Shown here in pieces: positions 1-35,442 of a stretch of 35,442 bases of DNA. Both the position numbers and the translations under genes were made by a program. The stretch lies in IMG/VR virus record IMGVR_UViG_3300044610_000369, positions 1 through 35,442 of that record. One strand, 5' to 3'. The first letter of the stretch is position 1; every line of letters starts with the position of its first letter. This DNA comes from a virus. Under the pieces are notes generated by a model. It saw only the letters and a list, made by a program, of their open reading frames with translations, was not told where the DNA came from and ran no database searches.

Positions 1-161
1 AGGTTCTTCTTTATCAATTATCATAATCATTTAGCCTCCTTGATACTACCTTTCATCGCTTCACAAGATGCAAACGCTTCAATACGATTCAGGCATTCGC
101 CCTCAATATCTTCTTTCGCATTGCCCGTTTTTATTGCTTCCAATAAAGTCCGATGATCGCT
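1..161. repeat. Terminal redundancy, left copy (circular join)
   Basis: Positions 1-161 repeat at 35282-35442. The only differences seen are three adjacent bases, TTT at 128-130 here and CCC at 35409-35411. This indicates a closed circular or circularly permuted genome of about 35,281 bp, linearised arbitrarily inside a minus-strand gene pair. It is too imperfect to be called a defined packaged end. Confidence 0.9.
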
Positions 162-263
162 AATAGACTCCCACCTCATGCTTATGCCTTTACTGCTATC
201 GCAATGGTGCATTTTATTGAGTAAAAATTGCCCGCATGGATGCTGTGTTACAAAATATTTCAC
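27..263 (-). CDS. Hypothetical protein, antisense island gene 2
   Basis: This is a 78-aa protein of unknown function. Its GTG start overlaps the TGA stop of the 55-aa gene at 260-427 (GTGA). Its stop overlaps the start of the third island gene, which begins at position 30 (equivalent to 35311). Four cysteine or histidine residues lie near the N-terminus (HPC, HHC), but no known metal site is recognised. The tight overlaps show one minus-strand operon, opposite to the surrounding virion genes. A 5'-truncated copy occupies 35308-35442 and would change Lys-Thr to Arg-Ala at the variant bases. Confidence 0.7.
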   Translation of the reverse strand: MKYFVTQHPCGQFLLNKMHHCDSSKGISMRWESISDHRTLLEAIKTGNAKEDIEGECLNRIEAFASCEAMKGSIKEAK

Positions 264-427
264 TTCTCCACCCCATTTTTTAGCCGTCTAATTACTTGAT
301 TCAACCATTCAGACTCGTTTTTAGAGCCTGAAAGTTTTACATTTTTTAATACAAATTCCCAGTTTTCTTTGTGAATTACGCAAATCATTGCTGTTTTCAG
401 CTTTTCACTTGTTTTTGGTTTAGGCAT
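260..427 (-). CDS. Small ribbon-helix-helix-like protein (tentative), island gene 1
   Basis: This 55-aa ORF reads ATG at 427 to TGA at 260. A short lysine-rich N-terminus leads to a possible beta strand (residues 13-19, AMICVIH), then two predicted helices separated by a GSKNESEW turn. That order resembles Arc/MetJ ribbon-helix-helix repressors, and Arc is also about 53 aa. The similarity is by pattern only. It is the first gene of the minus-strand island and overlaps the next gene by GTGA. Just upstream lie two 12-bp direct repeats spaced 20 bp apart, which could be its operator. There is no obvious Shine-Dalgarno sequence. Confidence 0.5.
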   Translation of the reverse strand: MPKPKTSEKLKTAMICVIHKENWEFVLKNVKLSGSKNESEWLNQVIRRLKNGVEK

Positions 428-438
428 TTGTTTATTTG

Positions 439-467
439 AATCTACTGCACTCTATTACATTTTACAA
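439..467 (-). promoter_or_regulatory. Candidate promoter for the antisense island
   Basis: Read on the minus strand, TTGTAA (467-462) and TAGATT (444-439) are separated by 17 bases, each matching the sigma70 consensus at four of six positions. The predicted start would lie only a few bases before the ATG at 427, so the message would be nearly leaderless. One direct-repeat copy lies in the spacer. Confidence 0.3.
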
Positions 468-479
468 CACTCTATAACA
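448..479. repeat. Paired 12-bp direct repeats, candidate operator
   Basis: CACTCTATTACA (448-459) and CACTCTATAACA (468-479) match at 11 of 12 positions and are offset by exactly 20 bp, about two helical turns. They lie in the divergent gap between the 55-aa gene and the plus-strand gene at 526. Such phasing suits cooperative repressor dimers. The GCACTCTA string also occurs in the P22 Arc operator as I recall it, which may be chance. Confidence 0.45.
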
Positions 480-525
480 CTGATTCAAGCCAGAAAAACA
501 GCCATTAATAAGTCATTATTAGATT

Positions 526-819
526 ATGACAACTGCGCAAAGCCAAAATTCAGACCTAGAACTTTTAAAGTTAAAAGCTAAGAATATTGACCTAGTGCAA
601 ATAGAGCCAATTCTTGAATACGCTGCTAGCCAAATAGAAGTTGAGATACGAAAATTGCGGGCTAATCTGTCTAAAATTTCAGATGTTTCTCTGAGACACG
701 AATATTTAGCCAGAATTGACAGCTTACAAGTCGTTAAATCTAAATTTTCTTTAAGCGAATTAGCTCAACAGATCGGGAAGCTCGAAAACCAAGAGGAACA
801 ACAACTAAATGTCTATTGA
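526..819 (+). CDS. Hypothetical helical protein upstream of the scaffold
   Basis: This is a 97-aa, mostly helical, charged protein with heptad-like stretches (about residues 28-85) that could form a coiled coil. I do not recognise a family. It is the first plus-strand gene after the antisense island and overlaps the scaffold-like gene by 11 bases, so the two are probably translated together. Position suggests a head-assembly role, but this is inference. No good Shine-Dalgarno is visible before the ATG. Confidence 0.7.
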   Translation: MTTAQSQNSDLELLKLKAKNIDLVQIEPILEYAASQIEVEIRKLRANLSKISDVSLRHEYLARIDSLQVVKSKFSLSELAQQIGKLENQEEQQLNVY

Positions 820-1495
820 TGACACTTCATATTTTGATAGCTCAAATGAGTCCTATCAAGATGATTATCAAACAACTGAACCGACAATTGAACAGCTCAG
901 CGGAGTTATTCAATCTCTACAAAGCAAATTAAGCAGTTTAGAGGCTAATCCACTTGCAGGTTTGGGTTACCAGCCAATTCAACAGCCCAGCTCGCAGTAC
1001 GATCCAACTTCACTAAAAGAAGCTCAAGAATTTCTCAAAGCCCAAGGGGTGATGACAAAAGATTCTTATACTGAGATGGTGGCTAGTGAAACTCGTGAAG
1101 AAGCGGCAATTAATAATGGCTTCCAGAATTCTCAGCATTTAGCGGCAAATTTTTGGGGTGAATATTATTCAGCTAATAATCCACAAACCAAAGCCGAACT
1201 AGAGAGTTTATTGAATCTATATGAGTCTGGTAGTAGAGTTAATATTCAAAAAGCTGTACAAGGATTCAAGTCATTCAGTGAGCGAAAACAGCAAAATTCT
1301 CAGCCTTTGCAGAGTCAGACATTTGGAAGAGTTCCTCAACAACAAAACACTCAATCACAATCTGCAGGCGGTTGGCCATTTGGAAAAACTGGTGGTGCTC
1401 AGGAATACAATTCTTGGAAGCGTACCGCCGACCCTCAAATGGTGAGACAACTTGAACAGAAGTGGATGAGTGGACAAATACCCGATCCGTTTTAA
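809..1495 (+). CDS. Scaffolding protein (putative)
   Basis: The 228-aa product has an acidic N-terminus rich in D, E, S and Y, a short predicted coiled coil (about residues 28-48), a long Gln/Ser-rich disordered stretch, and a conserved-looking C-terminal helix ending in a QKWMSGQIPDPF-type tail. Low sequence complexity, acidity and position directly before the capsid gene are the usual marks of podovirus scaffolds such as T7 gp9 and P22 gp8. It overlaps the preceding gene by 11 bases. The assignment rests on composition and context, not on a diagnostic motif. Confidence 0.65.
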   Translation: MSIDDTSYFDSSNESYQDDYQTTEPTIEQLSGVIQSLQSKLSSLEANPLAGLGYQPIQQPSSQYDPTSLKEAQEFLKAQGVMTKDSYTEMVASETREEAAINNGFQNSQHLAANFWGEYYSANNPQTKAELESLLNLYESGSRVNIQKAVQGFKSFSERKQQNSQPLQSQTFGRVPQQQNTQSQSAGGWPFGKTGGAQEYNSWKRTADPQMVRQLEQKWMSGQIPDPF

Positions 1496-1512
1496 TTTAA
1501 GGTTTAAATACA

Positions 1513-2433
1513 ATGGTTTATAACTATACAGACAGCTCAATCAATACCCTCAAGGTATCCAAAATACTCACAAGTAAGATTTTGTGGAGTTTAGATCAAG
1601 AGCTGCAAAACTTTTCCCCAATGTTTTTCAATCAAGCTGGTTTAGCAAGTCCTGATCACCCTGTACCTTTAACTGATGTTTCAGACCAAGTACCAGGTAA
1701 TGCTCAAAAAGGGGACACTATCAGAGTTACCGTCGCTGGTAAATTTACCGCTAAGGATAAAGTGGCTAATAGCCCTGTTATTGCTCAAACTAATGCTTTA
1801 AGCACTGTTTCATTAACTCTTAACAAGCACAAATATGTAGCTATTATGATGGAAGACATTGCTAAATTGAATCAGGGCGTTCTTACAATGGATAACATAG
1901 CAAAATATCAAGCTAAAGCAATTGCAGAAGCTTTTGAGAGAGATATTTGTGCTTTGGCTACTGGTTTTAGTACCGTAGTTGGTTCTGGTGGTGGTTCTGT
2001 AATGAGCTTTGACACTTTTGGTGAAGTCAATAGAAGGTTTTATGCAAATGGAATTGATATTCGCAATCCTGACAACAGAGCAGTAGCTTACGTCTCACCT
2101 CATGCCTATGAAGACATTTTACAAGGTCGTGATGAATACCAAATCGCTGGACAAAGAGGCTTAGATCAAGTTAATAAAGGTCATTTAATTGAAACTCCTC
2201 ACGGTGTGAGTATTTCTCGTTCTAATTATTTGACTCAAACTGGTGGAGCGGTTAAAGGCATGGTTCTAACTAAAGAGGGAATTATGGTTGCTTTTGGTAT
2301 TAAGCCAAGAGTACAGTCAGACTACATTTTGCCTGAATTGGCTAATTTGCAAGTGGCTGATGTATTTTATGGAGTAGCCGAGTTGCGTGATGTAGCTGGA
2401 ATGTTACTTGATTTTGATGAAGTAAACGCTTAA
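1513..2433 (+). CDS. Major capsid protein (HK97 fold, putative)
   Basis: The 306-aa protein has the layout of P22-like and T7-like coat proteins: an N-terminal helix, a GDTIRV beta segment, a long spine helix (about residues 120-150, QAKAIAEAFERDICALA), a VAYVSPHAYEDIL segment typical of the A domain, and beta-rich C-terminal strands. It follows the scaffold-like gene by 17 bases and precedes small head genes. The length is short against P22 gp5 (430 aa) and near T7 gp10A (345 aa). The call rests on fold pattern plus gene order. Confidence 0.85.
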   Translation: MVYNYTDSSINTLKVSKILTSKILWSLDQELQNFSPMFFNQAGLASPDHPVPLTDVSDQVPGNAQKGDTIRVTVAGKFTAKDKVANSPVIAQTNALSTVSLTLNKHKYVAIMMEDIAKLNQGVLTMDNIAKYQAKAIAEAFERDICALATGFSTVVGSGGGSVMSFDTFGEVNRRFYANGIDIRNPDNRAVAYVSPHAYEDILQGRDEYQIAGQRGLDQVNKGHLIETPHGVSISRSNYLTQTGGAVKGMVLTKEGIMVAFGIKPRVQSDYILPELANLQVADVFYGVAELRDVAGMLLDFDEVNA

Positions 2434-2451
2434 TTAAGCAAATAAGGAAAT

Positions 2452-3216
2452 ATGAGTATTAGTTTATTAGAGAGATTAAATGAAGGTGTTTCAAGACCTA
2501 GTAATTCTTTTTCAAATGAAAAGTTAAGTAGAAGTTTACCTCCAAGCAGTCAATATGCTTTAAGTAAAGTTATTGAAAAAATGCTGGGTGGTAAAAGCAA
2601 ACAAGCTAGTCAGTGGGAAGACAATTATTACTTTACTCTTCTTGAACAGAATGACAATAAAACTGCCGAGGAACAACGCATTTTAGACGCTGCAAAAGCT
2701 GATTTATGCTTAATTGTTTCGCATAAAGGAATTATTCGAGTAATGGCTCATTTAGAGTTTGAAGAATATTGGAACTTGATAGGTGAAAAAGAAAGAGCTG
2801 CAACTTCTGTTTTAAAGAAATACTGGCTTGGTCAAGGCTTTCAAATTGATGTAAACAATATGAGAAATCTTGATCAGTTGTCTTTAAAAATAGCCGAGCG
2901 TTTAATTAATGATATTGCTTTATTTTGTGAACGCTATAAAGCTTACAGAGAAGGAACTGAAAAACAGGATATGGCTGTTCGGAAGTATAAAAAAGATACT
3001 ATCGACATTGATAAAGGTTCTTGGTCTAGTCGTGTTTATTTTAACTGGTCAAAAGTTGGCATGGATAAAACTACTCACTTGAATAACTTAATTGTTTCTC
3101 TCTATGAAACTAATACTATTCCAAAAGATTGCCCGTTAAATGAATTTGAAACTGATTTGTTGCTTGAAAAACTTAATCTAAAACCCCAAACACAACCTAA
3201 AAAAGAAGGAAAATAA
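2452..3216 (+). CDS. Hypothetical protein in the head module
   Basis: A 254-aa, mainly helical protein of no recognised family. AAGGA lies six bases before the ATG. It is charged throughout, has no membrane segment or signal peptide, and ends in a Lys/Pro/Gln-rich tail. It sits between the capsid gene and a beta-rich protein, with one base separating it from the latter, so it is probably made with the virion proteins. A role in head completion or host takeover cannot be told apart here. Confidence 0.75.
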   Translation: MSISLLERLNEGVSRPSNSFSNEKLSRSLPPSSQYALSKVIEKMLGGKSKQASQWEDNYYFTLLEQNDNKTAEEQRILDAAKADLCLIVSHKGIIRVMAHLEFEEYWNLIGEKERAATSVLKKYWLGQGFQIDVNNMRNLDQLSLKIAERLINDIALFCERYKAYREGTEKQDMAVRKYKKDTIDIDKGSWSSRVYFNWSKVGMDKTTHLNNLIVSLYETNTIPKDCPLNEFETDLLLEKLNLKPQTQPKKEGK

Positions 3217-3217
3217 A

Positions 3218-3667
3218 ATGTCTAATAATGTGATAACTCTTAATAACCCAAGTCTTAAAACTTTAGATGTAACCACCGCTACAGGGATTGGCTATAAATA
3301 TGTAGCTTCTTGTGCTGGTAACTTGCATATTGGCAACTCGGAAGTAATTGTAACTACCGCAATTGTGAATACCTCAACTCCAGCGGTGGTAAGCTTGCAA
3401 CTCGTTAGAAGTGGTACTACTTATACATTAGGTACTATTAGTTTTGTAGACGGTGCTGTGGTTGGTACTAGTTATAAATTTACACCGTCTACCTCGGTTA
3501 CTTTGCCTGGTGATCACTTTGCGACGGACTTAAGCAAAAATCCATTTATACCTTACGCAAGCGGAGATACTATTCAAACTAATATTACAACTGCTGGTTT
3601 GGGTGGTAGTCCAGCGGGTGCTTATGAAGTAAATATTGTAATCGAATCAGCAAGTAATATTGCTTAG
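3218..3667 (+). CDS. Beta-rich protein, candidate head decoration protein
   Basis: The 149-aa protein is rich in Thr, Ser, Val and Gly, with alternating strand patterns across its length, no Cys pair motif and almost no predicted helix. This is typical of an all-beta capsid decoration or immunoglobulin-like head protein. AAGGA precedes the ATG. It sits between the capsid and the tail adaptor genes. No specific family is recognised, and a minor tail role is the main alternative. Confidence 0.55.
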   Translation: MSNNVITLNNPSLKTLDVTTATGIGYKYVASCAGNLHIGNSEVIVTTAIVNTSTPAVVSLQLVRSGTTYTLGTISFVDGAVVGTSYKFTPSTSVTLPGDHFATDLSKNPFIPYASGDTIQTNITTAGLGGSPAGAYEVNIVIESASNIA

Positions 3668-3675
3668 GAGAAAAA

Positions 3676-4410
3676 ATGGCAGACTCAGTACTAAATATCG
3701 TAAATCGTGCTTTTGCAAGGGCTTTTAAAACTCCTTTGCAAACAACTGACTATGATAGTAGTACTGAGAGAAACCCATTAGGTGCCAGAGCTGAATTCGC
3801 TAAAGCTTATGGTGAATTGGTTGATTGGAAGCAAGAGGATTTTAAAACTTACTTTGATACTAATACTATTGCTGGAGTAAATGAATATACTCTTGCTTTC
3901 GATACAACTCAAATAAGCGGCGTTGAGATGTGGCTTATAGACCCAAGCGGTAGAAATGACATACCCCTTATTTATTACCCTGAAGACTTTGTAAAGAGAC
4001 AATATAACGGTGATTTGAGCGATATTGAAAGCGGAAAACCTTACGGCTGGTTTATAAAGACAACCGCTGTTGCCAATGCCAAAAAATTGAGCTTCGTTTT
4101 AGCTCCAGATGATGTTTACCAAATCAGAGGCTATTATTATCAAGAACCAAGTGCTTTAACGGCTTCCAGTTTGACGGCTTGTAATCGGTCAGGTGATGGA
4201 TTTTTAGAAGATCATATTTATGCATGGCTTATGTTTACAAATGGTCTTATAGATGAAGCACAAGCCAAAAGGGTTCAATCAGAAAGCAAAATGAGATATT
4301 GCTTACAAGATTTTAAAGTTAATACTCGGGTTAGTTTCTCTCAGCCTCACCAACACGGGGCGGCTGGTAGTGGTTTTATCACATTTAGGAACGGGAGCGT
4401 CATCGTATGA
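3676..4410 (+). CDS. Head-tail adaptor / tail tubular protein A-like (P22 gp4, T7 gp11 class)
   Basis: The 244-aa protein begins with a helical NIVNRAFARAF-type segment followed by an RAEFAKAYGELVDWKQEDF helix, then beta segments (EYTLAF, VEMWLID, IRGYYYQEP), and returns to a helix with WLMFTNGLIDEAQAKRVQSE. That helix-sheet-helix arrangement matches the adaptor that docks under the portal in podoviruses. AGGAG precedes the ATG at good spacing, and the stop overlaps the next start (ATGA). The protein is longer than P22 gp4 (166 aa) and close to T7 gp11 (196 aa). Confidence 0.7.
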   Translation: MADSVLNIVNRAFARAFKTPLQTTDYDSSTERNPLGARAEFAKAYGELVDWKQEDFKTYFDTNTIAGVNEYTLAFDTTQISGVEMWLIDPSGRNDIPLIYYPEDFVKRQYNGDLSDIESGKPYGWFIKTTAVANAKKLSFVLAPDDVYQIRGYYYQEPSALTASSLTACNRSGDGFLEDHIYAWLMFTNGLIDEAQAKRVQSESKMRYCLQDFKVNTRVSFSQPHQHGAAGSGFITFRNGSVIV

Positions 4411-5126
4411 TAGAAGAATTGCAACAAATAGAGAATATTCAAGAAGAGTCAAATTTAATTGAATTTAAAGCACCTAAAAGACCTACTTGGTACTTAGAAA
4501 GATATACTAAGATAGCTCACCTATTCACAAAAGTTGAATATTTACATCAAATTGTTGATTTGTATTGTGAAACTGCAAGCGATAAAGAGTTATTTGTTTG
4601 CATGAAAAGCTTAGATCCTAATTTACCTGTTTCTTATTCTAAAGGTTTTACCCGTGAATTTGCTTTGAATGTTATTAAAACTGTAAAAGATAAAAACGCT
4701 GTTTTGGTGGCTAATTATGGAATTGGTTTATTAAATGAATATGCCAGAATTTCGCAAGATATTGGATTTGTATTTAAAAATAATCAAATACATTGTATGT
4801 TTATGTTTCACGAGGACGAGCCTCAGCATAGCGGATACCTAATTCTGGCTTTACGTGGAAGTCAAATTGAAAAATCAAGAGCAGCCGCAAGCTTTTTAAA
4901 GTTTTGGTATAATAGTTATCAGCGGCATTGGTACGATAAAGGATACCGATATATTTGGGCGAATTCGTTTACACCAAAAGGTAAAGAATTTATCCGCCAT
5001 GCAGGAGCTAAAGAGCCTAATCATGTGTTCTTCTCTCGACAAGCTAATCATTCTGTTCGTTGGAACGGAAAATATCACTGGTTGATGGATTGTCGTTGGG
5101 ATCTGGAGAAAAAATACGGCTCATGA
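4407..5126 (+). CDS. GNAT-like fold protein (tentative)
   Basis: The 239-aa protein has a GYLILALRG strand, an AAASFLKFWYNSY helix, then IWANSFTPKGKEFIRHAGAKE. This last part resembles the end of the GNAT acetyltransferase fold, where a residue after a strand is followed by a helix and a 'GA/GF' turn. Podoviruses often carry such a protein beside the ejection genes. The acetyl-CoA loop (Q/R-x-x-G-x-G/A) is not clear, so it may be a structural, non-catalytic version. It overlaps both neighbours by ATGA. Confidence 0.4.
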   Translation: MIEELQQIENIQEESNLIEFKAPKRPTWYLERYTKIAHLFTKVEYLHQIVDLYCETASDKELFVCMKSLDPNLPVSYSKGFTREFALNVIKTVKDKNAVLVANYGIGLLNEYARISQDIGFVFKNNQIHCMFMFHEDEPQHSGYLILALRGSQIEKSRAAASFLKFWYNSYQRHWYDKGYRYIWANSFTPKGKEFIRHAGAKEPNHVFFSRQANHSVRWNGKYHWLMDCRWDLEKKYGS

Positions 5127-5422
5127 GTTTTTTAAAAAATGCAATGAATAATGACAAAGGCTTTTTTCAAGGTGGCAAAAGCTTTGGCGGAAAAGGAATA
5201 GACGGCATGTTGAGTGAGTTGATTCCATCTCAGCCTATTATAGACAACTCGCCTGAAGGGGTTATTGATAATTCGGAAAGTGGAAATATTTACACAAGCC
5301 AAATATTACCAGCTTTAAGAGCTCAAAGAATAGCTCAAGCTCAACAAGCGGGCAATTTGCAAATAGCTCCCCAAAATAAATATGCGGCTATGAATGCGGC
5401 TTTAAGAGGTGGGCAATTATGA
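5123..5422 (+). CDS. Small Gly/Gln-rich virion-module protein
   Basis: A 99-aa protein. The ATG at 5123 is chosen because it overlaps the upstream stop as ATGA. An in-frame ATG at 5060 would intrude 67 bases into the preceding gene. The N-terminus is Gly/Lys/Phe-rich, and the C-terminus is a helix rich in Ala and Gln. It lies between the GNAT-like gene and the S74-bearing protein, with a four-base ATGA overlap downstream. It may be a small ejection or tail component, but no family is recognised. Confidence 0.65.
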   Translation: MSFLKNAMNNDKGFFQGGKSFGGKGIDGMLSELIPSQPIIDNSPEGVIDNSESGNIYTSQILPALRAQRIAQAQQAGNLQIAPQNKYAAMNAALRGGQL

Positions 5423-6327
5423 GTTTTAAAAAGAAAGGTGGTGGAGATAATGGAGCAGCCGCAGCCGCAGCCGCAAGAGAAAATGAAATTAGGGCACAAA
5501 GAGAGGCGGCTTTAGGGGAACTAAGAGATTTTAGTAATCAAGGCATTAATACTCTTGAATCAAGCAAGGCTTTATATAACCCCTTTGAAAGCCAAAAATT
5601 ATACAATACCGCTTTAGATAAATATAATAATTTTGATGTAAATGCTAACCAAGCTTCAGATGAAGCTTATAATGCAAATTATAAACCTATTTTAAGTCAA
5701 GTTACTGCTAATTTAGGTGATTCATTTTCAGGGATGGGGTCGGCTGGTCGAAACAATTCAAGAGGACAATTTGCGCAAGCTGCTTTAAGCCGAAGCCTAG
5801 CGGATAATGCTGGTAAGCAATTAATGGGCATTAGAAATGATGCTCGTAATCAATATTTGAATGAAGCTCAAAGTTTGTTTAATCCAGCGATGAATGTTCA
5901 ACAGCAATTGCAAGGAATTAATACAAATAAAGCAAACTTACAAACTCAAATGGGGCAAAATTTAGCCAATACTAGAATGGGGGCGGCTAGTAATCTTGCT
6001 CAAATTCAACAGCAAAATGCTCAAATGCAACAGCAAAACGCTCAAATGGCAGCTCAGCAAAAAGCACAATCTAAAGCAGGCATTGGTTCGACAATAGGTG
6101 GAGGTCTTGCGTTGGCAAGTGCATTTAGTGATAGCCGATTAAAAGAAAATATTAAGCCAATCGGTAAATTACCTAATGGAGTACCGATTTACAGCTACAA
6201 AATAAAAGGCACTGATTTGCCACAAATTGGAGTTATTGCACAGGAAGCTCAATTATATAGACCAAATGCAGTTCATTTAGACCCATCTGGCTATCTGAAA
6301 GTTAATTATCAGGAGGTCGCAATATGA
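5419..6327 (+). CDS. Ejection-type virion protein with C-terminal S74 chaperone domain
   Basis: The 302-aa protein is Ala/Gln/Asn-rich, with an alanine run (about residues 13-19), QQQNAQM repeats (about 197-212) and a short Gly/Ala hydrophobic patch at 220-234. From Ser237 it carries the Peptidase_S74 signature SDSRLKENI, then a short QIGVIAQEA core and VNY. In endosialidase-type S74 domains the first Ser and the Lys five residues later are the self-cleavage dyad; both are present (Ser237, Lys242). Cleavage would release a 66-aa chaperone. Its neighbours suggest an internal or ejection protein rather than a fibre. It overlaps both neighbours. Confidence 0.75.
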   Translation: MSFKKKGGGDNGAAAAAAARENEIRAQREAALGELRDFSNQGINTLESSKALYNPFESQKLYNTALDKYNNFDVNANQASDEAYNANYKPILSQVTANLGDSFSGMGSAGRNNSRGQFAQAALSRSLADNAGKQLMGIRNDARNQYLNEAQSLFNPAMNVQQQLQGINTNKANLQTQMGQNLANTRMGAASNLAQIQQQNAQMQQQNAQMAAQQKAQSKAGIGSTIGGGLALASAFSDSRLKENIKPIGKLPNGVPIYSYKIKGTDLPQIGVIAQEAQLYRPNAVHLDPSGYLKVNYQEVAI

Positions 6328-7448
6328 GTCTAGGTCAAGGACTTGGGCAAGGCTTAATGCTTGTTGCTCAAAATGTTGCTCAAAATAGAAGAGCTAATCA
6401 AGCACAAAAACGCCAGCTTGAAATGTTTAATTTGAAAAGAGTGGCGGATATTGAGGATTTCCAAAAGATGGAGGAATTGAAAGATAATTTAACTTCAAAA
6501 AAAAGACAAAGAAATTTAGATTTATTGACTGCAAAATATGGAAATAATAATGCAATTCCTCAAACCAATGCAGCTATTCCTAGTTCAGAGCCAATAAGTG
6601 AAAATGGTGCTGTTCCGTTACCGATACCTATGCCAAGCTCACCAGTTCAAGAACAAGCAAATCCAGCTCAACCACAAGTTGCCCCTGCAATGTTTAATGA
6701 TAAAGCTTGGCAACAACAGCATTTTGAGGATTATTACGATGATGAAACAGGCGCATTTGACAAAAAAGGGTTTAGGAAGGGACTGGAAGACGCCCAAAAA
6801 GAAAATGCTACTTTGCAATATTTAAGAGCAAACAATTTAGATGTGCCCGAAGGTGTGAACTTAGGAACTTTAAGCCCTTTTATTGGCAGTATGCTTGGAG
6901 AGAAAAAAGAAACTAAAAAACTTGAATATAAAACGCAAGGTAACAAAATCGCTCAAAAAATACTCACTGATCCAGGTTATAGAACTGGCAAAAAACAACT
7001 TACTGATTCTGAATTGGAGGCTTTGGCAAAAGGTGGAATTAATATTGATAGTTTGTATAGATCAGATGGCAGTTTAGATGTAGCAAATGCTACTGAAGCC
7101 GCTAGAATCATAGCTACAAATATGAAACCTCAACAAATAGCCGTTTCTTTAAGACCTCCTAAAGTTGGTCGTGGTGGTGGTGGTCGAGGTCGTAGCGGTG
7201 GAGCTTCTGGCGGTGGAACTTCTGGCGGTGGAGCTTCTGGATATAAACAAACAAGAGATGGTAATTTTGTAAAGGTCGATAAAAGGGGTAATCCTGCTGG
7301 ACAAATAATCAGTGCTAAGGATGCTTACAATATGGGAATTACAAATACCGCTCCGCAAAGAAGACCAAGAGCAGTCCAAGGTGGAGGCGGTGGCGGAACA
7401 GCCGAGCTGATCAGGCAACAACTTAATTCTATTAAAGGGTTTGATTAA
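6324..7448 (+). CDS. Ala/Gln- and Gly-rich candidate ejection protein
   Basis: The 374-aa protein starts with a GQGLGQGL motif and a helix rich in Gln, Asn and Arg, followed by a Pro-rich linker (about residues 78-125), a DDETGAFDKKGF acidic segment and a Gly/Ser/Arg-rich stretch (about residues 280-306) encoded by three 15-bp repeats. Its place between the S74 protein and the giant protein parallels T7 gp14-16 and P22 gp7/20/16. The stop shares one base with the next start (TAATG). Function is by position only. Confidence 0.6.
   Translation: MSLGQGLGQGLMLVAQNVAQNRRANQAQKRQLEMFNLKRVADIEDFQKMEELKDNLTSKKRQRNLDLLTAKYGNNNAIPQTNAAIPSSEPISENGAVPLPIPMPSSPVQEQANPAQPQVAPAMFNDKAWQQQHFEDYYDDETGAFDKKGFRKGLEDAQKENATLQYLRANNLDVPEGVNLGTLSPFIGSMLGEKKETKKLEYKTQGNKIAQKILTDPGYRTGKKQLTDSELEALAKGGINIDSLYRSDGSLDVANATEAARIIATNMKPQQIAVSLRPPKVGRGGGGRGRSGGASGGGTSGGGASGYKQTRDGNFVKVDKRGNPAGQIISAKDAYNMGITNTAPQRRPRAVQGGGGGGTAELIRQQLNSIKGFD
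7194..7238 (+). repeat. Three tandem 15-bp repeats (Gly/Ser linker)
   Basis: Units at 7194-7208, 7209-7223 and 7224-7238 follow GGCGGTGGA(G/A)CTTCT with one or two differences each. They encode repeated SGGAS / SGGTS pentapeptides in a flexible linker. Copy number is likely to vary between relatives. Confidence 0.8.
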
Positions 7449-10400
7449 TGGCTAACTTATTTGCAGGTTTATTAAAGCAAGCTCAGCCCGCAATAAATGC
7501 AGGTAACAATGTTTTGCAAGATTTGGGAATACTTAGACCACAATCTGTTAATTTGAATGATATTAAACGAGTAGCTCAACTTAAAGCTGATTACGCTACA
7601 AAAGAATTACCAAAGCAAGTTGAAAAATATAAAAAAACTACTGATTTAACTTTTCAGAATATTAATAAAATATTGGACAATGCTGATGATATTTCAGAAA
7701 GTGAAAAAGAAAATTTAAGAAAACTTGCACAACAAAAGCAAAAAAGTTTATTGCAAGCCACTCAAGCTAAGGCTGTTCAAAAACAGGATTTGGCTTTAAC
7801 TGGAGTTGCCCCCGAAAAAATTAATCAGTTTGGAGTTAAAAAAGCTCAAATTGATATTAAAAAGCAAGTTGGTCAACCTTTAAATACACAAGAACAAACA
7901 ATTGATACTTTCTCTAATCCGATCATCTCTTACGGTGCTGGCTTGATTGAGAAAACCGCTCAATTTGGTAAAGATTTAAATACTGGTTTAGACTCGGTCA
8001 TGTCTTATCAAGATCAGGCTATTAGGTCTGTTCCTATTATAGGGCAAGGAATCAAAGCTTTAGACAATTTAAAAATCAATCAAATAAATCAAGATTTAAG
8101 TAAGGATATTTCAGCAGGCAAAAGAGTTGATTTATTAAAAAGAAAAAGCCAACTAGAAGCTACCCCAGAAATTCAAAGACAAGCTATCAAAGCTGATTAC
8201 CAAAACCCTAATTTTATTAAAAACGCTCAAAATAAAATTTTAGGAAGCAAAGAATTAGCGGAAGGTATGAGACAGCAAGGCGGTTACAAAGTCGGAGAAT
8301 TTGCGGGTGAAATTTTACCATTTCTAGGGGGTGGTGAAGTTACGGGAGCGGCTAAATTAGCGACTGGTGCAACTAAACAATTAATGAAGACTGGCATTGG
8401 CAAAGCAGTAGCAAAATATGGCGGGAAGGAAACAGCTGAAGTTTTAACTAAAGGAGTTATTGAAAACGCTATCTTGGAGCAAGTACCAGGCTTAATTCAA
8501 GAAGGGGCAAAAGTAGCAGGTGGTGAACAAACTTTCGGACAGGCAGTTCAAAATCAACTAGGAAGAACAGCTTTAGCGGCTGGTTTGGGTGGAGTGGCTG
8601 ATTTAGGAATACACAACGTAGGGAAAGCTTTAAAACCAACTTTTGATAAATTAGGAAGAGCTAAAAAATTTAAAGAGGTAACAGCCCAAAGGCAAGCGGT
8701 ACAAGGTGAAAGGCAAGCTAGAGATGCTGATAGTGTTGTGCCACCTAACCGCAATCAAGTGGTTTTAGATTTAAAAGATAAGTTGGCTGACAAAAGAATG
8801 TCCATTGATGACCATTTAGCTGAGGTTGGTGGAGAAAAACTACTTTTAAGCGAGCGAAGCCAAAAACGAGTTGCAAAATTAGAAAAAGAAGCTAATGAGA
8901 TTGAACTAGCTATACGGAAGTATGAAGGCACAGAACAAACTAATTTAAAGGGTTTAAACGCAAAACAAAAAGCGCAAGCATTAGCGGATCAAATTAAGGC
9001 TAATCAACAAACCAAAACCCCACTGGACGCACAAGCTACACCACCAAACAAGATAGACGATTTAATACCTTTTGACCTTAGCAATGTAAAAGAGGGGAAA
9101 AAGCTTAAACAAGAGCTTAAACAAGACATTAAAAACAGACCTAAAAAGGGAAGCCCCGAAGCATTGATTGAAGAAGCAATAAAACAAAACAAGGCTTTCA
9201 ATGCACAATTTAATGATACCCTCACAAATCAAGCACCTTCTTTACAGCCTCAAAATAAGGCAATTTCTGAGATACCCAAGGTTGAAGGATTAAAAGGAAG
9301 TGGTAAACAAATAGATGAGGATTTAAGTACACAAGAAGGAAAAATTGCATATGGTAGAAGAGTCTATAAAACTGAATTAGATGATATGCAAAATAGGCTA
9401 AATAAAGCGAAAAAAGAATCAGAAAAGTATACAGATTCTACTAAATGGGGAGAGATTAAAAAAATACAAAAAAAATATGAAGAACAAGGACTAAGCGGAC
9501 AAGAAGCATTTGAAAAAGCTCAAGACGATTATTATGATTTAAGTTATAAGGCAAATCAAAAATATAAAGATTTATACAAAGAAGCCGATAACCTTCAGGA
9601 TAGGCTAACAAAAAAAATAGAAGAAGTACCTAAACCTAAACCAGTTAAGACTGAGGATGTTAAGAAAAGCTTTTTAGATAAATATACAAAACTATCAAAA
9701 AAAGAAAAGCAAATTGCAATAAAACAAGATGATAAAACTTTTCTTGATTCTATTCAGAAAAGGTTAGACTACGAAAAATCAGAAAAGATAAAACTACAAA
9801 ATAATAAGCTCTCTGTTAGGAATTTTTTAACAAAAGAAATAGGGGAAACTCCGTCATTTGAACAAGCTAGAGATTATATCAATAACTCTTTTGAGGGAAA
9901 AAAACAATTCAATCTTCTTGGAGCTTTAGATGAAGAAGAATTGCTTACAACTAAAATAACAAGAACAATAGATGAATTAAATAATTTAAAGACACAAATT
10001 GAAGCTAAAAAGGAAGCGGAGTTTTCAAAATCCACACCAGAGCCACAAGGCTTAAAGGCCACTAAAAACCCAACTATCGAGGAATCCCAGACAGTTCCAA
10101 AGTTAGGCACAAAAAAAGTAATTAATCCAGATGGAACTGAACGAATTGCCCGTACTCTTGGAGACTATAAAGCAGTTGAGTTTCAGGAAATTGCTAGACA
10201 GCCAGATAAATTAAATAAACTCAGCGATATAAGCGAAGCGGTGAGTAAAACAGACGAAGAGGCGATTGATGTAATAGCTGATTTAGCGAAAGAAAAGAAA
10301 ACTTTTGAAAATACTTTAGTGGATTTATCCGAAGCTTTAGAAATTAAATTAAAACAAAAAGGAATAGACCCTGAAACCTACAGCTATAAAGGGATTCAGC

Positions 10401-13400
10401 TTTTTCCAACTAAAGGAAAAGACAGTTTAAGTTTAAATACCAAAGGCCAAAAAATATTAAATCGATATGAAAGAATGCTTGATAGGCTCGGTCTTGGTGA
10501 AAGAGTTGCAAAATCAGATGTTAATAGTTTAAGCGTGCAAACCAATATTGGTAAAGCGTCTAATGCCAAAGTAGGGGCGCAAAACTCAATAGATGATTTA
10601 GCTGAGCAGTGGATTAAAACCAAAGGCGATTTATTAAAATCTGATAAACAGTTTAAGACCGCTAAAGATGTTTTTATGGCTAAAACTGGCTCCAAACTAG
10701 ATAATGGTGGACTTGATCATGTTTGGAAAAATGAAAAAGGGGATACGGCTTTTCATATTTCAAGAGCTAAATCTGAATTTAAAGGGGAAGCCCAAGAGCT
10801 TTTAACCGCTAGGAGAGAACAATTAAAACAAAGACAAGATACAGGGCGCACCATTAAAGGCAAAATGGAAACCAAATTAAAAGATGCTGAAACTGGAAAA
10901 GCCATAACAGCGGCAAGCAAAAAATTTAAAACGGTTTATCAAGAACTTCAAGAGCGTTTAGAAAATAAAACCGCTGAAAATTTAGCCACCGAAAGAAGCC
11001 CAAATTTAACCAATAACACCAATCAAGCCACTGAATTTTTACTTAAAGATGCAAGCGAAAACAAAGCGTTAGATACTGACCTAATCGACGAAGCCACCAC
11101 CAACACCAAAAAATTAAATAAACAATTTGCTTTTAACCCCGCTGCTATCCCTGTAATTGGTGTTATTGCTAAGAAAATTATCGAAGGTAATGGTTTTGCT
11201 GACACTTTGGAATTAGCCTTAAATATATTGCCAATTAATAAAGCTTTTGACAAATTAACCAAAAACGCAAAATTGGCAAACATGAAAACAGCCGCTTTGG
11301 AATTGGTTTTTAATACTCCAAAAACAATTGACCAAAATATTTTAAGTGTAAAAAGACAGGCTAATCAAAAATTTATTGATGGTTTTAACAAGCTAGAAGC
11401 TCGCAAAATGCTTTATGAAACCAAATTGGCTGATAAAAGTGAAGATGTTTATAAAGAAATTCAGGATATTTTAAACAATAAAAATGTTGATGAAATATTA
11501 GACGCTGAAGGTAATATTAGGCCAGAATTTGAAAATAGCAAAGCCGCTGAAGCCTTAGCCGAATTGGCTGACCGTAATCGGGAAATGGTGGAATATGCCG
11601 AAGATTTTAAAGATGATTTGGTTGAAAAAATAAATAGTTTTAATACCAAAATTGATAAATTAGAAAATCAACCCAAAACGGCCAGCGTTAAAAGAGCGAT
11701 TGAAGAGTTAAAAAATGAAAAGTTTGATTTAGAAAAAACATTAATCGCAGTAGACAATAAAATCGGAGCATTAAAAACTATTACAGGTAATGGCTTATTC
11801 CAAAACATTCAATCCATGGCTTATAAAGGGGCTTTACTTTGGAATCCAGGTAGCGCATTCCTAAACCTATTTGATTATATAAATGTTCGCTCAGCCCCTG
11901 AATTACAAGCCAGTAAAGGTTTAGGCCGCTTGGCTAATGCAATTCCTTTTTTTGGCGACGTGGATAAAGCTTTATACCAAACGCTTGGGCAAAAATTACA
12001 ATCTAATAAAAATAGTCTTTTGCATTTTATGACCGCTGATAAAAGGGGTAGTTATTACAATGTCATGAGTAATGCTAGTCAGTCTCGCAAAGCTGGAAAA
12101 AATGTTGGTGAGTGGTTAAAAAATAGTTGGCAAAAAATAGAAGATTTAGACCCTAATAAATTAATAGCTCATTTTTATCATGATGTAACGGTGGTGGCCT
12201 CGGCTCGGTCGTGGAAAGCTGAACACCCAGAATTTAAAAATTTACCTGACCCTGTAACTAATTTTAGAGCTTTTAGAGACAAGGCTCCCAAAGAAGTAGT
12301 GCTTAGCTTTATGACTAAGATGAATATTGATTTAGGCTTAATAGCTGGCCGTGGCTCTAAAGGTGCTGATTTTGCATTAGGTGGTTTGGGTAACACCGAA
12401 CTTGGCAAAGCTTTCACCCCGTTTTTAAAACCAGTTTACCGAATATCAAACAGCTTACAAAGAGCCTCGACTGATATGTTGGACGGCTTAAACGGCTTTA
12501 AGAAGTTGGATAATGGTACTTATCAATTTGACATAAATAAAGTGGACTCAGACAAGGCTTTAAAAGGCATATCTAGTTTAATTGCTAATATCGGTGGAAC
12601 TTATTTAGTTGGCGGAAGTACGGCTTTAGTTGGCTTGCCAGCGGCTGGAATGGCTATGAATTTTTTGGTTAGAAATTTTGTACCAGAGGAAGAAAGAGAA
12701 GATTTTAAAGATAAATTTAACCAAGCCAGTTTAGCCAACAAAAAGCTTTTACCAGGTTTTGGTGAACGACTCCAAATACAACAAAGAGGTTTTGGCGAAA
12801 AAGATAGCATTGTGGGAATGCTGACTAATAGGTTTAAAACATTAGGGCAGCCGCTTTTGGCTAGTTATATCCAAGACATAGGCAAAGTAACAAATATGAC
12901 CTTTGAAGCTTTTAAAGGAGAGGAAGAAGTTGATAAAGAAAAATTATTAAAAGTTTGGTTAAAAGTTTTGCCAACGGGCCAGTTATTTAATAAGGTTAAT
13001 GCTTACTTAAACGAGCAAGAGAAGAAAGTTTATGACTTAGATGGTGCTTTCCCGAAAGAAATCGGCTCTGTCAAAACAAAAGGTGATTTGCGCTTAGTTG
13101 TTGGTGGTGGTAATGAAGAAATTGAAAATATCAAACAAAGCGATCGGTTAAAACAAAGAGCTAAAAGTAATATCCAGAATTTAAACTTTACAGGCCGCCC
13201 TGGTTATGTTACACCGAAATTTACCACCGAAGGATTAAAACGCTTCAGGGCTGATATTGACCGCTACATGAAGCTAAACCCAACTGCTGACCGTAATGAG
13301 GTGGAATCTAAATTGATAGCCCAAGCTAAAAAGAAATGGCTTGATAAGCACCCTGAGCTTAAGAAACCAACTAAGCAAAAGAAATATAAATCACTCGTTT

Positions 13401-13420
13401 ACTCAATGGAGGAAGAATAA
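7448..13420 (+). CDS. Giant internal / ejection protein (1990 aa)
   Basis: The single 1990-aa frame covers about one sixth of the genome. It is mostly helical and Lys/Gln/Asn-rich, with long coiled-coil regions (about residues 620-850 and 1290-1430). Hydrophobic stretches occur near residues 1227-1240 (PAAIPVIGVIAKKI) and 1705-1735 (a Gly/Ala-rich segment), which could insert in a membrane. Size and position after two ejection-type genes match the largest internal virion protein of podoviruses (T7 gp16 is 1318 aa). No lytic transglycosylase E-S motif is visible at the N-terminus, unlike T7 gp16. Confidence 0.7.
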   Translation: MANLFAGLLKQAQPAINAGNNVLQDLGILRPQSVNLNDIKRVAQLKADYATKELPKQVEKYKKTTDLTFQNINKILDNADDISESEKENLRKLAQQKQKSLLQATQAKAVQKQDLALTGVAPEKINQFGVKKAQIDIKKQVGQPLNTQEQTIDTFSNPIISYGAGLIEKTAQFGKDLNTGLDSVMSYQDQAIRSVPIIGQGIKALDNLKINQINQDLSKDISAGKRVDLLKRKSQLEATPEIQRQAIKADYQNPNFIKNAQNKILGSKELAEGMRQQGGYKVGEFAGEILPFLGGGEVTGAAKLATGATKQLMKTGIGKAVAKYGGKETAEVLTKGVIENAILEQVPGLIQEGAKVAGGEQTFGQAVQNQLGRTALAAGLGGVADLGIHNVGKALKPTFDKLGRAKKFKEVTAQRQAVQGERQARDADSVVPPNRNQVVLDLKDKLADKRMSIDDHLAEVGGEKLLLSERSQKRVAKLEKEANEIELAIRKYEGTEQTNLKGLNAKQKAQALADQIKANQQTKTPLDAQATPPNKIDDLIPFDLSNVKEGKKLKQELKQDIKNRPKKGSPEALIEEAIKQNKAFNAQFNDTLTNQAPSLQPQNKAISEIPKVEGLKGSGKQIDEDLSTQEGKIAYGRRVYKTELDDMQNRLNKAKKESEKYTDSTKWGEIKKIQKKYEEQGLSGQEAFEKAQDDYYDLSYKANQKYKDLYKEADNLQDRLTKKIEEVPKPKPVKTEDVKKSFLDKYTKLSKKEKQIAIKQDDKTFLDSIQKRLDYEKSEKIKLQNNKLSVRNFLTKEIGETPSFEQARDYINNSFEGKKQFNLLGALDEEELLTTKITRTIDELNNLKTQIEAKKEAEFSKSTPEPQGLKATKNPTIEESQTVPKLGTKKVINPDGTERIARTLGDYKAVEFQEIARQPDKLNKLSDISEAVSKTDEEAIDVIADLAKEKKTFENTLVDLSEALEIKLKQKGIDPETYSYKGIQLFPTKGKDSLSLNTKGQKILNRYERMLDRLGLGERVAKSDVNSLSVQTNIGKASNAKVGAQNSIDDLAEQWIKTKGDLLKSDKQFKTAKDVFMAKTGSKLDNGGLDHVWKNEKGDTAFHISRAKSEFKGEAQELLTARREQLKQRQDTGRTIKGKMETKLKDAETGKAITAASKKFKTVYQELQERLENKTAENLATERSPNLTNNTNQATEFLLKDASENKALDTDLIDEATTNTKKLNKQFAFNPAAIPVIGVIAKKIIEGNGFADTLELALNILPINKAFDKLTKNAKLANMKTAALELVFNTPKTIDQNILSVKRQANQKFIDGFNKLEARKMLYETKLADKSEDVYKEIQDILNNKNVDEILDAEGNIRPEFENSKAAEALAELADRNREMVEYAEDFKDDLVEKINSFNTKIDKLENQPKTASVKRAIEELKNEKFDLEKTLIAVDNKIGALKTITGNGLFQNIQSMAYKGALLWNPGSAFLNLFDYINVRSAPELQASKGLGRLANAIPFFGDVDKALYQTLGQKLQSNKNSLLHFMTADKRGSYYNVMSNASQSRKAGKNVGEWLKNSWQKIEDLDPNKLIAHFYHDVTVVASARSWKAEHPEFKNLPDPVTNFRAFRDKAPKEVVLSFMTKMNIDLGLIAGRGSKGADFALGGLGNTELGKAFTPFLKPVYRISNSLQRASTDMLDGLNGFKKLDNGTYQFDINKVDSDKALKGISSLIANIGGTYLVGGSTALVGLPAAGMAMNFLVRNFVPEEEREDFKDKFNQASLANKKLLPGFGERLQIQQRGFGEKDSIVGMLTNRFKTLGQPLLASYIQDIGKVTNMTFEAFKGEEEVDKEKLLKVWLKVLPTGQLFNKVNAYLNEQEKKVYDLDGAFPKEIGSVKTKGDLRLVVGGGNEEIENIKQSDRLKQRAKSNIQNLNFTGRPGYVTPKFTTEGLKRFRADIDRYMKLNPTADRNEVESKLIAQAKKKWLDKHPELKKPTKQKKYKSLVYSMEEE

Positions 13421-15124
13421 ATGGTAGCAAGTAGAGTAAGAACATTTCCCCCTGAAATGGAAAGCCCTGGATTCGTAGCTGGTGGTGGAGTTAATCGTTC
13501 ATTACCTCGTTCAGCATTAAGCCCTATTGCTTTGTGGACGGCTCGTAATGTACACCCAACTACTAGAGGCTTTGGAAATATTGAAATTGGTACAAGTAAA
13601 GAAAATACTAATAGACTGGCTACCGCTCCAGTAAGGGCTATTTTTAAATTTGGAAGTAAACGCTTGCTTGTAAGAAGTGGTAATTTATACTCAATTCCCA
13701 TCAATGGTGGAGCTGAAACTTTAGAATCTAGCTCAGCTTTTGATGCTACCAAAACGGTTAGATGGGCTATAGGGCGAGGTGCTAGCGGTGTAACTAAAGT
13801 ATTTTTGTGTGATGGAACTAATCAGCCTAAGGTATGGGACGGCACGACTTTAAGCAATATAACGGCTTTTGGAAGCAATATCTTGACCGAAATTTTAACA
13901 AGCAATAGACCAAATAAAGTTATTAATTATAAGAATAGAATTTTATGGTCTTTTCCTGCGGGTGGAGCTAATTTTGATTATTTGTTAGCTTCTAATTTAG
14001 AAAATGGTGAAACATACACAGCGGGTTCTGGAGCAAATAATGCTTGGTTTGAAATACTGGACACTGAAGGAGCTGAAATAACAGCTATTGCCACTTTAAA
14101 ACGATCTGGACAAACAAAAGAAGATTTGGCTATTGTGGCTTATACCGAAAAGCAAGCTTGGGTTGGACAAAGTGATGATACTCCTAATACTAATCGATTT
14201 GGGGTATTTAATAATATTTCAAAAGATATAGGTGCGATTAATCAAGAATGCGTAATTAATTATCTGAATGATTTGTATAGTATGTCTAGCCGTGGAATTG
14301 GGGCTTTAAGTGCCATCGAAAATGAAGTGCAAAGTACTATTTTAGAAGCTGGCATTCAGATTAATTCTTTAATTCAAAGCGGAGCAATGAATGCGGCTTT
14401 TAATAAATCTTTTATGGTGCATTGCAAAGAAAGAAATACAATCTGGATAAGTTTACCGTCAGGGGCGGATATTGGAAGCACAAATGAAGGATTTGCTTAT
14501 CCTGAAACCCCCATGAATTTAACAATAGCTTATACTTATGCTATTCAGACGGCAACAGGAGCAATAGTTTCAAGTTGGACGACTCGACAAGGGACTGGCT
14601 GGGGCTGGAGTTGTGCAGATGTAGACGGTAGAGATATTTATTTAGGTTCTTATTTTGGCGATATTTACAAAGCATTTCATGGTGATGAGTATGAAAGAAA
14701 CCCTGCTACGACAAGCACCAGACAACCAATTTTAAGTACCTTTGAAACTGGTGATTTAAATTTAGGTTCTGATTTAACTCAATACAAAGAAGTTTTAGAT
14801 TTGATTTTTAAATGGTTTCTTCCAGTCAGTCTAACTGCTAGTTTTACTTTTATTTGGGACGGTAAAGAAACTGGTACAATTAATATTACTAAAACGAGCG
14901 GAGGGTCTTCGAGTGCTAGTTTGTGGGATGTGGCTTTATGGGATGTAGGTTTATGGACTGAAGAGAGAAATGCAGATATGAATGTTACCCCTGCCGATGG
15001 GGGGCGAAGTTTGAGGATATTAGTGCAATGGTATTCAGAAATTGATGCAGTTTCTAATCACGGTTCACTATATGCTCTGACTGGTGTAATTAGCGACGGA
15101 AAAAGGCTTTTAAGGTTCGTATAA
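13421..15124 (+). CDS. Tail nozzle / stabilisation protein (P22 gp10, T7 gp12-like)
   Basis: The 567-aa protein is beta-rich throughout. It contains repeated propeller-like elements such as RAIFKFGSKRLLVRSGNLYSI, VFLCDGTNQPKVWDG, INYKNRILWSF and YLNDLYSMSSRGIGALS. These fit the central beta-propeller of podovirus nozzles, where strands of the 'NRLLF..G....VY.S' type recur. C-terminal repeats of SLWDVALWDVGLW occur near residues 503-516. It starts immediately after the giant gene's stop and precedes the tail fibre by one base. T7 gp12 is 794 aa and P22 gp10 is 472 aa. Confidence 0.75.
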   Translation: MVASRVRTFPPEMESPGFVAGGGVNRSLPRSALSPIALWTARNVHPTTRGFGNIEIGTSKENTNRLATAPVRAIFKFGSKRLLVRSGNLYSIPINGGAETLESSSAFDATKTVRWAIGRGASGVTKVFLCDGTNQPKVWDGTTLSNITAFGSNILTEILTSNRPNKVINYKNRILWSFPAGGANFDYLLASNLENGETYTAGSGANNAWFEILDTEGAEITAIATLKRSGQTKEDLAIVAYTEKQAWVGQSDDTPNTNRFGVFNNISKDIGAINQECVINYLNDLYSMSSRGIGALSAIENEVQSTILEAGIQINSLIQSGAMNAAFNKSFMVHCKERNTIWISLPSGADIGSTNEGFAYPETPMNLTIAYTYAIQTATGAIVSSWTTRQGTGWGWSCADVDGRDIYLGSYFGDIYKAFHGDEYERNPATTSTRQPILSTFETGDLNLGSDLTQYKEVLDLIFKWFLPVSLTASFTFIWDGKETGTINITKTSGGSSSASLWDVALWDVGLWTEERNADMNVTPADGGRSLRILVQWYSEIDAVSNHGSLYALTGVISDGKRLLRFV

Positions 15125-15125
15125 A

Positions 15126-16379
15126 ATGACAAAACAAATAACAACATATACAGCAAATGTAACAGGAATTAGTGCTAGCAATGTTATTAGTTCTGCTAGT
15201 GAGATAACTGCTAGGCAAAATACTTCAACGGCTATTAATAATACTGGTGAAGTGGTAGCTGAAAATAGAGAATTATTAGAGGCTATTCATACGACTGATC
15301 ATATTATTAATGTTACGAGTACGAGCTTTTCAGGCGGTACTAATGAGCTAAGTATTTTAGCTAATGCAATTGTTTGGTGGGACGAATCAGTATATAGAGC
15401 TGACAAAACAGCAGATGCGGCTTTAACAGGCTGGCCCGCAAAAACAATTACTGGATTAACAACTTCAAACACTTTTTATATTTGGGCAACTTTTGTCAGT
15501 GGTACTAAAGATTATGAAGCTACTAATATAACAGCGGCTTTACCCAGTAATTTAACTGAAAAATGTTTAATTGGAATTGCAACGGTAAGCGGAGCTGGAG
15601 CGGTAACTTTTGCGGTTAATTGGCAAGGGCCGACTCAAACTCGAGAGAATTATTTTAGAGACAATCAAACTTTTTTAAATGGTGTAAATTTTACTGGTGG
15701 GACAAATATTGTGCCTGTTGGATCGATGACATATTGGGTAGCTCCTACTGCTCCGACTGGTTGGCTAATTAGAGATGGATCTGCAATTTCAAGAACAGCT
15801 TATTCTAATTTATTTAATGTTTTAAATCCAACTGGTTTATTTGCAAGTCAAAATTTTACAGTTACAATTGCCTCTCCGTGCGTTCTAACAAAAACAGCTC
15901 ATTACATGAATCATGGTGCTAGATTACGATTAAGCACAACTGGAGCTTTGCCAACGGGTTTAAATACTACTACTGATTATTTTGTATTTTATATTGATGC
16001 AAATACATTTGGTTTATGTAGTGATGAAATGCTAACCACAAGAATAAATACAAGTGGAACTCAAAGCGGTACTCATTCATATTTGCAAAGTTTGTACGGC
16101 TTGGGAAATGGAACTACAACTTTTAACTTACCAGATGACCGAGGCGTTTTTCTTCGAGGTGTTGATTCAAGTAAGGGCTATGACACAAATCGAGCATTTG
16201 GTACTGCACAAAACGATGATTTTAAAAGTCATAATCATACTGAAGTAGCCGCAAATGGATCAGGTACAGTTGGGAACGCAGGATTCCAATCAAATGCTCA
16301 AATAACTAATACGGGATCAACTGGTGGAACAGAAACCAGACCAAAAAACAGAGCTTACTTACCAATTATCAAATTTTAA
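15126..16379 (+). CDS. Tail fibre with phage collar domain
   Basis: The 417-aa protein has an N-terminal Thr/Ser/Asn-rich attachment part. A tail collar domain starts near residue 197 (VPVGSMTYWVAPTAPTGWLIRDG) and resumes with FNLPDDRGVFLRGVD, followed by a C-terminal HNH metal-type motif (SHNHTE) and TRPKNRAYLPIIKF. This ending is typical of T4 gp12/gp37-style collar proteins. The collar is interrupted at about residues 243-320 by an extra beta module (GALPTGL, SGTQSGTHSY) often found in phage fibres. It is the likely receptor-binding protein. Confidence 0.85.
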   Translation: MTKQITTYTANVTGISASNVISSASEITARQNTSTAINNTGEVVAENRELLEAIHTTDHIINVTSTSFSGGTNELSILANAIVWWDESVYRADKTADAALTGWPAKTITGLTTSNTFYIWATFVSGTKDYEATNITAALPSNLTEKCLIGIATVSGAGAVTFAVNWQGPTQTRENYFRDNQTFLNGVNFTGGTNIVPVGSMTYWVAPTAPTGWLIRDGSAISRTAYSNLFNVLNPTGLFASQNFTVTIASPCVLTKTAHYMNHGARLRLSTTGALPTGLNTTTDYFVFYIDANTFGLCSDEMLTTRINTSGTQSGTHSYLQSLYGLGNGTTTFNLPDDRGVFLRGVDSSKGYDTNRAFGTAQNDDFKSHNHTEVAANGSGTVGNAGFQSNAQITNTGSTGGTETRPKNRAYLPIIKF

Positions 16380-16382
16380 ACA

Positions 16383-16991
16383 ATGAAAATATATAATTAC
16401 AATCCATCAACTTTTGAGTTTTTATCAGAATCAGACGCTAATTTAGACCCATTAGAAGGCAAACCATTAGTTCCAGCAAATGGAACTTTAATAAAAAATA
16501 TTTTAGCTACACAAAAAAACAAAGCAATTATTTTTAATCAAGATTTGCAAAAATGGGAATATATTCCAGACTTCAGAAATAAAGTCTTGGCAAATAAACA
16601 AAATGGTAGTTTATTTACAATTGAGAAATTAAATATTGATCCAGCTAATTTAACTGATTACACGGACATTTTGCCAACAGAAGGAAATCAAAAATGGGAC
16701 GAAGCTAATCAAAAATGGTTTAAAGAATTACCGCTTGCAATGGGAACGGATTTAGTTAGATTTGTTAATCAAACAACCGAATCAACTTTAGACGATTTTC
16801 AAGCTTTTGGAATTGTTTCTAAACTTAAAGACTTTTTACTTTATTGTCAGCAAGGGCGTTGCAATCCTTTTACACGCTCAACTTTTAATAATACTTTACA
16901 AACATTAGATAAAGCTTTTGCAAACGGACAAAAAGAATTAATAGTTGGTTTAGTGAATAAATGGGCTAAAACGGTAAGATTTGAAGAGTAA
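16383..16991 (+). CDS. Tail fibre assembly-like protein
   Basis: The 202-aa protein opens with YNYNPSTFEFLSESDANLDP, then PLVPANGT and a QDLQKWEYIPDFRNK segment. This matches the 'Y..dp.TgeY...A..dPle...PanaT...W..v.D.RG' layout of fibre-assembly and DUF4376-type proteins. The C-terminal half is helical, with a Cys pair near residue 157-161. It starts four bases after the fibre stop, the usual place for a fibre chaperone. It could also be a virion subunit. Confidence 0.6.
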   Translation: MKIYNYNPSTFEFLSESDANLDPLEGKPLVPANGTLIKNILATQKNKAIIFNQDLQKWEYIPDFRNKVLANKQNGSLFTIEKLNIDPANLTDYTDILPTEGNQKWDEANQKWFKELPLAMGTDLVRFVNQTTESTLDDFQAFGIVSKLKDFLLYCQQGRCNPFTRSTFNNTLQTLDKAFANGQKELIVGLVNKWAKTVRFEE

Positions 16992-17006
16992 AAATAAGAT
17001 TAAAGT

Positions 17007-17015
17007 TGATATAAT
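17007..17015 (+). promoter_or_regulatory. Extended -10 promoter after the tail genes
   Basis: TGATATAAT is a perfect TATAAT (17010-17015) preceded by TGn. No good -35 lies 17 bases upstream, which suits the extended -10 class. Transcription would start near 17022, just before the hairpin at 17024-17051, and read into the small genes at 17078 and 17161. Confidence 0.5.
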
Positions 17016-17023
17016 ATTAATAG

Positions 17024-17051
17024 CCTATCAATGAGTAATGGCTTTGATAGG
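17024..17051 (+). promoter_or_regulatory. Hairpin at the start of the accessory transcript
   Basis: CCTATCAA (17024-17031) pairs with TTGATAGG (17044-17051) around a 12-base loop. No U-tract follows, so it is not a standard terminator. Lying at the predicted 5' end, it could stabilise the message or be an operator dyad. Confidence 0.5.
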
Positions 17052-17077
17052 TCTCTAAACTGAACTAAGAGAAAAAT

Positions 17078-17164
17078 ATGAAGATACAACCAAGAGCCAT
17101 AATATCGACTAATAGTACCGTTCATAAAAAAGACAATAAGAAAAAGAAGAAGGTAGTCAAATGA
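17078..17164 (+). CDS. Very small lysine-rich ORF (28 aa)
   Basis: ATG at 17078 gives a 28-residue product ending in a run of lysines. Its TGA overlaps the next ATG (ATGA at 17161-17164), which is the main reason to list it. It may be a short leader peptide coupling translation to the following gene. A weak purine-rich stretch (AAGAGAAAAA) lies just upstream. No family is recognised, and it may be non-functional. Confidence 0.35.
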   Translation: MKIQPRAIISTNSTVHKKDNKKKKKVVK

Positions 17165-17298
17165 GCCAATTATCAGAACACTTTTTAGAAGAGGAATTTT
17201 TACGCTCTGAAACAGCTAAAAAGTATAAAATAAATAATACTTGGGAACTGAAAAAATATAAAGACAATGCTGTTTATTTATGTAAAAATAATTTATAA
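17161..17298 (+). pseudogene. Truncated M15-type peptidase, N-terminal fragment (45 aa)
   Basis: The 45-aa product reads LSEHFLEEEFLRSETAKKY and continues with KINNTW and ending LCKNNL. This is the conserved N-terminus of phage M15A D-Ala-D-Ala peptidases ('LS.HFt..Ef.rS.TAkr..I.NtP...nl..LC.nvL'). The frame stops exactly where the catalytic domain (SGYRS, SxHxxGxAxD, HxD) should begin, and no such motif was found downstream in any frame. It is either a decayed endolysin or a small free-standing domain. It overlaps the 28-aa ORF by ATGA. Confidence 0.6.
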
Positions 17299-17310
17299 TA
17301 TAAATGTTCT

Positions 17311-17361
17311 GGGTGAGTGCAATAAAAGCATAAATTAGTTAGGGAAGTGCTAACCTCACCC
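17311..17361 (+). ncRNA. Candidate three-way-junction RNA element
   Basis: GGGTGAG (17311-17317) pairs with CTCACCC (17355-17361). Inside it are a weak TGC/GCA stem (17318-17320 with 17328-17330) and a GTTAG/CTAAC stem (17338-17342 with 17350-17354) that stacks directly on the outer stem. TCAATTTTT follows, so an intrinsic terminator with a large structured loop is possible. It matches no riboswitch or ribozyme class that I can name. Confidence 0.45.
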
Positions 17362-17387
17362 TCAATTTTTAGACTAAAAATCAATAG

Positions 17388-17393
17388 TATAAT
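17388..17393 (+). promoter_or_regulatory. Candidate -10 box before the DUF5675-like gene
   Basis: A perfect TATAAT lies 29 bases before the ATG at 17423, just downstream of the structured RNA. A convincing -35 is missing, so this is a low-confidence promoter. Confidence 0.3.
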
Positions 17394-17422
17394 AGTAGGT
17401 ATAAGTATATAAAGCATACCGA

Positions 17423-17932
17423 ATGAGTACTAATAATTTAACTACAACTGCTTATTATGACCGCTCTATTGAATCTATTAATGGGCTATTTACCGTGAAA
17501 ACTGTTAATAAATTAAGCGGATTAGTAGTAAGAGAATTTGCTAGATTGCCTAGTAGTAGTGGGCAAAGAGGATATGAAAAGATAAGTTTTAAAAGGGGCA
17601 AAGCACCTATTCCTTTCAGTAATGAATTAACCAAACCTTATAAATTATGGATTGATAAACCTTTACAAGAAAGGGAATGGGCGGGGGCTAGAGGAATAGG
17701 TGCTTTTTATGCAATTAGTACCGAAAATGATCGAATTACTACTAAAAATAAATATGGTGAAATAAGAGAAAATTTAGGCTGGCATCCAAATAATTTAATA
17801 GCTGGCTCGGCTGGTTGTGTGGTTGTGGAAGCTGACACAGAGGAAAGAAGAAAACAAATTATAGCTATTTGGGATTATTTCGACAAATTGGCTGAGACTG
17901 GCATTACAAATATTCCCTTAATCGTACTTTAA
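17423..17932 (+). CDS. DUF5675 / YkuD-like protein, possible wall-active enzyme
   Basis: The 169-aa protein has GWHPNNLIAGSAGCVVV with His121, Ser129 and Cys132. A His followed 11 residues later by a GC motif is typical of DUF5675 ('IHxGN...DtxGC') and recalls the His/Cys centre of L,D-transpeptidases, whose spacing is longer. No signal peptide is seen. It follows the M15-like fragment and precedes a holin-like gene, so a role in lysis is plausible. A structural or regulatory use of the fold is the main alternative. Confidence 0.5.
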   Translation: MSTNNLTTTAYYDRSIESINGLFTVKTVNKLSGLVVREFARLPSSSGQRGYEKISFKRGKAPIPFSNELTKPYKLWIDKPLQEREWAGARGIGAFYAISTENDRITTKNKYGEIRENLGWHPNNLIAGSAGCVVVEADTEERRKQIIAIWDYFDKLAETGITNIPLIVL

Positions 17933-17935
17933 ATC

Positions 17936-18151
17936 ATGAAATTCATTGAGTTACTAGGTGGTGTTTTTGCCACTGATTCTATTCTAGGTATTATGCGTAT
18001 TCAAGGCGATGAGGGCTGGTATATTATTATCAAGCTAAAAGATAATACTCCTTTTGAGGTGAGGTCTAATTATGAGACTAAAGAGGCTAGAGACGACGCT
18101 TTTCAAACGGAAGTAATAGAAGTTTTGCAGAATGCGGGGCTATTAAAATGA
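17936..18151 (+). CDS. Small hypothetical protein (71 aa)
   Basis: A 71-aa protein of strand-helix character (GWYIIIKLKD followed by an acidic helix TKEARDDAFQTEVIEVL). Small proteins of this shape are common in phage accessory regions, but no function is known to me. It starts three bases after the previous stop and overlaps the small membrane protein by ATGA, indicating one operon. Confidence 0.7.
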   Translation: MKFIELLGGVFATDSILGIMRIQGDEGWYIIIKLKDNTPFEVRSNYETKEARDDAFQTEVIEVLQNAGLLK

Positions 18152-18282
18152 AATTACCTTATATATTAGTAGTAATAGATGTACTTTGTGCTATTCAGTA
18201 TGGTATCAAAGGCGACTGGGCAAGGGTTATTTATTGGCTTTCAGCGGGTTTATTAACATACTCAACGGTAATAATGAAATAG
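18148..18282 (+). CDS. Two-helix small membrane protein, holin candidate
   Basis: The 44-aa product has two hydrophobic segments (about residues 3-19, LPYILVVIDVLCAIQYG, and 26-43, RVIYWLSAGLLTYSTVIM) separated by a short charged turn (KGDW). That hairpin topology and size fit small phage holins and similar membrane proteins. The ATG overlaps the upstream TGA. The next tiny ORF starts one base after its stop. Lysis function is inferred from topology and nearby wall-active candidates. Confidence 0.5.
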   Translation: MKLPYILVVIDVLCAIQYGIKGDWARVIYWLSAGLLTYSTVIMK

Positions 18283-18283
18283 C

Positions 18284-18379
18284 ATGAGTACTTTTGAATT
18301 AATACAAACAATTCCAAACAAAACAACTAAAATTGCTTTGGCTCTTGAAGTTATAATTGAATTAGCTGGTAAATGGTAA
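18284..18379 (+). CDS. Very small ORF (31 aa)
   Basis: The 31-aa product runs from ATG 18284 to TAA 18379 and is one amphipathic to hydrophobic helix (KIALALEVIIELAGKW). The close spacing to the holin-like gene supports translation, but length and lack of a clear ribosome binding site leave it uncertain. Confidence 0.35.
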   Translation: MSTFELIQTIPNKTTKIALALEVIIELAGKW

Positions 18380-18427
18380 GTTAATAAAAATCAGCAAAAA
18401 ATCTTATTTTAAAGGAAAGTAAATAAA

Positions 18428-18763
18428 ATGAATTTGTATGAAAAAATAGAAAAATTAATACCTTATATTAATGAAAACTTTTTAACATTCCCATTGTGGG
18501 AGAGCGATGGTAAGCTAATTCCTTTTATTAGTTTTTGGCAAAAAATTGAAAACCAAGATGATTTTTTAGCTTTTGAAAATAAATTGCAAAAGTTAAAATA
18601 CTGTTATGAAATTGATTTGAAAGAATTTAGTCTTCACAACACAATTTACAATTATTCAATTAATCCAGAATATAAAGAATTGGAAGATGGGAGTTTTGAG
18701 TTTGCCGAACCAGTGAACTTAGAACAAATGTTAGATGATTTAATAGTTTTAATTGGAAAGTAA
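18428..18763 (+). CDS. Hypothetical protein (111 aa)
   Basis: A 111-aa acidic protein rich in aromatic residues, with AAAGGAA ten bases before the ATG. It has no membrane segment and no recognised motif. It stands five bases before a strongly basic protein, so the two could form an acidic/basic pair, but this is only a composition argument. Accessory function unknown. Confidence 0.7.
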   Translation: MNLYEKIEKLIPYINENFLTFPLWESDGKLIPFISFWQKIENQDDFLAFENKLQKLKYCYEIDLKEFSLHNTIYNYSINPEYKELEDGSFEFAEPVNLEQMLDDLIVLIGK

Positions 18764-18768
18764 ATAAT

Positions 18769-19410
18769 ATGAGCAATTTAAAAGAAAAAAATTTAGACTT
18801 TTTTAATAAAATTTTAAAAAAGAATAAAGAAAAAGAAAAATTAGCCAAAGAAAAAAAAGTAATTAAGCCAAATAATAAATATAAATTTGACGATTTAGAT
18901 TGTGAGCCAAAAGAACCGAAAATTAAAATCATTAAAGCTTCTAAAGTCAAAGCAGTTAAGCAGCTTGAAACTCCCGAAGAAAAAGCAGTTAAAAGTTCAG
19001 AGTATTATAAAAAAAATAGAGATTTGATTTTGCAAAAAAAGAAAGATAAATATGCGGCAAAAAAATTAGAAGAACCCAAAAAACCCAAAGAACCCAAAGT
19101 TAAAAAGTTAAGAAAGTTAAGAAAAAGGAAAACGCCAAGAACTCGGGAGGAAAGGCTTAAAAGAAGAAGAGATAATTATCAATTGAATAAAAAACCATCT
19201 ACTGAGGCAGAAAGAGAAAAAGCTAGAATTTGGCAAGCCACTTACAGAGAGCAAAACAGAGACTTGCTTAACAAACAACAGAGAGACAGGTATCACAAGG
19301 ATATGAAAGACCCAGCAAAGAAAGCTCAAAAACTCAAAATATCGAGAGAATCAGCAAAAATTCTTTACTGGAAGAAAAAGAACAATGGAGTAGCAGGCGA
19401 AAGTAAATAA
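18769..19410 (+). CDS. Lysine-rich protein with YKKNRD-type repeats
   Basis: The 213-aa product is extremely basic (Lys/Arg/Glu-rich, repeated KEPK and KKPKEPK). Two related segments recur: EYYKKNRDLILQKKKDKY near residue 78 and TYREQNRDLLNKQQRDRY near residue 157. Such 'Y+xNR(D/E)xxxxKxRxRY' segments are found near HNH and other nuclease genes in phages and probably bind nucleic acid. The stop abuts the next gene's ATG, and a nuclease-like gene follows after one more gene. Confidence 0.65.
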   Translation: MSNLKEKNLDFFNKILKKNKEKEKLAKEKKVIKPNNKYKFDDLDCEPKEPKIKIIKASKVKAVKQLETPEEKAVKSSEYYKKNRDLILQKKKDKYAAKKLEEPKKPKEPKVKKLRKLRKRKTPRTREERLKRRRDNYQLNKKPSTEAEREKARIWQATYREQNRDLLNKQQRDRYHKDMKDPAKKAQKLKISRESAKILYWKKKNNGVAGESK

Positions 19411-19758
19411 ATGGAAAGAGAAACTTTGAAAAAAAGGGCGGAAAGATTGGGCATTTTAAAAACTCAATTGATTTACCGTATTTATAAATTACATTTAAAA
19501 ACGGATAAAGAAATTATGGAATATTGTTCTAAAAATTTAACATCCGAGGAATTCTCGATAGTTCAAATTGAAGAGAAAGGGCAAAATAAACAAGAAATAA
19601 AATTTGACACGTCAAAAGAAAAAACAGATTATATTTTGAAAGATATTTTTTTAAAACTTGTAGAGAATGAGCCTGAAAAGTACAACCTAGAATTTCTATA
19701 TCAAAAAACAGCTAAAGTTAATCTGAATCGGCGGGAACGCAAAAACCAAAGGCTTTAA
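19411..19758 (+). CDS. Hypothetical protein (115 aa)
   Basis: A 115-aa, helical, charged protein with no recognised domain. It begins immediately after the lysine-rich gene's stop and ends four bases before the nuclease-like gene. The C-terminus is basic (RRERKNQR), which suggests nucleic-acid contact. It may work with its neighbours in DNA processing. Confidence 0.7.
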   Translation: MERETLKKRAERLGILKTQLIYRIYKLHLKTDKEIMEYCSKNLTSEEFSIVQIEEKGQNKQEIKFDTSKEKTDYILKDIFLKLVENEPEKYNLEFLYQKTAKVNLNRRERKNQRL

Positions 19759-19762
19759 TTGC

Positions 19763-20107
19763 ATGAAAAGTCATTTAGAGGAAAGTTTTGATAGTTGGCT
19801 AAGAGTCAATAATTTTAGGGATTATTTTGTCAGGGAATATAAAATTGAAAAACCGAAAAGATTGTGGAAAAGTAGAAAAAGCAGTTGGAAAGTTGATTTT
19901 TTAAGCACAAAATTAAAAATTGCTATTGAAATTCAAGGCGGTACTTTTTCGGGTGGCGGGCATTCAAGGGGAGCTTATCAGCATTCAGATTTTGACAAAG
20001 CTAATTATTTACAAAACTTAGGTTACAAAATATATTTTCTGGATACTCTACATATTAGAAAAAATGATTATGAAATGGTTGAATCTGCAATAAAAAATAG
20101 TGTATAA
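19763..20107 (+). CDS. PD-(D/E)XK-like nuclease (VSR/DUF559 type)
   Basis: The 114-aa protein has an early Glu (Glu6), then WKVDFLSTKLKIAIEIQGG with Asp45 and a Glu56-x-Gln58 core, then GGHSRG and a helix DFDKANYLQNLGYKIYFL. This order of strand-Asp, strand-E-x-(K/Q) and helix is the PD-(D/E)XK fold seen in Vsr-like, DUF559 and phage junction-resolving nucleases. Gln replaces the usual Lys, a known tolerated variant. No resolvase was found elsewhere, so this is the best candidate. Transcription probably ends just downstream. Confidence 0.65.
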   Translation: MKSHLEESFDSWLRVNNFRDYFVREYKIEKPKRLWKSRKSSWKVDFLSTKLKIAIEIQGGTFSGGGHSRGAYQHSDFDKANYLQNLGYKIYFLDTLHIRKNDYEMVESAIKNSV

Positions 20108-20141
20108 TTTATATTGAGTTATAAATATGTCTTTCTAAATT

Positions 20142-20167
20142 TTAAGGTTTTTACGCCTTAAGTTTTT
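20142..20167 (+). terminator. Intrinsic terminator 1 after the nuclease gene
   Basis: TTAAGG (20142-20147) pairs with CCTTAA (20156-20161) around an eight-base loop, followed by GTTTTT. It lies 35 bases after the nuclease stop and just before a stronger terminator. Confidence 0.55.
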
Positions 20168-20178
20168 AAAGAATTAAA

Positions 20179-20215
20179 GGGGAAAGAATTAACAGTTCTT
20201 TTCTCTTTTTTTTTT
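20179..20215 (+). terminator. Intrinsic terminator 2
   Basis: GGGGAAAGAA (20179-20188) pairs with TTCTTTTCTC (20196-20205), ten pairs including two G-U, with a seven-base loop. Ten T residues follow (20206-20215). This is a textbook rho-independent terminator closing the accessory operon. Confidence 0.85.
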
Positions 20216-20265
20216 GCAAAGAAATATAGTAGTAAAATAGTGTTAAGTACCAATTAATATATTTT

Positions 20266-20523
20266 ATGAGCTGGGAAGCATACAAACAAGAAATGAACGC
20301 AAAAGACGGCTTAAGTTCTGATCCAGTCGTGAATCAAGTAATTGACAGGCTAGCACAACGATCTAACATTGGAGTCAATAAATATGGTTGCACTTTAGCG
20401 GATAGCAAGTTGAATGAGCTGGCGTGGCTTGTTCATTTGCAAGATGAGCTTCTGGACGGTGCAAATTACGCTCAAGTTTTAATCAATAAAATTAAAGACA
20501 AGCCTGAAGAGAAACAGCCTTGA
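20266..20523 (+). CDS. MazG-like small phage protein
   Basis: The 85-aa protein shows RSNIGVNKYGCTL, then NELAWLVHLQDELLDGANYAQVL. The pattern 'R..vG..KYG.tL....L.WL.H..EE.lDaanY' is a common short phage protein related to MazG-type nucleotide pyrophosphohydrolase helices. The acidic ExxLD part recalls metal-binding residues, but the protein is too short to be a full enzyme on its own. It stands alone after the tandem terminators, so it needs its own promoter. Confidence 0.55.
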   Translation: MSWEAYKQEMNAKDGLSSDPVVNQVIDRLAQRSNIGVNKYGCTLADSKLNELAWLVHLQDELLDGANYAQVLINKIKDKPEEKQP

Positions 20524-20557
20524 TTCTCAAAGAATACTTAATTGGAGCTAATATTAT

Positions 20558-21187
20558 ATGAATAACGCAGTTTTATTTGTGGTTGGAAAGAATTTAATTA
20601 GTAGAAGAATACAAGCTCATACTCAACAGGTGGGCATTGAGAGAGAGAAATTAGCAAGTCATGTAGCTTATAAATTCTCTTACGATCCGCTTGTAAATTT
20701 TCATTCCAAAATGAAAGACCCATACACAGGGCAAAAGTACGGAGCGGGAATATATGTAATTGAAAGTCATTTTCATTCAGGAGTAGCAGTTTTTCCTTAT
20801 TTGACTTGGCTAAAAATGAATAAAAATAGTGATATAAATGAAGTGGTTGATGATAGCTATAAACTTGATGCAATGCTTAGTTTCATTGGTGAAAAGTACG
20901 CTGTAAAAGATATTTTAAAAATTAAATTAAACTCTGATTTGGCTTTATTCAAGAAAAATATAGTATTAAAAATAATTGGCTATCCTGTTTTATGGAGCTG
21001 GAAGTTGATAGAAAGTTTGATTTTCCAAGAAGATGAAGACGGTATTTATTGTTCTGAATTGTTATTAAAAGCAAATGATACAATTAGCAATAAGTTGTTT
21101 AAGAAGCCATTTGAAAGCTTCCCTTCGGATTTGCAAAAATATTATTTAGAGAGGCTTGAAATTCAAGAAAAAGAGGTGGTAGCGTGA
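20558..21187 (+). CDS. Permuted papain-like (YiiX/NlpC-P60) enzyme
   Basis: The 209-aa protein begins AVLFVVGKNLISRRIQAHT, then SHVAYKF with His35, then YVIESHFHSGV, and near the C-terminus GIYCSELL with Cys165. The order His first, Cys last, plus the 'GDvvlfrGks.iSr.I...t...SHv' style start, identifies the permuted papain-like amidase/endopeptidase family. Substrates are usually peptidoglycan peptides or acylated groups. GGAG precedes the ATG. It heads four overlapping genes with membrane segments, suggesting a lysis or wall role. Confidence 0.65.
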   Translation: MNNAVLFVVGKNLISRRIQAHTQQVGIEREKLASHVAYKFSYDPLVNFHSKMKDPYTGQKYGAGIYVIESHFHSGVAVFPYLTWLKMNKNSDINEVVDDSYKLDAMLSFIGEKYAVKDILKIKLNSDLALFKKNIVLKIIGYPVLWSWKLIESLIFQEDEDGIYCSELLLKANDTISNKLFKKPFESFPSDLQKYYLERLEIQEKEVVA

Positions 21188-21432
21188 GTGAAATAATTGA
21201 AAAAATTGAAAAAAATGAAGATGTTTATTTAGCGAGAATGCTCGCCAAGCAAAAAGAGGAAAACGCCAAGCTGACCGAGGAAGAATTATTAAAAGTAAAA
21301 TGCAGAAAATTATTAGTTTGGGCGGGACTTAAGCAATTAGAGAGTAAATTGGTTGATTGGCAAAGAGTTCAGGAAGTATGCAACGCTTTACTAGAAATGA
21401 TTGAACAAAAAGAAAAAGAGGTGCTGGAGTGA
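21184..21432 (+). CDS. Small charged helical protein (82 aa)
   Basis: An 82-aa GTG-started protein, Glu/Lys-rich and helical, with no membrane segment. It overlaps both neighbours by four bases (GTGA), so it is co-translated in the lysis-like cassette. Unknown function; it could be a cytosolic regulator or partner. Confidence 0.65.
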   Translation: MSEIIEKIEKNEDVYLARMLAKQKEENAKLTEEELLKVKCRKLLVWAGLKQLESKLVDWQRVQEVCNALLEMIEQKEKEVLE

Positions 21433-21734
21433 AAAGATTTATAATTCAAATTTCAAGATTGGAAACAAAAGTATTATTAGCATTATTGGTAGTGGCTATT
21501 CTTTGCCATAGTTGCGTCCAGTTGGCTAAATCAGACCCTACTCAAATAAAAGAAATAAAATTAGGGCGGAAAGATATGATTAGGAATGATTTAATTAAAA
21601 GTAATAATGAAGTATTCAAAAGCCTAATTGATAGCCAAAACTTGCAAATTAACTCATTAAATAAAGCGGTTTTTATTTGGCAAGATGAGTACAAGTCTTG
21701 TCAGTCGAAATTAGAAAGGTGTAAATGTAAATAA
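21429..21734 (+). CDS. Membrane-anchored coiled protein, spanin-like candidate
   Basis: The 101-aa product starts at a GTG overlapping the previous stop. One transmembrane segment (about residues 15-33, VLLALLVVAILCHSCVQLA) is followed by a charged helical domain and a Cys-rich end (CQSKLERCKCK). This is the topology of an inner-membrane spanin (Rz-like). No lipobox of the L-[AST]-[GA]-C type is clear and no nested Rz1-like ORF was identified, so the assignment is tentative. Confidence 0.4.
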   Translation: MKRFIIQISRLETKVLLALLVVAILCHSCVQLAKSDPTQIKEIKLGRKDMIRNDLIKSNNEVFKSLIDSQNLQINSLNKAVFIWQDEYKSCQSKLERCKCK

Positions 21735-22129
21735 TGGAAGAAGTAATTGTGAGTTTAATTTCAAGTATTAAAAGTCAGTGGTTGATCGGAGTGATTGTGA
21801 TTGGTTGGGGGGCTGGCAAACTGCTTAAGCCATTTTTTGATTTACAGTTAAAAAATATTGAAAAAAAAGAGGACTCCGAGATCAAAGCTCATGAATCCTC
21901 ATTTAAATTAATTGAAACTTTAGTCAGCAGTCAGATTGAATCGGGGCGTGAAATGGCGAAAGAAATGGCAAAAGCGGTGTCTGATTCAATTTCGCTGGGA
22001 TTTGAAAAGGTTTGTAATACTTTGCACCAGCACGCCAACCAGCATTTAGGCGATCATGGCGAAATTAAGCAAGCACTGGAAAAACACAGCGAAACCTTAG
22101 AAGCAATTAAAAATAAAATCGGTGCTTAG
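21734..22129 (+). CDS. Membrane-anchored helical protein (holin-like or tether)
   Basis: The 131-aa product has an N-terminal hydrophobic stretch (about residues 14-34, SQWLIGVIVIGWGAGKLLKPF), then long amphipathic helices and a His-rich piece (HQHANQHLGDHGE). It shares one base with the previous stop. It resembles phage proteins with one N-terminal membrane anchor often found in lysis cassettes. A convergent terminator region follows. No firm family can be named. Confidence 0.5.
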   Translation: MEEVIVSLISSIKSQWLIGVIVIGWGAGKLLKPFFDLQLKNIEKKEDSEIKAHESSFKLIETLVSSQIESGREMAKEMAKAVSDSISLGFEKVCNTLHQHANQHLGDHGEIKQALEKHSETLEAIKNKIGA

Positions 22130-22132
22130 TAC

Positions 22133-22181
22133 GCAATAAAAAAACCGCCTTCTGGATCGTGTAAGACCGAAAAAGCGGTTT
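22133..22181 (-). terminator. Intrinsic terminator for the minus-strand cassette
   Basis: On the minus strand AAACCGC (22181-22175) pairs with GCGGTTT (22148-22142), with a loop of 26 bases, followed by TTTTATT. It is placed to end minus-strand transcription after the 179-aa gene and may also slow plus-strand transcripts. Confidence 0.6.
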
Positions 22182-22197
22182 AGTTGGTTAGTTGGTT

Positions 22198-22212
22198 GGG
22201 GCATTTAGCCCC
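22198..22212. terminator. GGGGC/GCCCC hairpin between convergent genes
   Basis: GGGGC (22198-22202) pairs with GCCCC (22208-22212) around five bases. On the plus strand a T-rich but broken tract (GTTTGGTTTATTTTAG) follows. It sits between converging operons and could act as the plus-strand terminator. Confidence 0.45.
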
Positions 22213-22224
22213 GTTTGGTTTATT

Positions 22225-22764
22225 TTAGTTTTCAATCAAAGCTTCAAATTCTTCTAATGGACTTGCGATTGAAGTTTTCAAATTATCAAATTCTAAAAAC
22301 AAAGCTTCCAAAAGCTCATCAGAACAACGAGGATTATTTTTATCAACTAATTCAGTATTTACTATAAAAAAGGTATTTCCTGTTTTTTTGGAAGTGATTT
22401 TTTCAAAAGAAAGTTTTAAATTTAAGCCTAGTTCGTTCTCTTCATCAATGATTGTAATTTTTTCAATAAATTCCACAAATCGCCTTTCAGAACTGGAATG
22501 CAACCACATTTCACTTAAAACATTTTTTGCATCTAAAAACTTTAAACAAACCCAGTCTTTAGGCTCTTCTTGACCAAATTTGACTGACTGAGCTTCAATT
22601 TTGTGAGAAATTAAATTAATTTCTAAAGTGTTGTTTAAAAGCTCTTCTTTTTGCTTAAAAAGCCCGAGTTTACAGTCTGCACGGTATTCAAAAGGAACTG
22701 TTAATTTTTTAATTTTAATTTTTGAAATTGAAATTTCTTGATTTTTAATTGCTAATTTTGACAT
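22225..22764 (-). CDS. Hypothetical protein, last gene of the minus-strand cassette
   Basis: A 179-aa protein of beta/alpha character, acidic near the C-terminus, with no signal peptide or recognised motif. There is no Shine-Dalgarno before its ATG. Instead an AT-rich leader with two TTTTAGGA-type repeats and two hairpins lies upstream. The gene ends next to an intrinsic terminator. It belongs to the cassette facing against the plus-strand genes. Confidence 0.7.
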   Translation of the reverse strand: MSKLAIKNQEISISKIKIKKLTVPFEYRADCKLGLFKQKEELLNNTLEINLISHKIEAQSVKFGQEEPKDWVCLKFLDAKNVLSEMWLHSSSERRFVEFIEKITIIDEENELGLNLKLSFEKITSKKTGNTFFIVNTELVDKNNPRCSDELLEALFLEFDNLKTSIASPLEEFEALIEN

Positions 22765-22796
22765 TTTAAAATTTTAGGATTTTAGGATTTTAATTA

Positions 22797-22838
22797 GGGC
22801 TATTTGATAAGCCCCTGCCAATGGCTGGATTAGAGCCA
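22797..22838 (-). promoter_or_regulatory. Two hairpins in the leader of the 179-aa gene
   Basis: GGGCT (22797-22801) pairs with AGCCC (22810-22814), and TGGCT (22822-22826) pairs with AGCCA (22834-22838). They lie between the lysozyme-like gene's end and the 179-aa gene's start. Neither is followed by a U-tract on the minus strand, so they are more likely message-stability or processing elements than terminators. Confidence 0.4.
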
Positions 22839-22853
22839 CTGATAGGGAATTAT

Positions 22854-23570
22854 TTATACGCTTTTAACCTCGCTAAATGAACTAGAAATTATTTTGTATT
22901 TTGGCGTTGCAAGCCTATCGCTCATATATCTTTTGCCAACCTGCGAACATCTGACAGCTCTAAAATCCCGTTGAATAAATGTTTTAAGGCTTATCTCTTC
23001 ATTTTCAAAGAAATAGCAATTGCGTATTAATTCAGCATATCTAATTAAACCCGCTTCAAATGAGGAATTAAAGCTATTAAATTCATTGTGAGCGACTGGT
23101 TTATAGTCGCCACCGTCTGTATTTCCTACATTGAAAATATTTTTAGTTTTAACCGCCCGCCCACGAGTGCCAAAATGACTTTCAATCTTTGCAGCAGTGA
23201 GTAAAAAATCAAGTGGAAAGTTTAGTTCTTGGCTTAATTCAATCCATCTGACAGCGGGAATAGGTGAGTTTTTAACAATCTTTTTAACCTTATTTATTAA
23301 ATATGGGCTAATTGGCTTTTTTTTAGCTGACAGTTTTTGCCTTGCTTGTCTTTCACGAATTAAAACCTTTTGAGTATATTTTAATTTTTTTTCAACTAAA
23401 GCTTTTTCTGATTTTAAAAGTTCCAGTTCTGCTTTAGATGAAGCCAATTCAGAAACAAAACTTATTTCTTCATGTGGAATTTTAAGCGGTTTTGAATAAT
23501 TTAAAATTGAAGCGTAAGCAAAAGACCCACTTAGAGCTAAGCCTAGAATTGGCATTATGTAATTCTTCAT
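22854..23570 (-). CDS. Membrane-anchored lysozyme-superfamily enzyme (Bax/GH73-like)
   Basis: The 238-aa protein has an N-terminal membrane or signal-anchor segment (about residues 5-22), a coiled coil (about 40-80) and a C-terminal domain with LTAAKIESHFGTRGRA, then KNIFNVGNTD. This is the 'A.ES.wG.S......NLFG' pattern of Bax-like and GH73 glucosaminidase domains, with Glu130 as the candidate catalytic acid. It should face the periplasm or wall. It overlaps the upstream gene by ATGA. It may serve entry, lysis or wall remodelling. Confidence 0.7.
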   Translation of the reverse strand: MKNYIMPILGLALSGSFAYASILNYSKPLKIPHEEISFVSELASSKAELELLKSEKALVEKKLKYTQKVLIRERQARQKLSAKKKPISPYLINKVKKIVKNSPIPAVRWIELSQELNFPLDFLLTAAKIESHFGTRGRAVKTKNIFNVGNTDGGDYKPVAHNEFNSFNSSFEAGLIRYAELIRNCYFFENEEISLKTFIQRDFRAVRCSQVGKRYMSDRLATPKYKIISSSFSEVKSV

Positions 23571-23962
23571 TGTTTGAGTACCCCGTCAATACAAATAAAA
23601 CCAAATTGTAAGGCTGGATTGTCATTTTTTAAAAACTTCAAAATCTTATCAAGTTCCAAAAAATCTGCTTGCGTGTCTAAATAGGTATATTTAATTATTA
23701 TTGATTCAATTTCGCCTAATGGGTTTTGATAGCGGTCTAATTTGGTTGGTACTGGTAAACTTACAAAGCTTATCATGCCGTCTATTTGCACTGCGATCCG
23801 CTCTTCAGCGACATTTAAAACATTTTCCATTTTTACGCCATTCTCTGAAAAATAAACTTTGGCGGTCGGAATTATCCTGTGATAAACAAAGTTGTTAAAA
23901 TCTATGACATTTTTAAGAACTTCTTGCTCGAACTTATCGTAAAATTTAATATTAATAAGCAT
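23567..23962 (-). CDS. Hypothetical protein (131 aa)
   Basis: A 131-aa protein of mixed alpha/beta pattern with no recognised motif. AAGGAG lies upstream of the ATG at a good distance. It overlaps the lysozyme-like gene by ATGA, suggesting coupled expression and a possible shared role. Confidence 0.7.
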   Translation of the reverse strand: MLINIKFYDKFEQEVLKNVIDFNNFVYHRIIPTAKVYFSENGVKMENVLNVAEERIAVQIDGMISFVSLPVPTKLDRYQNPLGEIESIIIKYTYLDTQADFLELDKILKFLKNDNPALQFGFICIDGVLKQ

Positions 23963-23983
23963 TAGTTTGTCTCCTTTTTAAAA

Positions 23984-24286
23984 TTAATAATAAAAAACAT
24001 CGCCAATATAATATCCAGTTGGTGGTTCTGGATTTCTAGCTGAAACTAGCTTTTTAATTTCTTCTTTAGTCGCTTTTGTAAAGAAAAAACTATTGTGATT
24101 ACCTTTAATCGTGACTGAATAAAAACCATTGTCTAAATTCATTAAGCTAATAGAGACCCGATCGCCATGTTCACAAACTAGATTCCCGTTCCAGTCTAAT
24201 AAATCACCTAAAGCATAAACATTAAATGTTTTGGTTTCTGGTTTAATTTTAGCTTGTAAGTCTTGTTTAATTAATGTATTGTTCAT
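23984..24286 (-). CDS. Hypothetical protein, first gene of the minus-strand cassette
   Basis: A 100-aa protein with beta-type segments (VCEHGDRVSISLMNL, FYSVTIKGNHNSFFF) and a short acidic helix. No family recognised. No Shine-Dalgarno is visible before the ATG. It is the first gene read from the promoter at 24587-24558, about 265 bases downstream of the predicted start, so it has a long leader with a 13-bp hairpin. Confidence 0.65.
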   Translation of the reverse strand: MNNTLIKQDLQAKIKPETKTFNVYALGDLLDWNGNLVCEHGDRVSISLMNLDNGFYSVTIKGNHNSFFFTKATKEEIKKLVSARNPEPPTGYYIGDVFYY

Positions 24287-24416
24287 TTTGTTTTAGTGGT
24301 TAAGTAGTTTCTTAGTGCGATAAATGGTATTATTTTCCTTGTAAACAAAAGTTAAAATTTTAAAAAGGAGTAAACCTCGCTTATTTGTTTAGTTTTTATT
24401 TTTTTTAGATTATTGC

Positions 24417-24456
24417 AAATTAGCCGAGTTTTCTTAGCGGAACACTCGGCTAATTT
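24417..24456. promoter_or_regulatory. 13-bp perfect hairpin in the minus-strand leader
   Basis: AAATTAGCCGAGT (24417-24429) pairs fully with ACTCGGCTAATTT (24444-24456) around a 14-base loop. On the minus strand it lies in the leader of the 100-aa gene with no U-tract after it. On the plus strand a weak T tract follows (GTTGGTGTGTTTTT). It may be an attenuator, an antisense terminator or a dyad bound by a regulator. Confidence 0.6.
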
Positions 24457-24505
24457 GTTGGTGTGTTTTTAAGTTCAGGGAAATTGTTTTAAGTTTATTT
24501 ATTTT

Positions 24506-24536
24506 CTGATTTATACGCTATCAACTGTCAAATCAG
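24506..24536. promoter_or_regulatory. Interrupted inverted repeat, candidate operator
   Basis: CTGATTT (24506-24512) and AAATCAG (24530-24536) are inverted around 17 bases. They lie just downstream of the minus promoter's predicted start, where a bound regulator would block transcription. Inferred from position and symmetry only. Confidence 0.4.
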
Positions 24537-24557
24537 TTATTTATTTAACTTACTAAT

Positions 24558-24587
24558 ATTGTACCCATATTTGTTTAGTTTTGTCAA
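24558..24587 (-). promoter_or_regulatory. Sigma70-like promoter for the minus-strand cassette
   Basis: On the minus strand a perfect TTGACA (24587-24582) and TACAAT (24563-24558) are separated by 18 bases. This is one of the two clearest promoters in the genome. It would drive the 24286-22225 cassette and lies 21 bases past the end of the HTH gene. Confidence 0.65.
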
Positions 24588-24607
24588 ATAATCTTAAGTA
24601 ATATTGT

Positions 24608-24868
24608 TTAATTCTTTTTAAGTTTATTATCAAACTTTAATTTCATTTTTTCTTTGAAATCATTTACATCTGATTCTTGATAATAAACTCTATTTCCCGC
24701 CATATCAAATTTTTGTCCTTTGAGTATGCCTTTTTCTTCCCACCTAGCCACGGTATAAAGTTCAACTGGAGTATTTAGTTCTTGACTAAGCAACTTAGCA
24801 ACTTCGGCTCTGGTTAAATAACCTTTAGGTCTGAAAGTTGGGGTCGTGTCGTGTTTTGGGGTTTCCAT
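24608..24868 (-). CDS. MerR/excisionase-type helix-turn-helix regulator
   Basis: The 86-aa protein has YLTRAEVAKLLSQEL, then a YTVARWEEKGIL recognition-helix segment, a short wing (FDMAGNRVYYQESDV) and a basic tail. That is the winged HTH of MerR-like and excisionase-like proteins. It diverges from the antirepressor gene across 95 bases and is followed by promoter and repeat elements. It is the best candidate for the phage repressor or a transcriptional switch. With no integrase present, an excisionase role is unlikely. Confidence 0.7.
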   Translation of the reverse strand: METPKHDTTPTFRPKGYLTRAEVAKLLSQELNTPVELYTVARWEEKGILKGQKFDMAGNRVYYQESDVNDFKEKMKLKFDNKLKKN

Positions 24869-24897
24869 GAATAATAATTTTGAAAGGGTTACTTTAT

Positions 24898-24903
24898 ATT
24901 ATA
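24898..24903 (-). promoter_or_regulatory. Candidate -10 for the HTH gene
   Basis: TATAAT on the minus strand lies about 30 bases before the HTH gene's ATG. No good -35 was found at 16-18 bases, so this is tentative. Confidence 0.3.
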
Positions 24904-24927
24904 CAAGAAAACATTTAAAAAGAGTCG

Positions 24928-24933
24928 TATAAT
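24928..24933 (+). promoter_or_regulatory. Candidate -10 for the antirepressor gene
   Basis: TATAAT lies 30 bases before the ATG at 24964, back to back with the minus-strand TATAAT at 24898-24903. The -35 is weak, which would suit a regulated promoter. Confidence 0.35.
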
Positions 24934-24963
24934 TAAGAGTATGCACAAATAAATAAAATAAGA

Positions 24964-25689
24964 ATGGAATTAACAATAATCAAGATTGAAAACAAAAATA
25001 ATCAGCAATTAGTTGGTGCGAGAGAATTGCACAACTATTTAGAGAATAAACGCCAATTCACTGATTGGATAAAGCAAAGAATAGACCAGTACGATTTCAT
25101 TGAAAACACTGACTACATCGTTACACAAATTTGTGAAACCTTCCAGAGCTTAAACCCAACGACAGAATATTACTTAACTTTAGACTGTGCTAAACAGCTT
25201 GCAATGGTTGAAAACAATGAGAAAGGTAAATCAGCTAGATTGTATTTTATTGAAGCAGAGAGAAAATACAAAGAATCTTTAGTTAAACCAAAAGAATTAA
25301 CTATTTTAGAAATTTTGGAAATAGCGACTCAGTCCGAAAAAGAAAGGCTGAGATTGCAAGCTGAAAATGAGGAAATGAAACCAAAAGCTGAATATTTTGA
25401 TGCTTTAGTGGATAGAAATTTACTAACCAATTTTAGAGATACTGCTAAAGAATTTGGAATGAAAGAATCAGATTTTATTAAATTCATGCTTGAAAAGAAA
25501 TTTATCTACAGAGATGGCAAAGGAAATTTAAAAGCCTACGCAAGCACAATAGAAAAGGGCTTGATGGAATATAAAGAATTTACTAATAAATACAATGGAA
25601 AAGCGGGCGTTCAAACTTTAATCACTCCCAAAGGGCGAGAAACATTCAGACTGTTAATTTCCAAAGACAATTTTAAATTTGAGGAATAA
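24964..25689 (+). CDS. Phage antirepressor (AntA/AntB plus KilA-C domain)
   Basis: The 241-aa protein begins with the AntA/AntB domain (about residues 10-90): VGARELHNYLENKRQFTDWI, then YDFIENTDYI and a YYLTLDCAKQLAMVE core. From about residue 125 it has the KilA-C/ANT domain, with NFRDTAKEFGMKESDFIKFMLEKKF, IYRDGKG and TPKGRETFRLL. Both are standard parts of phage antirepressors that inactivate or displace repressors. It faces away from the HTH gene and is followed by the replication leader. The ribosome binding site is weak. Confidence 0.85.
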   Translation: MELTIIKIENKNNQQLVGARELHNYLENKRQFTDWIKQRIDQYDFIENTDYIVTQICETFQSLNPTTEYYLTLDCAKQLAMVENNEKGKSARLYFIEAERKYKESLVKPKELTILEILEIATQSEKERLRLQAENEEMKPKAEYFDALVDRNLLTNFRDTAKEFGMKESDFIKFMLEKKFIYRDGKGNLKAYASTIEKGLMEYKEFTNKYNGKAGVQTLITPKGRETFRLLISKDNFKFEE

Positions 25690-25695
25690 ATTAAC

Positions 25696-25717
25696 ATAAG
25701 AGGATTTTCATGTTAAA
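25696..25717 (+). promoter_or_regulatory. Short hairpin after the antirepressor
   Basis: AACAT (25694-25698) pairs with ATGTT (25711-25715), extended by flanking TT/AA, just past the antirepressor stop. No T-tract follows, so it is a weak terminator candidate at best. Confidence 0.25.
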
Positions 25718-25802
25718 TATTTCGGTATTAATTAACATTACTTGTTTCAATATTGCAAAGCAAATCAGTCAATTACATATAGCTATTTTGCTAAAATTAG
25801 GG

Positions 25803-25933
25803 TATAATGATTATGTGTTTGTAGGACTAGATAGGTCAAGATTAGTACCCTTGACTGAAAGCTGACTGTTTACAGTTGCTAGTTCCTTCCTTTTAATAAA
25901 CAGATTGTAAACAGGTATAGGAGAAAAATTTGA
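25803..25933 (+). promoter_or_regulatory. Replication operon promoter element and structured leader
   Basis: A perfect TATAAT lies at 25803-25808 without a clear -35. The following 120 bases contain GTCAAG/CTTGAC (25835-25840 with 25850-25855) and a 9-bp inverted pair, CTGTTTACA (25866-25874) with TGTAAACAG (25906-25914). ACTGT/ACAGT (25865-25876) is also a small dyad. AGGAG sits ten bases before the first ATG, immediately after the second arm, so folding could hide or expose translation. Confidence 0.45.
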
Positions 25934-26227
25934 ATGATAAGAATAGATACTAGACTTTTAGATTTAATTCCAAAAATTGGAGCTGATGCTTTTGGAATTT
26001 TATGTTTGTTATGTAGAAAAATGGACGCAGAAGGTAAATGTTGTCCCTCTCGCAAAACCTTACAAGAGGAATCTGGATTTGGACGAGATAAGTTAGATAA
26101 GGCAATTAAAAGCTTAAAAGAAAACAATTTAATTTCTATTTTGCAAGGAAAAAATCCAAATGGTGGATTAAGTACAAACATTTATACAATTCACACCTTA
26201 AACTGTCAAAAGGGAGAGGTGGCTTAG
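25934..26227 (+). CDS. Winged-helix replication-type protein
   Basis: The 97-aa protein follows the HTH_36 plan: DAFGILCLLCRKMDAEGKC, then CPSRKTLQEESGFGRDKLDKAIKSLKENNLI and a wing with GGLSTNIYTIH. This domain opens many phage and plasmid replication initiators. Here it is a free-standing gene whose stop is directly followed by a second winged-helix protein, so it may be a split partner or a regulator of the operon. Confidence 0.7.
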   Translation: MIRIDTRLLDLIPKIGADAFGILCLLCRKMDAEGKCCPSRKTLQEESGFGRDKLDKAIKSLKENNLISILQGKNPNGGLSTNIYTIHTLNCQKGEVA

Positions 26228-27250
26228 ATGGAAGGTAATATTTCTTTTGAGAAGACCGAAGCCAACTTTACAATCATTGCAAATCATATATTGCGTGATA
26301 ATCGAGTGAGTTTAAAGGCTAGGGGCTTATACGCAACTATTCAAGGTTTTCCAGATAGTTGGAACATGTCAATTAAAGGGTTGGAGAGTATATTAAAAGA
26401 TGGAAAAGATTCTATTAGAGCGAGTTTAAAAGAATTAATTGAATTTGGTTATATTGAGTATTCCAAGTTTCAAAATGAAAAAGGTTACTGGATGCATAAA
26501 TACAAATTGCTTATTAGCCCTAAAACGGAAATTCCAAAAGTGGAAAATCCAAAAGCGGAAAACCCTACTTCGGAAAACCCTACTTCGGAAATTCCAACAT
26601 CGGGAAATCCGCCACAATTAATAAACAATAAATCAAATACACAAGTAATTAAAAAACAAGTATTAAATATTATTCCCGATTTTTCGGAAAATTGTACAGA
26701 CTTGTCTGCTAACGCAGACGAAAGTTCTAACTTTGAAGTAAATACTATTTCTTCTTTTTCCAACACCGAAAATTTCAGCCAAGAAATACAACCTTTAAAA
26801 AGTCAAAACTTAAATCTAAAGCAAAAAGAAAAGGGGTCGTTCGGTACTGAACTAATACAAAGAGAGAATGAATTAACGGTTAAACCAATCAAAGACCCCT
26901 ATCCCTGCCCTATTTTTAAACGGCTTTGGGTGGGTTATTCAACTGTAGCAAAAGGTAAGCAAGGCGGAAAAGATGTGGCTTACAGAGCTTGGCTTAAGGT
27001 TAAAAACAAGGCAAGTCTTCAAGATTTTGAGAAAGCGATAGCGGCTTATTCACTGTCCAAGCGAGTTAAAGATGGTTATATTCAAAAGTTTGCCACTTTT
27101 TTAAATTCGGGACAATGGGAAACAGAGCTAGAAAACGGTTCGCAATCAATGCAAGCAGAGATTGACAGAGCAAAAACCAGAGCCTTAATTGAGCAATTGG
27201 ACGCTGAATTGGAAGAAGAATACAAAGCAGGAACTAGACGGAGACCTTAA
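26228..27250 (+). CDS. Replication initiator (winged helix, lambda O-like organisation)
   Basis: The 340-aa protein has an N-terminal winged-helix domain (about residues 1-97) with ILRDNRVSLKARGLYATIQGF, then ESILKDGKDSIRASLKELIEFGYI. A linker of six pentapeptides (about 101-130) of E-N-P-T-S type follows, and then a C-terminal helical region with VAYRAWLKVKNKASLQDFEKAIAAY. This architecture is typical of phage replication initiators that bind origin repeats and recruit host replisome proteins. The linker is coded by 15-bp tandem units that may themselves be the origin. Confidence 0.7.
   Translation: MEGNISFEKTEANFTIIANHILRDNRVSLKARGLYATIQGFPDSWNMSIKGLESILKDGKDSIRASLKELIEFGYIEYSKFQNEKGYWMHKYKLLISPKTEIPKVENPKAENPTSENPTSEIPTSGNPPQLINNKSNTQVIKKQVLNIIPDFSENCTDLSANADESSNFEVNTISSFSNTENFSQEIQPLKSQNLNLKQKEKGSFGTELIQRENELTVKPIKDPYPCPIFKRLWVGYSTVAKGKQGGKDVAYRAWLKVKNKASLQDFEKAIAAYSLSKRVKDGYIQKFATFLNSGQWETELENGSQSMQAEIDRAKTRALIEQLDAELEEEYKAGTRRRP
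26526..26615 (+). repeat. Six tandem 15-bp units inside the initiator gene, iteron/origin candidate
   Basis: Units start at 26526, 26541, 26556, 26571, 26586 and 26601. Units 3 and 4 are identical (CGGAAAACCCTACTT), and the others keep GGAAA and a CC at fixed positions. They code for the pentapeptide linker of the initiator. Lambda and related phages place iterons inside their initiator gene, so this is a candidate replication origin, though pure linker expansion is possible. Confidence 0.5.
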
Positions 27251-27255
27251 ACACA

Positions 27256-27858
27256 ATGGAAAATTTTATTTTAGAAAACTTACAAGAACTTCAAAGACTT
27301 GGCTATTTGAGCCAAAATAATCAAATTGATTTCAAAACGGCAAAGTCTTGGGAAAAAGCATTGTCAGATTTAGCTCTAAAAGACTTGAGAGGAGTCTTTC
27401 AGCATATAGTTAAAAATGGCTTGCCTACTGACGAGAAGGGAAACAAAACATACACTTTAACACCAGCAGTTTTCAGAAGAATATACTCTGACTTGCAACC
27501 AAAATACAAGCCGTTTAAGGCTTTAGACAAAGCGGTTGAAAGCATGGTTAATAGCTCTGTAATTGAGCATTTAAAAACAAGAGAAAGCCCATTTATTCAC
27601 ATTTTACGCAATGAACCAGACAATGAGCGGGCTTATTTTGGATTGAAAGGCTTGTATGTACTTTTGAAAGATGATTTAGCTATTCAAAAAATTGATGACA
27701 TTTACGAGCCAAATATCGACCGCTTAAAACAAAAATCATATCAACTCGGAAGTCAAACCACTGATCAATTTTTGGAGCAGAAAAGGCATTACTGGTATGA
27801 AGCAGACATAGTCAGTTTTTTAACCAACAGGAAGGAGTTGACCAATGAAACCTATTGA
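27256..27858 (+). CDS. Candidate helicase loader (position-based)
   Basis: The 200-aa protein is helical, with LALKDLRGVFQHIVKNG, then TYTLTPAVFRRIY near the N-terminus. This resembles the small helical N-terminal domain of phage helicase loaders of the G39P type, but the resemblance is weak. It follows the initiator by five bases, the usual loader position, and no helicase is encoded here. Its 3' end overlaps the next gene by 14 bases. Confidence 0.35.
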   Translation: MENFILENLQELQRLGYLSQNNQIDFKTAKSWEKALSDLALKDLRGVFQHIVKNGLPTDEKGNKTYTLTPAVFRRIYSDLQPKYKPFKALDKAVESMVNSSVIEHLKTRESPFIHILRNEPDNERAYFGLKGLYVLLKDDLAIQKIDDIYEPNIDRLKQKSYQLGSQTTDQFLEQKRHYWYEADIVSFLTNRKELTNETY

Positions 27859-28054
27859 AGTTAGCGAAGACTTTTTAAATAAGCTGTTAGCTAGCCAGTC
27901 TAGCCAGCATAAATACGCTCCCATGGGTTTATTTTATAGAGAAGGAGAAAACGGCTTGTGGATAGCCTGTGATAACTCTACTGGCGATGCAGTTCTTAAA
28001 TTATTTAAAATGAAGCAAAAAGCTTATAACTGGCTGGGGGCAAGCAATGAGTAA
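27845..28054 (+). CDS. Small hypothetical protein (69 aa)
   Basis: A 69-aa protein with a GLWIACDNSTGDA segment and a C-terminal basic helix. The GGAGTTGACCAATG context provides GGAG before the ATG. It overlaps both neighbours, so it is part of the replication operon. Function unknown. Confidence 0.65.
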   Translation: MKPIEVSEDFLNKLLASQSSQHKYAPMGLFYREGENGLWIACDNSTGDAVLKLFKMKQKAYNWLGASNE

Positions 28055-28451
28055 TATTAAAAAAGTAAATTATGATTGTGCTAAACAAGCATTAGACGAG
28101 TTAAAACGCAATCCAACCAACAACGGAGCTTATATTTTAGCCGTTCAAATGGCGGAAAAGGAAGCATTTAATATTAAAAACTGGGAAATAGAAGTTGAAG
28201 AACTTGGTTCTCAGTGGCACGCAATTAATGCTCGGATTTCGAAAGGGGTCGAGTTCTTAGACAATTATCAGTATGTTATTTCACCCAAATATTTTAATTT
28301 GTGTCTTAAAAAATTCAATACGCTTCTCTCTGACAGGGAAAAGCTAGAAAGTAGATACAAGGAAATTTCTGAATATTTAACTCTATTTACTGGCCATAAA
28401 GCCTATTCTAACAATTTTGCCAATCAACCAAAACTGGAGTTAGCGGCATGA
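28047..28451 (+). CDS. Hypothetical helical protein (134 aa)
   Basis: A 134-aa, largely helical protein with a probable coiled-coil part (about residues 85-120). It overlaps the preceding gene by eight bases and the next by four. No family recognised. Its place suggests an early replication or host-takeover accessory. Confidence 0.65.
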   Translation: MSNIKKVNYDCAKQALDELKRNPTNNGAYILAVQMAEKEAFNIKNWEIEVEELGSQWHAINARISKGVEFLDNYQYVISPKYFNLCLKKFNTLLSDREKLESRYKEISEYLTLFTGHKAYSNNFANQPKLELAA

Positions 28452-28873
28452 AACAAGTTAATTTAAAACCATTTGAAGCACTGGCAGAGGCTTATCAAAA
28501 CACTTTTAACACAAACAAAGAAGATTTGGAAAACCTGAAAGTGCCGTACAAATGCATTTACGACCGTTTGAAAGCAGAGACTAAGCCAAATGCTATTCAA
28601 CGGCTAATTATTGTGTCTAAAGATGTTTTTGCCATGCTCACACAGCCACACAATGAGTTAATTTATTATGAATTTGAGAAAGATCCATTATTAGCCGATT
28701 TAAGAAAAGAACTTGGCTTAACGCATGGCTTAGGCTTGAAAATTGATTTAGAAACCGAAATTGAAATACTGAATCATTGTAACGGATTGAATAAAACGGC
28801 TTGCCTATCCGCTCTCTGGGCATTCCAGAGGGTGTTAAATAATTTAATTAATAAGGAGTTAATCACACCATGA
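28448..28873 (+). CDS. Hypothetical helical protein (141 aa)
   Basis: A 141-aa protein, helical and without membrane segments. An LGLTHGLGLKIDLETEIEIL stretch near the middle is distinctive, but I cannot assign it. Four-base overlaps (ATGA) join it to both neighbours. Confidence 0.65.
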   Translation: MKQVNLKPFEALAEAYQNTFNTNKEDLENLKVPYKCIYDRLKAETKPNAIQRLIIVSKDVFAMLTQPHNELIYYEFEKDPLLADLRKELGLTHGLGLKIDLETEIEILNHCNGLNKTACLSALWAFQRVLNNLINKELITP

Positions 28874-29124
28874 CAACCGCCACGATGCAATCAACTTTTT
28901 TCACCAAAAATGATTTTACAATAAAAAAAGAATCTGAAATTTCAACCCACAAATTGAAAAAACTAAAATTTTTATTGAATAAAAGCAAAGAAGCTGAAAT
29001 TTTTGAAACTGAATTTTTCAAAGCTGAAAATTTGCCACCTGAAATTAAAATAATTAAGCAGTGGAATTTATTAAATTCCTTTGCGAAAAGTTTTATCGAA
29101 CAAGCAAAACACAGCCCAGTTTAA
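28870..29124 (+). CDS. Small hypothetical protein (84 aa)
   Basis: An 84-aa protein rich in Lys, Glu and Phe, ending in an amphipathic helix. The overlap with the previous stop (ATGA) and a GGAG sequence upstream support translation. It is the last gene of the replication operon before a 190-base gap with a compound hairpin and a strong promoter. Confidence 0.6.
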   Translation: MTTATMQSTFFTKNDFTIKKESEISTHKLKKLKFLLNKSKEAEIFETEFFKAENLPPEIKIIKQWNLLNSFAKSFIEQAKHSPV

Positions 29125-29143
29125 GCCTCGATTTTGGCGTTTA

Positions 29144-29196
29144 AATTAAAGGGGTGAATACTTATGACTATTTGTGAGTTTAAGCCCCTTAATATT
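29144..29196 (+). terminator. Compound hairpin after the replication operon
   Basis: AAGGGG (29149-29154) pairs with CCCCTT (29185-29190), extended with one bulge by ATT/AAT, and encloses a five-pair inner stem. A following A-rich rather than T-rich stretch makes plus-strand termination uncertain. It may be an attenuator. Confidence 0.3.
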
Positions 29197-29253
29197 AAAA
29201 AATAAACTAAAGTATGAATTTGTTAAAAAGTTTAAAATTTGTGAATAAAACTA

Positions 29254-29282
29254 TTGACAGGGTTTATAAACACTGTTAAGAT
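29254..29282 (+). promoter_or_regulatory. Strong promoter overlapping a 20-bp palindrome
   Basis: TTGACA (29254-29259) and TAAGAT (29277-29282) are 17 bases apart, and TGT before the -10 makes it an extended -10 as well. Bases 29257-29276 are palindromic except for one position pair, with a perfect GTTTATAAAC core (29262-29271). This is a textbook repressible promoter. It would transcribe the 50-aa gene and onward toward the terminase genes. Confidence 0.8.
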
Positions 29283-29315
29283 TATTCTTATAAATCAATC
29301 GAGAGAAAATACAAA

Positions 29316-29468
29316 ATGAAAAACGAAACTAAATCAAAAATTCAATTCGGAACAGGTGAAGATTCAGTAATTCACATTGTGGAAACTGATTCAGTAAATC
29401 AATATTTAAGTGATTTAGCCAATGCAGGTTGGAGACTTAATGAGATTACATTAATTGAAGTAATATAA
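29316..29468 (+). CDS. Small protein (50 aa) after the palindromic promoter
   Basis: ATG 29316 to TAA 29468, 50 aa. A GAGAGAAAA sequence lies upstream as a weak ribosome binding site. It has an N-terminal beta-like part and a helix-strand end (YLSDLANAGWRLNEITLIEV) reminiscent of small 'L...GW.l' phage proteins. It is the first gene after the strongest promoter, so it should be abundant. Function unknown. Confidence 0.6.
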   Translation: MKNETKSKIQFGTGEDSVIHIVETDSVNQYLSDLANAGWRLNEITLIEVI

Positions 29469-29490
29469 ATCAATCAAAGGAGAAAACAAA

Positions 29491-29754
29491 ATGACAGTAA
29501 CAATCAAAAACGAACCAAACAATATTAACAGAATAACACTTGAGCACACTGACAGACAATACGCTTTAGATGTTTACGAATCCAAAAATATTGGTACACA
29601 GTATTGCACTTTGTCCGATGGCACTATTCACAAAAGCGGTATTTTTATTAATATTGTGAAAGATAGAAATGAATTATTTGAAAGAGAAATTACTGATTTC
29701 TTCGGTAGAAAATGGACTCAAACAGAAAAGTATAATGAGTTTGTTTTAAAATAA
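29491..29754 (+). CDS. Hypothetical protein (87 aa)
   Basis: An 87-aa protein with a perfect AAAGGAG before its ATG, one of the best ribosome binding sites here. Beta-rich, with RITLEHTDRQYALDVYESK and a C-terminal DFFGRKWTQTEKY. Its stop shares one base with the next start. Family unknown. Confidence 0.7.
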   Translation: MTVTIKNEPNNINRITLEHTDRQYALDVYESKNIGTQYCTLSDGTIHKSGIFINIVKDRNELFEREITDFFGRKWTQTEKYNEFVLK

Positions 29755-29960
29755 TGCCAAGCAAAAAAGAAAGCAAATTAAATAAAGCCTTAACTGATTT
29801 AGGGCTTTCAAAGCAAGATATTGAATATGCCACCACTAATAAACGGTCGGACATTGGTAAGCCAAGGCATGAGCATAGCATTACTTGGTTTATGAATGAA
29901 TACGGCTTGACTTTTGCCCAAGCTAGAAGAAAACGACTTAAATTTTTAGGAAAATTATGA
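29754..29960 (+). CDS. Small basic protein, possible DNA-binding (68 aa)
   Basis: A 68-aa basic, helical protein (SKKESKLNKALTDLGLSKQDIEYA, then WFMNEYGLTFAQARRKRLKF). Two helix pairs and a strongly basic end suggest nucleic-acid binding, but no family matches. It overlaps both neighbours (TAATG upstream, ATGA downstream). Confidence 0.6.
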   Translation: MPSKKESKLNKALTDLGLSKQDIEYATTNKRSDIGKPRHEHSITWFMNEYGLTFAQARRKRLKFLGKL

Positions 29961-30160
29961 AATATAAAATAAAACGCAAAAATGATTTTATGAATGAAAA
30001 TGTAATCGAAAACTTTCCTCATTATGAAAAAGGAAATATAGGATATGGCTATTTAATTGCCACTTTAGACAGGCGAATATTATATTTTTATGCTGGTGAT
30101 AATTTTGAACAAAACTATGAAGATGTGACAAAAGATTATGACATTATAGAAGTGTTATAA
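29957..30160 (+). CDS. Small hypothetical protein (67 aa)
   Basis: A 67-aa protein with a beta-rich GYGYLIATLDRRILYFYAG core. It overlaps the previous gene by ATGA and lies 31 bases before the terminase small subunit. Unrecognised, probably co-expressed with packaging genes. Confidence 0.6.
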   Translation: MKYKIKRKNDFMNENVIENFPHYEKGNIGYGYLIATLDRRILYFYAGDNFEQNYEDVTKDYDIIEVL

Positions 30161-30191
30161 TAATAACACGGAGCGTTTATTTGATTTATTT

Positions 30192-30692
30192 ATGAGTGAA
30201 AAAGAGCTTTCAATCAAGCACTTAAATGTGATAGATGATTATTTTGACAATGGGCAAGACTGGATTAAGGCTTACAAAGCAGTTTACCAAAAAGCTAATG
30301 AGAATAGTGCGAGAACCGAATCAGTAAAACTTTACAAAAAACTCTCAAAAACTCAATATTTTTCTGAAAAACTCACAAAAGTCAGGAAAATTTCCGAAGA
30401 GAAGTTTCAAATTAATAGGGAATGGCTTTTGGAGCAACATAAAAAAGTTTATGAATCAGCAATGGCTGGTGATACAATTTTAACTGAATCGGGTAGCTAC
30501 ATAAAGCTTGACCGAAATGCTGCTAATAAATCGCTAGATCAACTGACAAAAATGATAGGTGAGTATGCAACCTCGAAAGACGGCGAAGCCAAGGAAAAAA
30601 TTGCACAACTGGAAAAAGAATTGGAAATATTAAAAACCCAAAAACTAACTGCTGATACTTACTTGCAAGCTTTGAAAGCGCTTAAAGAATGA
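30192..30692 (+). CDS. terS: Terminase small subunit (putative)
   Basis: The 166-aa protein opens with a helical DNA-binding part containing FDNGQDWIKAYKAVYQKANENSARTESVKLYKKLSKTQYF. The 'W.kAY....N...A......L.k...v..y' pattern is typical of Terminase_2-type small subunits. A C-terminal coiled coil (about 135-160) would mediate ring assembly. The next gene is the large subunit, overlapping by ATGA, which firmly supports the role of recognising phage DNA for packaging. Confidence 0.75.
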   Translation: MSEKELSIKHLNVIDDYFDNGQDWIKAYKAVYQKANENSARTESVKLYKKLSKTQYFSEKLTKVRKISEEKFQINREWLLEQHKKVYESAMAGDTILTESGSYIKLDRNAANKSLDQLTKMIGEYATSKDGEAKEKIAQLEKELEILKTQKLTADTYLQALKALKE

Positions 30693-32347
30693 GCTTATTT
30701 TATGAAATATTGAATCACTTGAAAGAAGTAAACGATTATGATTTACTTCCAAAACTTTTAGAAGATTTGCCTGTTGAGCTTAGAGAAGAGCTGAAAGAGC
30801 ATTTTAAATATAATTGTGCTGATTGGATTAACCTTTGTGCGTGGATGTACGACCAAGAAAGCCCACGGGGTGACCGATTAAGAAAGTTTAGATTATTTCC
30901 TGAACAAGATAAGTTATTGATTCAACCTTTTGGCCAGCTCGCAATGCAAGCAAAGGTGAGTCCTGATGTTTATGCTTTCAAAAAGTCTAGGCGTGTTGGC
31001 TGGTCAGATACTCATTTAGTATTTTTCTTTTGGGTAGCTCAGTACTGGGGGCATAGTAGCGTTGTAGCTGCTCAAGATGAAGATACCACAGACGGCTCAA
31101 GTGCTCAATTTAGTTTAATGCCAAGATTAGATATTATTTATAGTAATTTACCAGACTGGCTTAAGCCTGATAACTGGAGTTCAACACACATGAGCCGTGA
31201 AATAGGGCACGGAGTGATCCAAGGTAAAGCCGTAGGAAGTAAACAATCGGCTAAAAAAGCTGGTCGTGGTGGACGAGGCTTATTTGCTTTACTTGATGAA
31301 GCTGGTTTTTGGCCTACATTAGATCTTGAAACGGCTTATACAGCTTTGTCATTTACTTGCAAAATTACAAGTCTTGTTAGTTCGGCGCCAGAAAGCCGTA
31401 ATCATTATTTTGAACAGTTATATAGAAGAGAAGTAGCATCACACGCCAAGAGCTTTTTTGTTCCTCACACAGTCAATCCAGCTAATGACCAAGATTGGTT
31501 AGACGCTCAAATGAGAAAGCTTAAACCTTCAAAATTAAGACAAGAGGTATTTGGGGAGCCTGGAGGAACAAGTGCAAACATAATTGAAGAGTGTCTTAAC
31601 GAAGTGTTTTATGATACTAGTAATGTCTTGCAACCTGTCAGGTGGAGCTTTCAAAGCCCTGTTATCAAAAATCTATTATCTAATTATAAATGGATACTTG
31701 TCAATCATTGGGACGGAGGCGGAGCGTCTAGGCATAATGCTTGTGTACCTTCTTTGTATAATGCTGATTTGGAGCGGTTTATATTTCTTAAAGCATTTGC
31801 CAACTCAAAAGATGGTGGCGTATTAACGGAGGTGATTAGGCAATCAAATAATTGGCTAAATAATTTTACAACTCAATATTATCCAGAAGGACTAAAAATT
31901 AAGGATTTTGGAGACCCTGCATTAGCACCAAATCGAAGCACTTTCGAGCTTGAAACAGGGCGTACAATCAATCTATTAGACAATTTGAGAAATCCGTCCG
32001 AATATTTAACAAAAGAAAAACAGCAAGCTTATAAAGACAAATGGGCTCGCAGGTTAGATCACAGGGCAAACGAAGTTAATAATGCTGTAATGAGGCGTTG
32101 TGCTGACTCTTTGCCGTGCGTATTAGTGTTAGATACTTGCGATGGATTACTGGATGGATGGTTGAACAAAGAATGGCAATATGATATTTCTAAAACGGGT
32201 GAAATAAATACCAGTCAGGTTTATCAAAATCACCCAGTTGGTGATATATGTGATGCTGTGAGTTATGGAATATTAGGAACATGGCCTGACCCACCAAAAG
32301 TTAAAAATACAAGTGTTACAATAGAGAAACTTAGAATATTAGGATAA
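30689..32347 (+). CDS. terL: Terminase large subunit
   Basis: The 552-aa protein has a deviant Walker A (KSRRVGWSD, residues 99-107), a Walker B LFALLDEAGF with Asp203-Glu204, and a C-terminal RNase H-like nuclease part with VNHWDGGG (Asp342), KDFGDPA (about 408) and GDICDAVSYGIL (about 525). It couples ATP hydrolysis to DNA translocation into the head and cuts concatemers. The order TerS, TerL, portal is that of P22-like podoviruses. The length is slightly above P22 gp2 (499 aa). Confidence 0.9.
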   Translation: MSLFYEILNHLKEVNDYDLLPKLLEDLPVELREELKEHFKYNCADWINLCAWMYDQESPRGDRLRKFRLFPEQDKLLIQPFGQLAMQAKVSPDVYAFKKSRRVGWSDTHLVFFFWVAQYWGHSSVVAAQDEDTTDGSSAQFSLMPRLDIIYSNLPDWLKPDNWSSTHMSREIGHGVIQGKAVGSKQSAKKAGRGGRGLFALLDEAGFWPTLDLETAYTALSFTCKITSLVSSAPESRNHYFEQLYRREVASHAKSFFVPHTVNPANDQDWLDAQMRKLKPSKLRQEVFGEPGGTSANIIEECLNEVFYDTSNVLQPVRWSFQSPVIKNLLSNYKWILVNHWDGGGASRHNACVPSLYNADLERFIFLKAFANSKDGGVLTEVIRQSNNWLNNFTTQYYPEGLKIKDFGDPALAPNRSTFELETGRTINLLDNLRNPSEYLTKEKQQAYKDKWARRLDHRANEVNNAVMRRCADSLPCVLVLDTCDGLLDGWLNKEWQYDISKTGEINTSQVYQNHPVGDICDAVSYGILGTWPDPPKVKNTSVTIEKLRILG

Positions 32348-32359
32348 ATAAAAACTCAA

Positions 32360-32914
32360 GTGAAAACATTCAATAAAATAAAAGTCAAAATATTACTATT
32401 TATAGACAAAATTTTATATTATTTATTTAAACGCAATAAACACAAATCATTAGTATACAAACAAATTATAAGTGACATACCTCATGCTGAAATAGCCTCA
32501 ATTCAAAGGGCTAGCGATGGTTTAGAGTATGGGGGAAATAGTAGTGAAGTAATAAACAAGATGAAAGCTTTACGGAAGCAATATCCATTAGTAGAAGTTT
32601 ATTTGCCAACTTATTATAATGATAAAAGAAGGCAAAACTATTTCAAAAACAAACCAACTTACAATATTTTTAGCATAAGAAGTTCTGATTTTAAAAAAGA
32701 CTTGGAATTTTTCAAAGAATTTTTTGCGGAAAATGGTTTTTATCCTACAGCTATGCCTCCACTTAGCACTCACATTTGGGACGATGAAACGGAAACTGAT
32801 ATAATCTTGAATAAAGATGAATTCTATAAACCTGTTGCCCGAAAAGTTGATATGAACTGGCTCGGACAGAGAGAGAGTAAAAAAACTGAAGAAATGAGTT
32901 TACAATTAAGTTAA
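32360..32914 (+). CDS. Hypothetical protein between terminase and portal
   Basis: A 184-aa protein from a GTG start 12 bases after the terL stop; no other in-frame start fits the gap. The first 30 residues are basic and hydrophobic (VKILLFIDKILYYLF), perhaps a membrane-contacting helix. The rest is mixed. The location between packaging motor and portal suggests a late function, but no family is recognised. Confidence 0.65.
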   Translation: MKTFNKIKVKILLFIDKILYYLFKRNKHKSLVYKQIISDIPHAEIASIQRASDGLEYGGNSSEVINKMKALRKQYPLVEVYLPTYYNDKRRQNYFKNKPTYNIFSIRSSDFKKDLEFFKEFFAENGFYPTAMPPLSTHIWDDETETDIILNKDEFYKPVARKVDMNWLGQRESKKTEEMSLQLS

Positions 32915-32918
32915 TAAA

Positions 32919-35069
32919 ATGGAAACAATATTAGATATTCAGCAAACTATTGACCCAGCCGCAATTAAAGAAGCGGTCATGAAATATGATAAACGTTTAG
33001 AACAGAATAAATCTATTCGCCAGCCACTTGAAAGAGAATGGACTGATTATATTTCAATGGCTATCAAAGGTGAAGAAGGTTCAAGAGTCATGAATTTGGC
33101 TAAGCAATATGTAAACCTGTCTAATAGCTTCTATCCTAGCTCATGGAGACAAGCAAGCGCATATAGGCTTCAATGGCTAACTAAAGATGGGGACTGGTTT
33201 GATTTAGCTCCCAGCGGTGAACAAAACACAAATACAACTTTAGTCAATGCTGTAAAAAGTAAGATGAGAAAATCTTTAAACCACCCAGAAAGCGGCTTTT
33301 ATAATGCATTAGATAACTTTGATTTGCAATGCAGTTTATTGAACACGAGCGGTTTGGCTTATTCATATATTGTCAAAACTGAAAAGAAAAGAGCCAAAAC
33401 TATTGAGATGGAAGGCGGGAAGATAAGAATTAAGCGGAATGATGGTGAAAATGAATTAGTTTATCAGGGTGCTAAAGCCACTGTCATTAATATGTTTAAC
33501 TGCTATCCAGATATGCTTAGCCCTATAAACAATGATATTAATGCGGTAGATTTATATTTTTGGGAAGCGATATCACTGAATGATTTAAAATCAAATCCAG
33601 ATTTTGACCCAGCCGCTCCTTACACTTATCAAGATTTTGTTATTTATAGAGATAATTCAGAGCTAGTAAAACTGGAACAGTCTACTTTAAGCAAAACAGA
33701 CTCACAAAGAAGAATTGAACAAGCCACCCAGCCAGGCATTAGGCAAAATGAGGAAGGATATAAAGGTTATTGCGAGCTGAGAACTGCCTACTTAAAAGAG
33801 TTTTGTGTGAAAAGTGGAAGTAGCAAAGAAACTTACGAAAATGTAATTGTTCTTTACGCAAAAGTTTTAAATGAAGTAATTCCATTATTAGTTGAATATA
33901 ATCACAATCCATATAATCGTAAAAATATTTTATTGTGTGAAGCTCAAACTAATCCATGGGGAATGTATGGCAAATCTCAATTAGGCTTAAGTTACAATCA
34001 AGCGTGCTGGTTAAACTATTTAAGAGCTTGTCAAGCTTATTCGGTCGGTAAAACTACATTTAGAACTCGCTTTATTCCATCAAATTTGTATACCGCCGCC
34101 ATGGAAACAGGAATTGCTAAGCATGATTTAGAGAATGCCTTGCGTGGTGCTGGTTATGATATTCCTTTCAATGCAGAATCTTATTCACAAGGTGCGGACG
34201 GTATTTGGTCGCCCGATGACAAATATCAAACGAGTGATATTCAGCTCATGGATGGTGAAATACAGAAAACACTCAATCAATTACAAGAAATAAATGTTGA
34301 TTTATCGTCTGATTCAGTCGTAAGTGGAACGGCTACTGGCGTAGATTTTGTCCAGCAAAAACAAACAGCGGTTTATAAAAAATACTTAAGGAATATGTCT
34401 CAAAGTGTCTTGCAACCGTTTTTAGAAATGTTTTTAGAAGACTTATTATTATTAATCAGAGATGAATTGATTGAAGTTAATATTGATGACGAGCGATTGA
34501 AACAAATAAACCCAAGCATTGAACATTTAGTTAATATTTTTAAAAGTTTAAATGAGCCACTGACTCAACAACAAGAAGTTGGAACTGATGCCAATGGCTT
34601 GCCTATCGTGATGGGAAGTCAGATTAATCCTGTTGCAAAGAAAGAATATATTATTCTCACTCAAAGATTATTAGCCGCTTTTAAGGCGGACATTGAAATT
34701 AAAGTTGAAGGTAATGTCTACGACGTAGAAGAGCGAAAACGGGCTAATTTAGAATTACTTAATTTTATCCAGCAAACCTTTGCAAATCAGCCAGAGGGCT
34801 TAAAGATGGGAGCTATTGCAATGGAGGAATATTTGGATTTACATCAAAACGAAAACAAAGCTAAATATATGGAAATTATAGAATCTTTGGGACAGGGACA
34901 AGAACAAAAACAAGCAATTGAAGCTCAACAAGCTCAAGACAACGCTAAAATGGCAGACGCGAAAGCTCAGAAAGACATGGCTCAAACTCAAGTTATGTCA
35001 GCCAATGCGGCTAAAACTACCCAAGAAGTTCAAGATAATGAACAAGCTAAGCAATTATTAGGAGTTTAA
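32919..35069 (+). CDS. Portal protein (P22-size class)
   Basis: The 716-aa product has a helical N-terminus, a wing and stem region (YSVGKTTFRTRFIPSN, then DKYQTSDIQLMDGEIQKTLNQLQEINVDL), and a Gln/Ala-rich coiled C-terminus (about 650-716). The latter resembles the long barrel of P22 gp1 (725 aa). It follows the terminase genes and precedes the head-assembly genes. Its TAA shares TTAA (35066-35069) with the stop of the converging minus-strand gene. Confidence 0.8.
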   Translation: METILDIQQTIDPAAIKEAVMKYDKRLEQNKSIRQPLEREWTDYISMAIKGEEGSRVMNLAKQYVNLSNSFYPSSWRQASAYRLQWLTKDGDWFDLAPSGEQNTNTTLVNAVKSKMRKSLNHPESGFYNALDNFDLQCSLLNTSGLAYSYIVKTEKKRAKTIEMEGGKIRIKRNDGENELVYQGAKATVINMFNCYPDMLSPINNDINAVDLYFWEAISLNDLKSNPDFDPAAPYTYQDFVIYRDNSELVKLEQSTLSKTDSQRRIEQATQPGIRQNEEGYKGYCELRTAYLKEFCVKSGSSKETYENVIVLYAKVLNEVIPLLVEYNHNPYNRKNILLCEAQTNPWGMYGKSQLGLSYNQACWLNYLRACQAYSVGKTTFRTRFIPSNLYTAAMETGIAKHDLENALRGAGYDIPFNAESYSQGADGIWSPDDKYQTSDIQLMDGEIQKTLNQLQEINVDLSSDSVVSGTATGVDFVQQKQTAVYKKYLRNMSQSVLQPFLEMFLEDLLLLIRDELIEVNIDDERLKQINPSIEHLVNIFKSLNEPLTQQQEVGTDANGLPIVMGSQINPVAKKEYIILTQRLLAAFKADIEIKVEGNVYDVEERKRANLELLNFIQQTFANQPEGLKMGAIAMEEYLDLHQNENKAKYMEIIESLGQGQEQKQAIEAQQAQDNAKMADAKAQKDMAQTQVMSANAAKTTQEVQDNEQAKQLLGV

Positions 35070-35311
35070 TCCACCCAACCTTTTAAAAAATTATAATCAG
35101 ATTTAGTTTTTAAACGCTTGACAGTAAGTAAGTAACTCCTGTGAGCCTTCTCGTCTTCGCAGCTTCTCAAAGTAGATAATAAAATCATTATTAATTGTTG
35201 ATAAATGTCCACTTTTTTCTCAAGATTTGCAGCTTCAGCCAAAACTTCCAAAAGTTTGCTCTTAACCTTTTCCGCAAAACTAGGTTCTTCTTTATCAATT
35301 ATCATAATCAT
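35066..35311 (-). CDS. Hypothetical protein, antisense island gene 3
   Basis: An 81-aa helical protein reading from ATG at 35311 (equivalent to position 30 on the circle) to a TAA at 35066. The start overlaps the stop of the 78-aa island gene (ATGA). A leucine-rich helix (KLLEVLAEAANLEKKVDIYQQL) could form a coiled coil. It ends tail-to-tail with the portal, sharing a TTAA for both stops. A 30-base 5' fragment of the same gene lies at positions 1-30. Function unknown. Confidence 0.65.
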   Translation of the reverse strand: MIMIIDKEEPSFAEKVKSKLLEVLAEAANLEKKVDIYQQLIMILLSTLRSCEDEKAHRSYLLTVKRLKTKSDYNFLKGWVD

Positions 35312-35442
35312 TTAGCCTCCTTGATACTACCTTTCATCGCTTCACAAGATGCAAACGCTTCAATACGATTCAGGCATTCGCCCTCAATATCTTCTTTCGC
35401 ATTGCCCGCCCTTATTGCTTCCAATAAAGTCCGATGATCGCT
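35282..35442. repeat. Terminal redundancy, right copy
   Basis: Matches 1-161 except for three adjacent bases (35409-35411). It carries the start of the 81-aa gene and a 5'-truncated copy of the 78-aa gene (35308-35442), which is not a separate gene. Confidence 0.9.

Follow-up and report, generated by a model that had tools for sequence, protein, structure and literature searches.

Three overlapping minus-strand genes were found between the portal and scaffold genes of this virus, at a slot that is conserved in its two known relatives and whose gene content changes among them. Purifying selection acts on the first and last of these genes, and repeats are present in the gap upstream of the first one. 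The island is best explained as an accessory "moron" cassette with its own transcription and, probably, self-repression, resembling the immI region ("ant moron") of phage P22, but located between portal and scaffold, and we give this reading a probability of roughly 60%. Swappable accessory cassettes are known, best from P22; the portal/scaffold position and the orphan proteins encoded by the island are new.

Organization of the island on the circular record

The window, that is, the whole stretch of DNA analysed (35,442 nt; IMG/VR record IMGVR_UViG_3300044610_000369), is a circular record with a 35281-bp unit, because a 161-bp terminal repeat (bases 1-161 recurring at 35282-35442) joins its two ends. 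The two copies of the repeat differ at three adjacent bases, TTT at 128-130 and CCC at 35409-35411, which is either a strain polymorphism or an assembly artefact. In the 78-aa island protein the difference converts K45-T46 to R-A (K45R/T46A).

On the circle, three overlapping minus-strand ORFs of 55, 78 and 81 aa occupy the 643 nt that separate a 716-aa gene from the 97-aa and scaffold genes, as given in a preliminary description of this DNA (427-260, 263-27 and 35311-35066). The same description had placed the island at positions 1-525 between portal and scaffold; the location was right, and the island reaches past that range to 35066. No Pfam or PHROG match was obtained for the 716-aa protein, and its gene was taken as the portal gene because it is placed between the terminase and capsid genes. 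The features are listed below, with identities to the related genomes L002 and L003.

32919-35069, plus strand: upstream flank, 716-aa protein read as portal, between terminase and major capsid protein (MCP) genes; 92% identity to L002
35066-35311, minus strand: last island gene, 81 aa, ATG start, predicted all-helical with four helices; 79% identity to an 80-aa protein of L002
35312-35321, minus strand: junction motif AGGAGGCTAA (RBS plus upstream gene end), also at 31-40 via the terminal repeat; single site in the 35281-bp unit
27-263, minus strand: second island gene, 78 aa, GTG start, wrapping the record end (equal to 35308-35442 plus 162-263); orphan
260-427, minus strand: first island gene, 55 aa, ATG start, basic (+6), candidate RHH-type autorepressor; 96% amino acid identity to L002
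428-525, no strand: 98-bp divergent regulatory gap separating the first island gene from the 97-aa gene; 88.7% identical to the L002 gap
448-477, no strand: candidate operator, three phased decamers CACTCTATTA / CATTTTACAA / CACTCTATAA
459-488, minus strand: promoter-like site TTGAAT-18-TAAAAT
526-819, plus strand: downstream flank, 97-aa gene, kept in all three genomes (99% and 63% identity)
809-1495, plus strand: probable scaffold gene, by position
1513-2433, after the scaffold gene: MCP gene, PHROG major head protein matches at 8.7e-12 and 8.5e-11

Adjacent island genes overlap at their stop and start codons: the end of the 55-aa gene falls within the GTG start of the 78-aa gene (GTGA), and that of the 78-aa gene within the ATG start of the 81-aa gene (ATGA, with AGGAGG just before it). 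The last island stop was described earlier as common with the portal stop. This was true of the window, where TTAA at 35066-35069 contains both (portal stop, 35067-35069), and was not kept in L002, where the two stops are merely adjacent.

The island reading frames are genes

Minus-strand ORFs of at least 50 aa covered 100% of the 643-nt island, compared to a mean of 11% and a maximum of 87% in 5000 dinucleotide shuffles, none of which reached 90%. A codon score was derived from the large genes of the window genome; for every island gene in the window and in both relatives, it was highest in the annotated frame. Against L002, dN and dS were 0.015 and 0.348 for the 55-aa gene (dN/dS ~0.04) and 0.120 and 0.415 for the 81-aa gene (dN/dS ~0.29), compared to 0.048 and 0.553 for the portal gene. 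The values against L002 indicate purifying selection on both of these island genes. Coding support for the 78-aa gene was limited to the codon score and the two-codon K45R/T46A polymorphism in the terminal repeat.

The preliminary description had raised the possibility that the DNA is conserved without its reading frames; the dN/dS values against L002 show that the conserved thing is the protein. Chance antisense ORFs, kept only since the underlying DNA is kept, would be consistent with short island proteins that have no database relatives. This explanation does not agree with the shuffles (0/5000 tiled the region), with dN/dS values of 0.04 and 0.29, with the choice of the annotated frame of every gene by the codon scores, or with the same arrangement of other genes in the relatives. 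The results for the 55- and 81-aa genes already refute it for those two, and its likelihood for the island as a whole is negligible.

A conserved slot with changing gene content

When the portal, MCP, terminase, 97-aa and island proteins were used as queries against 2.9 million viral contigs, the only relatives recovered were L002, with a portal 92% identical, and L003, with a capsid protein 80% identical, and the comparison set comprised three genomes, two of which (L002 and L003) are fragments. An additional contig match (L015) was rejected as a coiled-coil coincidence in an SbcC-like protein. No portal or capsid relatives were found in public phage records, in which the terminase gave only a 25% partial match, in Flavobacterium phages. 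Bacterial-genome scans revealed no prophage relatives, and tblastn searches with five island proteins against phage records and with one against plasmids gave no match.

The flanking genes (portal on one side, 97-aa, scaffold and MCP genes on the other) were syntenic in all three genomes. Minus-strand genes were present in the portal-to-97-aa slot in 3/3 genomes, the island consisting of three genes in the window, six in L002 and two, plus one on the other strand, in L003. The six L002 genes encode proteins of 61, 55, 99, 129, 116 and 80 aa; the 55-aa protein was 96% identical to the first island protein of the window and the 80-aa protein 79% identical to the last. Between the window and L002, the island ends persist, the middle changes, and one gene is added in front in L002. 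In L003, the slot contained a minus-strand 54-aa basic first gene and a 77-aa gene, the product of which was 52% identical to the L002 129-aa protein, together with a plus-strand membrane-protein gene assigned to DUF3307 (PF11750; PHROG moron family phrog_2470 at 8e-19). This membrane moron was absent from the window. No counterpart of the window 78-aa gene was found in L002 or L003; its kinship to the family of the L002 129-aa and L003 77-aa proteins was considered and was unsupported. No other convincing minus-strand genes were found in the late block of the three genomes.

Comparison of the portal-scaffold gap in relatives, which had been proposed as a check, thus revealed a minus-strand island with different content in both L002 and L003. 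A single insertion point in a syntenic operon with content differing between relatives, the mark of a moron, was found across the three genomes, and the earlier suggestion of a cassette is borne out by this same slot with other genes.

The junction motif AGGAGGCTAA occurred once in the window and in two exact copies in L002. All of these copies lie at island junctions, and the three genomes contain no others. Homologous recombination at short boundary sequences of this sort has been proposed as one way in which genes are exchanged (PMC3029335), and the AGGAGGCTAA junctions may be such swap points. In L003, the DUF3307 gene lies directly after the portal gene and is flanked by a 19-bp portal-end duplication, AACAATTATTAGGAGTTTA (220-238 and 615-637), the second copy of which is apparently a trace of its insertion.

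The divergent gap contains repeats over a promoter-like site

The 98-bp gap remained 88.7% identical between the window and L002, though the first island gene differs there. The "paired repeats" reported earlier in this gap were confirmed as the three phased decamers at 448-477 (motif copies at 447, 457 and 467), a period-10 array that was equalled in 1/2000 shuffles. In L002 the array was recognisable in the alignment, weaker and not significant by itself. The promoter-like site of the window scored 9/12 in a consensus scan, and its -10 element falls within the second decamer; the number of promoter-like sites in the region was not above chance, and the scan did not find this site in L002. 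The L003 gap contained a perfect 8+8 palindrome, GTATACTG-N8-CAGTATAC; the extended -10 element of a promoter-like site falls within one arm, and 18/1000 shuffles contained a comparable 8-bp inverted repeat. A TTGAATC/GATTCAA inverted repeat flanking the decamers was rejected, a comparable pair occurring in 250/1000 shuffles (wider spacer range); both of its arms are changed in L002.

The presence of different repeats over a promoter-like site, together with a small basic first protein (+6 in the window and +7 in L003), suggests self-repression of the island by its first protein, with the repeats as candidate operators. Because the island is oriented opposite to the late transcript, it is probably expressed independently, by transcription of its own. 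No terminator was seen between the island and the portal gene, so that a minus-strand transcript would enter the portal gene antisense and late transcripts would cross the island. Searches of the window for structured RNAs and tRNAs were negative.

In the mechanism we propose, the accessory cassette would sit at the fixed portal/scaffold slot and be transcribed, in the direction opposite to the late transcripts, from a promoter of its own within the conserved gap. The product of the first gene, a small and basic protein that probably belongs to the RHH type, would bind DNA at the repeats over the promoter and repress its own operon. The downstream small proteins would provide exchangeable accessory functions, most likely host- or defence-directed, and the accessory genes would be swapped one at a time at similar RBS/stop junctions.

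Family and fold of the island proteins

Except for the L003 DUF3307 protein, the island proteins gave no credible family match in Pfam, PHROGs, NCBIfam or PADLOC; weak matches to Adeno_52K, COX6A, Dmd, Csm2 and Cas1_IIIa were judged to be chance. The 55-aa protein had no credible match in Pfam, PHROGs, NCBIfam or PDB sequences. Neither the Arc profile (PF03869) nor the RHH_1 profile (PF01402, also negative by hmmscan) matched in the genome at E<=10, and hhalign against P22 Arc and Mnt was negative (prob 0.3). In a control, P22 Arc and Mnt matched many PHROGs; the island gave no Arc-like PHROG match. A monomer model of the 55-aa protein, built from 2 sequences, had a low pLDDT of 61 with three helices and no strand; RHH strands form only in dimers, which makes this monomer a weak test of the fold. 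Every profile test of the "Arc-like" label given to this protein in the preliminary description failed, and the label goes back to the residue pattern.

That pattern (MICVIHKENWEFVLKNVKLSGSKNESEWLNQVIRRLK) reads like strand-helix-turn-helix and would suit a ribbon-helix-helix (RHH) protein. The L003 first protein (YKLNISIDKELIEKVKLAQDILKAKNCNRVVNDLLRRGL) appears to fit such a pattern better than the 55-aa protein, and it gave a weak PHROG "transcriptional repressor" match (E 0.078). The 81-aa protein was predicted to be all-helical by AlphaFold2 (pLDDT 73). Fold searches with the 55- and 81-aa models gave no match at E<=0.001. Structure prediction, as had been suggested, gave a low-confidence model of the first protein and an all-helical model of the last one, both without a fold match. 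The highest 19-residue Kyte-Doolittle mean among the window island proteins was 0.80, compared to 2.60 for P22 SieA, and no membrane segment was detected by hydropathy in the minus-strand island proteins.

Comparison with known systems and alternative functions

The P22 immI region ("ant moron") consists of mnt, arc, ant, sieA and orf59a, between genes 16 and 9. Like the island, it is a variable accessory island inside the late block, with gene content that differs between relatives (PMC2629481; PMC8022706). The layout is also similar, with a minus-strand unit opened by a small regulator, a divergent gap of ~90 bp and repeats over the promoter; in P22, the gap is 90 bp long and contains the operators of both Arc and Mnt, and mnt is the first gene of the minus-strand unit that starts from it. 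In contrast, the slot is portal/scaffold here and gene 16/tailspike in P22, where the portal-scaffold interval is 13 bp with nothing between. The window island also lacks an antirepressor, SieA, sar RNA and terminators, its first protein is not detectably an Arc/Mnt homologue, and no integrase was found in the genome. The lambda nin region likewise has packed small non-essential genes with ATGA overlaps (PMC8022706), but these are co-directional with the early operon whereas the island is antisense inside the late block. The RHH protein MobC represses its own operon via a palindrome in its promoter (PMC4175270). MobC-type operons, with a small first-gene repressor and a palindrome over its own promoter, resemble the L003 layout (PMC4175270); they carry plasmid transfer genes, and the likeness is one of layout, not sequence.

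The immI/sieA comparison also allows an immunity or superinfection-exclusion locus, as proposed earlier. Its position and layout are of the same kind, and the genome encodes an AntA/KilAC antirepressor. However, this antirepressor lies elsewhere (24964-25689). The genome yielded no tyrosine integrase, serine recombinase or ParA-type protein, which lowers the likelihood of immunity; membrane exclusion is made less likely by the hydropathy of the minus-strand proteins, which marks them as soluble, unlike SieA. With no positive evidence for either exclusion or immunity, such a locus is decidedly unlikely. A toxin-antitoxin cassette was another early suggestion. Such a pair, in which a DNA-binding antitoxin precedes its toxin, is very improbable: the small first gene with an RHH-like pattern, the translational coupling and the repeats in a promoter-like region would suit it, but no toxin or antitoxin family was matched in Pfam, NCBIfam, PHROGs or PADLOC. 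Moreover, the first gene is 96% conserved in L002 while the 78-aa gene lacks a counterpart in both relatives, which is not the pattern in which a toxin/antitoxin pair evolves. No positive evidence was found for this type of cassette.

Portal protein is present in few copies per virion, and scaffold and capsid proteins in hundreds. The island could act as a gene-dosage device in which antisense transcription or a bound repressor hinders late RNA polymerase and sets the portal:scaffold/capsid ratio, the proteins mattering little. Its location exactly at the portal/scaffold boundary in 3/3 genomes agrees with this, as does the junction at which it abuts the portal stop with no terminator seen. 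A possible effect of the P22 island on read-through into the tailspike gene has been described (PMC2629481), and by analogy a portal/scaffold island could affect the portal:coat ratio; the device was kept as a rival for this reason. It is unlikely, because the reading frames are under protein-level selection, the content ranges from 2 to 6 genes, beyond the needs of an interference device, and the P22 portal and scaffold genes lie side by side without any such element. It is highly doubtful that a repressor-controlled antisense promoter both runs an exchangeable anti-defence cassette and throttles late transcription, setting portal:coat stoichiometry.

As an accessory cassette, the island occupies a head-gene point where P22 has only 13 bp, in a lineage with almost no database relatives, and its proteins are orphan candidates for host- or defence-directed functions. 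If its antisense promoter affects late read-through, the locus would provide a simple system for opposing transcription between low-copy and high-copy virion genes, in which phage tolerance or use of such transcription could be studied.

Other regions of the genome

The AntA/KilAC antirepressor gene lies beside a divergent HTH_17 gene (24608-25689 together), outside the island, in a genome in which no integrase, resolvase or ParA was detected. At 22225-24868 lies another minus-strand cluster, longer than the island, which includes a weak glucosaminidase-like 238-aa protein and had no match in the two partial relatives. The 1990-aa protein encoded at 7448-13420 was strongly variable, corresponding to two ORFs of 1553 and 797 aa in the L002 record and to 2682 aa in the L003 record. 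A second variable slot was found at 32360-32914, where a 184-aa gene between the terminase and portal genes is replaced by a 127-aa ORF in L002.
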